Below are positions 1 through 64,000 of a stretch of DNA of 64,000 bases, piece after piece. Both the position numbers and the translations under genes were made by a program. The stretch's first letter is position 1; each line of letters starts with the position of its first letter. The notes beneath the pieces were generated by a model, which saw only the letters and a program-made list of their open reading frames with translations, made no database searches and was not told the DNA's origin. The DNA is from an uncultured bacterium (GTDB lineage: Bacteria; Oederibacteriota; PGYV01; Palsa-1178). Location of the stretch: contig CALAOR010000064.1 in NCBI GenBank assembly GCA_937889595.1, positions 1 to 64,000 on the forward strand. The letters run 5' to 3'.

Positions 1-84
1 CGTGTCATGTACCTGAGCTACTGCGAATCGTGTCATGTACCTGAGCTACTGCGAACCGTGTCATGTACCTGAGCTACTGCGAAT
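1..84. repeat. Three tandem copies of a 28-bp unit (CGTGTCATGTACCTGAGCTACTGCGAAY), possibly continuing left of the window
   Basis: Units at 1-28, 29-56 and 57-84 differ only at the last base; reverse-complement copies occur at about 2894-2947. Confidence 0.95.
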
Positions 85-148
85 GGTACATGATGGTACA
101 TGGCGTTTTAAAGTTGTTGGGCGCGAATATTGTAAGCGTTGAAAAAGT
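35..148. repeat. Left arm of a long inverted repeat (partner 2835-2947) enclosing the membrane glycosyltransferase gene
   Basis: 35-110 is the exact reverse complement of 2872-2947 (76 bp); after a diverged stretch, homology resumes as gcgaatattgtaa(g/t)cgttgaaaaagt. Confidence 0.93.
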
Positions 149-206
149 AATACCGTAAAGCCTGGGAAGGTATTTAGAGACTGCCCGAGAAGCCTTTATG
201 TTAAGT

Positions 207-308
207 CGTGACTGGTGCTGATAAGATTTTGCCTCAGGATTTTGCGCTTGAATTATAAAGGGGTATCGCGCAAAGGCCTGAGTCAAAATCTTATCAGCGC
301 CAGTCACG
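207..308. repeat. Hairpin element A copy 1: 32-nt arms (2 mismatches) around a 38-nt core
   Basis: cgtgactggtgctgataagattttgcctcagg / cctgagtcaaaatcttatcagcgccagtcacg flank attttgcgcttgaattataaaggggtatcgcgcaaagg. Confidence 0.93.
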
Positions 309-447
309 ATAAAATAATACGCCATATTAATGAGGGTTTTCCGCCACTATCATTTACATTTGTTTTAATGTGCTCTGTAATGAACGAAATAGAAATAAGG
401 GGATTGCGGGACGGGAATACATAATTCCGGGAGAGGGCAAACATATC

Positions 448-2700
448 ATGTTATACACCAAAAAATTACTGAAATCTTATTACCGGTTTATAAATGCGGC
501 CGGGCCTTTTAACCTTATTGTATTTTCCTTTTTTTGCGGGTTATTGGGGCAATATTTCCTTTATACCATGAAAAACCTGCCGGCGGGACTCGCGTTCTTT
601 CTGGCCGGCGTGCTTTTTTTTGTTTTAGCCGACGCTTCGGCGGTAAAAAAACAGGAGCCTGAAAAAATACCGGTAAGATTGGAAGTTGTTTTGTTTTTGT
701 TCATCCTGGCGCTGGGCATATTTTTCAGGGTTTACAGGACCGGAATGGTCCCTCCGGGTTTCTTCCCGGATGAGGCACAGAGCAGTCAGGACGCTCTGTC
801 GATAATGAACGGCCGGCACGTTTTGTACCAGGAAACGTCCCTGCCCATATACATAAAAGGGCAGGTGGACAACCCGGCCATGCTCATATATATCGTTGCC
901 GCAGTTTTCAAATTATTCGGAGCCGGGATAAACCAGGCAAGGCTCGCAGGCGCGGCCCTGACCGGGATACTCGCGATCCCGGCGATATATTTCCTGGTGC
1001 GTTATCTTATGGGCGTAAGGCCCGCGTTAATCGCCGCATTCCTGCTTGCTGTAATGCGCTGGCACGTAACTTACAGCAGGATATTTTTCCATGCGGGCTT
1101 TTGTGTATTCATAGTCGTGCTTTTCCTGTATTTTTCATATAGAGCCTACAGGGAAAAGAAATGGGCCGACTTTATTTTATCGGGGTTTACGTTGGGGCTA
1201 ACCCAGTATACTTACCAGCCTGTCAAGCTGCTGTTGGCTTGGACGGTTATATTTGGCGCATATATTATATGGAAGGACAGGCGATTTTTCCCTGAGAATT
1301 ATAAAAAAATCATTGTTTCAGCGGCTATTTTTATCGTCATGCTTATCCCGCTCGGCAATTATATAGCAAGGAATCTTACGGATTATTCTTACAGGATAAA
1401 GCTGCTGTCCGTGTTAAACCCGGACGCGGTCAAAGACTGGATGAACGGCAGGTATACTATGGCAGGGCTTATCCTTGAAAACACCAAAGATACCCTGCTT
1501 ATGTTTAATTACAGGGGCGACGATAATCCCAGGCATAATTACAGGGCACAGCCAATGCTTGATTTCATAAGCGGAACAACGGCGTTCCTGGGTTTTGGAT
1601 TCCTGCTATTTAAGTGCCTGCAGCCGTTTCCGTTTTTTATCCTGTCCATATTCGTTATCTCGCTTATGGGCAGCATCCTCAATATAGCCGCGCCGCACGC
1701 AACCAGAGCCATAATGGCAATACCGCTACTCGTCATTTTCAGCGCGGTTTTCCTGCAAAAAGTCTTTTTATATTTTAAGGAACAATACGGGAACAAGCAG
1801 GGGCCTGGGTTTACGATGTTTGTTTCAGCCGTGCTTCTATTCAGCGGCTGGCTCAATTTCAACAGTTATTTCAACGGGTATGGGAAGGATATTGACATCT
1901 GGGACGCTTTTACATCAGACGGCAGCGCAGCCGCAAAATATCTCGCGTCGCTCGGCCCAAAATGGCACGGGCTGGTCGAGACATACTATTATTCGCAGTA
2001 TTACAACAGCACGCCTTTTAATTTTGTCATGCAGGTGGATAACACCCTGAATTATGAGGGTTTTGATATAGACAGTTCGATCCCTATTAAATCGGCGCTA
2101 AAAAAGAATTTTGTGTATTTATTTCCGGCCGGTTACGAGACTATCGTGCCCCTATTGCGTAAAATGTACCCTGATGGGAAATACAAGCCTTTTCAGAAAA
2201 GGTATAATGAAAAATCCATTTCATTTTCAAGTTATGAAGTTCCCTATGAAAACGTCCGCGATTATACGGGGCGCGGACTGCACAACGGCCTAACCGGATA
2301 TTATTACAGCAGTTCCGACTGGAAAGGTATGGAAATCCTGAAGAAACATGATTGGTTCATATTGATACACCATTCGCCCGCGGTGAGCAATAATATCAAG
2401 TCGATCATGTGGAAAGGGAAAATAACGGTCCCGGACGGGGGTAAGTATGTATTCGTGGGAGATTCCGAAGATGACGATTACTGGGATATAAGCATAGACG
2501 GCGTTAAATCGGTTGTAAGCCCCGTCAAAAAGGGAAAAGTAATCGACAAGGGCGAGGTTATAATAAAGCGGGGGGTTCACGATTTTATTGTCCGGTGTTC
2601 CAGCTTCAGGGATATACAGAAGATGAAACTTTTCTGGATACCGCCGGGCGGCGGTGACAATCCGGTCGTTATTCCAAACGAACTGCTGCTGCCCGAATAG
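448..2700 (+). CDS. Multi-pass membrane glycosyltransferase (PMT/GT39-like) with C-terminal PA14-like domain
   Basis: ORF 370-2700, ATG at 448 preferred (MLYTKKLLKSYYRF); FFPDEAQSSQDAL and many TM segments; C-terminus GLTGYYYSSSDWKG...GGKYVFVGDSEDDDYWDISIDG resembles PA14. Confidence 0.75.
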   Translation: MLYTKKLLKSYYRFINAAGPFNLIVFSFFCGLLGQYFLYTMKNLPAGLAFFLAGVLFFVLADASAVKKQEPEKIPVRLEVVLFLFILALGIFFRVYRTGMVPPGFFPDEAQSSQDALSIMNGRHVLYQETSLPIYIKGQVDNPAMLIYIVAAVFKLFGAGINQARLAGAALTGILAIPAIYFLVRYLMGVRPALIAAFLLAVMRWHVTYSRIFFHAGFCVFIVVLFLYFSYRAYREKKWADFILSGFTLGLTQYTYQPVKLLLAWTVIFGAYIIWKDRRFFPENYKKIIVSAAIFIVMLIPLGNYIARNLTDYSYRIKLLSVLNPDAVKDWMNGRYTMAGLILENTKDTLLMFNYRGDDNPRHNYRAQPMLDFISGTTAFLGFGFLLFKCLQPFPFFILSIFVISLMGSILNIAAPHATRAIMAIPLLVIFSAVFLQKVFLYFKEQYGNKQGPGFTMFVSAVLLFSGWLNFNSYFNGYGKDIDIWDAFTSDGSAAAKYLASLGPKWHGLVETYYYSQYYNSTPFNFVMQVDNTLNYEGFDIDSSIPIKSALKKNFVYLFPAGYETIVPLLRKMYPDGKYKPFQKRYNEKSISFSSYEVPYENVRDYTGRGLHNGLTGYYYSSSDWKGMEILKKHDWFILIHHSPAVSNNIKSIMWKGKITVPDGGKYVFVGDSEDDDYWDISIDGVKSVVSPVKKGKVIDKGEVIIKRGVHDFIVRCSSFRDIQKMKLFWIPPGGGDNPVVIPNELLLPE

Positions 2701-2772
2701 CAGATAGGATACTGTCCGCCTTCGCTAAAGCTCCGGCGGAATTGTTGATGGACTTCGTATTCGGCTCCTACA

Positions 2773-2831
2773 AATATCTGCCTGCATTTGTAGGGGCAGC
2801 ATATTATGCTGCCCGCCCCTTGCGGGCTTTT
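2773..2831. repeat. Dispersed hairpin repeat B copy 1
   Basis: aatatctgcctgcatttgtaggggcagcatattatgctgcccgccccttgcgggctttt; 3 differences over 59 nt from 36042-36100; palindromic GGGCAGCATA..TATGCTGCCC. Confidence 0.92.
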
Positions 2832-2834
2832 TCG

Positions 2835-2947
2835 ACTTTTTCAACGATTACAATATTCGCACCAGGCAGCATAAAACGCCATGTACCATCATGTACCATT
2901 CGCAGTAGCTCAGGTACATGACACGGTTCGCAGTAGCTCAGGTACAT
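2835..2947. repeat. Right arm of the long inverted repeat (partner 35-148)
   Basis: Direct base comparison with reverse complement of 35-148. Confidence 0.93.
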
Positions 2948-2970
2948 GGCATGCCATGGTACGGATAAAT

Positions 2971-3002
2971 AAAAAAGCCCCGTATATGACCGGGGCTTTT
3001 TT
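2971..3002. terminator. Bidirectional intrinsic terminator candidate
   Basis: aaaaaagccccg-tatatgac-cggggctttttt. Confidence 0.85.
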
Positions 3003-3016
3003 ATTTTGTTTTTTTT

Positions 3017-3316
3017 TCAGGCTTTTTCCGAAAAAGTCATGCAATCCGCATGCTCCCCGTGCCATCCGACGTTGACTTTATCAGCTTCACAAAGCATCAT
3101 GTTGTTAAAGCGGCAGTTTGGGACCTTGCACGCTCCGACGCTGCTCGATATGCTGTCGTTGCCCGCCTTGTTGCTGGACTTGATAAAAGTGTCGCACTCC
3201 TGGTGCGGCCCGCCGACATTGATGCCAAGCGCATGGCAAGTCTGATCCTGGTTAAACGAACATCCATCCACCTGGCACTTCACAACTTCCGGTTTGAAAC
3301 ACTTCATGAATTCCAC
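3017..3316 (-). CDS. DUF1540-like protein with two Cys-rich repeats
   Basis: Two repeats of the form VxCxVxGCxFNxxxxCxAxxxxVGGxHxxCxTF; start at 3316 or MKCF at 3307. Confidence 0.8.
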   Translation of the reverse strand: MEFMKCFKPEVVKCQVDGCSFNQDQTCHALGINVGGPHQECDTFIKSSNKAGNDSISSSVGACKVPNCRFNNMMLCEADKVNVGWHGEHADCMTFSEKA

Positions 3317-3418
3317 CTCCTAAGTGTATTTATATAATTTATACCATCAGCGCGGGTCCTGCGCAACGCGCGGTTTCTTCATTTTTTTGACTTTTCTCCA
3401 CTTGGGGGGAATATCGCA

Positions 3419-3446
3419 TTGACAAAGCGCCAGCCACGGGTATAAT
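3419..3446 (+). promoter_or_regulatory. Sigma70-type promoter candidate upstream of 3529 CDS
   Basis: TTGACA (3419-3424), 16-nt spacer, TATAAT (3441-3446). Confidence 0.7.
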
Positions 3447-3450
3447 TTAA

Positions 3451-3505
3451 ATACTGCCGGACATTATAAAGAATTCCATGGTTTTATATGGTTTTCCAAC
3501 AGTAT
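3451..3505. repeat. Short inverted-repeat-bounded element C copy 1
   Basis: atactgccgga...tccaacagtat ends; interior ataaagaattccatggttttatatggttttccaacagt matches 55329-55366 at 35/38. Confidence 0.75.
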
Positions 3506-3528
3506 CATTTAAAATGAGGAGGCGGCAA

Positions 3529-4113
3529 ATGAAAAAAATTGTATTTTGCGTTATTTTTATTCTTGCATCGGCTATGATCTGGGCCGGGAAAATTACGATT
3601 GGCGAAATTACGGCAATGCAGTTTATGGAACGGCAGAACCGCATGCAGGACAAAAAGGTCATCGTGCAGTATGACGCAAAGGCGAAGCTGACTTATGTGT
3701 ATTTTGAGGACGTTATGGGCGATTATGCCGTCGTACTCGGTGGAAAAAATAAAGCTGAACTCCTGGGCCTGATATCTTTATATTTAAAGATGGAAAAAGA
3801 AACTTCCGAAAAAGGGATAAAGGCGCAGAAACGGCTGGGAAACATAATAACCAGTCTGTATTTTAAATACAATGATAAATGGTTCATGTCCGCGCCCGAT
3901 GTGCCTGTGTTCGTCAAATTCCTTTCCCAGTCTGATTCGGTGCACCAGATGGTATTCACGTACGGGGCGGCCCAAAATCCCAAAAATTTGTCTATAACAC
4001 TATCGCCTTCCGACAGGTATTTTTCAAAAGAACAGGCCCGGCTGCTTTATACCGCGCTGGAAAAGGGAAGCGCCGGTGTAAAACGGAAAAAACCCGCGGC
4101 AAACGGCAGATGA
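3529..4113 (+). CDS. Exported protein of unknown function
   Basis: ATG 3529 with upstream GAGGCGG; N-terminal signal peptide MKKIVFCVIFILASAMIWAG. Confidence 0.6.
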   Translation: MKKIVFCVIFILASAMIWAGKITIGEITAMQFMERQNRMQDKKVIVQYDAKAKLTYVYFEDVMGDYAVVLGGKNKAELLGLISLYLKMEKETSEKGIKAQKRLGNIITSLYFKYNDKWFMSAPDVPVFVKFLSQSDSVHQMVFTYGAAQNPKNLSITLSPSDRYFSKEQARLLYTALEKGSAGVKRKKPAANGR

Positions 4114-5492
4114 AGGGAATAAATATAAGAACGATCCTTGACAGGCAGAGAAAATATTTTGCGTCACACGCGACAAAAGGAATTGATTTCCGGCTGAAAC
4201 AGCTGAAGAAATTAAGGGACGCGCTGCGCGCATCCGAAGATAAGATAGCTGTCGCGCTGTATAAGGACCTGCATAAATCAAAAGCCCAGGCGTATTTGAC
4301 CGAAACAGGGATATGCCTGCAGGAAATAACGCACATAATAAAAAACCTGAAGGCCTGGGCCGGGCCCCAAAACGCGGCATGGCCGGTGCTTTTTCCGTTT
4401 TCAAAAAACTATGTACGGCGCGAGCCTTTCGGCGTTGTGCTTGTGGTTTCCCCGTGGAATTATCCTTTTTTTCTGTCTCTGCTGCCGCTTATGGGCGCAC
4501 TCGCCGCGGGCAACTGTGTTATTTTAAAACCTTCAAGGCACTCGCCCGGGAGCGCGCTGGCGCTTGACGAAATCATATCCGGCTGTTTTGACGAAGAATA
4601 CGTAAAAGTTCTGCGGCTGGCCCCGGGCTCAAAAATGGATATTTTAAAGGAAAAATTCGATTACATTTTTTTTACAGGCGGGGAAGACGCGGGGAAAAAG
4701 ATCCTGTCCGCCGCCGCAAAGCACATAACGCCTGTGACCCTGGAACTCGGCGGGAAATGCCCGTGCATTGTAGATTCAGATATTGACCTTGAAAAAACCG
4801 CAAAAAGGATAGTCTTCGGGAAATTCCTTAATGCCGGCCAGACGTGCGTCTCCCCTGATTATATACTGGTGGAAAAAGGGATAAAGGACAGGCTTGTACA
4901 AAAGATAAAACAAAATATAGCGCGGATGTACGGGGATAACCCGCAGAAAAGCGCGGATTACGGAAGGATCATAAACAATGATCAATTTGACAGGATTGCG
5001 GGATATTTAGGTTGCGGGGATATTGCTGCAGGCGGGAAAATGGACAGGAGAACCGGGTATATGGAGCCGGTTCTGCTGGAAAACGTTTCGCAGGGAAGCA
5101 AGGTAATGAGGGATGAAATTTTTGGGCCTGTTTTGCCTGTCATCACGTATACGGGGCTGGAAGAAGCGATAGATTTTGTAAACAAAAGGCAAAAACCGCT
5201 TGTTCTTTACTTTTTTTCAAGGGATAAAAAAAAGCAGGAAAAAGTCCTGAACGAAACATCTTCCGGGAGCGTGTGCGTTAATGACACTGTCATACACCTG
5301 TCGTCAAAAGAACTGCCTTTCGGAGGCACGGGTAACAGCGGATTCGGAAGGTACAGGGGGAAGTCCAGCTTTGATACATTTTCCAACGCCAAAAGCGTTT
5401 TGAAACAGACCAACCTGTTTGACCTGGACCTGCGGTACCCGCCGGTTGCAAAATGGGCGATGAAACTTTTAAAATTATTCCTAAAAGGTTAA
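4110..5492 (+). CDS. Aldehyde dehydrogenase family protein
   Basis: VSPWNYPFFLSL, TLELGGKCPCIV, NAGQTCVSPDYILV, DEIFGPVLPVI, LPFGGTGNSGFGRYRG. Confidence 0.92.
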   Translation: MKGINIRTILDRQRKYFASHATKGIDFRLKQLKKLRDALRASEDKIAVALYKDLHKSKAQAYLTETGICLQEITHIIKNLKAWAGPQNAAWPVLFPFSKNYVRREPFGVVLVVSPWNYPFFLSLLPLMGALAAGNCVILKPSRHSPGSALALDEIISGCFDEEYVKVLRLAPGSKMDILKEKFDYIFFTGGEDAGKKILSAAAKHITPVTLELGGKCPCIVDSDIDLEKTAKRIVFGKFLNAGQTCVSPDYILVEKGIKDRLVQKIKQNIARMYGDNPQKSADYGRIINNDQFDRIAGYLGCGDIAAGGKMDRRTGYMEPVLLENVSQGSKVMRDEIFGPVLPVITYTGLEEAIDFVNKRQKPLVLYFFSRDKKKQEKVLNETSSGSVCVNDTVIHLSSKELPFGGTGNSGFGRYRGKSSFDTFSNAKSVLKQTNLFDLDLRYPPVAKWAMKLLKLFLKG

Positions 5493-5523
5493 AGTCCGGT
5501 TATATCTTGTCTGATTTAAAAAC

Positions 5524-5552
5524 TTGACAAATCCCCCCCTGCATGGTATTTT
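5524..5552 (+). promoter_or_regulatory. Promoter candidate of the marR-emrAB-like operon
   Basis: TTGACA (5524-5529), 17-nt spacer, TATTTT (5547-5552). Confidence 0.65.
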
Positions 5553-5567
5553 TGTTCAATATGGAAC

Positions 5568-5583
5568 TGTTCTAAATAGAACA
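5568..5583. promoter_or_regulatory. Candidate MarR-family operator palindrome
   Basis: TGTTCTA-aa-TAGAACA, perfect 7-bp arms downstream of the promoter and just before the marR start. Confidence 0.65.
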
Positions 5584-5602
5584 ATCTGACGGAGTTAAAA
5601 CC

Positions 5603-6037
5603 ATGAAGGCAAAAAAAGAGAAAACAACGCAGGCGGCCAGGATCATATCGCTGTTAAGATGCGCTCAGATGTCCTTAAAGCACAGGATCATGGAAAGGGC
5701 AAAGGATTTTGGGCTTACCGTGCCGCAGTTCATGGTCATTCACGAGATTTCAAAGGGAGATGGGGCGACAATGCACGACGTGGTTGCCGCGCTCGCGCTC
5801 CCGAAGAGCACCGTTTCCAGGATAGTGGACCAGCTGGTGAACATGTCCATAGTTAAAAGCAAAAGGCCCTTTGATGACAGGAGGACGGTGAACCTGTCCA
5901 TTACGCATAAAATGAGAAAGTCCAAAATGAAAGTCATGGAATCTGTAGGGGCGGATATCGAGAGGAAGCTTGGCAGGAAAAAAGGCGCGGGGATAATAGC
6001 GGCCCTGGAAGAGATAGTGGAGATTATTAAATACTGA
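5603..6037 (+). CDS. MarR-family transcriptional regulator
   Basis: wHTH pattern ATMHDVVAALALPKSTVSRIVDQLVNMSIVKSKRPFDDRRTVNLSIT. Confidence 0.88.
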   Translation: MKAKKEKTTQAARIISLLRCAQMSLKHRIMERAKDFGLTVPQFMVIHEISKGDGATMHDVVAALALPKSTVSRIVDQLVNMSIVKSKRPFDDRRTVNLSITHKMRKSKMKVMESVGADIERKLGRKKGAGIIAALEEIVEIIKY

Positions 6038-6095
6038 AAATAAAGCGGAATAAAATCAGGCGCTTAAATAAGCGCCATAACTGAAGAGGTGGATT

Positions 6096-6959
6096 ATGCC
6101 GGATAGAAAAGAAGTACACGCACATCATGAGGCAGCAACGGTCCCAAAAGCACCGTGGTGGCAGAATAAAAACGCGAAAATGGCGGGTATGATAATAGGC
6201 TCATTATCTGTCGTTGCCTTTATCATGTGGCTTATATTTTTTATGCCCTACACCGCGACCGATGATGCCAGGATAGACGCCGATGTGATAAAAGCGGCAA
6301 ACCTCGGCGCCAGCGCCCAGATAATAAAGATATACGTGAAGGAAGGCGACAGGGTAGCCGCAGGCACGCTGCTTGTCGAGCTCGACCATACCATGGCGCA
6401 GACACAGCTCGAAAGGGCCCAGGCACACTCGAATTACACGGCAGTTGACTTCAAAAGGAACAAGAATGTCGGAAGCCAGCAGGGCATAAGCCAGCAGCAG
6501 GTGGACAGGACCTTTCAGGAAGCGGCAATCGCGCAGGCTGACGTAAAGCTCGCGCAGATAGCCCTCGACAGGACATATATCAAAAGCCCCGTGGACGGGG
6601 TTGTGATACAGAAGACCGCGGACGAAGGAAATATACTCGAGACAAATCAGACAGCGGTCATCATAGCGGACATGGGCCACGCGTGGGTTTCGGCGAACAT
6701 ACTGGAAAAAGCTGTGCACGACGTGAAGATCGGACAGCGGGTTTATGTGTCCGTCGACGAGGGCGGCGAGCTTAATGGAAAAGTTGCTGACGTGCGCAAG
6801 GCGTCGGCTTCGATGTTCGCGCTCATACCCTCAGACAACGCTTCGGGCAATTTTGTGAAAGTCGAGCAGAGAATACCCATAAAAATTGAACTTGAACCGC
6901 ATACCGACAGGGAACTAAGGGTCGGGGAATCGGTGCAGATCAGGATAAAGATCAGGTAG
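6096..6959 (+). CDS. emrA: HlyD/EmrA-type membrane fusion protein
   Basis: N-terminal TM, TDDARIDADVIKAANLGASAQIIKIYVKEGDRVAAGTLLVELD, RTYIKSPVDGVV. Confidence 0.88.
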   Translation: MPDRKEVHAHHEAATVPKAPWWQNKNAKMAGMIIGSLSVVAFIMWLIFFMPYTATDDARIDADVIKAANLGASAQIIKIYVKEGDRVAAGTLLVELDHTMAQTQLERAQAHSNYTAVDFKRNKNVGSQQGISQQQVDRTFQEAAIAQADVKLAQIALDRTYIKSPVDGVVIQKTADEGNILETNQTAVIIADMGHAWVSANILEKAVHDVKIGQRVYVSVDEGGELNGKVADVRKASASMFALIPSDNASGNFVKVEQRIPIKIELEPHTDRELRVGESVQIRIKIR

Positions 6960-6999
6960 GCTTTACGCGCGCTAAAAAAAACAACGGCGGGATAATATA

Positions 7000-8592
7000 A
7001 TGGAAAACGCACTACTGCAGACTCCCCGGGAAGTACCTCCGGGTTACAAGTGGACCGTGATGGGGATCATCATGCTCGGTATCATGATGGCCACCCTTGA
7101 TTCGTCGATCGTCAACGTATCGGTACCGAAGATCATGGCTGACTTTGGTTCGAACATAGACGACATAGAGTGGATTCTTACCGGTTATATGCTGGCTTTT
7201 GCCACGCTGATGCCTTTGACGGGCTGGCTCCGCGACCGGATAGGATATAAAAAAATATATGTGGGATCGCTTTTTATATTCACGCTGGGTTCGGTATTGT
7301 GCGGCTTTGCGTGGAACCTTCCGACTTTGATACTGGCGCGCGTCATTCAGGCCATAGGCGGAGGGGCCATGCAGCCCACCGGAATGGCGCTTCTTACGGA
7401 ACTTTTCCCCCCCAAAGAACGCGGCAAGGCCATGGGAATGATGGGTATAGGCATAATACTCGGGCCGGCAATAGGCCCGACTCTCGGCGGGTACCTGACC
7501 GATTATTTTGGATGGCGCTCGATATTCATGATAAACCTTCCCATAGGCATTATCGCCACATTCGCGGCCATGGAACTTATGATGAACGATGAACCGCACA
7601 GGATGTCAAAAAAGCCGTTTGATTTCTGGGGATTCGGTTTTCTCGCGGTTTTTCTCGTCGGGGCGCTCCTTGGAATGAGCAAGGGAACGAAGGAAGGCTG
7701 GACATCGTTTTACATATTGGCGTGTTTCTCCTCGGCATTGATCGGTTTTATAGGCTTTATGCTGGTGGAAACGCACGTGGATAACCCGATCATAGACTTA
7801 AGTCTTTTTAAAATACCGACATTCGCCGCGGCTTCCATGATAACAGTCGCCCGCTCAATAGGGCTTTTCGGGTCCTTATTTCTTATACCGGTTTTTGTGC
7901 AGCAGCAGATGGGAATGACCTCGCTTCAAAGCGGTTTGCTCATGCTTCCATCGTCAATATTTATGGCCTTTTTATTTCCGGTAGTCGGGGCTCTTGCCGA
8001 CAAAGTCGGGCCAAGGACCCCGTCGGTAATAGGATGTATTATAGTCGCGTACAGCCTTTATCTTTACAGGTTTATTGACCTGAATACCAGCTACTGGGGA
8101 TTGATTTACCCTATGATGGTAAGGAGTGTGGGCATGGCCCTGCTCATGGCCCCTATTATGACCGCTGTAATGAATTCGGTGCCTCCGAACAAAGTGGCCG
8201 TCACGTCCACCATGAACAATATAATAATGCAGGTCGGGGCTTCCCTTGGGATAGCTTTTTTCGGGACCGTACTGTCGAACCGCGCCACATTCCATATGAC
8301 AGTTGTGGGCCAGGCGGTCAGGATGAACACACCGGCGTTCCTGTCGGCTTTTGGGAATGTAATGCAGCGCGTCCACGGACTCGGGTTCAGTTACGGCAAC
8401 GCGATCGCGGCCTCAAGGGGCATGGTGATGCAGTCAATGATAAAATCAGGCATGGTACTTTCTTTCCAGGATGTTTTTCTTGTGGGCGCCATAGTGGTGG
8501 CCTTTACCATACCCATAGCGTTTTTCCTGCCAAAAGACCTGGTACATTCGCCGCACGGTAAAAAGTCGGAAGAACAAATGTTGGGCGAATAA
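7000..8592 (+). CDS. emrB: DHA2-family (EmrB/QacA) MFS drug transporter
   Basis: IMMATLDSSIVNVSVPKIMADFG, GWLRDRIGYKKIY, GPTLGGYLTDYFGWRSIFMINLPIGI. Confidence 0.93.
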   Translation: MENALLQTPREVPPGYKWTVMGIIMLGIMMATLDSSIVNVSVPKIMADFGSNIDDIEWILTGYMLAFATLMPLTGWLRDRIGYKKIYVGSLFIFTLGSVLCGFAWNLPTLILARVIQAIGGGAMQPTGMALLTELFPPKERGKAMGMMGIGIILGPAIGPTLGGYLTDYFGWRSIFMINLPIGIIATFAAMELMMNDEPHRMSKKPFDFWGFGFLAVFLVGALLGMSKGTKEGWTSFYILACFSSALIGFIGFMLVETHVDNPIIDLSLFKIPTFAAASMITVARSIGLFGSLFLIPVFVQQQMGMTSLQSGLLMLPSSIFMAFLFPVVGALADKVGPRTPSVIGCIIVAYSLYLYRFIDLNTSYWGLIYPMMVRSVGMALLMAPIMTAVMNSVPPNKVAVTSTMNNIIMQVGASLGIAFFGTVLSNRATFHMTVVGQAVRMNTPAFLSAFGNVMQRVHGLGFSYGNAIAASRGMVMQSMIKSGMVLSFQDVFLVGAIVVAFTIPIAFFLPKDLVHSPHGKKSEEQMLGE

Positions 8593-8607
8593 CCTTGAAA
8601 TCGCGTT

Positions 8608-8648
8608 AGATATTCTTACACCGCGTTTTGTGCGGTGTTAGAATATCT
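8608..8648. terminator. Hairpin downstream of emrB-like gene
   Basis: agatattcttacaccgc-gttttgt-gcggtgttagaatatct, 1 mismatch in 17 bp; no strong T-run, so terminator role is uncertain. Confidence 0.5.
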
Positions 8649-8706
8649 TATGCCGGTTTTCTCGGCGTAGTGGTCCTAAAATATTATAAAAAAAGAAGGC
8701 TGCGAA

Positions 8707-9078
8707 TTGAAAATAATGGCGGTAGACGACGAGCCGGATATACTGAAAGTTGTTTCCATAACGCTGGTCATGAACGGATTTGAAACGGTTACCGCTGCGT
8801 CCGGGCAGGAATGCCTGGCAATGCTGGAAAAAGGGGTCAGGCCGGCGCTTATTTTGCTGGATCTCATGATGCCGGGCATGGACGGTTTTGAAGTGTGCAG
8901 GAAAATACGGGCAGTTGAAAAATACCGTGATATAAAGATAGTAATGCTGACGGCAAAAGCACAGAACCGGGACGCCGTAGACTCATACAAGTTCGGCGCG
9001 GACGGGTTTATAACAAAACCTTTTGAGCCGGATAAACTGATAAGCGATATGAAATTATTTCTTGGAGATTTAATGTAG
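8707..9078 (+). CDS. Stand-alone response regulator receiver protein
   Basis: TTG start; AVDDEPD, LILLDLMMPGMDGFEV, VMLTAKAQ, KPFEPDKL. Confidence 0.92.
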   Translation: MKIMAVDDEPDILKVVSITLVMNGFETVTAASGQECLAMLEKGVRPALILLDLMMPGMDGFEVCRKIRAVEKYRDIKIVMLTAKAQNRDAVDSYKFGADGFITKPFEPDKLISDMKLFLGDLM

Positions 9079-9116
9079 CAGGGTATGCCAAATTTTCTGA
9101 TGAAAATTTGGGAGGA

Positions 9117-9213
9117 TTAAGAGTTAAGGGTTGAGGATTAAGGAGAACGGTTGAATACTCGCAAACTACAGAAAATTTCCTTAATTCTAAACCCTTAATC
9201 CTCAACCCTTATA
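9117..9213. repeat. Heptamer-period degenerate tandem repeat in inverted arrangement
   Basis: TTAAGAG/TTAAGGG/TTGAGGA/TTAAGGA (9117-9144) and CCTTAAT/TCTAAAC/CCTTAAT/CCTCAAC/CCTTATA (9179-9213); 9126-9143 exactly complements 9193-9210. Confidence 0.88.
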
Positions 9214-9426
9214 AGCAGGGTTCAAAACCCAGATGCGAAGGTCGTCCATTATGTCCAGCCAGATTCAGGTCTAAAACCCACCCAACATTTTGTTTAAATT
9301 CCCGTTTTCCTATTTTTAAATAAAATACATTTGAACTGCATTTTATATGTACAAAACGGATATTCCGGATATAATAAGCATAATTATTTGAGTGAGGTTA
9401 GAAATATTTTTCGCAGGAGGTTTATT

Positions 9427-9849
9427 ATGAAGAAGATAATAATAATAATTATGGTAATTTTTCTGTTTGTAGGTTGCGCTACGACCGGTGTTACCATAGA
9501 TGATTACTCAAAGACCGGGCCGCATTACTTTAAACAGCCGGAACCGGAAGGGGAAAAGACTGTCGGGCACATAACGGGAATGTTAGAGGGGGCGGCCATA
9601 GGCATGTTGCTTGGAGGCGGTGCAGGCGCTATTGGTTATAACGTTTTTTCAGGGAATAATATTACATTTGATGTTGCAGCCTTTGCTGCGTATCTGAGCG
9701 TGGGTGCTGTAATTCTTGGCACAGCCGGCGGCATCATAGGATGGAATTTGCCGTATTTAATGATCGGGGCAAAGACGGAAGAGGACAAAAAGAAAGAAAG
9801 GGAAAAGCAAGAGGAAGAAAAACTGAGGGATCTTTTCAAGGATAAATAA
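9427..9849 (+). CDS. Putative lipoprotein with glycine-rich hydrophobic segments
   Basis: MKKIIIIIMVIFLFVGCATTG lipobox; GAAIGMLLGGGAGAIGY; ATG 9427 preceded by aggagg. Confidence 0.7.
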   Translation: MKKIIIIIMVIFLFVGCATTGVTIDDYSKTGPHYFKQPEPEGEKTVGHITGMLEGAAIGMLLGGGAGAIGYNVFSGNNITFDVAAFAAYLSVGAVILGTAGGIIGWNLPYLMIGAKTEEDKKKEREKQEEEKLRDLFKDK

Positions 9850-10061
9850 TAAGCAAGGTCCGATCATTTTTTCTGATTTAGCCTGCGCATGGACAAACTA
9901 TCGGGTTTTGGTATGTTTAACTGGGTTGATGTGGTTCTCCAAATATATGACGGCCTGTCATGTTTTGCATAGTAAGATTAGAGTACTTGGTGTTTTTCCT
10001 GGAACTTTTTTAATAGGATTTTGTCTAATAATTTATGTAATTAATTTATAAAGGAGCGCCG

Positions 10062-13000
10062 ATGCCTGTCTGCGATACTTGGAAAGTAACACGAAAAATA
10101 TCCCGCATATTTCTTCCTGTAATTTTGATGTCTGTATTTGTTTTCTATCTTTGCGATCATGTGATTGCCGCGCCTGTGCGTGGAACCGCGGGCGACTTGT
10201 GGGCTGACAAAGTCCTGGGTCAGACAGACGGCGGAATACCGAATTCAAGTTTCGGGGAATTAAAGCCCAACCAGGCGACAAACCGCAGCGTATTCAATGT
10301 GGGCGGGGTGCTTGTGGACAGGTTCTCAAACCCGCAGCGGCTTTACCTATGGGACGGCGGCAACAGCCGGGTGCTTGGTTTCAGCGATATCCGCATAGCA
10401 TTGACCAAACAGGGCGGGGTACTGGGGACAGACCTCTGCCTTGGTTCCGATCCAAATGCAATACCGATGGGAGCCGACATTGTAATAGGCCAGCCTGATT
10501 TCAGCCACTGCGCCTGCAACGGGGACGGCAACATGCAAAATTACCCCGCTTACACCCCTGCGACCGCTTCAAAACTCTGCGGCATGCTGCAGACACAGCT
10601 CTCGCCATGGGAGGGCGGTTCCTATTCCAATATGGCGGTGGATTCCCAGGGCAACCTGTATGTGCCTGACCCATGGAACAACCGTGTACTCCGTTATGAA
10701 AGCAGCAGCCTGACACCGGGCGCCATGGGGCCGGCGGCGTCATACGTGTGGGGACAAACGGATTTTACAGGCATTGAAGCGAACCGGGGATTTTCAGCGC
10801 CGAACAACAGCACATTAAGTTTCAGCGTATTAGGCGGGGCCGCCATTGATCCTGTTGGAAATCTGTGGGTTGCAGACACGCAGAATAACCGCGTATTGCG
10901 TTTCCCCAACCCGAACGCCCCGAACCCGGGCGTACCGCTCAGTACAGCCGACCTTGTGCTGGGACAGAACAGTTTTAATACGGTCATACCGGCAGCCGCA
11001 ACTTCCGACCTGTATCATTTAAATAACCCGACCGCGATCCGGGTGGACTCCTCCGGCGACATTTTTATATCCGACGGTACAGTCAACGGCAGCACAACAG
11101 GCAGGATTCTTATATATAAGCCGCAATCGGTGATAGGCGGGATCCCGCAGTATACGAGCGGAATGCCGGCGAGCGCCGCAATAACGGACGGTGTATCAAC
11201 GCCAATGTCGCTGGATCTGGACGCCTCAGGCAACCTGTGGGTCACGGAACTGCTGTATAACCAGGTTGTAATGTATAACGTCAATTGCTCGGCAAACCCG
11301 CCTACAGCGGTACCTCAAAAAGTGCTCCTGCAAAACCAGCTTTCGACGGTCCAGGGCACTAACGCAACATCAGGCGACGCGCCGGACTTTCAGTACATGT
11401 ATCCTGCCGGAACAAGGCCGCAATCCTGGTTTATGTACGGGCCATACGGCGCGGCAGTGGACAAAGACGGCAATGTTTTTGTATGCGTAAAATCAAACCA
11501 GCACGACCTCTGGCGGTTTCCCGCGCCCATACCCGACATTGGTACTCTTCCGGCAGGGCAGGCGCACTCGGCTGACGTGGATGTTTTTAAGCCGAGCCAG
11601 ATGTGCATGAAAAACCTGATAGGGCCGGCTAATCTCGAGGAGGGGGTTGGCGTAGCTGTCGCGCAGAACATGGCGCCGCAACAGATAATAGCGTCCGATG
11701 ATTACCGGCTCATGTACTGGAACATGTCTGCAGGCGGGCCGCAGGTATTAAGCAACGGGCAGTCGCCGGACGGGTACGCGGGAGTCAATGCTTCAGATGT
11801 ATTTGAAATGGGCCCGGTTTCATTCAGCCGCATAAAGGCCGATAACATGACATCGCCGCAGCATTTATATGTAATTGCATACGAACCGGGCATGACCGTG
11901 CAGGTTTACAACCTGCCGTTAACGGCTTACGCTATGCCGGTAATAAAGGTGGCTTCCACGCTCCCGGTGCTTGGAGGAGGATCTGTCTCATTTTCAGTGG
12001 TGGACGGTATTGCGCCTGCCCCGGACAGCTCGTTCCTATGGATATCCGACAGGACGCAAAGCAGGGTAATGAGGGTCAGGAACCCGTTGACCGCGCCTAT
12101 AGTAGATATTATACTCGGCCAGACAAGCTATTCAGGAATAGATTGCAACCAGGGAGGTTCCCCAAGCGCGTCCACATTATGCTCCCCTGGCGCAATAGAA
12201 TTGGACCACCACGGAAATTTGTATGTGGCGGACGCGGCGCTGGAGACCGCAGGAAACTGGCGGATGCTGCGATGGAATGCGGCCCAGATACCGGCAAATC
12301 CCGCAACCTGCGTTTATGCCATACCGGCTGCGGGTGTTTTCGCGACAGGCGGGAATTTTAACACTTCCCAGGCCTGTGTTCCGGCCGGCAGTCCGCCAAT
12401 AGCGGAATGCGGCCCGTTCGAGCCCGCTTTTAATTCGGATGACAGCATCATGGTGGCGGGGCAGAACGGGTACACGGGGAACCGCTTCCCGGTTGTATTC
12501 AGGAACCCGGGGCTTGGCGACAATCCAATAGCGATCCTTAATGACTTCAGTTCAATGAGCTACTCAGCGGCTTTTGACAACCAGGATAACCTGTACGTGA
12601 CCGACCTTGATAGGGGAAGGATGTTTATTTATCTTCATCCTTTTCCGGCCCCTACTTCCACGCCCCTTACGCCGGCGCCGACCGCAACCTTAACCGCCAC
12701 TGCCACGCCGGGCTGTTTCCAGGAAGGGCGGAGTTTGCCGGACCAGTCGGGCGGTTTCTATTCGCCTTACGGAGTGGTGGTGGATACAACACGGCATTAT
12801 ATATACGCGGTTGACGCGGGGCACTATAGGATACAGGTATATTCGTATGTCCCGGGCAGCCAGCCTGTGCCGGCCGGTACTTTTGGAACGCAGGGATCGG
12901 GCAGCCTGCAGTTTGACTTACCAGACGGCATCGCGGTGGATTCAGCGGGCTATGTTTACGTGGATGATTTTAACAACGGCCGCGTACAGAAAATATGGTT

Positions 13001-14084
13001 TGACGGCGTAAATGCGACCCTTATTGCCATATTAGGGGCACCCGTGGACAACATAGGACATCCAAGGGGAGTATATGCCGACCCGGGCGGAACCACGGTT
13101 TATATCACCTCGGATAACGGCCTTGTTTACAGGTACGACGGCGGCGGCAGCGCGTATTCTTTGACCGCTTCTTTCGGGAGTGGGCTCAATGCGCCGATAG
13201 GAGTAATGAAAATAGGCAACATCATTTACGTGGTGGATAATGGCAATAACCAGCTGGTATACTTTGTTGAAACGCCGGGCTCGCCTCCCACTTACAGCGC
13301 GGCGGCAGTTGTGGATACCGGCGCAGCGGCTGGTTTGCTGAACAATATGTTTTTCATAACAATCGACAAGGCCGGTTACATATACCTGACATCCGCAAAT
13401 GATTTCCGGCTTCTGGTTTTTCAAAGAATGGGGACGGGCTCATTTTATCTGCTTTACGATACGATCATTTCAAATACCCCGATAGGAGTGGCGGTTGACG
13501 AGCAGGGCAATATTTATGTAAGTAACGGGGGGGGGAACAAAGTCGTGGAGGTGCGCGGTTGTTTTACGGAAAATACCAATACCCCGACGCCGTCAATAAC
13601 GGTAATCCCAACAAACACGCCTACTCCCACATGCACGGGTACAGGGTCTGCGACATCAATGCCCACCATAACCGCCACAGTACCTGCGGATACGTTTACA
13701 TGTACGCCCACGCTCACTCCCACGTTCACACCCACGCCCACTTCCACAATCACGGCAACGGCAATGCCGCCGTGCGGCGACGGATCGGATATCAGGACGT
13801 ATCCGAATCCATGCATGGGCACAGACGGATATTTCAACCTGAACCTTAACCTATGTTACGTATCAGATGTAAAGGTAAAGATATATACGGGTTCTTTCAG
13901 AAAAATCATCGAAGAAACATTTTTGGGCACACTGGCCGGACAGAATATAAAAGTGACATTTGCGGTAAGCGGCAAGCCTACACTGGCGACAGGGATATAT
14001 TACGCCGTAATTACAATAAAGCCGTCTGCCGGTTCCGGGTATGCGGTAAAACGAAAAGTGATACCAATTGTAGTTATGCAGTGA
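10062..14084 (+). CDS. Large exported NHL-repeat (beta-propeller) protein with Thr/Pro linkers and C-terminal sorting-like domain
   Basis: Repeated GNLYVADxxNNRVLRF motifs; TPTPTCTGT/TPTFTPTPTST linkers; terminal YPNPCMGTDGYFNLNLN... domain. Confidence 0.85.
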   Translation: MPVCDTWKVTRKISRIFLPVILMSVFVFYLCDHVIAAPVRGTAGDLWADKVLGQTDGGIPNSSFGELKPNQATNRSVFNVGGVLVDRFSNPQRLYLWDGGNSRVLGFSDIRIALTKQGGVLGTDLCLGSDPNAIPMGADIVIGQPDFSHCACNGDGNMQNYPAYTPATASKLCGMLQTQLSPWEGGSYSNMAVDSQGNLYVPDPWNNRVLRYESSSLTPGAMGPAASYVWGQTDFTGIEANRGFSAPNNSTLSFSVLGGAAIDPVGNLWVADTQNNRVLRFPNPNAPNPGVPLSTADLVLGQNSFNTVIPAAATSDLYHLNNPTAIRVDSSGDIFISDGTVNGSTTGRILIYKPQSVIGGIPQYTSGMPASAAITDGVSTPMSLDLDASGNLWVTELLYNQVVMYNVNCSANPPTAVPQKVLLQNQLSTVQGTNATSGDAPDFQYMYPAGTRPQSWFMYGPYGAAVDKDGNVFVCVKSNQHDLWRFPAPIPDIGTLPAGQAHSADVDVFKPSQMCMKNLIGPANLEEGVGVAVAQNMAPQQIIASDDYRLMYWNMSAGGPQVLSNGQSPDGYAGVNASDVFEMGPVSFSRIKADNMTSPQHLYVIAYEPGMTVQVYNLPLTAYAMPVIKVASTLPVLGGGSVSFSVVDGIAPAPDSSFLWISDRTQSRVMRVRNPLTAPIVDIILGQTSYSGIDCNQGGSPSASTLCSPGAIELDHHGNLYVADAALETAGNWRMLRWNAAQIPANPATCVYAIPAAGVFATGGNFNTSQACVPAGSPPIAECGPFEPAFNSDDSIMVAGQNGYTGNRFPVVFRNPGLGDNPIAILNDFSSMSYSAAFDNQDNLYVTDLDRGRMFIYLHPFPAPTSTPLTPAPTATLTATATPGCFQEGRSLPDQSGGFYSPYGVVVDTTRHYIYAVDAGHYRIQVYSYVPGSQPVPAGTFGTQGSGSLQFDLPDGIAVDSAGYVYVDDFNNGRVQKIWFDGVNATLIAILGAPVDNIGHPRGVYADPGGTTVYITSDNGLVYRYDGGGSAYSLTASFGSGLNAPIGVMKIGNIIYVVDNGNNQLVYFVETPGSPPTYSAAAVVDTGAAAGLLNNMFFITIDKAGYIYLTSANDFRLLVFQRMGTGSFYLLYDTIISNTPIGVAVDEQGNIYVSNGGGNKVVEVRGCFTENTNTPTPSITVIPTNTPTPTCTGTGSATSMPTITATVPADTFTCTPTLTPTFTPTPTSTITATAMPPCGDGSDIRTYPNPCMGTDGYFNLNLNLCYVSDVKVKIYTGSFRKIIEETFLGTLAGQNIKVTFAVSGKPTLATGIYYAVITIKPSAGSGYAVKRKVIPIVVMQ

Positions 14085-14244
14085 ATTTAGTATAGTGTTA
14101 CACAACAGCTAAATATCGAAACTGCCCGGTATTTTAAGCGGGTTTATCGGATTTGCGGTATTAAGTCAGTTGCGAATACCGCCCGGTATTCCTATAAACG
14201 CGGCATCGGTATAAAAAGCACGAAAAAAAATTAAGGGAGAAAAA

Positions 14245-14856
14245 ATGGATCTAAAAAAACGCGCTTTGTTTTTATCATATTTTACTGTTTTATATAATAT
14301 ATTCGAAGGGATTGTTTCAATAGTTGCGGGATTGTTGGCCGGAAGCATAGCGCTGGTTGGTTTTGGAGCCGACAGTTTTGTTGAATCATTATCGGGCGGG
14401 GTTATGATATGGCGTTTTTCATCGGGAGATAAGCTTAGCAAAGAGGAAGAGGAGAAAATAGAACGCGGGGCTGAAAAGTTTGTGGCAATTACTTTTTTTG
14501 TCCTTGGCGCATATGTGTTGTTTGAGTCTGTAAAAAAGCTTATATTGCATGAAGTCCCGCAGATAAGTGTTTTAGGTTTTATCATAACCATTTTATCCCT
14601 GATAATCATGCCTGTACTATATCTGGCGAAAAATAAGACAGGAAAACAGCTAAAAAGTAAAAGCCTGATAGCTGATTCAAAAGAAACGCTTGCCTGCTGT
14701 TATCTTTCCGCCTCTGTTCTAATCGGCTTGATCCTAAATGCGTTGTTCCACTGGTGGTGGGCCGACTCTGTGGTCGGACTGTTTATAGTATATTTTCTTG
14801 TAAAAGAGGGAATTGAAGCATGGAATGGCGGTTGTGAATGTGAAGATGAAGATTGA
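14245..14856 (+). CDS. Cation diffusion facilitator-like membrane protein
   Basis: VSIVAGLLAGSIALVGFGADSFVESLSGGVMIWR and LIADSKETLACCYLSASVLIGL...WWADSVVGL. Confidence 0.72.
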   Translation: MDLKKRALFLSYFTVLYNIFEGIVSIVAGLLAGSIALVGFGADSFVESLSGGVMIWRFSSGDKLSKEEEEKIERGAEKFVAITFFVLGAYVLFESVKKLILHEVPQISVLGFIITILSLIIMPVLYLAKNKTGKQLKSKSLIADSKETLACCYLSASVLIGLILNALFHWWWADSVVGLFIVYFLVKEGIEAWNGGCECEDED

Positions 14857-15096
14857 ATTTAAGCCTTAAATTTAATGGTTTTGATTGTTATTTTTTTGGC
14901 GCCGTTCCTGTACTCTATATCTGCGGTAACGGATAATCCCGTATAATACGATTGCAAACGTGTTCCTTGCGTTGTTTATGCGCTGTTTATCCAAAAAACA
15001 GTAGAATATTATTATAAATATTGTTATACTTTACGTCAATATCATGAAAATCGCGGGATATTTTTTGGCTAAATCCGCTTAATTTACGGGAGAATT

Positions 15097-16062
15097 ATGG
15101 ACGACAGGGCTTTTGAAAAGATGGAAAAAGAGATCCGGGAGATAAAGGAAGAAATAAAAAACCTTAAAAAACTCGAGAGCACAGTTGATGAAAAATACGG
15201 GCAGCTTCTAAAAAAAGAGGAAGCTTACCTCGGGGAAATTAACGAGTCAATAGAAAAAGAGCTTACTGTCATAGTGCTCGGGACCGTGAAGAAGACCATA
15301 AATAAGGAAATGACGGCCCTTAAAATGCTCAGGCGGCATATCCGCAACCAGGTGCGCCATCAGGTAACGAAGGAGATCAATACGGCCATCGGCCACCTTA
15401 TACCGGAACTCAAGAAAACCATCAAGGATGAAACCAGAAAAGTATCGCTGGATATCATGAACCAGTTAAGGCGGCAGACCGGTAAGCGGCTTGAAAAGGA
15501 GGTCGTGGAGCAGATAAAGGAATCAACCAGCGTGCTTATGGAGCAGAAGGAAGATTCGGAACGCAGGGCCATTACGGACCAGCTTACCGGGTGTTTTAAC
15601 AGGCGCTACTTTGAGACGCGCATGGATGAGGAGCTGTCGCTGGCAAACCGTTTTAAGAATAAAATGTGCCTTATCATGCTTGATATAGACCACTTCAAAA
15701 ATGTCAATGATACTTACGGCCACCAGGCCGGCGATACCGTGCTCGCGGAAGTCGCGGAGACGGCGAAAAGCTGCCTTAGGGGCGAGGATTATCTTTGCAG
15801 GTACGGCGGTGAGGAGTTTACAGTAGTCATGCCTGAAACAAAAACGGAAGAAGCCCATGAGGTTGCGGAACGCATGAGAAAACTCATCGAAGAACACGCT
15901 TTTTACGGCGGCAACACCCTCATCAATATCACCATCAGCCTCGGGATCGCGGAATATCCCGAGAACGCCATAATCAAGGAAAAACTTATAGAAAAAGCGG
16001 ATGAAGCCCTGTATGCCGCTAAAAACGCAGGCAGAAATAACACGAAAATCGCGGCAAAGTAA
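15097..16062 (+). CDS. Diguanylate cyclase with N-terminal coiled coil
   Basis: DQLTGCFNRRYFE, DIDHFKNVNDTYGH, CRYGGEEF with upstream RGED I-site. Confidence 0.93.
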   Translation: MDDRAFEKMEKEIREIKEEIKNLKKLESTVDEKYGQLLKKEEAYLGEINESIEKELTVIVLGTVKKTINKEMTALKMLRRHIRNQVRHQVTKEINTAIGHLIPELKKTIKDETRKVSLDIMNQLRRQTGKRLEKEVVEQIKESTSVLMEQKEDSERRAITDQLTGCFNRRYFETRMDEELSLANRFKNKMCLIMLDIDHFKNVNDTYGHQAGDTVLAEVAETAKSCLRGEDYLCRYGGEEFTVVMPETKTEEAHEVAERMRKLIEEHAFYGGNTLINITISLGIAEYPENAIIKEKLIEKADEALYAAKNAGRNNTKIAAK

Positions 16063-16835
16063 TGTCCATCAAAAATCTCAAATGCACCGTGGCTTATAAG
16101 GGCACGGCATATTCGGGCTGGCAGAAACAGCAGAATTTTCCTACCGTCCAGGGACTGATAGATTACGCGCTTTTCAAACTGTTTGGCGGCGAGATAAAGA
16201 CAACAGGCGCTTCACGCACCGATGCGGGCGTACACGCCATGGGGCAGGTTTTCAATTTCTGTGTCGAAACAAAGTTCGAACCCGATGGGATAAGGAAGAT
16301 GCTTAACGGGCTGCTGCCGCAGGACATACGGATTAAAGACTGCGTCGAGGTTGATTATAATTTTTCAAGCCGTCATAACGCGAGGGAAAAATTCTACAGG
16401 TACATCATATACAATCGCAGTACCATGCCCCCCGTTTATAATGACATAGCGTGGCATGTATACGACAGGCTTGCTCCGGCAAGGATACACGAGATCCTGC
16501 CGCTCTTTAAGGGTAAGAAGAATTATTTTACTTTTTCGGCGTCTTCGGACGCCAAGAGGTACGAGCGGGAGATAAAATCCATAAAGATAAAAGTGTCGGG
16601 CCCGTGGATAATAATGGATTTCAGGGGGCGCAGTTTCCTGTACAACATGATAAGAAGGATGGCCGCCGCTTTCGTGGATTACGCCAGGGGAACAACTAAC
16701 ATGGCGGACGTGGAAAAGATGTTCGAAATAAACGACAGGGCAAACCTGACATCCACGGCGCCGGCGCACGGGCTGCAGCTGGTGAAGATAATTTACAACA
16801 AACATAACCCGCACACGAAGGCCGAAGTTTTGTAG
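16062..16835 (+). CDS. truA: tRNA pseudouridine(38-40) synthase TruA
   Basis: YKGTAYSGWQKQ, TTGASRTDAGVHAMGQ, RSFLYNMIRRM. Confidence 0.95.
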   Translation: MSIKNLKCTVAYKGTAYSGWQKQQNFPTVQGLIDYALFKLFGGEIKTTGASRTDAGVHAMGQVFNFCVETKFEPDGIRKMLNGLLPQDIRIKDCVEVDYNFSSRHNAREKFYRYIIYNRSTMPPVYNDIAWHVYDRLAPARIHEILPLFKGKKNYFTFSASSDAKRYEREIKSIKIKVSGPWIIMDFRGRSFLYNMIRRMAAAFVDYARGTTNMADVEKMFEINDRANLTSTAPAHGLQLVKIIYNKHNPHTKAEVL

Positions 16836-16876
16836 CGATACGGTAAATATTGGAAAAAGAAAGGTGCAACTCAAAA

Positions 16877-19549
16877 ATGTCAAAAACATTATACGTCATC
16901 GATGGCAACGGCTACGCCTATAGGGCTTTTTACGCCATGCCGCCTTTAACAACCCACGACGGCGTGGAAATACATGCCGTGTTCGGGTTTTATAACATGC
17001 TCATGAAAGTGCTGCGAAATAAAAAACCCGATTATCTTGCCTTAACCTTTGACCATCCTAAACCCACGTTCCGGCATAAAATGTACGCGGAGTACAAGGC
17101 CCAGCGCGAAAAAATGCCGGAGTCTTTGCAGGTACAGATGAAACTCATAAAGGAAGTCGCGGTCGAAGGCAATATTCCCACATTTGAAATGGAAGGTTTT
17201 GAGGCGGACGATATCATAGCTGCTGCGGCGGCGCTGGCCTCGCCTGACATGAAAGTTGTAATTATCACCACTGACAAGGATATTATGCAGTTGGTCAATG
17301 AAAATGTCAGCATATTGAAATTCGGAAAGCAGGAAGAAATAATAATCACGCCGGAAAAAATAAAGGCTGATTTTGGCATAGCTCCGCCGTTAGTGGCTGA
17401 TGTCCTGGCCCTGATGGGCGACGCTTCGGATAACATACCCGGCGTTGAAGGCATAGGTGAAAAATCCGCATACAAACTCGTGCAGGAATTCGGCACTGTG
17501 GAAAATTTGTACGCGAATCTGGATAAAATAAAAGCGGAAAAACAGCGGGAGCGCTTAAAGGCCGGGGAAAAGGACGCGAGGATATCCAAGGAACTGTCCA
17601 TACTTAAGCCCAACCATGAATTGCTTGAAAAAATAGAACTTACCCTTAAAAATTGTTCGACACACCTGATAGATTTCGACAGCTTAAATCATGAATTCAT
17701 AGCGTATAATTTCAAGTCCCTTGTGGCGGATAAAGGCATGTTCTTTAAGGCGGCGAGATCCGCTCCCGGGGATAAGCCCAAAGCAGGAACCAAAGACGCC
17801 GTTAAAGAAGATGAAAACGGCGGCCCGACAGCGGAGGCAGCGGCGCAAGGGCAGGCAAGGGAAGCCGGGAAAAAAGACCTCGAGGCAATAAACGCGGCGG
17901 CCAAGCTTGTTATACTTTTTGACCGCAACGATGATAAAATGCAGCTTGTGTCCATCAAGGCTGACAATGAAAATTACTATATCGACGGGGAGGATTTTAA
18001 GCCTTTGGAGCTTAAAGGCAAAGAGATAATAACAAACTCATCCAAGGAATTATATAAATCCTGCGGATGCCTGCCTGCAAAAGCAAAGGACCTTATGCTC
18101 ATGGCATACCTTCTGGACCCCGAGAAAACCAAACCCCACCACTCTCTTATTTTTTCGGAGTATTTAAGCGGTTTTTACCTTTCATACGAGGATGCGGCAG
18201 GCAAAGGAGCAAAGCAATTGAGTTCAAAAGAGGCTCCACGGGCAAAAATCGCGGAATATGCCTCAACCAATCTTGACGCGGCTGTAAAAACAGCGGAAAT
18301 ACTTGAAATAAAGATCAAAGAACAGGGGCTCCTGCATGTTTATGAAACCATAGAACTGCCGCTTGCGGAAGTGCTTGCCGGCATGGAACTTTGCGGGTTG
18401 AAAATAGACACGAAGCTCCTTGATGAACTCATAAAAAAGACAGGCGCTCAAGTGGCCGAACTCGAAAAACGCATCTACAGGGAAGCGGATGCCGAGTTTA
18501 ATATAAATTCCCCGAAGCAGCTCGGAGAGGTCCTTTTTGAAAAACTGAACCTGCCCAGACAAAAGAAAATAAAGACGGGTTATTCCACGGATAATGAGGT
18601 TTTATCCGCGCTTGAATCAAGGCACTCGATAGTTGCGGACATACTCAGGTACAGGATGTTAAATAAATTAAAAACCGGTTTTCTGGAGGCTATTCTCGCC
18701 AGGACCGTTAGCGGCGCCAAACTTTACCCGGTATACAACCAGTCCGTGACCGCGACCGGCAGGCTTTCTTCATCCAACCCCAATATACAAAATATACCGG
18801 TGCGCGGGGAAGAGGGCAGGGAGATAAGGAAAATATTCATACCGTTAAACAGGAACGAGCGTTTGATAAAGGCCGACTATTCCCAGGTCGAACTGCGTAT
18901 ACTTGCGCATTTTTCAAAGGACGAAAAACTCATTGAAATATTTAAAAAAGGCGGGGACATACATTCGCTTACGGCTGCGGAAGTATTCGGGTTGCCCGTG
19001 GAATTTCTCACCAAGGACCACAGGCGCGCGGCCAAGACCATTAATTTCGGCATAGTGTACGGCATCAGCGCTTTTGGCCTCGCAAAACAGCTCGGGGTTT
19101 CAAACCATGAAGCCGCGGACTACATAGACAAATTCTTCATTACTTTCCCGGGGGTGCTTAAATACCAGCAGGAAACAAAAAAGGACGCTGTATTAAAAGG
19201 CTATGTGGAAACCTTAACCGGAAGGAAAAGGTATATGTCCGGTATACACAGCGCGAACAGGAACATACGCGAGTTTGCCGAGCGGGCGGCCATTAACGCG
19301 CCCATACAGGGGACGGCTGCCGATATGATTAAAATAGCCATGATAAACATAAATCAGGAGTTTAAAAAAACCGGCATTAGTGCTAAAATGATATTGCAGG
19401 TTCACGACGAGCTTGTTTTTTCGGTTTTGGCAAAGGAAACTGAAAAAGTGAGGGCGATCATAAAGGATAAGATGGAAGGCGCGCTGAAAATAGGCGTGCC
19501 TTTGGACGTCACAATAGGCGAAGGAGACAACTGGTATGAGTGCGGCTAA
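16877..19549 (+). CDS. polA: DNA polymerase I (5' nuclease + polymerase; central exonuclease domain appears degenerate)
   Basis: YVIDGNGYAYRAFYAMPPLT, TDKDIMQLV, KADYSQVELRILAHFS, RRAAKTINFGIVYGISAFGLA, QVHDELVF; ATG 16877 preferred. Confidence 0.96.
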   Translation: MSKTLYVIDGNGYAYRAFYAMPPLTTHDGVEIHAVFGFYNMLMKVLRNKKPDYLALTFDHPKPTFRHKMYAEYKAQREKMPESLQVQMKLIKEVAVEGNIPTFEMEGFEADDIIAAAAALASPDMKVVIITTDKDIMQLVNENVSILKFGKQEEIIITPEKIKADFGIAPPLVADVLALMGDASDNIPGVEGIGEKSAYKLVQEFGTVENLYANLDKIKAEKQRERLKAGEKDARISKELSILKPNHELLEKIELTLKNCSTHLIDFDSLNHEFIAYNFKSLVADKGMFFKAARSAPGDKPKAGTKDAVKEDENGGPTAEAAAQGQAREAGKKDLEAINAAAKLVILFDRNDDKMQLVSIKADNENYYIDGEDFKPLELKGKEIITNSSKELYKSCGCLPAKAKDLMLMAYLLDPEKTKPHHSLIFSEYLSGFYLSYEDAAGKGAKQLSSKEAPRAKIAEYASTNLDAAVKTAEILEIKIKEQGLLHVYETIELPLAEVLAGMELCGLKIDTKLLDELIKKTGAQVAELEKRIYREADAEFNINSPKQLGEVLFEKLNLPRQKKIKTGYSTDNEVLSALESRHSIVADILRYRMLNKLKTGFLEAILARTVSGAKLYPVYNQSVTATGRLSSSNPNIQNIPVRGEEGREIRKIFIPLNRNERLIKADYSQVELRILAHFSKDEKLIEIFKKGGDIHSLTAAEVFGLPVEFLTKDHRRAAKTINFGIVYGISAFGLAKQLGVSNHEAADYIDKFFITFPGVLKYQQETKKDAVLKGYVETLTGRKRYMSGIHSANRNIREFAERAAINAPIQGTAADMIKIAMININQEFKKTGISAKMILQVHDELVFSVLAKETEKVRAIIKDKMEGALKIGVPLDVTIGEGDNWYECG

Positions 19550-20129
19550 AAAGAAAATAGTTGTGGCTGTGACAGGCACCACCAAATCCGGAAAAAGCGA
19601 GGCCTGCGGGCACCTCGCGGAAAAGTACCCCGTCATTGACGTCGATCACCTCGCCCACAAACTCTATAAAAAAGGTTCTTCATTATATTACGTCATGAAA
19701 CACAAATACGGGCCCGTGATAATAAAAAAAGACGGCGACATAAACAGGCGCATACTTGGAGAGATCATTTTCGGCGACCGCAGGGATTACTGGGATTTTA
19801 CCTGCATAGTCTATCCGGCGCTGATCAAAGCGCTCATTAAGGAGATCAAGAATATAAAAGAACCCGTAGTCATACTTGACATGGCTGTCCTGTTTGAAAG
19901 CGGGTTTTATACCAAGGCGGATAAGATAATATTCGTGCGTACCAGGGATAAAGAATGGAAAAAAAGGATAGAAAACGAATCCGACCGCAGGTACTTTGAA
20001 AAAATAAGGAAATTCCAGGAATATTTCCCGACCCCGAAAAAGATTGCATTAAGCGATTATATTGTATATAATAATGAAGCAAAAGAGGAACTGCACAAAA
20101 AAGTTGATAAAATAATGGCGAAAATCTGA
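19536..20129 (+). CDS. coaE: Dephospho-CoA kinase-like protein
   Basis: P-loop GTTKSGKSE, VIDVDHLAH, LDMAVLFESGF; overlaps polA by 14 nt. Confidence 0.78.
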   Translation: MSAAKKKIVVAVTGTTKSGKSEACGHLAEKYPVIDVDHLAHKLYKKGSSLYYVMKHKYGPVIIKKDGDINRRILGEIIFGDRRDYWDFTCIVYPALIKALIKEIKNIKEPVVILDMAVLFESGFYTKADKIIFVRTRDKEWKKRIENESDRRYFEKIRKFQEYFPTPKKIALSDYIVYNNEAKEELHKKVDKIMAKI

Positions 20130-20141
20130 AAAGGAGCCCAA

Positions 20142-21008
20142 ATGGACCCGAAAGAACAGGAAGAAGCCATAAGCAAAATATTAAGCAAAATTAAGGCGCT
20201 CCCCACACTTTCAATAGTAGTGGCAAAGGTCATCCAGGTCGTGTCAAACCCCCTCACTTCGGCATCCGATCTTAGCAAAATAATAACCGTGGACCAGGCT
20301 TTGACCGCTAAAGTATTAAGGCTGGCAAACTCGGCTTTTTACGGTTTTCCTTTCAGGATAAAAAATATCACCCAGGCGGTATCCATACTCGGTTTTGACA
20401 CTATACGGAACCTGGCTTTGACCGTTTCAGTATATAAAGTTTTTACCGGCGAGAGCACCAGCGAATTTTCACATCAGGATTTCTGGAAACACTGCGTGGG
20501 GGTTGCCATATGCGCGAACCTGCTGGCAAAAAAAATCAAATACCGTTCGCCTGAAGGCGCTTTTACAGCCGGCCTGCTGCACGATATAGGCAAGAATTTT
20601 TTTGAACAGTATATGCACAAAGAATATTCGGAAGTCCTTAAATATGCCAGGGAAAACAACCGCTCCATGTATGAATCCGAAAAAGAATTGCTGTCCATAG
20701 ACCATACGGTTGTCGGAAAATTGATGGCTGAAAAATGGAACCTGCCGCACGAGCTTGCCGCGGGCATAGCGTCTCACCATAATCCGGAAAGTGAAAAAGA
20801 AGAAAACGTCATGGCGCACTTAATTAACGTGGCTGACACGATATGCAAGAAAAAAGGCATAGGATTTTCCGGGGACTATGTCCAGCTGCCTGTAAGCAAG
20901 GAAGGCAGGGAACTTTTCTCGCTTAATGATGAAGGCGAACAGGAACTGATGACCCTGCTTGATAAGGAACTCAAGGAAGCGGAAACTTTTGTAAATATGC
21001 CGCAATAA
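20142..21008 (+). CDS. HDOD-domain signalling protein
   Basis: LPTLSIVVAKVIQVVSNPLTSASDLSKIITVDQALTAKVLRLANSAFYG; LLHDIGKN; HHNPE. Confidence 0.9.
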   Translation: MDPKEQEEAISKILSKIKALPTLSIVVAKVIQVVSNPLTSASDLSKIITVDQALTAKVLRLANSAFYGFPFRIKNITQAVSILGFDTIRNLALTVSVYKVFTGESTSEFSHQDFWKHCVGVAICANLLAKKIKYRSPEGAFTAGLLHDIGKNFFEQYMHKEYSEVLKYARENNRSMYESEKELLSIDHTVVGKLMAEKWNLPHELAAGIASHHNPESEKEENVMAHLINVADTICKKKGIGFSGDYVQLPVSKEGRELFSLNDEGEQELMTLLDKELKEAETFVNMPQ

Positions 21009-21028
21009 TTATTTGACGGAGGAATATT

Positions 21029-22177
21029 TTGGGAACTGCCGAAGAGGATATAAAAGAACTCAGGGATTACATAAAAAATCTTGAAGTTATAAATGAGGGC
21101 TTGAGAAACTCATTTGAAGAGCTCACTACTTTATACCGCCTTGTGGATATCATAACCGAGTCCAAGACACTTGAAAGGGTCTTAAATTCGCTGATGGACA
21201 TGGTCACTGAAATCATTTCATGCGAAGGCGCCATGCTTTTTCTGGTCGATGAGAAAAACGGGGAGCCGGATGTGGCTTTAAAGCGCAATATCAGCAAAAA
21301 GAACGAGGCGAAAATAAACCTGCAGATGAAGCAGAAGGTCATTGAGTGGACCTTAAAAAAAGGCAAGACCATCGCCATGCCGGATATAGACGAAGATGCC
21401 AATGATACGGACAAGACCACTTTTGTCCTGGTTCCGCTTATCGCCCATGATAAGCCTGTGGGATTGATAGACATCATAAGCGACACGCCCGAAGGGGACA
21501 TTACGACAAAGGACCTCTCGCTTTTAACCATACTCGCCAAGCAGGCGGCATTGGCAATAGAGAACGTCAAACTTTATGAATCCATGAAAAAGGACCAGAT
21601 AAGCATTATACGCGCTTTATCCTCGACTGTTGACGCGAAGGACCATCATACATCCGGGCATTCGCTGAAAGTGTCGGAGTATTCGCAGAAAATAGCCGAG
21701 GCTTTGGGAATGTCTGAACGCGATATTGAAAACATAAAATACGCGGCATTGCTTCATGACATAGGCAAGATAGGCATACCGGACGAGATAATAAAAAAAC
21801 CAACGCGCTTAACCCCCGAGGAATTTGAGATTGTAAGAAAGCATCCGGTAATAGGCGCCAGGATAATAAAAGAGATAGAATCGCTGTCCCCGATGGTTCC
21901 CATCATACTGCACCATCATGAACGTTTTGACGGCAAGGGTTATCCTGACGGATTGAAAGGCGAGGTTATCCCGATAGGCGCGCGTATCGTGCATGCGGCC
22001 GATGCATATGATACCATGGTTTCCGCGCGAGCTTACAAGGATATGCTTCCGGCAGAACTTGCTGTTTCCGAACTGCGCAAGAATGCCGGCACCCAGTTTG
22101 ACCCCAAGGTGGTGGAAACATTCATCACGATTCTGAGGAGAAGTTCGGTGGGATATGACGATAAGATCGATTCTTGA
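21029..22177 (+). CDS. GAF + HD-GYP protein, candidate c-di-GMP phosphodiesterase
   Basis: TTG start; LLHDIGKIGIPD, HHHERFDGKGYPDGLKGE. Confidence 0.92.
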   Translation: MGTAEEDIKELRDYIKNLEVINEGLRNSFEELTTLYRLVDIITESKTLERVLNSLMDMVTEIISCEGAMLFLVDEKNGEPDVALKRNISKKNEAKINLQMKQKVIEWTLKKGKTIAMPDIDEDANDTDKTTFVLVPLIAHDKPVGLIDIISDTPEGDITTKDLSLLTILAKQAALAIENVKLYESMKKDQISIIRALSSTVDAKDHHTSGHSLKVSEYSQKIAEALGMSERDIENIKYAALLHDIGKIGIPDEIIKKPTRLTPEEFEIVRKHPVIGARIIKEIESLSPMVPIILHHHERFDGKGYPDGLKGEVIPIGARIVHAADAYDTMVSARAYKDMLPAELAVSELRKNAGTQFDPKVVETFITILRRSSVGYDDKIDS

Positions 22178-23630
22178 CAGCTTTTATTATAAAAATAACG
22201 GGTCGCTAAAGTTTATAATCCTAAACGCGGCGGTCCTTTTGGCGCTTATGATCACATCTTTCATGTTTTCCTTAAATCTAAACGATCCTGTGCCTTTCTC
22301 GCTCGGCCTTGCTTTTTTGGTATACGCTTTTTACGCGCTTGGCAGGGGAGGCGGTTTTTCCTACGGCATTGTTTACTGCGTATTCTGCATGCTTATGATA
22401 TTTTCCAGGCCCGAATCCGAAAGGGCGCCGTACATATTTGCGCTTGTATTTTCCGGATTGTACATGCTGCACTTTTCGCGTTTCATAGATTTGACCGATG
22501 AAAAAGAACGGAGCAATGAAATAGCCGGGAGTGAGCTGGATTTGGATATGGTAATGTCGGAAGAAAAGATAAAAAAAATAACCGGGGCTATAAAGGCGAA
22601 TAAGGGAAAAATAGAGAACTACAGGATGTTAAATAAGGTTGCCGAACAGCTTTTATCCACCCTTGACAGGGCCGAGATGGTAAAAGTAATCAGCTCTTAT
22701 ATACCGAAACTGATCGGAACCAAAAACATCCAGTGCATGCTGCTGGTGAAAAACGACGATTTGGATACTTTTACGGCGACAAAAGACAGGGATGACGAAG
22801 AACTTCCCGTAAAGGGGCCGGTCAATATTTATAAAAAGGACCCTTTTGACGAGTGGATAATTAAAAACAAGTACACTCTCTTTATTAAGAACATGGATGA
22901 TGATATAAGGTTCAGGAACTTAAGGAAGGACTGGATCATGTTCAAGTCGTTTATAGCCATTCCCTTGTTTGAAAATAAAAGGCTGATAGGAATGCTTAAA
23001 TTTTATTCCAAGGAACCTGACGCGTTCGGCAATGAAGACGTAAGACTGCTTAACTATCTAGGGGACATCAGTTCTTCCGTAGTTGAAAACTCAATCCTTT
23101 ACAAGAAGACCGAGGCTCTGTCGATCCAGGACGGATTAACCGGGCTTTACATAAGAAGATACTTTATAGAAAAGCTTGATGAGGAGATGAAGAGGGCGCA
23201 ACAAAGCGATGTGGTGTTTTCATACCTGATGATAGATATAGACCATTTCAAGGATTGTAACGACACCTACGGGCATCTTTTCGGGGACAAAGTCTTAAAA
23301 ATCCTGGGAGGGTTCTTAAAGGAAGGCTTAAGGGATGTGGATATTATAGGCCGTTATGGCGGCGAAGAGTTTGTCATAATACTCCCGAACACCAACATGA
23401 ACGGAGCCAAATTTGTGGCCGACAGGCTCAGGGACGGTTTTTCCAACTTAAGGATATCCGTCAATGAAAATGAAAGCATGAAACTTACCCTGTCATTTGG
23501 CGGTGTGGAATTCAAAAAAACCATGAAATTAACCGAAATTGTCAATAAGGCGGACAAGGCGCTGTATTATTCGAAGGAAAACGGACGGAATAAAGTAACT
23601 TTCTGGGAGGATATATCCGATGAAGATTAA
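22155..23630 (+). CDS. Membrane GAF + GGDEF diguanylate cyclase
   Basis: N-terminal TM segments; DGLTGLYIRRYF, DIDHFKDCNDTYGH, GRYGGEEF with upstream RDVD. Confidence 0.92.
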   Translation: MTIRSILDSFYYKNNGSLKFIILNAAVLLALMITSFMFSLNLNDPVPFSLGLAFLVYAFYALGRGGGFSYGIVYCVFCMLMIFSRPESERAPYIFALVFSGLYMLHFSRFIDLTDEKERSNEIAGSELDLDMVMSEEKIKKITGAIKANKGKIENYRMLNKVAEQLLSTLDRAEMVKVISSYIPKLIGTKNIQCMLLVKNDDLDTFTATKDRDDEELPVKGPVNIYKKDPFDEWIIKNKYTLFIKNMDDDIRFRNLRKDWIMFKSFIAIPLFENKRLIGMLKFYSKEPDAFGNEDVRLLNYLGDISSSVVENSILYKKTEALSIQDGLTGLYIRRYFIEKLDEEMKRAQQSDVVFSYLMIDIDHFKDCNDTYGHLFGDKVLKILGGFLKEGLRDVDIIGRYGGEEFVIILPNTNMNGAKFVADRLRDGFSNLRISVNENESMKLTLSFGGVEFKKTMKLTEIVNKADKALYYSKENGRNKVTFWEDISDED

Positions 23631-25038
23631 GCTCCCGGTCTTCTGGATTATTTACGCCGTGTCCGCAGCCGCGGTTTTTGGCATTAACATCTGGTTAAAA
23701 AAGCCCGGGGGTAATCTGGCCGCTGCCGGGCTGGGCATACTGATACTTATGGCGCGCCGCGAATACGGTATAATACAACAGCGGATAACATTTGTCGGTG
23801 CATTAGCCTGCGTCGCCGTCATGTTCTTGTATTTTAAACAATTATCCCCGCAGATCGCACTGGGCCTCGGGATCATATTCTGCGCGGTCTATTTTTTCAG
23901 CGCGTCGTCTGCTTTTTACCTTAATAACCTGACTGCGGAGGAGGGGAAACTTAACGACCGCAGGGACAAGCTTAAAGAGGAAAAAGAAGGCAGGATTTCC
24001 TCTGCGCAGCTCGAAGACGACATCTTCGAAAAAGAGATAAAGGACATCAGGTCGCTTTATGAAGCCGCGGAGGAACTCGGATCTTCGCTTAACCTCGGTG
24101 AAACCACGGAACGCACAAGCGAGATACTGAAGAAAATAATAAAGAACAACTTCAAGATCCCGCTTGAAGAGATTAATTTCCTCATTATTTTTAAAAAGGA
24201 GCACGAGTACCGCATAGTCCAGTCTTTTGGATATGATGATGAACAGCTGAAGGGAAATGAGAAAGCATTCGTGAACGCGGTATTAAAAATGGGCGGGAAG
24301 AACCAGGCGCATTTTTACGTGCCCGATATGTCCAAGGTCCCGTCCGAGAACGGGCAGATTATGGCCATGAATAAGAGCATGATCTACATCCCTTTTATAG
24401 CGGAAAAGAAGCTGCTCGGCGTTCTCTTCATTTCCGGGAGCAGGGTTAATATGTTTGACACAAAGCAGGTCGATTCCATACGGATATTGTCCAACCAGAT
24501 CGCGCTTTCGCTTGAAAAAGTCCACCTGTATGAAGAAGTGGAAAAACTATCCGAGACAGATTCCTTAACCGGCCTTTATGTACACAGGTACTTCCAGGAA
24601 AAACTGGAAACTGAAATAAAGAGAACGGCGAGATACGGCGGCAAACTGTCGCTTGTCATAGGTGACATAGACCATTTTAAGGCGGTTAACGATACCTTCG
24701 GACACTTGGCCGGAGATTACATACTGAGGACCGTTGCGGTTATATTGAAGAACCATACTAATGAGCTTGACTCCGTGGCCCGTTACGGCGGCGAGGAATT
24801 TGTCATAGTCCTGCCTGACCAAGATAAGGAAAAGGCTCACGCGAAGGCCGTAAAAATACGGAAAGAAATAGAAAAATACCCGTTTAAGTACGAGGATATT
24901 TCAATAAAGATAACCATGTCCATGGGTGTGGCGGAATATCCGGGCGACGCGATAGCAAGAAGGTCGCTCATCGATAAGGCGGATAAGGCGCTATACAGGG
25001 CCAAAGAAGAGGGGCGTAACAGGGTCATAAGGGCGTAA
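23620..25038 (+). CDS. Membrane GAF + GGDEF diguanylate cyclase
   Basis: TM N-terminus; TDSLTGLYVHRYFQ, DIDHFKAVNDTFGH, ARYGGEEF. Confidence 0.92.
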   Translation: MKIKLPVFWIIYAVSAAAVFGINIWLKKPGGNLAAAGLGILILMARREYGIIQQRITFVGALACVAVMFLYFKQLSPQIALGLGIIFCAVYFFSASSAFYLNNLTAEEGKLNDRRDKLKEEKEGRISSAQLEDDIFEKEIKDIRSLYEAAEELGSSLNLGETTERTSEILKKIIKNNFKIPLEEINFLIIFKKEHEYRIVQSFGYDDEQLKGNEKAFVNAVLKMGGKNQAHFYVPDMSKVPSENGQIMAMNKSMIYIPFIAEKKLLGVLFISGSRVNMFDTKQVDSIRILSNQIALSLEKVHLYEEVEKLSETDSLTGLYVHRYFQEKLETEIKRTARYGGKLSLVIGDIDHFKAVNDTFGHLAGDYILRTVAVILKNHTNELDSVARYGGEEFVIVLPDQDKEKAHAKAVKIRKEIEKYPFKYEDISIKITMSMGVAEYPGDAIARRSLIDKADKALYRAKEEGRNRVIRA

Positions 25039-25042
25039 ATGC

Positions 25043-25140
25043 AAATTACTAATTACAAATTACTAATTACTAATTGAAACGGGACGCTGTTTGTGTTTCA
25101 ATTAGTAATTAGTAATTTGTAATTGGTCATTAGTAATTTA
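25043..25140. repeat. Heptamer-period AT-rich repeat folded into a 30-bp perfect stem
   Basis: ATTACTA/ATTACAA/ATTACTA/ATTACTA/ATTGAAA; 25051-25080 exactly complements 25095-25124. Confidence 0.93.
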
Positions 25141-25166
25141 ACGGCACAAAACGAACCGGAGTTGGC

Positions 25167-25772
25167 ATGGAAAAAGAGTCGGAAAAACAGGCGGTTGAAG
25201 AGGCAAAGAAGGATCCTGCGGCTTTTGGCGTTATTTTCGAAGCGTATTATCCGGCTATATTGCGCTACGCTTTGCACAGGACCGGAAACGCGGCTGTAGC
25301 GGACGATGTAACTTCCGAGGTTTTCTTCAAGGCTTTGAATAAATTATCAACTTTTAAGTGGTCGGGCGTCCCTTTTTCAGCCTGGCTTTACAGGATAGCA
25401 GGCAATGAAATAATAGATTACTACAGGAAACACTCGCGCGCCCCATACTCTTATGACGATCCCGGCACGGGATGCGATTTACCCGATAAAAGTGCGGGCA
25501 ATGACATGGAAAACGAACTAATAAAGGCGCAGGATGAAATTGACAACAACACGAACTTTCTTAAGGTAAAAGAAGCCTTAAAAACGCTGCCTGTAAAATA
25601 TCAGGAGGTTCTTGTTTTAAGGTTCCTGGAAGATAATAAGATCTTCGAGATAGCCCAAGTCCTGGGCAAAAGCGAAGGCACCATAAAGTCGTTAATATCC
25701 AGGGGCATAGCCAGACTTAAAAAGTATTTTGACGGTAAAACGCAACCTTTGGGCGGTAAAACCGTTATATAG
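25167..25772 (+). CDS. ECF-type sigma-70 family RNA polymerase sigma factor
   Basis: YALHRTGNAAVADDVTSEVFFKALNKL; LPVKYQEVLVLRFLEDNKIFEIAQVLGKSEGTIKSLISRGIARLK. Confidence 0.93.
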   Translation: MEKESEKQAVEEAKKDPAAFGVIFEAYYPAILRYALHRTGNAAVADDVTSEVFFKALNKLSTFKWSGVPFSAWLYRIAGNEIIDYYRKHSRAPYSYDDPGTGCDLPDKSAGNDMENELIKAQDEIDNNTNFLKVKEALKTLPVKYQEVLVLRFLEDNKIFEIAQVLGKSEGTIKSLISRGIARLKKYFDGKTQPLGGKTVI

Positions 25773-25791
25773 ACAGATGCAAGGTTCAAAA

Positions 25792-26637
25792 ATGAGGTTG
25801 AAAAACATGGATGAAAATGACGTAATAAAAAAGCTTACAGATGCGAAACTGCCCGATATTGGCATGCCGGCCAGAAAAGCCGCCCTAAAGGCAGCTTTGA
25901 TCAATGCTGCTGCCGCAGGGAATAAAGCGCCTTTTCTTCCGTTTTTCAGGAAACTTATTCCCGTTTTTATAGCCGTATTGGCGGCCGCAGGCACGACTGT
26001 TTATGTTGTTGATAATTTTGATAACGGCAGCAAATTTAACAGCCACGGCGGTATCTGGTCGACATACTCGGACGCGCAGGAAGGCGGTAATTCCTCAGTA
26101 TGGCCGGAGGCCGGTCTTAATAATGACGAAGGTTTCATAATGTCCCAGCCCGGCACAGGAGGGAAAGGCTACGCTGCAAGGGTTACCGGCAGAACAGGCA
26201 CGGCGCTTGGGCTCAATTATAATTATCTTGGTGTTGTTGTCAGGTTTGACGCCCTTTCATCCTGCCCGACATGCAAAGGCGCTGATATTAAAAAATACAG
26301 CGGCATAAAATTTTCTGTGAAAGGAAATCTTGAAGGCGGTATCCTGTATTTCATACTTCCATATGAAACAAGCGAGTGCGTACCCAGCCGTATGACATGC
26401 AAAAGCATGACTGATTACGCAGATTACGAAGCTGATATATCCAAGCAGGTCGGCGGCGATTGGAGTACGGTTGTGATTAATTTCAGGACCGACCTTCAGC
26501 AGCCGGACTGGACGGCCCAAAACAGGAGATTCCCGGTGGAAAAGGTGCTTGAAAACGTTCATCTTTTTAAATGGCAGTATAAAAACGGCAACGGCAAAGT
26601 TATGGACCTGTGGATAGACGACCTGGTGTTATTTTAA
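25792..26637 (+). CDS. Single-TM protein with extracytoplasmic carbohydrate-binding-like domain; candidate anti-sigma/sensor
   Basis: Cytoplasmic DxxxKLTDAKLPDIGMPARKAALKAAL, one TM, then CBM11/CIA30-like VVRFDALSSCPTCKGADIKKYSGIKFSVKGN; immediately after sigma gene. Confidence 0.6.
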   Translation: MRLKNMDENDVIKKLTDAKLPDIGMPARKAALKAALINAAAAGNKAPFLPFFRKLIPVFIAVLAAAGTTVYVVDNFDNGSKFNSHGGIWSTYSDAQEGGNSSVWPEAGLNNDEGFIMSQPGTGGKGYAARVTGRTGTALGLNYNYLGVVVRFDALSSCPTCKGADIKKYSGIKFSVKGNLEGGILYFILPYETSECVPSRMTCKSMTDYADYEADISKQVGGDWSTVVINFRTDLQQPDWTAQNRRFPVEKVLENVHLFKWQYKNGNGKVMDLWIDDLVLF

Positions 26638-26730
26638 ATACTGCAACCTTTGGCGCGGCGGGCCGTTAATTATGCAAAGAGATAGTTGGAGTTAAAATAA
26701 AGGAAGGAAAAATTTTAAGGAGGGATTGCG

Positions 26731-29025
26731 TTGAAAAAATTTGTAACATCGGTTCTTGCGGTAATCTTTTTATCGGGTTTGGCCCTTTCTGTATTTGCCG
26801 AGGGCGAAGACATAGCGGCAAAACACAGGATAAAGTTGTGGACATTTGAAACCGGAACGACCGAAGGCTGGCACGGGGTGGGAAAGTGGAGCAAGACATG
26901 TTCGGTGACCACGGATAAGAGATACGTAACAGAGGGCAAATACGCGATGAAGGTTGACCTGACCGGTTCCATGGATTGGAACCAGGATGTCATGGTTATA
27001 GCCCCGCCGTTCGACCCGAATGTAAACAAGCTTGTCGAGATCTCAATGGACGTCACGGTGCCGGAAGCGTCTGTTGCCGGCCTTGAGTACCAGGAACTTT
27101 ACATGATTTGTTCAAGCAAATCAAATGCGTGGTATCAGCTTAAAAGCCAGCTTATGCCGGGGCAGAACAAGGTCGTCTTCAAGATCGACAATGCGAAGGT
27201 AAAGCAGGATATGTGGAACATATATCTGGTTACGAATAATTCCCAGCCGTATAAGGGGCCCATCTACATAGATAATATGGTTGGAAGGCTTATGGGGGAA
27301 CCCGGCAACGCGGAAGGCAGGATCATAGATAAAGCTACCGGAGCGCCGATCAAGGACGCGAGAGTTGTGCTCGGGGATTCTTTAACTGTTACGGACGGCA
27401 GCGGAAACTTTAAGGTGACAGTTCCGGAAGATGCCTATAAATTTGTTGTGGTTGCATACGGGTACAAAGATTACAACATGGACGCCGTGATCCTGGCAAA
27501 CGGGACAAAAAGTTTCGGCGACATCCCGATGTTGCTGAAAAAAGAACCGGTAAAAAAATCAGTGGTTATAAATATAGACCCGGCAAAGATAATCCGCACC
27601 ATTGACAAGCATAAGTTGTACGGGCAGAATATAGCCGCTTGGCACAAGCCGCAGGGCTACAGGGATGCGGAAGCGCTTGCGAAGATTAAAAGGATAGGCG
27701 CGACTTACTTCAGGATACCCGGAGGGGACTACGCCAATATTTACAACTGGAAGACCGGCGAAGCATATAAATACGACGGCACGATCAAGGACACTCAGGA
27801 ATTCAGCTATATGGGAGGCATGGTACCGTTCATCAAAAGGATGGATGTCATGACAAACAGCTCGGTTGAGGTGCTGCCCACGATCAATATCCTCACTCCC
27901 GCCAGCAAGACTATCAATCAGCGGCTGGATTATGCGCTTGACTGGCTGCAGGATATGAAAGACAAAGGCGTTAAGTATAAATACGTTGAAATTGGAAATG
28001 AGCTTGATAACAAGCCCCTGGTCCCGGGGCCGGCAAAGGCCAAAGAAGGGCATAGCCAGCTGGATTCCCAGACAGACATGAAAAACGTACACTGGTGGAC
28101 CGTGATCTCAAATTACTGCAAGGTCTTTAACCAGGCTGCGTATAAGATCAAGTATTTTGACAAAAGCCTCAAAATTATGGGGCCTGTTCCCATGCAGCCA
28201 ATGAACCAAGAAAGGCCCGAAGGCGATCCATGGAAGGCCACCGGGACAAAAGCGGCTTTTTGGGTGGAAAAATTCCTCTCGCTGTCGGGCAAATATGTGG
28301 ATACGCTCGGGGTTCATGAATATCCTTTCTGGGCGAACAATGACGCCAGGGCCCTGCTTTCCAAGCCACAGACAACATGGCCGGTTTACATGCCGAAATT
28401 CAGGGCATGGATCAAAAAATATGTAAATAAAGAGTACCCGAATAAATATGTTGAAGTTGCGCTCACTGAATGGAACTCGGGTGACGAGAATATCATGACG
28501 GTTATGATGGAGAACGCCCTCTTCAGCGCGGATTATCTTGGATCGTTCATGAAGGAAGGCGGAGATATGGCATTTGTATGGGACTTGTATACGCAGAAAC
28601 CCGGATTGGGCGGGGGACACGGGCTTATGGACGAGGAAAATGACGCGACCAGCAAGTTCTCTGAAAGATGCGTGTACTGGATATTTGATATGTATTACAA
28701 TGATTTCGGCACTAAAATGATACAGTGCGAATCAGACAACCCGGATCTGTCGGTTTACGCGTCCATGGTAGACGACAGCACCATATCCATCATGGCCATA
28801 AACAAGACAAGATTGTCGGTATCCGCCGCAAAGTTAAATGTAAAAGGATTTACCCTGTCAGGTTCGGCCAAAGCATGGCAGCTCTCCGACAAGGAGTATG
28901 TATGGTCCAAGGAACTCTACAGGCCCATAATTAATTCCGGCCCTGCGGAGATGGATGTAAACCTGGACAACGGCACATATAACTTCCCGCCGTATTCAGT
29001 GACAGTGCTCCAGGTAAAAAAGTAA
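26731..29025 (+). CDS. Exported multi-domain glycoside hydrolase (clan GH-A-like) with N-terminal carbohydrate-binding and carboxypeptidase-regulatory-like domains
   Basis: TTG start, signal peptide; AEGRIIDKATGAPIKDARVVLGD...TVTDGSGNFKVTV; IGATYFRIPGGDYANIYNW; YVEIGNELDN; VALTEWNSGD. Confidence 0.78.
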   Translation: MKKFVTSVLAVIFLSGLALSVFAEGEDIAAKHRIKLWTFETGTTEGWHGVGKWSKTCSVTTDKRYVTEGKYAMKVDLTGSMDWNQDVMVIAPPFDPNVNKLVEISMDVTVPEASVAGLEYQELYMICSSKSNAWYQLKSQLMPGQNKVVFKIDNAKVKQDMWNIYLVTNNSQPYKGPIYIDNMVGRLMGEPGNAEGRIIDKATGAPIKDARVVLGDSLTVTDGSGNFKVTVPEDAYKFVVVAYGYKDYNMDAVILANGTKSFGDIPMLLKKEPVKKSVVINIDPAKIIRTIDKHKLYGQNIAAWHKPQGYRDAEALAKIKRIGATYFRIPGGDYANIYNWKTGEAYKYDGTIKDTQEFSYMGGMVPFIKRMDVMTNSSVEVLPTINILTPASKTINQRLDYALDWLQDMKDKGVKYKYVEIGNELDNKPLVPGPAKAKEGHSQLDSQTDMKNVHWWTVISNYCKVFNQAAYKIKYFDKSLKIMGPVPMQPMNQERPEGDPWKATGTKAAFWVEKFLSLSGKYVDTLGVHEYPFWANNDARALLSKPQTTWPVYMPKFRAWIKKYVNKEYPNKYVEVALTEWNSGDENIMTVMMENALFSADYLGSFMKEGGDMAFVWDLYTQKPGLGGGHGLMDEENDATSKFSERCVYWIFDMYYNDFGTKMIQCESDNPDLSVYASMVDDSTISIMAINKTRLSVSAAKLNVKGFTLSGSAKAWQLSDKEYVWSKELYRPIINSGPAEMDVNLDNGTYNFPPYSVTVLQVKK

Positions 29026-29038
29026 AGTCAAAACATTC

Positions 29039-29059
29039 AGATAGTAGATAGTAGATGGA
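29039..29059. repeat. Short heptamer tandem repeat (AGATAGT)
   Basis: AGATAGT-AGATAGT-AGATGGA, 13 nt after stop of 29025 CDS. Confidence 0.75.
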
Positions 29060-29066
29060 TCAATGC

Positions 29067-29102
29067 GCAGTGGCCGGATAATATCCGGCCACTGCTTTTT
29101 TT
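29067..29102 (+). terminator. Intrinsic terminator after glycoside hydrolase gene
   Basis: gcagtggccggat-aat-atccggccactgc followed by seven T. Confidence 0.88.
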
Positions 29103-29315
29103 AGGCAAAAATATGCGGTTAATGTAGTGGCCGAATATTATTCGGACACTCGTTGGTTTGGACATCCTACCTGTGGCGGCAGTATATGCCGCCACTACAA
29201 TATGTATTTCAAAATCCGAATTTGATTATTTTATCCTAAAATAGAATTGACTTTCCGCCTGTTTTTATTATAATAAACTCACATTTTTATAAAACGTTTT
29301 TAAGGAGAAAATCAA

Positions 29316-29843
29316 ATGGCAAAAAAGGCTAAAAAGGCAAAAGCACCAAGTATAATAACTATACCGCCGCAGGGCATGACAATCACCATTCCCAATAAGT
29401 TTTATCTGGTGGCGGGCGCTTCGGAAGGCATGACGCCGCTTAATGCTTTTGACAATGCGCTTGTGGACGCCGGCATCGGGAATACAAACCTTGTTAAAAT
29501 GTCATCAATACTTCCGCCTGGCTGCATAAATATAAAACCGGTAAAACTGCCTTTGGGTGCGCTTGTTCCGGTGGCTTATGCCTCGAAAGTGTCCTCGCAG
29601 TCCGACGAGATTATCTCGGCGGCGGTCGCGGTTGCAATACCCAGGGATAAAAAGAAAAACGGGCTTATCATGGAGTACTCGGCGGCAGGTCACAAGGAAG
29701 AAGTTGAAAAGATAGTGAGGCATATGGCTGAAGAGGGTTTTAGGCAGAGAGGTTATGAACTAAGGGAGATCCTTTCCATCTCCGCGCAGCATAATGTAAA
29801 AAAGATAGGCGCCGCGTATGCCGCGGTTGTTTTGTGGTGGTAG
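29316..29843 (+). CDS. pdaD: Pyruvoyl-dependent arginine decarboxylase
   Basis: IPNKFYLVAGASEGMTPLNAFDNALVDAGIGNTNLVKMSSILPPG with SS processing site; AYAAVVLWW. Confidence 0.92.
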   Translation: MAKKAKKAKAPSIITIPPQGMTITIPNKFYLVAGASEGMTPLNAFDNALVDAGIGNTNLVKMSSILPPGCINIKPVKLPLGALVPVAYASKVSSQSDEIISAAVAVAIPRDKKKNGLIMEYSAAGHKEEVEKIVRHMAEEGFRQRGYELREILSISAQHNVKKIGAAYAAVVLWW

Positions 29844-29847
29844 GCTG

Positions 29848-30687
29848 ATGGGGAAAATGACAGGCAAGTGGTGCACGGAAGTATATAAGGATACGGCGCT
29901 TTCTTTTAAAATAAAAAAGAAACTTTACGGTAAAAGGTCCAGGTACCAGATGGTGGAAGTATATGAGACTGAAAAACACGGCAACCTGATGGCGCTGGAC
30001 GGCTGCTACATGGTGTCCACTGCCGAAGAGTTTGTATATCACGATATGCTCGCTCATGTCCCCCTTTTTACCCATCCCAACCCGGAGAACATACTTGTGA
30101 TCGGCGGCGGGGACGGAGGGACGGTCAGGGAAGTCATGAAACATAAGTCCGTCAAGTCAATTGATTTTGTGGAAATAGATGATGATGTTTATACGGTCTC
30201 AAAAAAATATTTTCCGGCGCTTGTTAAAGGACTGGAGCAGGATGACAGGGTGCACTTTTTATTCGGGGACGGCATTAAATTTGTGAAAGATTCCAGGGAT
30301 AAATACGATGTTATCCTTGTTGACGGCACCGACCCGTCGGATATAGCGGGAGGGCTTTTTTCGTCCGATTTCTTTAATGACGTGCATAATGCCTTAAAAT
30401 CAGACGGTATCATGGTTATGCAGTCCGAGGACCCCTATTACGACTCTGATATCATAAAGAACGTACAGGACAGGCTGAAAAAACTCTTCAAGCAGGTGCA
30501 TCTTTATCTCGCGTTTATTCCCATTTACCCGTCAGGCATGTGGAGTTTTTCTTATGCTTCAAAAAAATATGACCCGATGGTAATAAAGAACAAAAGATCC
30601 GGGATATCAAAATTCAAATACTACAGCCCGGAAGTCCATAAGGCGGCATTCGCGCTTCCGCAGTTTGTGAAAGACGCTATAAAATGA
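29848..30687 (+). CDS. speE: Spermidine synthase (polyamine aminopropyltransferase)
   Basis: YQMVEVYETEKHGNLMALDGCYMVSTAEEFVYHDMLAHVPL, ILVIGGGDGGTVREV, DGTDP. Confidence 0.95.
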   Translation: MGKMTGKWCTEVYKDTALSFKIKKKLYGKRSRYQMVEVYETEKHGNLMALDGCYMVSTAEEFVYHDMLAHVPLFTHPNPENILVIGGGDGGTVREVMKHKSVKSIDFVEIDDDVYTVSKKYFPALVKGLEQDDRVHFLFGDGIKFVKDSRDKYDVILVDGTDPSDIAGGLFSSDFFNDVHNALKSDGIMVMQSEDPYYDSDIIKNVQDRLKKLFKQVHLYLAFIPIYPSGMWSFSYASKKYDPMVIKNKRSGISKFKYYSPEVHKAAFALPQFVKDAIK

Positions 30688-31538
30688 ACTTTATCAAAAA
30701 CGCCGGTTTTATAGCATGCGACGCCGGGTACAAGGCGGCGCACACGGTATTAGCGGGGCTGCCATATGACGGCACATCTTCTTTCAGGCCCGGTTCGAGG
30801 TTCGCCCCTGATTCTATAAGAAGGTATTCCTACGCCATAGAAACATTTTCCCACGAGCAGGAACGCGACATAACGGATTATAAGGTTGCCGACCTGGGAA
30901 ACCTGGAAATGCCTTACGGCGACAGCAAAGCCGTGGTAAAATTGGTTGAAGAACTCGCTGCTAAAATGCTCAAGGATAAGAAAAAAGCCCTGTACATAGG
31001 CGGGGAGCACCTGCTTACATATCCCATCATGAAGCAGTACTCGAAAAAGTACAAGAACTTAAAAGTCATATATTTCGACGCACACGCTGATTTCAGGGAA
31101 AGTTTTACAGGGAGCCGTCTTTCACACGCATCAGCCGCGAGGCTCACGGCCGGGGAAGTCGGGGATAAGAACCTGTTCATGTTCGGAATACGTTCTTTTG
31201 AAAAAAATGAGTGGCTGTATATGAAAAAACATAATATATTTGTGGACAGCAAAGCCGGACGTTTTGATGAAGTGGTTGATAAAATAAAGGGCTATCCGGT
31301 TTATATGTCTTTGGATATGGATGTTTTTGATCCTTCCTGTCTGCCGGGCCTGGGTACTCCGGAGGCCGGCGGTATTTTCTATGATGATTTTATGAAGCTC
31401 CTTCCGGGCCTGTCAAAACTTGACATAGTCGGAATGGATGTCCTTGAGATATCGCCCGAATACGACCCGCACGGCAACTCGAGCATATTCGCGGCAAAAG
31501 TCATAAGGGAACTGATCCTTAATACCGCTGTCAAATGA
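30684..31538 (+). CDS. speB: Agmatinase/ureohydrolase family protein
   Basis: GLPYDGTSSFRPGSRFAPDSIRRYS, GGEHLLTYP, FDAHADFRE, SLDMDVFDPSCLPGLGTPEAGG. Confidence 0.93.
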   Translation: MNFIKNAGFIACDAGYKAAHTVLAGLPYDGTSSFRPGSRFAPDSIRRYSYAIETFSHEQERDITDYKVADLGNLEMPYGDSKAVVKLVEELAAKMLKDKKKALYIGGEHLLTYPIMKQYSKKYKNLKVIYFDAHADFRESFTGSRLSHASAARLTAGEVGDKNLFMFGIRSFEKNEWLYMKKHNIFVDSKAGRFDEVVDKIKGYPVYMSLDMDVFDPSCLPGLGTPEAGGIFYDDFMKLLPGLSKLDIVGMDVLEISPEYDPHGNSSIFAAKVIRELILNTAVK

Positions 31539-33901
31539 CAGCAAAAGACAAAGTATATAACGGTATACTTGCTTTAATGCCGTTGATTGTCTTTATGCCG
31601 ATGTACATTTCAAATCAGGTGGTTGGCTGGCTTGACTTTCCGTTTTATTTTCTCCCGTTCCGCATGCTGACCGCTGATTATATACAGCATGGTATTATGC
31701 CTTTCTGGAACCCGTATATATACTGCGGAAACCCGCTTATGGCAAACATGCAGTCCGCGGTTTTTTATCCATTAAATATTTTCTATCACGTCCTGCCGGC
31801 GGTCCTTGCGGTAAAAATCACCACTTATATAATATTCACCGTAATGGCGCTGTTCACTTACGCGTTTATCAGGCTTTACAAGGCCTCGGAAGAGGGGAGT
31901 TTCCTGGCTGCGGTTGTGTTTGCTTTCGGATTCTACAGCATGGCCAAGGCCGTTGAATTTGCCGAGATCAATGTCATGGGGTGGATGCCCGCCGCGCTGT
32001 ATTTCACCAAAATGTGTTCCGGGTCGGGAAAGATCCGTGATTTGTTCATGATATCTTTTATGCTGTGCCTGTCCCTGCTCGGCGGCCATGCGCAGTTCTT
32101 TATTTATGTTTGGCTTATTTTTTCAGTTTTCTTTATTTATGAAAATATTTATATGACGGGACGCTCCGTGCCGGACTGTATAAAAGACTTTTTTATCATA
32201 AACATCATACTGCTCGGATTGTCATCCATACAGCTCCTGCCGACGGCCAGATTTATTCTTCTTTCAAAAAGAGCCGTGGGCGGCCTTGGGTACGCGAGCG
32301 TTATGTCCGGTTTCTTAAGTTTTGACCATATAGTAACTTTCATTTTTCCTTTCCTTACAGGTATTTTTTCGAAGCAATCCGGTTTTTTAAACTGGTTCGG
32401 ACTTGTAAATGCCGGTATACTTCCCATATTGTTTATGGTACTGGGCGCGTTCATGATCAAGGAGACCAGGCTCAGGCTTTTTCTCATCTCGGCGTTTACA
32501 TTATTTCTTTTACTGACGTTCATAGGGCGGATGCCTTTTTACAGTGCTTTATTTCATATGCTGCCTTTTTTAGGGTCCATAAATTACCAGTCGAAGGCGA
32601 TATTGGGGCTGTTTTTCATTATGTGTCTTCTCTTTGCAAAAGGTTTTGACGAGCTATTCAGCAGGCCGGGCAAGGAACTGAAGGGTTTTATGCTGTTTTC
32701 CTACATATCTTTTGCGGCCGTGTTTATTGCGTATATTTGCGCGGAACTGTATAAAAATAATATTATGATATTTTACAGGAAAATTTTTGCGCCGGGAGCG
32801 AGTTTTGAGAGTGTATACAGCGCGGTGCAGTCCTATGACCGGCTTCTTTTTAATTTCATGCTCTTTGTGGTTATTTTTGCCGCCGCAGTGCTGATAATCC
32901 ATATTGCCGGAAATGAAACAAGAAGGGGGACGGGGATTAAGACTGCCGCTGTGGCTGTATCCCTGATAAGCCTTTTTACTTTTCAGCACTGGGAAGAATT
33001 CATATATTACGATCCGGCGGTTCTGTTTACAAAAACAAAACAGATGGATTTCATCACGAACAAAAGTTCAATCGGACAGTCAAGGATCCTTGCGCCGGGA
33101 AGATATAACCGTTTTAGCCTGCAAGTAGACACTGCAACGGTCAATGACCTTGTTTATTACTACCAGGATACGTTTTCACCCAACTTCCCGATGTATTACA
33201 GGTTAAAAAATGCAGACGGGTTTGATTCGCTGTTTCCGGGCGATTTTGCGTTCTTTAAGGGCTGTTTTAACGTAACGGAAACTCCCTGGACCATGCCGGC
33301 TTTCTCGCTTTTCTCGGCAAAATATGTGGCAAGCATAGCAAAAATAAATGATAAAAATTTAAAACTTGTAAGTCCCGGTTATTCCAATATATATGAAAAT
33401 TCAAACTATCTTCCGCCCGCATTCATGATCGGATGTCCTTTTGAAGCCGCCGCTGTGGACAGGGATAAGGCCAGGGAAATGCTTTCAAAACCTTATTTTA
33501 ACCCGCTTAAAACGCTGATTATGGAAAAGCAGGACGCTGATCCTAAAAATCCCGCAGCAGGCCTTGTGAACCTGGAAAAACAGGCAGGTGATCCGGGGAA
33601 AAAAGAAGTAAGCCTTTCCATGCCCGACCCAAATACGTACGTTGTTAAGACAAGCTCGCCGGTTGCCGGCGTGTTAGTGCTGACTGATAATTATTATCCG
33701 GGCTGGAAGGCATATGTTGACGGCATTGAAACAAAAATATTGAAAGTGGACATAACTTTTAAAGGCGTATTTCTTGGTGCGGGAAGCCACGAAGTTCGTT
33801 TTAAATATTCGCCGCCGGAATTCTTTTACGGAGCGCTTATTTCCATACTGTTGCTTTTGCTGATGATCACGGTTGTGCCGTTCATTGCAGCTTTGTTTTA
33901 G
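31535..33901 (+). CDS. YfhO-family multi-pass membrane protein
   Basis: WNPYIYCGNPLMANMQSAVFYPLN, LLGGHAQFFIY, SSPVAGVLVLTDNYYPGWKAYVDG. Confidence 0.88.
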   Translation: MTAKDKVYNGILALMPLIVFMPMYISNQVVGWLDFPFYFLPFRMLTADYIQHGIMPFWNPYIYCGNPLMANMQSAVFYPLNIFYHVLPAVLAVKITTYIIFTVMALFTYAFIRLYKASEEGSFLAAVVFAFGFYSMAKAVEFAEINVMGWMPAALYFTKMCSGSGKIRDLFMISFMLCLSLLGGHAQFFIYVWLIFSVFFIYENIYMTGRSVPDCIKDFFIINIILLGLSSIQLLPTARFILLSKRAVGGLGYASVMSGFLSFDHIVTFIFPFLTGIFSKQSGFLNWFGLVNAGILPILFMVLGAFMIKETRLRLFLISAFTLFLLLTFIGRMPFYSALFHMLPFLGSINYQSKAILGLFFIMCLLFAKGFDELFSRPGKELKGFMLFSYISFAAVFIAYICAELYKNNIMIFYRKIFAPGASFESVYSAVQSYDRLLFNFMLFVVIFAAAVLIIHIAGNETRRGTGIKTAAVAVSLISLFTFQHWEEFIYYDPAVLFTKTKQMDFITNKSSIGQSRILAPGRYNRFSLQVDTATVNDLVYYYQDTFSPNFPMYYRLKNADGFDSLFPGDFAFFKGCFNVTETPWTMPAFSLFSAKYVASIAKINDKNLKLVSPGYSNIYENSNYLPPAFMIGCPFEAAAVDRDKAREMLSKPYFNPLKTLIMEKQDADPKNPAAGLVNLEKQAGDPGKKEVSLSMPDPNTYVVKTSSPVAGVLVLTDNYYPGWKAYVDGIETKILKVDITFKGVFLGAGSHEVRFKYSPPEFFYGALISILLLLLMITVVPFIAALF

Positions 33902-33932
33902 GTCCGCTTATTTTAACCGGGGTGTTATATAG

Positions 33933-35909
33933 ATGAAAACAAACAGGATGTTGGTTACGGGTGTCATGTTGTTTTTTACGGCTTGTTTTTGGCTGTATTT
34001 TTCAGGCATGGCGCCTTCATATAATTCGGACGACAGCCCTGAAACTTCAGCGGCTTACTATACCCTCGGGATACAGCATCCGCCCGGTTATCCGCTGGCT
34101 ACGCTTATAGGGAAAATATTCATGAATGTGCAGTTGGGTTCGCCGGCATTCAGGGCAAACCTTATGGCCGTATTTTTCAGCGTGTTTGCGGGTTTCATGA
34201 TATTCATGCTCGTTTACTTCTGCATAACATCCCGGGACAAAAAAACAGGCAACTTTACATCTGCTGCGGTATCCGCGGCGGCAGCCTCATTTTATCTATT
34301 TTCAGGATCGGCATGGCTGCAGGGAAGCATAGGAAAGGGCGGCCTATACGCCTTAAACTCCTTTCTGCTGGCCTCCTGTCTTTACGCTCTGTTCAGGATG
34401 AATGAAGGAAAAAAATATCTTTACCTTTTTGCCGTTATATACGGGATTTCCATGGGCAACCACTGGACCAGCATGATTGTCATATCTCCGGCGGTTTTGT
34501 ACTATCTGTTTATGGAAAGAAAGAATTTAACCCTGAAGCGTTTATTAACGGCCGCGGCATTTTTTATTCTCGGGGCCTCGGTTTATATTTACGTGCCATT
34601 AAGGAACCTTACGGGTCCGGCTTACTGCTGGGGGGACGTAAAAAGCATCAAGGATTTTATATGGCTTATTTCCCGCGCCCAGTATTCGGGAATAGAAGTA
34701 AAACACAGCCTCGTAGATACGCTTAATCTGCTGGGTTACTATGTTAAGAACCTTTTCCAGTCCGAGTTTCCGTGGGGAACGGCCATACTGATATTGCCCG
34801 GCATGGTAATGCTGGCATTAAAACAGGCGAAAAAAGGCATTATGCTGATTGCCGCGTATTTGTTTATCATGGTAAGTGTAGCGTCTTTCGCCACCCCGCC
34901 TCCCAAAACCGAATGGCTTATCAAACCATACCTTGTTTCCACAAATATTTTTGCCGCGGTTTTCAGCGCTTTTTCAATTTACTATATAGCGGCCATGTTT
35001 AAAAACACCATGGTAAAAAGAACCCTCGCCTTATTTTTGGCTGCGGTTGTCACTGTTATTTTAATCGCCGCCAATAGGCCCGGTTACGGGCGTTATTTTA
35101 TCGGCTATGATTACGGCAATAACATGGTGAAATCGATAAAACCCGGTTCAATAATATTTCTTGAGGGCGACATGAACGTCGGAGCCATGATTTATAAATC
35201 CCTCGTTGAAAAGCAGAGGTTTGTTCCGGTAATACCCGTTGTGTCGCTGTACGGCTGGTATCAGGAACAGGTTACGCGGAATTTCGGGAGTTTAATCAAT
35301 ATGCCGCCGCCCTTAAAAGACTTAAAACAGTATATGGGCTCCATAATGGCGGCAAATCCGGGCCGCGACTTTTACTACTCCAATATTTTCACAAAACAGT
35401 TCGTGGACGAGGGGGCGCTGAAACCCGAGGGAATCGTCATAAAGATCATGCGTAATAACATGAGAAGCGTTATATCGGATTATTTATTCAATATTTATTC
35501 ATACAGGGGAATGGTGGAAGACAAGGTAAAGAGCGATGAATTCACCCACAGGCTTGTAATAGAAAATTACGCGATGAGTTTTTTTAACCTGGCCGACGTG
35601 CTGAGAAATACGGGTAACAATAAAATAGCGGCCAAATATTACGAGCGGGGCCTGATTTTCTACAAAAACCACGGGGCCTATATAAATGCGGGCCTGGCGT
35701 GTTACTATGCGGGCGAATTAGACAAAGCCGAAGCCATGTGGCAGGAAGCCTTAAACACGGACCCGAAAGATTCAGTATCGTATTCCAACATGGCCTTCAT
35801 TTATCTGAACAAAAAAGACATACCCAAAGCAAAAGAATTCATACAAAAAGCCCTGCAGCTTGACCCGAACAACCAGACCGCTCTGTATCTGCAGAAGAAC
35901 ATTAAATGA
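33933..35909 (+). CDS. DUF2723-family membrane protein with C-terminal TPR repeats
   Basis: DSPETSAAYYTLGIQHPPGYPLATLIGKIF; C-terminal ALNTDPKDSVSYSNMAFIYLNKKDIPKAKEFIQKALQLDPNN. Confidence 0.87.
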   Translation: MKTNRMLVTGVMLFFTACFWLYFSGMAPSYNSDDSPETSAAYYTLGIQHPPGYPLATLIGKIFMNVQLGSPAFRANLMAVFFSVFAGFMIFMLVYFCITSRDKKTGNFTSAAVSAAAASFYLFSGSAWLQGSIGKGGLYALNSFLLASCLYALFRMNEGKKYLYLFAVIYGISMGNHWTSMIVISPAVLYYLFMERKNLTLKRLLTAAAFFILGASVYIYVPLRNLTGPAYCWGDVKSIKDFIWLISRAQYSGIEVKHSLVDTLNLLGYYVKNLFQSEFPWGTAILILPGMVMLALKQAKKGIMLIAAYLFIMVSVASFATPPPKTEWLIKPYLVSTNIFAAVFSAFSIYYIAAMFKNTMVKRTLALFLAAVVTVILIAANRPGYGRYFIGYDYGNNMVKSIKPGSIIFLEGDMNVGAMIYKSLVEKQRFVPVIPVVSLYGWYQEQVTRNFGSLINMPPPLKDLKQYMGSIMAANPGRDFYYSNIFTKQFVDEGALKPEGIVIKIMRNNMRSVISDYLFNIYSYRGMVEDKVKSDEFTHRLVIENYAMSFFNLADVLRNTGNNKIAAKYYERGLIFYKNHGAYINAGLACYYAGELDKAEAMWQEALNTDPKDSVSYSNMAFIYLNKKDIPKAKEFIQKALQLDPNNQTALYLQKNIK

Positions 35910-35932
35910 TACTGCCGGAAAAGCATGATAGG

Positions 35933-36036
35933 TCGTGTCCGGTACGAACTTTAATTTTTCTATGGATTTTGCGCTTATATTATATAGGGGAATCGCGCAA
36001 AGGCCATAGAAAAATTATAATTCGTACCGGACACGA
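35933..36036. repeat. Hairpin element A copy 2: 33-nt arms (2 mismatches) around a 38-nt core
   Basis: tcgtgtccggtacgaactttaatttttctatgg / ccatagaaaaattataattcgtaccggacacga flank attttgcgcttatattatataggggaatcgcgcaaagg. Confidence 0.93.
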
Positions 36037-36041
36037 TAAAG

Positions 36042-36100
36042 AATATCTGCCTGCATTTGTAGGGGCAGCATATCATGCTGCCCGCCTTTTGCGGGCTTTT
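36042..36100. repeat. Dispersed hairpin repeat B copy 2
   Basis: 56/59 identical to 2773-2831. Confidence 0.92.
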
Positions 36101-36134
36101 CCGGTAGTATCATTCGTTTTAGGGTGAGGAGGAA

Positions 36135-36164
36135 GGTGTTCTTTGTACCGGTGTTCTTTGTACC
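36135..36164. repeat. Perfect 2 x 15-bp tandem duplication
   Basis: ggtgttctttgtacc repeated twice. Confidence 0.9.
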
Positions 36165-36175
36165 TTCATTTGTGA

Positions 36176-36204
36176 TTGATTTACCCGCAGCTAAGTAGTA
36201 TAAT
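36176..36204 (+). promoter_or_regulatory. Promoter candidate for hflX and downstream genes
   Basis: TTGATT, 17-nt spacer, TATAAT (36199-36204). Confidence 0.65.
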
Positions 36205-36215
36205 CATCAAACATC

Positions 36216-37460
36216 ATGGAAAAAGTATTGTTAATAAAGCTTTATCAGAATCAGGACAAAAATGACGTTGCGTCCGATATAGAGGAGATGAAAGGCCTTA
36301 TTTCGACTGCCGGAGGGGAGTTGGTTGATGTTATTTCCCAGAAGCGGTTTGATATATCTCCTGCTTTCTATATAGGCAAGGGTAAGGCTGAAGAAATAGC
36401 CGTTACTTATAAGGAAACGGTTGATGTCATCATATTTGACGCTGATTTAAAGCCTGCCCAGGTGCGCAACCTTGAGGATGTAACCGGCAAGCGTATTGTG
36501 GACAGAACCCAGCTAATACTTGACATATTTGCCGGCCGCGCCAGGACCAATGAAGGCAAGCTTCAGGTTGAATTTGCCATGCTCAACTATATGCTGCCGA
36601 GGCTATCCGGGCGCGGGCAGGACCTGATGCAGCAGACAGGCGGCATAGGTAACAGAAAAGGGCCGGGAGAGACAAAGCTTGAAGTGGATAAAAGAAAGAT
36701 AAACATACGCATACAGAAAATAAGGAAAGAACTGGAAAACATAAAGGTAAAACGGGTGATCCAGCGCGAGCGCAGGAAAATGCTGCCGGTACCGCAAATA
36801 GCCATTGTGGGATATACAAATGCGGGAAAGACCATGCTGCTTAACAAACTGACCAACGCAGGCATGCTTTCTGAAGACAAACTTTTTGCCACGCTTGATC
36901 CCACGATCAGGCAGTTTACCCTCCCGAGCAGGTACAAAGTGCTGTTTTCAGACACGGTGGGATTTATTAAGAACCTGCCGCCGCACTTGATCGCTGCTTT
37001 CAGGGGAACTTTGGAAGAAGTCAGCGGCGCGGACATAGTCCTGCATCTCATAGATGTGACCGACCCTGCCTGGGGGGCAAAACGCGATGTGGTTTACGGC
37101 ATACTGAAGGAAATAGGGGCGTATGAAGGCAAAAAAATCATTGAAGTATTCAATAAGATAGACCTCATAAACAAGAGGCGCCGCACATTTAATGCGGATG
37201 AAGGGATTTATATTTCGGCTTTCACGGGCGAGGGGCTGGAAAAGCTTATGAAAGAGCTTGAAAAAGCAGTGGAAGTTAATTTTATTGAAAAAGAAATACT
37301 TGTTCCTGCGGGCATGGAAAAGGCCATGCAGGTTTTTTACGGGGAAGGAGTCATAGTAAAACGCAGCGATACGGAAAAAGGCATAAAGATTACGGTCAGG
37401 GCTATGGAGAAGACCTATGAAAAATACATGAAAATGGTGAAGGAGAAGCAGCGTGGATAA
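36216..37460 (+). CDS. hflX: GTPase HflX
   Basis: GRARTNEGKLQVEFAMLNYMLPRLSGRG, GPGETKLEVDKR, VGYTNAGKTMLLNKLT, DTVGFIKNLPPHLIAAFRGTLEEV. Confidence 0.96.
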   Translation: MEKVLLIKLYQNQDKNDVASDIEEMKGLISTAGGELVDVISQKRFDISPAFYIGKGKAEEIAVTYKETVDVIIFDADLKPAQVRNLEDVTGKRIVDRTQLILDIFAGRARTNEGKLQVEFAMLNYMLPRLSGRGQDLMQQTGGIGNRKGPGETKLEVDKRKINIRIQKIRKELENIKVKRVIQRERRKMLPVPQIAIVGYTNAGKTMLLNKLTNAGMLSEDKLFATLDPTIRQFTLPSRYKVLFSDTVGFIKNLPPHLIAAFRGTLEEVSGADIVLHLIDVTDPAWGAKRDVVYGILKEIGAYEGKKIIEVFNKIDLINKRRRTFNADEGIYISAFTGEGLEKLMKELEKAVEVNFIEKEILVPAGMEKAMQVFYGEGVIVKRSDTEKGIKITVRAMEKTYEKYMKMVKEKQRG

Positions 37461-38436
37461 TGTTATCAGGGTCGGCGTGGTCGGCGTGGGAAGTTTGGGC
37501 CAGCATCACGCGAGAAATTATGCGAGCATAGACGGGGTAAAATTAACATGCGTGTCAGATGTGTCTGAAAAGGGGAAAGAGATAGCGGACAGGTACGGCG
37601 CGGAATTTTTTACCGATTATAAAAAGATGCTGGACAAGGTGGACGCGGTAAGCATAGTGGTCCCTACCACCCTTCACCACAAAGTCGCAAAATTTTTTAT
37701 TGAAAATGATAAGCACATACTGCTGGAAAAGCCCATGACAGCCACCGCCAAAGAGGCGGAAGACCTGATAAGGATATATAAAAAGAAATCGGATAAGCTT
37801 ATTTTCCAGGTCGGCCATATTGAGCGTTTTAATATGGCGGTTAAAAAACTCCAGGAGCTGAAAAAAGTCCCGGTCCTTATTGAAGCAAGCAGGCTCGGCC
37901 CTTTCACCTCCCGCAGCCTTGACACGTCGGTCATACTTGACCTGATGATACATGACATCGACATCATCCTGCAGATAGTAAAGTCAAAGGTAAAGAAAAT
38001 TGACGCGATAGGCGTGCCGGTCCTTACCAAGTCCATAGATATGGCCAATGTAAGGCTGGAATTTGAAAATGGCTGCGTCGCCAATGTGACGGCCAGCAGG
38101 GTGTCGCCCAAGCGCTTAAGAAAAATCAGGGTTTTTGAAAACAACCTGTATATGTCCATAGACTACATGAGGCAGTCGATAAAAATTTATAAGGTAAAAG
38201 ACGGGCTTGAACCGGACAGAAAACTGGCCTGGTCCGACATGATGGAGATGGATTCTTTCCCCATGGAAAAAAAAGAACCGCTCGGCAGCGAACTCAGGTC
38301 GTTCGTGGATTCCATCAATGGAAAGAAAAAGACGGAAGTCACGGTATACCAGGCTTATGACGCCCTGAAAATAGTGCTGGATATAGAAAAGCAGATACAA
38401 AATAAATTCAAAAAGATAAAAGGAAATATTATTTGA
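37453..38436 (+). CDS. Gfo/Idh/MocA-family oxidoreductase
   Basis: GTG start; RVGVVGVGSLGQHHARNY, VPTTLHHKVAKFFIENDKHILLEKPMT, VGHIERFN. Confidence 0.92.
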   Translation: MDNVIRVGVVGVGSLGQHHARNYASIDGVKLTCVSDVSEKGKEIADRYGAEFFTDYKKMLDKVDAVSIVVPTTLHHKVAKFFIENDKHILLEKPMTATAKEAEDLIRIYKKKSDKLIFQVGHIERFNMAVKKLQELKKVPVLIEASRLGPFTSRSLDTSVILDLMIHDIDIILQIVKSKVKKIDAIGVPVLTKSIDMANVRLEFENGCVANVTASRVSPKRLRKIRVFENNLYMSIDYMRQSIKIYKVKDGLEPDRKLAWSDMMEMDSFPMEKKEPLGSELRSFVDSINGKKKTEVTVYQAYDALKIVLDIEKQIQNKFKKIKGNII

Positions 38437-39548
38437 AGAAGATCCTTATTTCAGCCGGCGAGGCAAGCGGTGATTTCTACGGCGCAAAGCTTGCGCTTGA
38501 GATCTTAAGGCAAAAAAAGAAAAATATAACCATAATCGGTTTTGGCGGCCCGAAGATGATCGGGGCTGGCATTGATGTAAAGTTAAACCCTGTTGAGCAC
38601 GCCGCCATAGGTTTTTGGGAAGTTATAAAGGATATATTTACCCATATTGGCCTGTACCTTAAGGCGGTCGATATACTTAAAGAAGAAAAACCGGATGTTT
38701 TGATAGTTATAGACAGTCCGGCATTCCACATGCCGCTTATAAAGCAGGCAAAAAAAATCGGTGTAAAAAAAGTCATATATTACAGCACGCCGCAGGTGTG
38801 GGTATGGAAGCCCCAAAGGATCAATGAACTTAAAAAATACACCGATTTGTGCGTAGTTGTCCTTCCTTTTGAGGAAAAGCTGCTCAAAGACGCAGGTATT
38901 AATGCCAGGTACTTCGGGCATCCTATGGCGCCGTATCTTACCCCGGCAAAACCTTCTGCCGGGGAAAAAATTGTGGGAATATTCCCGGGCAGCAGGGTAA
39001 ATGAGATTAAGTCATTTACCGAAGATATCCTCAAAGCCTGCGCGCTTGTAAAACTTTCGCTTAAGAACGTGAAGTTTGTGCTCTTTAAAGCCGATACCAT
39101 AAAGGATGAACTTATCAGTCCCTACCTGGAAAAATACCAGGGCTTAAAAATAAAAGTCGCGCAAGGCGCTGACCTTAAAATGAAGTCATCCCTGTCCGCC
39201 GCTATCGCGAAGTCCGGCACCGTGACGCTTGAACTGGCCATTATGGGGATCCCCATGGCCATCGTATACAGGGTATCCGGGTTATCGTACCTGATGATGA
39301 AAAACATAATTAAATTGAAATACGTCGGCCTGCCCAACATATTGCTTGATAAACCGGCGGTTAAGGAGTTCCTCCAGCATGATTTTAAGCCGGATAAAGT
39401 CGGGCATGAAATAACAGCCATCTTAAAAGACAAAAAATATTCGGCCGGGATAATAAGGGACCTTGATAAACTGCGGGGGAGGCGCGCGGACGCCTCAAAG
39501 GTCGTGGTAAACATTGCGCATGAAATCATCAGAGAGGCCTCCCTGTGA
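38433..39548 (+). CDS. lpxB: Lipid-A-disaccharide synthase
   Basis: ISAGEASGDFYGAKLALEI, IDSPAFHMPLIKQAKKIGVKKVIYYSTPQVWVWKPQR, LFPGSR-like IVGIFPGSRVNEI. Confidence 0.96.
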   Translation: MKKILISAGEASGDFYGAKLALEILRQKKKNITIIGFGGPKMIGAGIDVKLNPVEHAAIGFWEVIKDIFTHIGLYLKAVDILKEEKPDVLIVIDSPAFHMPLIKQAKKIGVKKVIYYSTPQVWVWKPQRINELKKYTDLCVVVLPFEEKLLKDAGINARYFGHPMAPYLTPAKPSAGEKIVGIFPGSRVNEIKSFTEDILKACALVKLSLKNVKFVLFKADTIKDELISPYLEKYQGLKIKVAQGADLKMKSSLSAAIAKSGTVTLELAIMGIPMAIVYRVSGLSYLMMKNIIKLKYVGLPNILLDKPAVKEFLQHDFKPDKVGHEITAILKDKKYSAGIIRDLDKLRGRRADASKVVVNIAHEIIREASL

Positions 39549-40843
39549 TATATATATATAATTTTTTCCTGTATATATCCGCGGTTATTGCCTTGCCTTT
39601 CATCCTGATCCTGCTTGTATTCAATAAAAAGTGGCGACAAAGCCTGCCGGAACGTTTCGGATTTATTAGCAGGGAATACCTCGCTGAAATACGCGGTAAA
39701 AATGCTATATGGTTCCACGCGGCTTCTGCCGGGGAAGTGCAGGCATTGGCTCCCGTAATCAAGGAATTCAAACTTATGAAGCCGGACAAGTGCCTGTTTG
39801 TAACCACTACAAGCCTGAACGGAAAGAAAAAAATTGAAAAAGAACTGCAGGGAGTGATCAACTGCGGTTTCCTGCTTCCCCTGGACATTGATTTCATTAT
39901 AAAAGGCGTGGTTGACAGGATAAAGCCCGGGGCCCTCGTGGTGGTTGAAACCGAGCTCTGGCCAAATCTTTTAAACTCCGCTAAAAACAGGAAAATTCCT
40001 GTTATCATGATTAACGGCAGGTTATCCGTAAAAAGTTTCAGGTTATATTACGCGTTCAGGTTCTTTTTTTCATGGGTTCTCAACAGGTTTGACATGCTCA
40101 TAGTGCAGAGCGAGAAAATGCTGCGCAGGTTAAGGCGCCTGGGAGTCACGCAAAAAAAGATAATTATTATGTATAACACCAAATACTCGTTTGAAATTGA
40201 TTCAACCCGCGCGGACGGGATAAGGCGTACGGATAAAAAAGGCAAAACTATCGTGGTGGCCGGGTCGATCAGGGAAGGCGAGGAAGAGACCGTTATAAGA
40301 GGGTTTGTTTCTTCCGGCGTGAAAGATTCCGTGCTTGTAATAGCGCCCAGGCACTTAAACAGGGTGGCGGTTATTGAAAAACTTCTCTCAACGGCCGGCT
40401 TAAAGTACGCATTGTGGAGCACTTTCAGGGATTATGGGCGCATCACGCAGTATGACGCTGTTATTATAAATACCATAGGCGACCTTTCGTATGTTTACAC
40501 CGCGGGTGACGCGGCGATAATCGGCGGGGGATTCATGAAGTTCGGCGGTCATAACCCCATGGAAGCGGCCGCGGCCGGCCTTCCGCTGATAATGGGTCCT
40601 AATATGTTTAATTTCGAGGACACCGCGGACCAGTTTATAAAGAACGGCGGCGCATACAGGGCTGATTCCGCGGAGCAAATAGCTGAAAAGCTTAAACTCC
40701 TTATGTCGGACAAAGCGCTGAGGATCTCAAACGGGGAACAGAACAGGAAAATCGTCGAGCGTTTCCGAGGTTCCGCGTCAACCACCGCGATGCTGATAGA
40801 CGAAGTGCTGATTGATTTTAATACGGAGAAAACAAATGCTTGA
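39545..40843 (+). CDS. waaA: 3-deoxy-D-manno-octulosonic acid (Kdo) transferase
   Basis: IWFHAASAGEVQALAPVI, VVETELWPNLL, GGGFMKFGGHNPMEAAAAGLPLIMGPNMFNFED. Confidence 0.95.
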   Translation: MIYIYNFFLYISAVIALPFILILLVFNKKWRQSLPERFGFISREYLAEIRGKNAIWFHAASAGEVQALAPVIKEFKLMKPDKCLFVTTTSLNGKKKIEKELQGVINCGFLLPLDIDFIIKGVVDRIKPGALVVVETELWPNLLNSAKNRKIPVIMINGRLSVKSFRLYYAFRFFFSWVLNRFDMLIVQSEKMLRRLRRLGVTQKKIIIMYNTKYSFEIDSTRADGIRRTDKKGKTIVVAGSIREGEEETVIRGFVSSGVKDSVLVIAPRHLNRVAVIEKLLSTAGLKYALWSTFRDYGRITQYDAVIINTIGDLSYVYTAGDAAIIGGGFMKFGGHNPMEAAAAGLPLIMGPNMFNFEDTADQFIKNGGAYRADSAEQIAEKLKLLMSDKALRISNGEQNRKIVERFRGSASTTAMLIDEVLIDFNTEKTNA

Positions 40844-41930
40844 AAACTTTTGGTATCAGACAATATCAAAGAAAAAAAGGAACCTGCGGGAATTATTATT
40901 TTTCTGGTTCCTGACAGCGCTGTCGTTTCTTTACGGCGCCGGTCTTTTGTTCAGAAAAGCGCTCTATAAGCTGAATATTATCAAAGCAAGATCATACGGG
41001 GTAAAAGTCATCTGCGCGGGAAATATAACCATGGGAGGCACGGGCAAAACCCCTTTTATAGAAGAAATGGCAAAACGGCTGATCCGCGACGAAAAAAATG
41101 TGGTCATAGTATGCAAGGGATACAGGCGGGATAAAAAGAAGCCCATTGACGTTGTCTCCGACGGCCTGCAGATACTTTTAAAGCAGAGGTACGCGGGTGA
41201 TGAAGCCTACATGCTTGCCAGGGCTGTCAATAAGGCAAAAGTAATAGTTGCCGACAATAAGTTACAGGGACTCGCGTACGCGGCGGAACTTTTTAAGCCC
41301 GATTATATCCTTTTGGACGACGGTTTTCAAAAGCGTGGCGATATAGCAGGCGCTTTCCAATGCGTCCTGATAGATGCCATAAATCCGGTTGGGTTCGGCA
41401 GGTTGTTCCCGGCTGGCATGCTGAGGGAACCCATGAATGAAATAAAAAGAGCCGACGCGGTCCTTATCACGAACACAAATCTGGCAGATCCGGGAAAAGT
41501 TGAAAAAATAAAGGAAATGGTGCTGCTTTTTAATAAAAACATGAAAATCTTTGAAAGCGAGCACCAGCCCAAAATGATCTATAATGTTTCGACCGGCGAA
41601 AAATCCGATCTTGGGGCAATAAATGAAAAAAAGATCATTGCCTTTTCAAGCATAGGCAACCCTGTGGGTTTTGAAAAAACATTAAAGGCCCTCGGGGCGC
41701 ATGTGATCGTGGGCCTGCGGTTTCGCGACCATCACAGGGTCGATAAGAAAGAAATGGAAGCAATCATGAAACTATATGAAAGCACCAAAGCGTCCATGAT
41801 AATTACGACTGAAAAAGACGAGGTTAAACTGAATAAGAAACACATAATAGACAACAGGGTATTTGCCTTAAAGATAGGGATGTTCATAAAAAATGTAAAG
41901 GAACTTGAGAAAAAAATGAGGATATCGTGA
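40836..41930 (+). CDS. lpxK: Tetraacyldisaccharide 4'-kinase
   Basis: VICAGNITMGGTGKTPFIEEMAKRL, GDEAYMLARAV, LLDDGFQKRGD, GFGRLFPAGMLREPMNEIKRAD. Confidence 0.95.
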   Translation: MLENFWYQTISKKKRNLRELLFFWFLTALSFLYGAGLLFRKALYKLNIIKARSYGVKVICAGNITMGGTGKTPFIEEMAKRLIRDEKNVVIVCKGYRRDKKKPIDVVSDGLQILLKQRYAGDEAYMLARAVNKAKVIVADNKLQGLAYAAELFKPDYILLDDGFQKRGDIAGAFQCVLIDAINPVGFGRLFPAGMLREPMNEIKRADAVLITNTNLADPGKVEKIKEMVLLFNKNMKIFESEHQPKMIYNVSTGEKSDLGAINEKKIIAFSSIGNPVGFEKTLKALGAHVIVGLRFRDHHRVDKKEMEAIMKLYESTKASMIITTEKDEVKLNKKHIIDNRVFALKIGMFIKNVKELEKKMRIS

Positions 41931-42871
41931 AAAAGGCGCTTGTAATCAGGCTTTCGTCGGCCGGCGACATATTGATCACAAACAAGCTTATAGCCGGTTT
42001 AAAACAGTCGGGTTATCAGGTACATTTATTATGCAAGGAAAAGTTCAGCCAGGCAGGCATGGCTGCCGGAGCTGACAGGGTAATAAAATATCCGTCAAGC
42101 ATGTTATCCGCCGCATCCATTTTATCCCGGGAAAATTACGACGCTGTCGTGGACCTGCAGGATAATCTCAGGTCATTTTTGCTTAAAGTGCTGGTTAAGA
42201 GCGGCTATACAAAGGTTTATAACAAGGACACTGTCAGGCGCAGGCTTATGGTCCTTTTTAAATGGTTTTTAAAGGATACAAAAAGTGTATCTGAAAAATA
42301 CCTGGAAGCTGCCGCGGGCCTAACGCCCGGCGACAATGCCGTCAAAAAGAAAAGCAAATCGTCCTTGAGGAAGAAACCTGTTATAAATGTTCTGATCCAT
42401 GACGGCGCCAGATGGAAAAATAAACGCTGGCCGTATTTTAAGGAGCTGGTCAAGGGGCTCCTGAAACTTAAGAAAGTCCGCGTCACTTTAACGGGCGTAA
42501 AAGATGAGGTTGATAATTACAGCCCTTTGTTATATCATAAAGACAGGCGGGTCAGGGACCTGACAGGTAAGACGGATTTTACTGGTCTGCTCAAAGAGAT
42601 ACGCGGGGCCGATGTGTTCGTGGGCAATGATACTGCCGCTGCGCATGCGGCCCGGCTTTATGAAAAACCGGCGCTTATATTCCTGGGGCCCACGGTACAG
42701 GCATTCGGGTTTATAACAGAAAAGGATTTTATAATAATGGAAAACAGGGAACTTATGTGCAGACCATGCGATTTGCACGGCGGTGATAAGTGCCCGATCG
42801 GGAGTTTTGACTGCATGAAGTCAATCCCGCCCTCTGAAGCGTTACAGAAGATAAAAAAAATAATTTCCTGA
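41927..42871 (+). CDS. Glycosyltransferase family 9 (heptosyltransferase-like)
   Basis: VIRLSSAGDILITNKLIAGLKQ, GADVFVGNDTAAAHAARLYEKPALIFLGPT, CRPCDLHGGDKCPIGSFDCM. Confidence 0.9.
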   Translation: MKKALVIRLSSAGDILITNKLIAGLKQSGYQVHLLCKEKFSQAGMAAGADRVIKYPSSMLSAASILSRENYDAVVDLQDNLRSFLLKVLVKSGYTKVYNKDTVRRRLMVLFKWFLKDTKSVSEKYLEAAAGLTPGDNAVKKKSKSSLRKKPVINVLIHDGARWKNKRWPYFKELVKGLLKLKKVRVTLTGVKDEVDNYSPLLYHKDRRVRDLTGKTDFTGLLKEIRGADVFVGNDTAAAHAARLYEKPALIFLGPTVQAFGFITEKDFIIMENRELMCRPCDLHGGDKCPIGSFDCMKSIPPSEALQKIKKIIS

Positions 42872-42879
42872 GGTTATGA

Positions 42880-43944
42880 ATGGCACAACCATTTAATCCG
42901 TCGAAAGTAAAGGAAAAGGAAAAGAAAAGGGTACTTAACGCCAAACAGATCAACTTAAAGCAGTTCTCAAAACTTCTTGTGATAGCTCCTTTTTCCATAG
43001 AAGACTTCATTTTATGCACGCCTGCCATAGCGGCCCTAAAAGACGCCATGCCGCCTGAAGGCAGGATAACCGTGCTTGTATCCGACGACGTGCTGAAAGT
43101 TTCCAGAGGCTGCAAATATATAGACCGGGCGCTTCTTATCAGGTCAATAAACCCATTCGCGGTTGTTTCCACGCTTGCTGCGGTTAACGCGGCCAAGTAC
43201 CAGCTCGTAATAAGTTTTAACCAGGACCTGTTGACCGCTGTAATGACAGGCGCGGCCACGTTCGCGAAGGCGCGGGTAGCTTACGCCGTGAAAGACGAGA
43301 AGAGCCTGTACAACCGCCTTCACAACCTGCTTTTGTATTCAAATGACACTTCGCAGCATAAGATAATAAAATATTTAAACCTTGCCAGGTTCATAGGCGC
43401 GAATTCATATGATTTTATACCCAAGCTGTCCATACCCGGCGAAGATTTCGCTTTTGCCAAGGATTTTCTCAGAAAGAACAACATTACAGGCTCCGACATC
43501 CTTGTCGGGGTGCATCCGTCGTCCAAAAACGGTAAAAAGCGGTGGTCCATCGGCAAGTTCCAGCAGCTCACAAACAACCTGACGGATAAATATGGATGTA
43601 AAATTGTTGTTTTCGCGCATAAGGATGAGCATGTCCGCTTAAATGAATACATGGTTGTCACGAAAAAGAAAGCTATCGTGGTTGATACGGACGATTACAT
43701 GAAGATGGCGGCCATATCCAGGTTTTTGTACTGCTTTGTCTGCAATGAAACTGATTTCATGCATGTTTTTGCGCCTTTTACAAATATTGTGGCCATATGG
43801 GGAAATACCGACCCGGAAGAAAACAGGCCCGCGGGCCAGCATAATGAAATACTGACCTCGCCTGACGGGAATGCCGATTCCATACCGGTCTCAGCGGTCA
43901 CCGATGCTGTCGGTAAATTCATATCACAAAATGAACGTGCATGA
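42880..43944 (+). CDS. Glycosyltransferase family 9-like protein
   Basis: VIAPFSIEDFILCTPAIAALKDAMP; VGVHPSSKNGKKRW; FTNIVAIWGNTDPEENRPAG; divergent C-terminal half. Confidence 0.78.
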   Translation: MAQPFNPSKVKEKEKKRVLNAKQINLKQFSKLLVIAPFSIEDFILCTPAIAALKDAMPPEGRITVLVSDDVLKVSRGCKYIDRALLIRSINPFAVVSTLAAVNAAKYQLVISFNQDLLTAVMTGAATFAKARVAYAVKDEKSLYNRLHNLLLYSNDTSQHKIIKYLNLARFIGANSYDFIPKLSIPGEDFAFAKDFLRKNNITGSDILVGVHPSSKNGKKRWSIGKFQQLTNNLTDKYGCKIVVFAHKDEHVRLNEYMVVTKKKAIVVDTDDYMKMAAISRFLYCFVCNETDFMHVFAPFTNIVAIWGNTDPEENRPAGQHNEILTSPDGNADSIPVSAVTDAVGKFISQNERA

Positions 43945-45635
43945 AAATAAGCGCGGCTGTTGTAACTTTCAATGAAGAATCCAATCTTGAACGCTGTTTA
44001 AAAAGCCTGGATTTCTGCGATGAGATCGTGATCGTGGATTCCAAAAGTACGGACAAGACGGTATCCATCGCCCGCAAGCATACAAAAAATATATTTTCCC
44101 GCGATTTCACCGGCTTTTCCGATATAAAAAACTTTGCGCTGGACAGGTGTAAAAATCCGTGGATATTGTCAATTGACGCGGATGAAGAAATAAGTTCCGC
44201 GCTGAAAGAAAAAATAAAAGAAATTGCCGCGGTCAACGGCGCTCTTGACGGGTATTATATCAAAAGATCGGATTTTTTCCTCGGAAGACAGATCGGGCAC
44301 TGCGGCTGGGACAGGGATTACCAGTTGAGGCTGTTTAAGAAATCAAAAGGCAGGTTTGACGGCAAGCCGGTGCACGAGTCCGTCAAAATAAACGGGGCAA
44401 CCGGGAAAATAAACGAAATTATTTATCATTATTCCTATCCAAACAGCCTGGTTTACTTCAATAAAATGAACCGGTATACCTCCATGCAGGCGGATGAAAA
44501 ACGCAAAGGTATGCTTGTCTTTAGGATACTTTTCGCGCCATTCCTGAAATTTTTCAGAATGTACTTCCTTAAAGCCGGGTTCCTTGACGGGTTCCAGGGT
44601 TTTGTTTTAAGCGTATACAGCGGTTTTTCCGAATTTGTCAAGTTCGCCAAGATGCTGGAGAGGGCCCGGGAGGCCGGCAAAGGGGCCATACTGCTGCGGG
44701 CGCCGAACTGGATAGGCGACGCGGTAATGATGACATTTGCGCTAAGGGAAGCAAAAAGGCTGTATAAAAAAGTGTTTGTCGCGGTGCCCAACGCCGGGGT
44801 TAAGGAAATACTGGAAGGCAATCCTTATATAGAGCGTATAATACAATATGACAGGAAGTCTTTGCGTTCGACGCTGCAGGCGGCAGCTATCCTGAAAAAA
44901 GAGAACATCGGCACAGGTGTATCTTTTTCGCCGTCGCTCTCTTCGTATTTATTCCTGCTTTTATCCGGCGTGAAAGTCAGGGCGGGATATGCATCGGATA
45001 TGGGCGGCTTGCTCCTGAACTACACGTACAAACAGGACTTAAGCCACAAAAGGGAGCATGTGACCGAAGAATACAAAAAACTCCTGTATCTGGTCAATAA
45101 CGGCTTTGATTTTTCAGGCGCAAAACAGGAACTATTCCCCAAACAAACGCCGGCTGCTTCGCGCGCGGGGAAAAATATCTTAATAGCGCCTTTCGCCAAG
45201 TTCGGGCCGTCAAAAATGTGGCCCATGGAAAACTATGTTGAACTGATAAAACTTATCCTGAAAAAACAAAAAAAGGCGATTATTACAATAACCGGCCTTA
45301 TGGAGGATAATAGCTTCGTGTTGCCAAAAGAAATTATTGATGATAAAAGGTTCGTGGATTTACGCGGCGCTGATTTAAACCGGGTAATGTCGACGGCCCA
45401 GAATTCTGATTTATTCATAGGAAACGACTCGGGTATCATGCATATTGCGGATGCTTTTGAAGTCCCCATTATCGTCATATACGGCTCAACCGCGCCGTAT
45501 TGGGGCGGCCCCATAGCGTCAAAAGCAGAGCAGTTCTACGAAGGCCTGGATTGCCAGCCGTGTTTTAAAAAAATATGCAGGTTCGGGCACTACAATTGCC
45601 TGAAGAATATAAAACCCGAAGATGTGTTTAAGTAG
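43941..45635 (+). CDS. Fusion of GT2 (WaaE/KdtX-like) and GT9 heptosyltransferase
   Basis: ISAAVVTFNEESNLERCLKSLDFCDEIVIVDSKSTDKT...SIDADEEIS then ILLRAPNWIGDAVMMTFALREAK...LFIGNDSGIMHIADAFEVPIIVIYGSTAP...CQPCFKKICRFGHYNCL. Confidence 0.92.
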   Translation: MKISAAVVTFNEESNLERCLKSLDFCDEIVIVDSKSTDKTVSIARKHTKNIFSRDFTGFSDIKNFALDRCKNPWILSIDADEEISSALKEKIKEIAAVNGALDGYYIKRSDFFLGRQIGHCGWDRDYQLRLFKKSKGRFDGKPVHESVKINGATGKINEIIYHYSYPNSLVYFNKMNRYTSMQADEKRKGMLVFRILFAPFLKFFRMYFLKAGFLDGFQGFVLSVYSGFSEFVKFAKMLERAREAGKGAILLRAPNWIGDAVMMTFALREAKRLYKKVFVAVPNAGVKEILEGNPYIERIIQYDRKSLRSTLQAAAILKKENIGTGVSFSPSLSSYLFLLLSGVKVRAGYASDMGGLLLNYTYKQDLSHKREHVTEEYKKLLYLVNNGFDFSGAKQELFPKQTPAASRAGKNILIAPFAKFGPSKMWPMENYVELIKLILKKQKKAIITITGLMEDNSFVLPKEIIDDKRFVDLRGADLNRVMSTAQNSDLFIGNDSGIMHIADAFEVPIIVIYGSTAPYWGGPIASKAEQFYEGLDCQPCFKKICRFGHYNCLKNIKPEDVFK

Positions 45636-45679
45636 GTAATTAAGTACATCAGATAGCGGTATGGAACCGGACAGAAACG

Positions 45680-47386
45680 CTACTTTTCCGTCGAAAACAT
45701 CACCTGCCCCCACTGCGAGGGGTTTTTGTAGTAATCTTCATTGCCTGTCCATCTGACCTGCAGGTTTCTTCCGGATTTATCGTCGGCATTGTCTATGGCA
45801 GCGTCAAAAGAGATGATCTTGTTCTTTATTCTGCAGAAACAGCCTGTGTTAAAATTGGACCAGGGAATGAAGGCTTCTATGGTATAGCCGCCTTTTTTTT
45901 CGTTATAGAAAATAATCGGGTTTATCAGCGGGGCTTTTTTTGTGAAATTCCATGTTTCAGTGTCCTTGGCGGCTTTTATGCCTATCTGGAAATCATAATT
46001 ATCATAGGATGTGCGCGCCGGGTCGGCGTCCGGATTTGTGCATAGCGCCAGTTCAAGCGCGTCGCCGTCCCATATGTCCGCGCCTTTTTTCAGGTTTATG
46101 CCCGGAGTTTTGTCGCTGATATCTGCGAAAATATAGATGTTGGTTGAATCGTATCCCATATAGAGTTTTCCTGAAACACCTTTGGAATTTTGCCCGATCA
46201 GGATGGGTTCTGTTTTTATTTTTTCGTTAAATACGCCGTCGATCACAGCGTCCTGAACCGTCTTGACCAGCATAAACGGTTTTTTGTTGTCACGGATACT
46301 TTTTTTGGGGCCTGTGGCTTTGTCAACGGGGTCTTTTATGGCCGCACTTAAAGTGATGGTGTTCTTAGCCGCGCTTTCAAGGCCTTTTTGCGATACAAGG
46401 AAAAATTTTGAGGAGAGGGTTTTCCGGAACGATCCTAAAACTTCAGGGGATGAGTCCACCCTCCAGTCAGCCTCCTTATTTAAGTCAAACCAAACCACGG
46501 ATCTTATGCGAGGGAACTCTTTCAACTCGGTTTCAAGCTGCCCGGTCCACTCGGATTTGTCCCCGCCCTTGTCCGCACATGCAAATTCCGCAAGCATGAA
46601 AGGTTTTCCGGTTATAGCCGAAGAGAGTTTTTCATACATGCCGCCGAATATTTCGCTTAAAGACACCCATTTGCTCCAGCTCTGTGTGCTTCCGAAATTG
46701 TAGCCGTCCATGCCTATCCAGTCCACGTACGCATCCCCGGGATAAGCCAAAAGCGGGTCGTTCCACGCGCTGTCCGGAACAGAAGAGCAGTTCGGCGCCC
46801 AGATCCACTGCACGTTATCAGCGCCTGCGGCTGTAAATATATCATGTATGTGGATGTATGCTTTTTTATATTTTTCAGGGTCATTATTGTTCTTTGAAAC
46901 GGCCCATGGATACCAGTTGCCGTTGAATTCGTGGCCGACCCGCAGGAAAAGGGCGCTGCCATATGCTTTTGCGCCTTTGGCAAAAGTGTTTATATAAGTG
47001 TCAAACTGGCCGGCGATTATTTTATCCAGATTTATCGCTTCCTTGTCGCTCCAAAGCCACGGCTCCCATGTGATGTGGGGTATATAACCTGATTTATACA
47101 GCACGGTGCAGTGCGCAACGGGAAAATCAGAGTTCCAGTCAAGGAACCACATTATCTGTGACATCTTTTTTCCCGTATTATCCTCAAACTGTTTTATTGA
47201 TAAAGGCAAGGGTTCGCCGCCCAGGAAAGCGCCCCAGTAAACCCCGGTATTTGACGCCGTTAAGCCGGCTTTCTTGGCGGAAGGCTGTTTGAAAATTACA
47301 TTAACTTTTGCAGTTGAGGTGTTGGAACCCTCCGCAAAAATCAGGAAGGGGAAGAGAAGTAATAGGACCAGAACAGGACGTTTCAT
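45680..47386 (-). CDS. Exported GH26-like glycoside hydrolase with C-terminal CBM9-like domain
   Basis: Signal peptide; LFLRVGHEFNGNWYPWAV, WIWAPNCSS, MLAEFACADKGG; C-terminal ISDKTPGINLKKGADIWDGDALELALCTNPD. Confidence 0.85.
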   Translation of the reverse strand: MKRPVLVLLLLFPFLIFAEGSNTSTAKVNVIFKQPSAKKAGLTASNTGVYWGAFLGGEPLPLSIKQFEDNTGKKMSQIMWFLDWNSDFPVAHCTVLYKSGYIPHITWEPWLWSDKEAINLDKIIAGQFDTYINTFAKGAKAYGSALFLRVGHEFNGNWYPWAVSKNNNDPEKYKKAYIHIHDIFTAAGADNVQWIWAPNCSSVPDSAWNDPLLAYPGDAYVDWIGMDGYNFGSTQSWSKWVSLSEIFGGMYEKLSSAITGKPFMLAEFACADKGGDKSEWTGQLETELKEFPRIRSVVWFDLNKEADWRVDSSPEVLGSFRKTLSSKFFLVSQKGLESAAKNTITLSAAIKDPVDKATGPKKSIRDNKKPFMLVKTVQDAVIDGVFNEKIKTEPILIGQNSKGVSGKLYMGYDSTNIYIFADISDKTPGINLKKGADIWDGDALELALCTNPDADPARTSYDNYDFQIGIKAAKDTETWNFTKKAPLINPIIFYNEKKGGYTIEAFIPWSNFNTGCFCRIKNKIISFDAAIDNADDKSGRNLQVRWTGNEDYYKNPSQWGQVMFSTEK

Positions 47387-47643
47387 AATTATAGGCCTCC
47401 AATAATGAAGTTTAACAGATAAAGATTAACATTATATTTAACTGCTGTAAATTGAAAATATTGGTATGTATTATAGAAGGACTTAAGCCGCTTTAGACTT
47501 CGTAGAGAGGGGGCTTGCCCCCTCTAAACAGGGACGGGGGAAAAACAGTCGAGCCGTTTGAATGTCTATTGCTGCGGGCTGGGTCATATCGCTTCGTTCA
47601 TGACCCGCGCCCTTGCAATATTATAAGTGGAGCGAAGGGCATG

Positions 47644-47671
47644 AGAGAGTAGATAGTTGAGAGTAGATTTA
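47644..47671. repeat. Heptamer-period repeat (AGATAGT type) upstream of tRNA
   Basis: AGATAGT-TGAGAGT-AGATTTA preceded by GAGAGAGT. Confidence 0.65.
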
Positions 47672-47707
47672 GCAAGCTTGGAAGGTTATTATATTAAAAC
47701 CAAAAAT

Positions 47708-47732
47708 GGATTTCCGGATTACCCGGAAATCC
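47708..47732. promoter_or_regulatory. Perfect palindrome upstream of the tRNA promoter
   Basis: ggatttccgg-attac-ccggaaatcc, 10-bp arms. Confidence 0.6.
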
Positions 47733-47744
47733 AAAATAATAAAC

Positions 47745-47773
47745 TTGCAATACAACCGCTATTTTGTTATAAG
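47745..47773 (+). promoter_or_regulatory. Promoter candidate for tRNA-Met
   Basis: TTGCAA, 17-nt spacer, TATAAG (47768-47773), about 19 nt before the tRNA. Confidence 0.65.
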
Positions 47774-47791
47774 ATTATGGTTCGTTGATGT

Positions 47792-47868
47792 GGCGGTGTA
47801 GCTCAGCTGGTTAGAGCACTCGGTTCATACCCGAGTTGTCGGGGGTTCGAATCCCTCCGCCGCTACCA
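47792..47868 (+). tRNA. tRNA-Met (CAT), elongator type, with encoded CCA
   Basis: GGCGGTG/CGCCGCT acceptor, CTCGG-TTCATAC-CCGAG anticodon arm, GGGGG-TTCGAAT-CCCTC T arm; closely resembles bacterial elongator tRNA-Met as recalled. Confidence 0.93.
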
Positions 47869-47892
47869 GATTTTCGCTTATGCGAAATATGG

Positions 47893-47927
47893 AGATAGTA
47901 GATAGGTGAGAGTAGATAGTAGATAGG
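47893..47927. repeat. Five-unit heptamer tandem repeat
   Basis: AGATAGT-AGATAGG-TGAGAGT-AGATAGT-AGATAGG. Confidence 0.88.
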
Positions 47928-47973
47928 GCAAAGGCGGTCAACATTCTACACTCGGCATCAAACAAAACATCCG

Positions 47974-49425
47974 ATGAGCAATTTCTTTTCGGGGAATGGG
48001 AATAAATACATGGACTTGCCCGGGTATTTTTCAAAAAACATCCACAAATACGTTTCCCGCGGGGATTCTATAGTTATTGCCCTGTCCGGCGGGCCTGATT
48101 CTGTGGCGCTTTTACACCTGCTTTATTCCATCAGGGACGAATATAAGCTTAAATTATACGCGGCCCATTTTAATCACATGCTCAGAGGACGGGCGAGTTT
48201 TAATGACGCTGTTTTTGCGGAAAAACTATGCGTGTCAAAATCCATTCCTTTTTTCCTCGGGAAAAAGGATATCAGGAAGATATCGTCGGAAAGAAAAGGC
48301 GGAGTGGAAAAAACAGCCAGGATTGAGCGCTATAAATTCCTTATGAAATGCGCGGCAAAAGTGAATGCTGGGAAAATCGCGGCAGGGCATAATCTGGACG
48401 ATAACGCGGAGACGGTACTGATGAAGCTCATATCAGGCGCGGGAAGCGAAGGATTATCGGGCATAGCGGATAAGAGGGTGATATATCCCGGAGAATTCAA
48501 TTTCAGCATGCCGCATGCGCAGCGGAGTTCTTTTACGCTTATCAGGCCTTTAAGCGGCGCGCATAAAAATGAAATACTTGGGTTTCTTAAGGCCCGGCGG
48601 ATTAAATACGCGGTTGATAAAACAAATGGGAAAAATGTATATACAAGAAACAGGTTGCGCAACCGGCTCATCCCTATGATCGCCAAAGAATTTAATCCAC
48701 GCGTCAAGGATGCGCTGGCGTCGGCCGGCAATATTTTATCCGCGGAAAATGATTACATGGATAAAGCCGCCCTTTCAGCACGCGCCGCCGTGATCATACA
48801 CGGCAAAAACGGCGCGCAAATGGACCTGAAAAAATTATTTAAATACCATGAGGCATTGCGGAGACGGGTTGTGCGGCAGGTTTTAAAGGACGTATTCAAA
48901 AGTCCAAGAAAAGTTGATTTTGACGCGGTAGAGTCGGTTTTGGAGTGCGCCGCGGGTCATAAGCCTTTGCAGCTGCCGGAAGGATTCTTTTGCTCGGTAA
49001 AAAACAACATACTGGCAATATCCCGTAAAATCCCGAATACACCTTACAAACCTGTGATAATTGGGTCCTGCAAAAGTCCTGATGCTGTCTTTAACGGCTT
49101 TAAGTTCTCATTTAAAACAACGAAGAATATTGACGGGATGGATTTCAGCGGCAGGGATACAGCTTTTATCGATCTTGATTCTGTCAGGTTTCCCCTGGCT
49201 ATCAGATTAAGAAAACCAGGGGACAAATTCATACCGTACGGGATGGACGGGGAAGTCAGGATGAAAAAATTTTTCAATACATGCGGGCTTGAACCCGGCA
49301 GTCCCGTTATAAGCGACACGGAAAAGATCATATGGGCCGCCGGCGGCCGTATAGACAACAGGGTCAGGGTCAAACATTCTACAAGGTGTGTTCTAATTAT
49401 TGAAAAAAGCAGGGCCGGGCAGTAA
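47974..49425 (+). CDS. tilS: tRNA(Ile)-lysidine synthase
   Basis: IVIALSGGPDSVALLHLL, YAAHFNHMLRG, AAGHNLDDNAETVLMKLISGAGSEGLSGI; start could be 47974 or 48010. Confidence 0.94.
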   Translation: MSNFFSGNGNKYMDLPGYFSKNIHKYVSRGDSIVIALSGGPDSVALLHLLYSIRDEYKLKLYAAHFNHMLRGRASFNDAVFAEKLCVSKSIPFFLGKKDIRKISSERKGGVEKTARIERYKFLMKCAAKVNAGKIAAGHNLDDNAETVLMKLISGAGSEGLSGIADKRVIYPGEFNFSMPHAQRSSFTLIRPLSGAHKNEILGFLKARRIKYAVDKTNGKNVYTRNRLRNRLIPMIAKEFNPRVKDALASAGNILSAENDYMDKAALSARAAVIIHGKNGAQMDLKKLFKYHEALRRRVVRQVLKDVFKSPRKVDFDAVESVLECAAGHKPLQLPEGFFCSVKNNILAISRKIPNTPYKPVIIGSCKSPDAVFNGFKFSFKTTKNIDGMDFSGRDTAFIDLDSVRFPLAIRLRKPGDKFIPYGMDGEVRMKKFFNTCGLEPGSPVISDTEKIIWAAGGRIDNRVRVKHSTRCVLIIEKSRAGQ

Positions 49426-49483
49426 TATTGACTTATTTCCGTTCAAATAAATCCAAAGTGTATATACAGTGGGTTATTCGTTG

Positions 49484-49512
49484 TTGACATAAGCTTTCTG
49501 AATTTATATAAT
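49484..49512 (+). promoter_or_regulatory. Near-consensus sigma70 promoter overlapping the first ATG of the KAS II ORF
   Basis: TTGACA (49484-49489), 17-nt spacer, TATAAT (49507-49512). Confidence 0.7.
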
Positions 49513-50782
49513 GAATCACAGAAATGCGAGGTGTCCCATTAGATACACTGAACGCCGTGTAGTTATCACCGGGTTAGGTATTATCGCTCCGAACGGCAAT
49601 TCCAAGGTCGAGTTCTGGAATTCCCTGCTTAACGGAATTTCAGGCATAGGCCATATAAAATCTTTCGATACATCCGAATACACAACCAAAATTGCCGGTG
49701 AAGTGAAAAACTTCGACCCTTTGAAGTATTTTGACGCCACTGAAGCCAGGCGTATGCCGAGATTCACCCAGTTTGCAATAGCTGCTGCAAAAGAGGCTAT
49801 TGCAGACTCCGGATTGATAATCAACCATGATAATTCGCATGATACGGGCATAGTAATAGGAGTAAGCATCAATGCACTGGAGATCATAGAGGAACAGATG
49901 AAAGTATTGTATGAAAAAGGGCCGACAAAAATCAGCCCTTACACCGTAACCGGAGCGCTCCCCAACGCCGCAGCTGGTTTCATGTCCATCGCCCTTGGGA
50001 TTAAAGGCCGGTCTGCCACAATATCCACGGGCTGTTCTTCGACCTTAAATGCGCTGGGACACGCTTTTGAGCTTATTAAATTCGGCAAAGTTGAAAGGAT
50101 ACTGTGCGGCGGGGCCGATGCCCCCATCACTCCTTCCATCATGGGGGCTTTCTGCGCGTCGCGCTCGCTTTCAAAACGCAATGAGGACCCGTGCGGCGCC
50201 AGCAGGCCATTTGACATGAACCGCGACGGTTATATAATAAGCGAAGGCTCGGCCATGTTCATGATGGAAAATCTTGAATCAGCCTTAAAGCGCAACGCAA
50301 AAATTTACGCGGAGATAACGGGTTTCGGGAATACTTCCGAGGCGCTTTCCATGTATAAGATGGACGACACAGGCAACGAAGCCGCGCGCGCAATGAATAT
50401 GGCGATAAGCGACGCCGGGATAAATTCCAATGAGGTTGATTACATAAGCGCCCACGGGAGCTCGTCGTTGGTATCCGATGTCAGGGAGACCAGGGCCATT
50501 AAAATGTTATTTGGCGGGCATTCTGAAAAAGTAAAAATATCATCCGTGAAATCCATGGTCGGTCATCCGCTGGGATTGTCCGGAGGGTTCCAGACTGCGG
50601 CAACTATCCTTGCCGGGAACAGCGGATATATACCGCCGACAATAAATTATAGAAACGCGGATCCGCTGTGTGACCTTGATTATGTCCCGAATGAATCAAT
50701 AAGGAAAAAAATAAATACGGCCGTTGTCAATTCCTTCGGGCTCGGCGGGAATAATTCAAGTCTGGTGCTGAAGGTTTACTGA
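49511..50782 (+). CDS. fabF: Beta-ketoacyl-ACP synthase II-like protein (true start uncertain)
   Basis: RRVVITGLGIIAPNG, STGCSSTLNALGHAFELIKFG, ISAHGSSS, SSVKSMVGHPLGLSGG, NSFGLGGNNSSLVL. Confidence 0.9.
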   Translation: MNHRNARCPIRYTERRVVITGLGIIAPNGNSKVEFWNSLLNGISGIGHIKSFDTSEYTTKIAGEVKNFDPLKYFDATEARRMPRFTQFAIAAAKEAIADSGLIINHDNSHDTGIVIGVSINALEIIEEQMKVLYEKGPTKISPYTVTGALPNAAAGFMSIALGIKGRSATISTGCSSTLNALGHAFELIKFGKVERILCGGADAPITPSIMGAFCASRSLSKRNEDPCGASRPFDMNRDGYIISEGSAMFMMENLESALKRNAKIYAEITGFGNTSEALSMYKMDDTGNEAARAMNMAISDAGINSNEVDYISAHGSSSLVSDVRETRAIKMLFGGHSEKVKISSVKSMVGHPLGLSGGFQTAATILAGNSGYIPPTINYRNADPLCDLDYVPNESIRKKINTAVVNSFGLGGNNSSLVLKVY

Positions 50783-50783
50783 T

Positions 50784-50818
50784 TTGAAGTTCGAAGGTTA
50801 AAAGGTTCGAAGATTCAA
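50784..50818. repeat. Degenerate 7-8-bp period repeat (TTCGAAGG type)
   Basis: ttgaagttcgaaggttaaaaggttcgaagattcaa directly after the fabF-like stop codon. Confidence 0.55.
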
Positions 50819-50823
50819 AAAAA

Positions 50824-51579
50824 TTGGAGATTGCCGTGGCTCAGCTTAAGGGAAGTTTTACCGAAAAGATATTATGGGATTTTTACGCTTCTGCTTACGA
50901 CGACCTAGCGCGATATTACGCCCCTTACAGGGAAGTCATGGACGAAGCTGAAAAAGCATTAACGTCCGGCAAAAAAAAATACAGTACAATCCTCGACGCC
51001 GGCTGCGGCACAGGGGAGCTTGCCATAAGGCTTTTAAACCACGGCAAAAAACTCACATGTATGGATGTCTCCGACTCCATGCTCGCGTTATTCAGAAAAA
51101 AGCTGGAACGGATGCCTGAAAAAAAAATCAACTGCGTTGTTTATAAAGGCGACCTCAATGACAAACTGGGCCATAAAGATAAAAGTTTCGACGCCGTATC
51201 AAGCATACACGCATTGTTCATGCTTGACGACAAGTTCAAGGCCTTAAATGAACTCAACAGGGTTTTAAAACCCGGTGGCAGGATGGTGATAGCCCACGTA
51301 AAACCCGTCTCAATTCCGCGCCTGTTGAAGCTTGAATACGCTGAAAACGGTTTTTTTGCGGCAGTATTGGTTTTTTTCCGGCTTTTTAAGGTCGGGTTTA
51401 TAAATATAATCGTGTCCGGAAGGCATAAAAAAGTCTATGGAATTACGCCGGCTGATGATATAATAAACCACATGAAAAGAAAAGGTTACAGCCTGTCGGC
51501 TAAAAAAGTGCTGTACCGCGGTTTTGATGATTTCATGGTTTTTGACAAAAAGGCGGAAAATGGATCACGCAAGCGTTGA
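50824..51579 (+). CDS. Class I SAM-dependent methyltransferase
   Basis: TTG start; ILDAGCGTGELAIRLL, LNRVLKPGGRMVIAH. Confidence 0.9.
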   Translation: MEIAVAQLKGSFTEKILWDFYASAYDDLARYYAPYREVMDEAEKALTSGKKKYSTILDAGCGTGELAIRLLNHGKKLTCMDVSDSMLALFRKKLERMPEKKINCVVYKGDLNDKLGHKDKSFDAVSSIHALFMLDDKFKALNELNRVLKPGGRMVIAHVKPVSIPRLLKLEYAENGFFAAVLVFFRLFKVGFINIIVSGRHKKVYGITPADDIINHMKRKGYSLSAKKVLYRGFDDFMVFDKKAENGSRKR

Positions 51580-53659
51580 TTTCTACCAGTTTCAGACGAT
51601 AGTATCCTTCACGGGTATTTTCATATTCGGCGCCATAACTTTTTTAAAATCCCCGGGCAACAGGCTTAATATCGCGGCAGCGGCTTTTTTTATATGCGTT
51701 TCCCTGTGGCAGCTTGACCTTTTTATAATAAGGGGGGCCCAGTCGCTTGAAGCCGCCAACCTGTCGTCCAGGATATTCAGGCCCGCCCTGATATTTGTGC
51801 CTGTTACACTGCTGTCTTTTGCGATACTCCTCACCAAAAGCAGGGGAAAAATACTGTTGCTTGAAAAAATCATGTATTTAACAGGCGTTTTGGGCACAGT
51901 GATGTGTTTTACCGGGATAGGCTTTAAACCCATGGTTTATAAACATGGCATCGGTTATACCGCACAGGCCGACCTGATATATATCCTGATCATAATTACT
52001 ATCGCAAGTTCGCTCTGCGGGGTGTTTTTTGCGCTGCTGAGAAAGTATTTTTCAAAGGATATATTGTCCCAGGAAAAAAAGCAGCTGCAGTACCTCATGC
52101 TCGGGGTAACCGCGGGGTTCGTCGGCGCAGTTATTAACCTGTTGAATATTTTCGGCCTGAAGATATTTCCCATAGCCGGATTTCTTATATTGGTATTTTT
52201 CGCGCTTATCGCATACTCGGTGCTGACCTACGACCTCATGAATATAAAGGAATTATTCCAGAAAACACTGATGTACATTTTAACCGCCGCGATCATAGTT
52301 GTGATATATTCCATATTGAACCAGATGGTCTTTGAACACATAGGCAATAACTGGTATAAGACAGTTCTGTTTTCCATATGTACGCTTTTTATAGTCCTTG
52401 GTTTTGAGCCGACGCTTAAGATACTCGACAGGATAACCAGAAAGGCGTTTTTCATATCCAATTATGACTTTCAGGTGCTCCTGCAGCATGTGCTTTTCAG
52501 GATAAGGTTCCTGAAGGATTTTGAGGAAATTTTTGCGGTAGCTTCCGCAAATGTCGTAAATATATTAAAGCTCAAAAACTCGATGTTTTTTTTCTGGGAC
52601 ACGTGCAGGGAATGTTTCGTGCTGTACGCGGCGCGCAAGGATGAAGAGGTGTGCCTGTCAGTCAGGCATCCGCTTTTCGCGTATTTAAGCCTAAAGAAGG
52701 AACTGATCTACTACAAGAAACTCAAGGACGACATGGCATATGACATGACATTAAGCAAGAACTACAGGGAACTTGATGTGCTTGAAATGACGCAACTGCT
52801 CAAAAAGTATGACGCTGAGATCTGCGTGCCTGTTTTGATGAACGGGGAAGTGAAAGGCATATGGATAATCGGCGAAAAAACAAGCAAGGCTATATTTACG
52901 CGCGAGGAAATAAACTGGATCAAGAACATAGCCGCGCAGATCTCCATCATAATCGAGAACATAACCCTTTACAGCCAGCTGTTAAAATCCGAAAGGTTTG
53001 CCATGCTCGGCAAAATGTCGGCCGCTGTCGCGCATGAAATAAGGAACCCGCTGACAGGACTTAATGGTTTTGTCCAGATGATAAACGCGGACAGGGGCAA
53101 CAGTGAGGCATTGAACAAGTTCCTGAAAATAGCCCCCGGTGAGTTCAAAAGGCTGGGAAAACTTACCGACAACCTTCTGGCCTTGAGCCGGACCACGGCG
53201 CTCAGGCAGGAAGAAAAAGACCTGACGAAGATCATTGATGAAACCCTTGAGCTGACTTCACACCTTCTGCGGGACAGGAACATAAGCATTGTTGTAAATT
53301 ATCTGCCTGTGCCAAAGGTGAGCGTGGAAACAGAACAGATAAAACAGCTTGTATTGAATATTATAATCAACGCTTCCCAAGCCATGGAAAAAGGCGGTTC
53401 CCTGGATATAACGGTAAATGAGGGGGAAATATCGGACAAAAATTATGTTATAGCGGCGTTTTCCGATTCAGGGCCGGGCATTAACGAAGGGATTTTAGGC
53501 AGGATATTTGAGCCGTTTTTCACGACAAAGGCCGAAGGGACGGGGCTTGGGCTTGCTATTTCCAGGAACATCATGGAGGCCCACGGCGGCCTGATAAGCG
53601 CGGAAAATAATATGGTAAGGGGATGTACGGTCAGGCTGTTTTTTCCCGTAAGCGAATAA
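51560..53659 (+). CDS. Membrane sensor histidine kinase (7TM-like N-terminus, GAF-like, HisKA, HATPase)
   Basis: MSAAVAHEIRNPLTGLNGFVQMI, LVLNIIINASQAME, DSGPGINEGILGRIFEPFFTTKAEGTGLGLAIS. Confidence 0.93.
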   Translation: MDHASVDFYQFQTIVSFTGIFIFGAITFLKSPGNRLNIAAAAFFICVSLWQLDLFIIRGAQSLEAANLSSRIFRPALIFVPVTLLSFAILLTKSRGKILLLEKIMYLTGVLGTVMCFTGIGFKPMVYKHGIGYTAQADLIYILIIITIASSLCGVFFALLRKYFSKDILSQEKKQLQYLMLGVTAGFVGAVINLLNIFGLKIFPIAGFLILVFFALIAYSVLTYDLMNIKELFQKTLMYILTAAIIVVIYSILNQMVFEHIGNNWYKTVLFSICTLFIVLGFEPTLKILDRITRKAFFISNYDFQVLLQHVLFRIRFLKDFEEIFAVASANVVNILKLKNSMFFFWDTCRECFVLYAARKDEEVCLSVRHPLFAYLSLKKELIYYKKLKDDMAYDMTLSKNYRELDVLEMTQLLKKYDAEICVPVLMNGEVKGIWIIGEKTSKAIFTREEINWIKNIAAQISIIIENITLYSQLLKSERFAMLGKMSAAVAHEIRNPLTGLNGFVQMINADRGNSEALNKFLKIAPGEFKRLGKLTDNLLALSRTTALRQEEKDLTKIIDETLELTSHLLRDRNISIVVNYLPVPKVSVETEQIKQLVLNIIINASQAMEKGGSLDITVNEGEISDKNYVIAAFSDSGPGINEGILGRIFEPFFTTKAEGTGLGLAISRNIMEAHGGLISAENNMVRGCTVRLFFPVSE

Positions 53660-53685
53660 AACCGGTTGTGTGTCTTAAAAGAACC

Positions 53686-53714
53686 TTGACTTAAATGCAA
53701 TAAAAGTGTATACA
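53686..53714 (+). promoter_or_regulatory. Promoter candidate for the small RHH-like gene
   Basis: TTGACT, 17-nt spacer, TATACA (53709-53714). Confidence 0.55.
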
Positions 53715-53749
53715 TATAAGTACCAAAATACTTAAAGGGGGCATCTGTT

Positions 53750-54001
53750 ATGCGCGAAAAAGGCAAAATGAAAAAAGTGAAAAAGATCCTGATCAGAGTC
53801 AATAAAGACGAGAAAAAACAGGCCGAGTTGCTTGCCCAAAAAGAAGGCAAGAACACTTCCGAGTTTTTCAGGAGCCTGCTCCGCGAGCATAGCGACAAGA
53901 AAATGCTCGAAGTACACCTGAATATTGTGGACAAGTACGAAAATGTGCTTGGCAAATACAGGGACCTCCTTACCAGGTTTGAAAAGAACAAGGACAACTG
54001 A
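53750..54001 (+). CDS. Small ribbon-helix-helix-like protein with C-terminal coiled coil
   Basis: ILIRVNKDEKKQAELLAQKEGKNTSEFFRSLLREH; AAAGGGGG-like RBS. Confidence 0.6.
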   Translation: MREKGKMKKVKKILIRVNKDEKKQAELLAQKEGKNTSEFFRSLLREHSDKKMLEVHLNIVDKYENVLGKYRDLLTRFEKNKDN

Positions 54002-54081
54002 CGGCCCACGGCAGTTGACTTACGCACACATTGCTAATTGCGCGCCGCTGATCTTAAGCATAAAACTTAATTGGAGCGTTG

Positions 54082-55224
54082 ATGGAAAAACCTTCTGCAA
54101 TAGCCCAGAGAAAAATACTTATCGTTGACGACGAATATTCCATAAGGGAAGCTTTGCTTATGCTATTTTCGTCAAAAGGCTACAGCGTGCAAAAAGCGGA
54201 GGACGGGGTTGAGGCCTTAAAACTCCTCGACAGGGAGGATTTTGACCTGATTATATCCGATATCAGGATGAAAAACATGGACGGCGTCGCCCTTGTCAGG
54301 GAACTCAAGAACAAAAACAAGAAGATCCCGGTGATATTCATAACTGCGTATCCTGAAGTGGATAATGTCATAGAAGCCCTGCGGTGCGGCGTTGTTGAAT
54401 ATATAAAAAAGCCTTTTGACATGGAATATATCGCCGAGCGCGCGGCATGGGTCATTAATGAAAAAGCAAAAACAACCGAGGAAAAATACAATAAAAGGTT
54501 CAGGGAGGAAAAAGTCGGGTTTTTAAACCGGCTGTCCCATGAACTGAGGACGCCCCTGACCCCGGTCGCCGGATACCTGAAATTGCTTTTGAAGAAGGAA
54601 TTCGGGGAACTCTCCCCGATACAGATCCAGATACTGACCGACATGGCAAGGAACAGCGAGCGGCTCAAAATGACGGCTGATGACCTGCTGATGCTTTACG
54701 AACTTGAAAATAATGAAGGGCCGCTTTTGCTGAGAAAAGGCAGCATTTCAAAGATCATCAGCGACACCATGTCCAGCCTGGAAGCCGCGTCAAAAAGCAA
54801 AAGGCTTTCCGTGGAAGTCGAGGTATTTGATTCCATAGACTGCATACACTGCGATGATAAAAAAATAAAAAGGGTTTTCTACCATCTTGTGGAAAACGCC
54901 ATAAAATTCAGCCCGGAAGCCTCCATGGTGAAGATCATGGCAAGAAAATATGCGGACCAGGGAAATGATTTCATAAAATTCTCCATCGCGGACGCGGGTA
55001 AGGGGGTTTCAGGCAGGGACAACAGGGAACTCTTCCGGAGTTTTTACAATGTGAATCCTTCAGGCGACGATTATGAAGTGAACAGGCAGGTCAGGGGGCT
55101 GGGCATCGGCCTGACCCTTGCAAGGGCCATAGTTGAGGCGCATTGCGGCAGGATATGGGTGGAAGAAAATAGCAGCCCCGGGCCAAAAGAAACGGTTTTC
55201 AATTTTACACTGCCTGCGTTGTGA
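54082..55224 (+). CDS. Hybrid protein: N-terminal response regulator receiver + histidine kinase
   Basis: ILIVDDEYSIREALLMLF, DLIISDIRMKNMDGVAL; LNRLSHELRTPLTPVAGYL; LGIGLTLARAIVEAHCGRIWVE. Confidence 0.92.
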   Translation: MEKPSAIAQRKILIVDDEYSIREALLMLFSSKGYSVQKAEDGVEALKLLDREDFDLIISDIRMKNMDGVALVRELKNKNKKIPVIFITAYPEVDNVIEALRCGVVEYIKKPFDMEYIAERAAWVINEKAKTTEEKYNKRFREEKVGFLNRLSHELRTPLTPVAGYLKLLLKKEFGELSPIQIQILTDMARNSERLKMTADDLLMLYELENNEGPLLLRKGSISKIISDTMSSLEAASKSKRLSVEVEVFDSIDCIHCDDKKIKRVFYHLVENAIKFSPEASMVKIMARKYADQGNDFIKFSIADAGKGVSGRDNRELFRSFYNVNPSGDDYEVNRQVRGLGIGLTLARAIVEAHCGRIWVEENSSPGPKETVFNFTLPAL

Positions 55225-55319
55225 ATATTGAAGGCAATTTATGCACATGATTTCCAGGTTATCAGGATTAAAATTCTAAATCCATCAAATACAATTTGTT
55301 TGAATTGGCAGGTTATTAG

Positions 55320-55371
55320 ATACTTTCTATAAAGAATTTCATGGTTTTATAGGGTTTTCCGACAGTTTCTA
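55320..55371. repeat. Short dispersed element C copy 2
   Basis: ataaagaatttcatggttttatagggttttccgacagt (55329-55366) vs 3466-3503, 35/38 identical. Confidence 0.8.
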
Positions 55372-55497
55372 TATTATATGGCTGTTTGGCGGCAAAAACC
55401 TGCAAAAAATCTAAAAAACCACTTGATTTATTTGCCGATTTTTATTATTATATTAAGGTATATTAAATTGTCAACTATATCACAGGAGGTTTTTTTA

Positions 55498-58400
55498 ATG
55501 AAGTCTAAAATGTCACTATTGTTATTAATATCTTTATGCCTGCTGGCTTTTTCAAGCCGGGTTTTCGGGTACAAATATTTGGTTGTCGCCCCGGGACAGA
55601 CCTGGACCGCGGGCGCCACGGGTAATGGCATTAGCGGCGTACTTGCCAGCCAGGTAGCCGGCGTTCCTTTCAATGTTTCAGTGGTTGCCATAGATGAATC
55701 GTTCGCGACCGCGACTGCGTTTAACGCTGCGAGTTTTCCCGTGACCATGACATGCAACGCAACATCATTGATCACCCCCGCAAATCCATTTCCGCTGAAC
55801 CAGCTATTAGGTTCTACTCCAAACGCGTTAAAGTATCCCGTAACAGTCACACTCGGCAATGCGATAAGCGGAAACGTGGTTATAGCCGCAAATCCCAACG
55901 CCGGCGGCCCGTCGTTCGGCAGTGTGACCATCACGTCCCAGATCATAACTCAATATGTATTCAGCCCAATACCAAATCAGACGGCAGGGCAGGGATTTTA
56001 TATCTCAGTATCGGCCCAGGCAAGTGTTGCAGTAGTGACAGGATTCAACGGTACGGCCCAGATTACGGCAAATTATCCCGTAATAGGCCCTGTCCCGGTA
56101 GGAACTGTTCAGTTCACAAACGGGAATTTTTACGGTTTCATAACCTTAACTGCCGCGACGCAGGCAAACATGACCCTTACATGCGCTTCCACAACACCGG
56201 CTGCGACAGGCAACAGCAACACTTTTAATGTCGTGCCCGGCGCGCTCAGTGGCCTTGTCATCATAGGCCCGGGGCAGACATTCGCGCCCGGCAGCGGCAA
56301 CGGCAGGCTGGGAAACTCAACATCTACATCACAATCGCAGACGGCAGGCTCTTATTTTTATGTCACGGTTTACGCGGTTGACGCGTTCTTCAACACATCC
56401 ACCACATCAACGGTAATTGCACTTTCATCGTCCGACCCGAATTGTGTTATTACCCCGGCAAACCCGGGCGGTGTAACAACCACAGCCGGCCCGGATTTTG
56501 GCAGGGCCATATTCACGGTGCAGATAAGGACAGTTGGTTCAGGGACCCAGATACTGACTGCGACCGCGCCCTCGATTACAGCAAGCCAGGATACCGTGCC
56601 TATGACCTTCGGCGCGCTCGACCATTTTAATTTTTCCCAGCCCATAACAGACAAGACAGCGGGGGAGTTGTTCACGGTGAATGCGGCGGCAGTTGACCTT
56701 TATAACAATACTGTAACCACTTTTGCCTCGACCCCTGCGGTAAGCTTTTACTCCAATACTGGAACTTTCCTGCTTGATTCATACCACACTTACAATCACA
56801 TAACTCCGTTCTTAAACGGGTTGGGAAGTTTTTTAGCGAGGATATACAAGGTTAGCTTAAACGCGACGATCAAGCTTACATATCTGACAACAAGCGGGAC
56901 AAGCAATCCCACCTTTAATGTCGCGCCTTCTGATTTTTCTAAACTACTTTTTGTGGCGGATGGGCAGACATGGGATCCGGGCAGTATAGTAAACGTCGGG
57001 GTTTCGGGTAATCCAAATCAGGCGATAGCGGGTACGTCGTTTACCATGTCTGTTTACTCCACCGACTTCTGGGGAAATCAGATCAGTTCGGTAAGCGATA
57101 ATGTTTCAATTACAGCCACTGACAGCGTTGCCAGTATTACCGGCGTTACCCTGCCGGCCAATGTATCCCTGTCAAGCGGGTCGGCTACTTACAATATCAT
57201 ATTCAGGACAGGCGGTGCAATTACGGTCAATGGCACGGATACAACGACAACCGGCATCACTGACGCGTCGTCTATCATTAACGTATTGGCTACCGGGTTG
57301 TCGGATTTTGCAGTAGCAAATGTTCCAAGTTCAACTGTTGCGGGTCAGGCTTTTACGACGTTTATCAAGGCAAGGGATCAGTATGGCAATGTAAAGACGG
57401 ATTTTACAGGCGCAGTTTATCTTTCCGCAAATACGGATTATGCGCTGCCTTATGAATCAACCATGCAGGTAACAGGCCCGCCCCTTACCACGGGCGCATA
57501 CTATCAGACGTGGAAGGTTACTTTTACGGCCGGTGACCAGGGTGTCAGGCAGTTGACAGGCTACCTTTACAGGGCCGCGACTTATACGGCCCAGATCTTT
57601 GCAAGCGATAACTTTATAGACACGCCCATAAGCCACAGCGGGCATTTTGGACTTTCAGGTAACTGCACTGTAAATGCCGGAACAGCGGTTAAATTGCAGG
57701 TTTTACCTCCGGGAATGGAAGCAAGACCGGGAACTCCTGACGGAGAAAACAACACGCCTACGGGCCAGTCTATCAGTTCGGATTTTTCATGTACTGCCGC
57801 TCTGGTGGACACGTGGTGGAACATAGTAAAGGGCAGTATCCACCAGATCAGCGTGACCACAAGCGATTTTATAAATTCCAGTATAAACGACGTAAGTATT
57901 GCTTCAGCACCGGCGCAGTTGTTCATTAGCAGCACTACAGGCACAGTGACATTTAACGCCAGTTATGCGAGCCAGAGCAGCGCTTTTAGTATTATTGTTT
58001 CAGATGTTTCTGTCGGAGGAATAACCCCGGATACGTCGCCAAATATATTTATATTCACCCTGCAGGGCATAGCCATTCAGGCGCCCGGCGGAGCGGATTT
58101 TGCGGCACAGACAGCGGGAGTCCCTTTTTGGGTGTCGATCACGGCGTATGCAAATGTCGGCCAAGTGGCCACGGGATTTAACGGCACCATGAAAATCAGC
58201 GCAAGTACTGATTACGATGCCTCCAATTTCACCATAACGCCGACCAATTCCGTCACATTTACCGCAGGCATAGCTGTCATGCAGGTTACCATGTGGAGGG
58301 CATGGACTAATTACGCCGACCACAGCGGAGCGTATATTATCGCAACGTTTGGGTCAAACGTACTACCAGCACATTCAAATAATTTTGACGTCTTTTGGGG

Positions 58401-61026
58401 GCCTCTTACCAATGTCCTGGTACTTGCTGACGGCATGACGCATAAGCCGGGATTAAAACAGGATGGCATACCGGGTTACAAAGGATATGCGGGGACTCCG
58501 ACCACTGTCGAAGCCGGTTTTGGAAAAATGCTTGATGTGCTGTATCTCGATGATAACTACAATATAGTTTATTTTTCCCCGACAACATACACCGCATATA
58601 CAACATACGCGAAGTTAACGTCAACGGACCCGCTCGCGTCAGTGGACGGCAATAACCTCGCGGCAAATAATATATATGTGACTATCACAGCCGGGACAGG
58701 AAAGTTCCACACGGACAGCGGGATGGTTTTAAGGACAGTGGGCAGCACGGGTCAGCAATCTATAACCGCTGAAACAGGCGGAGCAGCAGGTAATAACACA
58801 ACGCCTCCTATAAACATGAGGCATACGACATTCGACCACTTTGGGGTCTCGGCGCCGGGCGGCCCTGTAATCGCGGGAGTTCCTTTTAATATCACGCTGC
58901 AGGCTTTGGACCAGTTTCAGAACATCTGTGATGATCTAAACGGCGGCACGCCATATAACAGTTCAGCCGCTTTGCAGGCAAAAACAAGCGCAAATACCGC
59001 AAATACCATGCTCCCTGTTTCGTACCTGCTCTCCAAGGGGGAAGCAATAGCATCCGTGCAGTTGTTCCAGGCGCCCGATACGAACATACACATAAACGCG
59101 GGTTCAGGGTCAAATTTAGGGGCATCGGCCGCCATAATAACCGCACCAAACGAGTTTAAACGCCTGCTTGTTATGACTGCGGGCATGATAAGGACAAACG
59201 GAGTTTATTCAACGGGTTTGACTTCGACGGTATTTACCATGTATGATACCACGTTGCCGCCATTCTCGCCTTCAAACCAGGTGATAGTCAATGACGCGGG
59301 TCATACCCCATCAGGATACCCGTTCACTATATACTCGTGCGACGCATACGGCAATATAACGGCAACGGCTGACGTTCTTGGGCAGACCATCACTGTGACA
59401 ACCAATGACCCGTATGCGCTTCCTGTGACTTTAACGTCAATTGACAGCGGTACAGGATTGGTTGGTATTAATATGGTTTTCCACAGGGCCGCACCCGGGA
59501 TATTTGTCTCAGCTTCCATTACTAATCCGCTGATACAGTCTTTTACAACGCCAAGTTTTACAACGCTTGCCGGTACTCCTTATGGCCTGCAGGTGGTTGT
59601 ACCGGGCTTGACGGCCGATAATGGTTCAGGGCATCTATCAGGGCCGGGATGGTATAATGGAATGACCGGAACACCTCAGACACAATTGTCAGGCGGCCAG
59701 CCTTTTACAATAACCATCCAGGCCAGCGATATATACGGCAACTTTACAAATAGCGTGACAGATCAGGTAAATTTGATATCTAATTCTTCCACTTCATTCC
59801 CCGGAGACGACACTTTAAATCCTTCATTTATAGGCACCTTAGGGCAGCCTGCTGACGCCGGAATATCTACGCTTTCGGCGCAAATGGTAGTGGCTTCCGC
59901 GATGAATGTCCAGTTGAATCCATATGATATAACTGACCCGACCAAGAACCATATATTGAAGCCTTATCCTATTATTTATGTCGCGCTCAGCGGGTCGCTT
60001 CAGTATAGCGTGCTCGCGGATCCAAATACATACACGGCAAATACAGACGCCGCATATACAGACTTCGGCGACTCCTCCAATTCGATTAACGCGTTAGCGA
60101 AGCCTGCCAAGTTTGCTTTCAGGGTTAATGTAATCGACAGTTTCTCGAAACAGCCTGTATACGGGGAAACGAATAACTTCATGTGCACCCCGGTTGCTTA
60201 TCCCGACTGGAACATCGTGCTCGGCGGAACACTCGGCATAGCGCAGGGGACTTCTGTAAATGGAAAATACCAGACAATAAATCAGAGTTACACTGGCGCG
60301 ACGTCATTCAGGATAAGGGTATCTGATTTAAGCTCATCGGGGCTTCTCGCGGCGTATTCGCCCATAATAGTAATGGGCGCAAATCCTAATTCTGTCACGC
60401 TGACCGTAGGCGTGCGTAATTCCAGCGGTTTCCACACGGGTATATATAATGTACAGGCTGCCACTGATACGGTTATTACAGGGCATCTTACCGACGGGAA
60501 CGGAAATAACTTAAACGGGCCGCCGGTTTCTTTCAGCGTGATAACAGGTTCGGGAACATTTACCGGCAACACAAAGAACGCGACGGCTGCCACGGTTAAC
60601 GGCGACGCCACAGTGGATTTCTTCGGCGCGTTTACGAACGAGAACAACCTAATACGCGCTTCATACAACGGATACTATGCCTATATAACCATGGCTGTAT
60701 CCATAGTTGACCCTGTATTGGGCCAGGTTTCAAACTATCCAAATCCGTTCAGGGCAGGCTCTGAAAATACCAACATATCTTATCTGCTTGACGCGAACTC
60801 TGATGTTAAAATAAGGATATATACGCTCTTTGGGGACCTTGTATTTTCCAGGGATATCCCAAGCGGCAAGCCCGGCGCTGCCGGTGGAGCGGTAAATAAC
60901 TACGTATGGGACGGTAAAAATAATAAGGGCGCGGTCATAGGCAACGGCGGGTATATATGCGTTGTTGAAGCGACAATTAGCGGTGCAAGAAAGAAAATGA
61001 TAAGGAAGATAGCGGTCGCCAAGTAA
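55498..61026 (+). CDS. Giant exported Ig-like/adhesin-type repeat protein with C-terminal FlgD-like domain
   Basis: ATG 55498 preceded by aggagg; signal peptide; repeated (V)xxPGQTWxPG...AGxxFxVxVxAxDxxxN units; VSNYPNPFRAGSENTNISYLL...VWDGKNNKGAVIGNGGYIC C-terminus. Confidence 0.87.
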   Translation: MKSKMSLLLLISLCLLAFSSRVFGYKYLVVAPGQTWTAGATGNGISGVLASQVAGVPFNVSVVAIDESFATATAFNAASFPVTMTCNATSLITPANPFPLNQLLGSTPNALKYPVTVTLGNAISGNVVIAANPNAGGPSFGSVTITSQIITQYVFSPIPNQTAGQGFYISVSAQASVAVVTGFNGTAQITANYPVIGPVPVGTVQFTNGNFYGFITLTAATQANMTLTCASTTPAATGNSNTFNVVPGALSGLVIIGPGQTFAPGSGNGRLGNSTSTSQSQTAGSYFYVTVYAVDAFFNTSTTSTVIALSSSDPNCVITPANPGGVTTTAGPDFGRAIFTVQIRTVGSGTQILTATAPSITASQDTVPMTFGALDHFNFSQPITDKTAGELFTVNAAAVDLYNNTVTTFASTPAVSFYSNTGTFLLDSYHTYNHITPFLNGLGSFLARIYKVSLNATIKLTYLTTSGTSNPTFNVAPSDFSKLLFVADGQTWDPGSIVNVGVSGNPNQAIAGTSFTMSVYSTDFWGNQISSVSDNVSITATDSVASITGVTLPANVSLSSGSATYNIIFRTGGAITVNGTDTTTTGITDASSIINVLATGLSDFAVANVPSSTVAGQAFTTFIKARDQYGNVKTDFTGAVYLSANTDYALPYESTMQVTGPPLTTGAYYQTWKVTFTAGDQGVRQLTGYLYRAATYTAQIFASDNFIDTPISHSGHFGLSGNCTVNAGTAVKLQVLPPGMEARPGTPDGENNTPTGQSISSDFSCTAALVDTWWNIVKGSIHQISVTTSDFINSSINDVSIASAPAQLFISSTTGTVTFNASYASQSSAFSIIVSDVSVGGITPDTSPNIFIFTLQGIAIQAPGGADFAAQTAGVPFWVSITAYANVGQVATGFNGTMKISASTDYDASNFTITPTNSVTFTAGIAVMQVTMWRAWTNYADHSGAYIIATFGSNVLPAHSNNFDVFWGPLTNVLVLADGMTHKPGLKQDGIPGYKGYAGTPTTVEAGFGKMLDVLYLDDNYNIVYFSPTTYTAYTTYAKLTSTDPLASVDGNNLAANNIYVTITAGTGKFHTDSGMVLRTVGSTGQQSITAETGGAAGNNTTPPINMRHTTFDHFGVSAPGGPVIAGVPFNITLQALDQFQNICDDLNGGTPYNSSAALQAKTSANTANTMLPVSYLLSKGEAIASVQLFQAPDTNIHINAGSGSNLGASAAIITAPNEFKRLLVMTAGMIRTNGVYSTGLTSTVFTMYDTTLPPFSPSNQVIVNDAGHTPSGYPFTIYSCDAYGNITATADVLGQTITVTTNDPYALPVTLTSIDSGTGLVGINMVFHRAAPGIFVSASITNPLIQSFTTPSFTTLAGTPYGLQVVVPGLTADNGSGHLSGPGWYNGMTGTPQTQLSGGQPFTITIQASDIYGNFTNSVTDQVNLISNSSTSFPGDDTLNPSFIGTLGQPADAGISTLSAQMVVASAMNVQLNPYDITDPTKNHILKPYPIIYVALSGSLQYSVLADPNTYTANTDAAYTDFGDSSNSINALAKPAKFAFRVNVIDSFSKQPVYGETNNFMCTPVAYPDWNIVLGGTLGIAQGTSVNGKYQTINQSYTGATSFRIRVSDLSSSGLLAAYSPIIVMGANPNSVTLTVGVRNSSGFHTGIYNVQAATDTVITGHLTDGNGNNLNGPPVSFSVITGSGTFTGNTKNATAATVNGDATVDFFGAFTNENNLIRASYNGYYAYITMAVSIVDPVLGQVSNYPNPFRAGSENTNISYLLDANSDVKIRIYTLFGDLVFSRDIPSGKPGAAGGAVNNYVWDGKNNKGAVIGNGGYICVVEATISGARKKMIRKIAVAK

Positions 61027-61055
61027 TAAAGATTTTATAAAACAACGGAGGTTTT

Positions 61056-62288
61056 ATGAGAAAATTTGGTTTAATAATTATTCTTGCGTTCGCGCTTGGC
61101 GCCGGGCTTTTTGCGGCCGGTGATTATGGCGCGCCCGGCGAGTTTTTAAGCTGGGGGGCCGGAGCTAGGTCCATGGGATTGGGCAGGGCTTTCACGGGTC
61201 TTTCTGACGACCCGTCAGCTGTGGTTTATAACCCGGCAGGTTTGGCGCAGCAGAACCCGCTGCAGATTACCCTGGAGCACGTTGTATTGTTTTATGACAC
61301 CATGTATGATTTTGCGGCTGTCACATATCCTGTATCGGGAATAGGCACTTTTGCGGCTTCTTATATAAGGCTCGGTTCCACGGGGTACGATTCAAGGAAT
61401 TCACAGTGGGCCACATTAGGCACATTTGGGATCACGGACCAGGCTTTCCTGCTGTCATACGCCAGGGATTTTACAAACTGGTTTGCCGCCGGATTTAACG
61501 TCAAACTGATAAGCGAGTCGGTTTTCGACAAGAACGCTTTTGGATACGGCGCGGATATTGGCGCGATGTTCACGCCCAATCAAATAATAAATATAGGCCT
61601 GTCTTTGATAAACATCATACCGCCTTCCCTGAGGCTGGACCAGACGGCGGAAGCTTTTCCCATAACCTTGAAATTCGGCATGGCGTTTAAGTTCTTCGGG
61701 GACAGGGTCATACCCCTTTTTGACATAGAAAAATCTTTTTCCAATAAGGATATGAAATTCAGGCTCGGACTTGAAGCCTATCCCATACAGGACCTCGCTT
61801 TAAGGGTGGGGCTTGATGAAACAGAACTGACCTTTGGCGCAGGTTATTTTATAAAGCCGGTCAGGATAGATTATTCAATATCATCACAGGTGCTGGGCCT
61901 GACGCACCGCGCGTCCATAACCATGGCTTTCGGCGGCTTTGACATAAACTTGAAAGCGGATCCGTCGATATTCTCGCCGGTGGGCATAAGGAAGAATACG
62001 ACCATATCCATATATGCGGTAACCAAGTACCAGATAAGCGAATGGGAACTCAACGTGATGAACGAAGACGGCGACGCTGTCAGGACATACAGCGGCGACG
62101 ATAATCCGCCCGCGACCATAATATGGAACGGAAAGGACGACAGGGGACTGCCTGTGGCCGACGGTGAATACAAACTTGTCATGAAAGTCAAGGACAAGAA
62201 CGGCAGGAACATAGAATCGGGAAAAGAGTCGGTCAAGGTTTCAAGTTCCATACCGCTGCAGCCTGGCGCCGTTAAACTCGAAGAATAA
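61056..62288 (+). CDS. PorV/UPF0164-like outer membrane protein with C-terminal FlgD-like Ig domain
   Basis: Signal peptide; EFLSWGAGARSMGLGRAFTGLSDDPSAVVYNPAGLAQ; WNGKDDRGLPVADGEYKLVMKVKD. Confidence 0.83.
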   Translation: MRKFGLIIILAFALGAGLFAAGDYGAPGEFLSWGAGARSMGLGRAFTGLSDDPSAVVYNPAGLAQQNPLQITLEHVVLFYDTMYDFAAVTYPVSGIGTFAASYIRLGSTGYDSRNSQWATLGTFGITDQAFLLSYARDFTNWFAAGFNVKLISESVFDKNAFGYGADIGAMFTPNQIINIGLSLINIIPPSLRLDQTAEAFPITLKFGMAFKFFGDRVIPLFDIEKSFSNKDMKFRLGLEAYPIQDLALRVGLDETELTFGAGYFIKPVRIDYSISSQVLGLTHRASITMAFGGFDINLKADPSIFSPVGIRKNTTISIYAVTKYQISEWELNVMNEDGDAVRTYSGDDNPPATIIWNGKDDRGLPVADGEYKLVMKVKDKNGRNIESGKESVKVSSSIPLQPGAVKLEE

Positions 62289-62315
62289 ATATAAAAAAAG
62301 GTGAGGAAAAAGAAA

Positions 62316-64000
62316 TGACAAAAAAAATCACGTTTATAGTTGTGTTTGCATCTTTTCTTGCGGGCTTCGCGGCCATGCCGGCCGCGATTCAGGCTGAAGA
62401 CAACGACAAGGAGATGCAGAAAAACTGGACACTCGCTTTGGATTCCGTAAAAACAGCGCCGGCTGACCAGGCGACCTTTGACAAACTTGACAGTTTTGCC
62501 GCCAGATGGAAGGATTCAAACAGGCTTGATGCCGCCAAAGCCGTATATTTGAAGGGAATGCTGCAGAACAAGGCCGGAAAATATAATGCGGCGTATGGTA
62601 CTTTTAAAGGGCTTGTTGAACAGTATGAAAATTCGCCTTATTCGGACAGCGCAAACTATAAAATGGGCGAGGACCTGTATAATACGGGCAAGTACACCGA
62701 CGCCCTGGACGAGTGGAGCAAATACCGTTTTAAGTATTCAAACAGCCTTTATATCATGGAAGCGGTTTACGGGATAAGCCTTTCAAATCTTAATGTAAAG
62801 GAATTCAAGAAAGCCGACAGGGAACTCAACGATTTCCTTGCCAAGTATCCTTATTATGCCAATGACGATGACGTAAAATTCATAGGCGGCCTTATAGCCT
62901 ACTACCTGGGCAGGTATGTTGAAGCCGCAGACAGGCTCAAAACGCTCAAGACAGACGCCGCTTATTACTACCTCGGGCACAGCCTTTTAAAAGAATCAAA
63001 ATATCTTGACGCCTCCGAAGCCTTCAAACAGGTAAGCGAGGGTGATGGCGCCAAAAAAAGTAAATATCTTGAAAGCGCTCTTTACAATAAAGCGGAGGCT
63101 TTTTACAAGGGCGAAAATTATCCCGTGGCAGCCGATGATTACCTTAATTTTATAAACTTGTTCCCTGCGAGCAATCTTGAGCCTTACGCGGTATATAAAA
63201 GGGGCTCCGCCATGTATAAGGACAAAAAATACGACGCGGCCGCGGCCGTGTTCAGGCAGGTTATTGACTCCAGCGGCGACAAAAGGGTAAAAGCTTACGC
63301 GCAGTATCTCATCGGGGAGTGCCTGCTGAAAGCGAACAAGTTTGACCTGGCGCTTGCCGCATATGAAAAAGTGACGGCAAATTACCCGGATGTTTACGAT
63401 GCTTACGCTTCAGCCCTTGTAAAAGCGGGTTGGTGCTATGTTTCACAGTCTAAATACGACAAAGCCGAGGAAGTGCTCAGGTCATTTACGGAGAAATTTA
63501 CAACGCACGACAGCCTGCCCCTGGGCTACTATCTTCTCGGTAATTCATATTACAGCCAGAAAAAGTACGGCGCCGCGGTTGAAGCTTACAAGTTCATCCT
63601 TGATAAATTCAAGTACAGCGATCTGACCGAGGCCGCGAACCTCATGGTTGAACTTTGTTATTTCAACCAGGGTCAGTTTGCCATATTGACCAGCGAATCC
63701 TCGGTTACCCTCGGGATCTTATCGGATAAGTTCCAGACCCCAAAGACCAATATAAGGGCCAGGTCATACTATTACCTGGGTACTGCGTACATGAAGAGCG
63801 GGATGTTCGGCCTTGCAGCGAAATCGTTCCAGGAAATAGTTGACAATTATTATGACAGCGATATTACAACCGAATCACGCGCCAACCTGGCATGGTGCTT
63901 TTACGAGGTTGATAATTTCCGCGGCGCAAGGACCATGGCAAAGGATGTCGTATCGACCGCATCGGCATCGCCTGACGTGAAAAAAGCGTGCGAGATACTT
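62316..64000 (+). CDS. Exported TPR-repeat protein, truncated by window end
   Basis: ATG 62316 opens MTKKITFIVVFASFLAGFAAMPAAIQAEDNDKEMQKNW... and appears open to 64000; not in the supplied ORF list because it runs off the window. Confidence 0.8.

Follow-up and report, generated by a model that had tools for sequence, protein, structure and literature searches.

We find that the two hairpins encoded in the 64,000-nt stretch of DNA analysed here (the window) are the interiors of a miniature inverted-repeat transposable element (MITE) of ~172 bp, a mobile element of ordinary kind whose interior is unusual. The way in which the arms of its central palindrome differ between copies suggests that the palindrome is kept paired mainly by template-switch correction, a reading that we consider probable though well short of secure. 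The features of the window on which the analysis builds are the following (TIR, terminal inverted repeat).

206–309, + strand: hairpin of copy 1, arm type A, with outer arms at 206–238 and 277–309 and the apex between them; covariance model score 100.6 bits
239–276, + strand: apex of copy 1 (38 nt, conserved), comprising the inner stem and the loop
35933–36036, + strand: hairpin of copy 2, arm type B, with outer arms at 35933–35965 and 36004–36036; covariance model score 100.5 bits
35966–36003, + strand: conserved 38-nt apex of copy 2, 34/38 identity with copy 1
177–351, + strand: copy 1, complete hairpin MITE of 175 bp from TIR to TIR, with a TIR pair, an exact 5-bp target-site duplication and matching ends
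172–176: target-site duplication ATTTA, left of copy 1
352–356: target-site duplication ATTTA, right of copy 1
35908–36111, + strand: copy 2, hairpin MITE in which part of a GGGCGGGCAGC-type MITE has taken the place of the right end; flanks TAAAT and ATTCG, no matching duplication
3489–3509, + strand: right end of a hairpin-less derivative of the hairpin MITE (locus L136), whose left part starts from near 3451

Both hairpins were found where the first-pass annotation had located them, and our value for the identity of the 38-nt core agrees with the one it gave; its interval, however, covers only the middle of a larger unit, and the enclosing MITE had been missed. Copies 1 and 2 each fold into a single stem (~33 outer and 7 inner pairs) that has an internal mismatch and ends in a loop of ~20 nt, at −66.5 kcal/mol for copy 1 (z −13.9) and −56.7 kcal/mol for copy 2 (z −12.1), and no shuffled sequence folded equally well. 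The arms of the two copies had been described as unrelated. They are homologous instead, since the arm types are joined by intermediates in other copies, and the 5′ arms align ungapped over 33 nt with 19 identities (counted by hand). A separate origin of the two window hairpins is excluded by the ends and apex that they have in common and by the intermediates, and a chance origin of the core is excluded by its 15 copies in the 3.42-Mb genome of the window, compared with 0 for the reversed control pattern. A scan of the window for known RNA families with Rfam 15 at the gathering score returned only one tRNA. No intrinsic terminator was found at either copy on either strand in a scan that covers loops of 3–8 nt, no T run follows either stem, and a scan of both copies ruled out a strong promoter.

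The mobile element is recognised by its ends. The terminal inverted repeat GAKACTGTCSGAAAA (~15 bp) stands at both of them, and outside the hairpin the copies have GAKACTGTCSGAAAAGnCCTTATGATAGG in common as the left end, with either TAAAGAATTTCATGGTTTTATAGGGTTTTCCGRCAGTATC or a second module, AAGGAAACACGTCATATTAATGAGGGTTTTCCG, as the right end. Identical 5-mers flank 28 of the 79 TIR pairs, compared with 1.2 expected from cross-pairing, and exact flanking repeats of 4 or 6 bp are absent among these 79 pairs; for the hairpin copies alone, 5-bp duplications are present in 17/28 and lengths are mostly 170–175 bp. The hairpin MITE is short, multicopy and without coding capacity. Copy 2 is a mosaic with a right end from another MITE type, and the orthologous interval of the sister species (G001) lacks this copy. 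One mechanism considered in the first-pass annotation, a fold recognised by a recombinase, receives no direct support, and the TIRs and 5-bp duplications explain the mobility. The only DDE_Tnp_1 gene found in the genome belongs to its one copy of the IS1182 family, whose ends, GAGTCTGTCTCAAAAGTCC, are MITE-like (16/19 positions shared with the MITE end GAGACTGTCCGAAAAGTCC, not identical), but whose flanking repeat is 4 bp (CAAG) rather than 5 bp long.

Several other repeats lie in or near these elements. At locus L142 (G000:C32, near 22000), a palindrome resembling GGGGGCAAGCCCCC is interrupted by an IS1182 element flanked on either side by CAAG. Positions 1–100 of the window contain three to four head-to-tail mini-palindromes, CATGTACCTGAGCTACTGCGAATGGTACATG, a unit that many hairpin MITEs also carry as an insertion in their left end. 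Nested in the loop of ~10 copies, at a constant place, is a second palindrome, CATGAACCACTCGCTGGGCTCGGGTTCATGG, which adds a second stem (carriers L001, L006, L007, L009, L011, L013, L103, L204 and L250), and L103 and L247 contain a further loop insertion of ~70 nt (GCGGAGCTTGATATGAGAGG...). A second MITE family, which has the core GGGCGGGCAGCATGATATGCTGCCCCTACAA and shares the TIRs of the hairpin MITE, occurs at 2788–2818 and 36057–36087 of the window and at 45 places in the genome, and is absent from the same-genus genome.

The samples are draft metagenome assemblies of two related uncultured bacteria. The only same-genus genome (records of the genus are labelled candidate division FCPU426) contains 13 copies of the core pattern, and with a relaxed core or a definition based on the arms only, the family comprises ~58 hairpins in the two genomes, with five arm/apex types; one copy, L009, combines two arm types as a chimera. 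The core was not found in the two same-family genomes, where the covariance model also recognised none of the tested loci, nor in the viral contigs searched for it. A wider spread is rejected: in a genome collection of 264 Gb, the short core has matches in 16 records from other phyla, which is approximately the chance expectation for a 17-base pattern, and the covariance model recognises none of them. Collapsed or mis-joined repeats in metagenome assemblies could mimic palindromes, and several copies do lie at contig ends, with NN at the apex in a few copies of G001. We nevertheless consider such an artefact exceedingly improbable, given that the family is present in two independent assemblies, where exact 5-bp duplications mark distinct sites, and that most copies lie well inside contigs.

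The ~58 copies and their covarying arms give strong support to the proposal of the first-pass annotation that the structure persists as the sequence changes. Covariation was evaluated for 44 distinct sequences and 36 pairs, with shuffled partners and slid partners as controls. Changes on both sides occur in 25 of the 36 pairs (15.7 shuffled, at most 12 slid) and in 217 double-change cells (59.8 shuffled, at most 23 slid); 95.8% of the cells are paired, compared with 81.3% for shuffled and 30–46.5% for slid partners, and the covariation score is 0.386 vs 0.128 and at most 0.075, respectively. The two arms of one copy mismatch at 1.7 positions on average, whereas a 5′ arm compared with the 3′ arm of a different member of its subfamily shows 6.2 differing positions. 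Even a one-base difference in the length of the outer stem is concerted, with a gap in both arms in 31 cases, in neither arm in 13, and no mixed case. The annotation had stated that its reading would fail if there were no more copies, if the arms of further copies did not covary, or if a known family matched; what we find is more copies, covarying arms and no Rfam match.

One explanation for such covariation is a selected RNA hairpin that is transcribed in the sense direction in mRNAs, between or after genes; selection for its folded form (acting, for example, in processing or protection of the 3′ end) would maintain pairing in the arms and conservation of the apex. The covarying pairs and the very stable folds are consistent with it, but the detailed pattern of changes argues against it, and we regard this explanation as possible rather than likely. 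Among nearest-neighbour copies with ≤4 differing stem positions there are 16 Watson-Crick compensatory doubles, compared with 0.38 expected under independent mutation. Transversions make up 7 of these 16 doubles, while 22 of the 24 single changes are transitions (Fisher p 0.018), counts that are not fully independent because the copies are related by descent. Compensatory transversions appear without an intermediate among near-identical copies of the B subfamily, T-A to A-T in L004 and C-G to G-C in L002. G-U commonly accounts for a tenth of the pairs in RNA stems; here G-T pairs occupy 12/1578 cells (0.8%) and are rarer than A-C mismatches (41/1578; 10 and 20, respectively, without the three most mismatched pairs), which indicates that wobble is not tolerated as it is in an RNA stem.

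Template switching, in contrast, is a mutational process that perfects quasipalindromes in E. coli in a strand-biased manner (PMC7202029), is reported to favour transversions in bacteria (PMC8604942) and can maintain RNA hairpins (PMC8794818). In view of this literature, the excess of doubles, the transversions among them and the scarcity of G-U favour arm-to-arm copying over RNA selection. Palindrome regeneration by template switching is also the one of the three mechanisms listed in the first-pass annotation that best fits the doubles and the concerted arms. Two observations count on the other side. Intermolecular template switching can invert the spacer, and no inverted apex or loop was seen (54 copies score as forward, and inspection by eye gives the same for the remaining 4), so that intramolecular switching fits better; and the scarcity of transversional single mismatches could also result from selection against them.

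The course of events that we envisage begins with what appears to be a non-autonomous DDE-type MITE of ~172 bp, whose central palindrome has two arms of 32–33 bp that enclose a conserved inner stem and loop. As its anatomy shows, the element was spread by a transposase that recognises the ~15-bp TIRs and makes 5-bp duplications. Following a transposition, or between two of them, a mutation in one arm would frequently be copied to the other during replication, by a polymerase template switch within the extruded hairpin (quasipalindrome correction), and the arm sequence would thereby drift while pairing is restored, as the pattern of changes suggests. An additional constraint probably acts on the apex and on the element's orientation, and the hairpin would then have a strand-specific effect as well, either at the fork during replication or in sense transcripts.

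This additional constraint concerns two properties that template-switch correction alone leaves unexplained, namely conservation of the apex and nearly fixed orientation. Divergence within subfamilies is 0–0.075 per site in the inner stem and loop and ~0.19 in the outer stem (A and D), and the apex is conserved across arm types and in both species, as a selected RNA hairpin would also have it. Constraint on the apex is likely, but we judge it to be moderate because the values for the subterminal ends (~0.15–0.34 per site within subfamilies) are inflated by module exchange.

Orientation was assessed from the gene contexts of the copies, that is, from fetched genome stretches with our own codon-scored gene calls. 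Among the 59 copies with flanks, those between tandem genes are 40 sense and 1 antisense, the latter with a sense tRNA gene on its right; 9 copies lie between convergent and 4 between divergent genes, the rest lie at contig ends, and none is inside a gene. The bias is present in both species and in the youngest subfamily. In the second MITE family described above, which shares the TIRs, has a comparable right end and served as control, the bias is weak, at 20:9 sense (Fisher p 0.001 against 40:1; p 0.00015 in a further Fisher test), and the transposon ends are therefore disfavoured as the cause. Local GC skew is positive along 57 of 58 hairpin copies, even where the flanking genes differ in direction, compared with 20/29 for the control family. 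The sense bias and the absence from genes support the selected RNA hairpin, but orientation is confounded with replication, as one strand carries ~90% of a contig's genes (65:8 at control loci, 43:2 in the window). Since genes and GC skew are almost fully co-oriented, transcription and replication are inseparable here as causes. In the window itself, 43 of the 45 called genes are on the + strand and the GC skew is +0.073.

The agreement with GC skew, together with Watson-Crick pairing at the DNA level, could alternatively indicate a DNA hairpin that acts at transposition or at the fork, where a transposase or host factor would bind the extruded single-strand hairpin and decide its orientation relative to the fork. 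We consider this quite improbable: MITEs that have the same TIRs but lack this hairpin transpose too (45 copies), a hairpin-less derivative exists, and the 5-bp duplications indicate an ordinary cut-and-paste enzyme and not a single-strand one. Apex conservation and orientation nevertheless lend some probability to a selected RNA or a strand-specific hairpin. In the broader form of this idea, the payload of the mobile element would be a strand-specific hairpin with a functional apex, and the hairpin, not the ends, would set the orientation along transcription and replication while the arms drift jointly; this is a tentative proposal, possible but less likely than not.

When base changes compensate each other, this is usually read as proof that an RNA structure is under selection. 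In this family, strong covariation is accompanied by sudden double transversions and almost no G-U, which points to coupling at the level of mutation. The family thus offers a natural test set for template-switch maintenance as opposed to RNA selection, and a warning for covariation tests that are run on repeats. The nearly fixed orientation is a separate puzzle and a testable one.

Among known systems, REP and BIME elements resemble the hairpin MITEs in being dispersed intergenic palindromes. REPs are not known to carry TIRs or target duplications. They are also shorter, 20–40 bp according to PMC3733652, vs ~172 bp for the hairpin MITEs. Quasipalindrome correction (PMC7202029, PMC8794818, PMC8604942) is alike in that the imperfect arms of a repeat are made identical in one event, with compensatory doubles and with transversions favoured in bacteria; it is known from single loci, rRNA genes and yeast genes, whereas here it would involve dozens of dispersed copies without loop inversion. 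Prokaryotic MITEs, such as QMITE of Coxiella, Chunjie of Geobacter, Correia and ERIC (reviewed in PMC10969869, in whose text the word "compensatory" does not occur), are alike in their shortness, TIRs, short target duplications, intergenic location, lack of coding capacity and strongly folding RNA. The hairpin MITE differs from these other MITEs in that its variable palindrome is separate from the TIRs, its arms change in concert and its orientation is nearly fixed.
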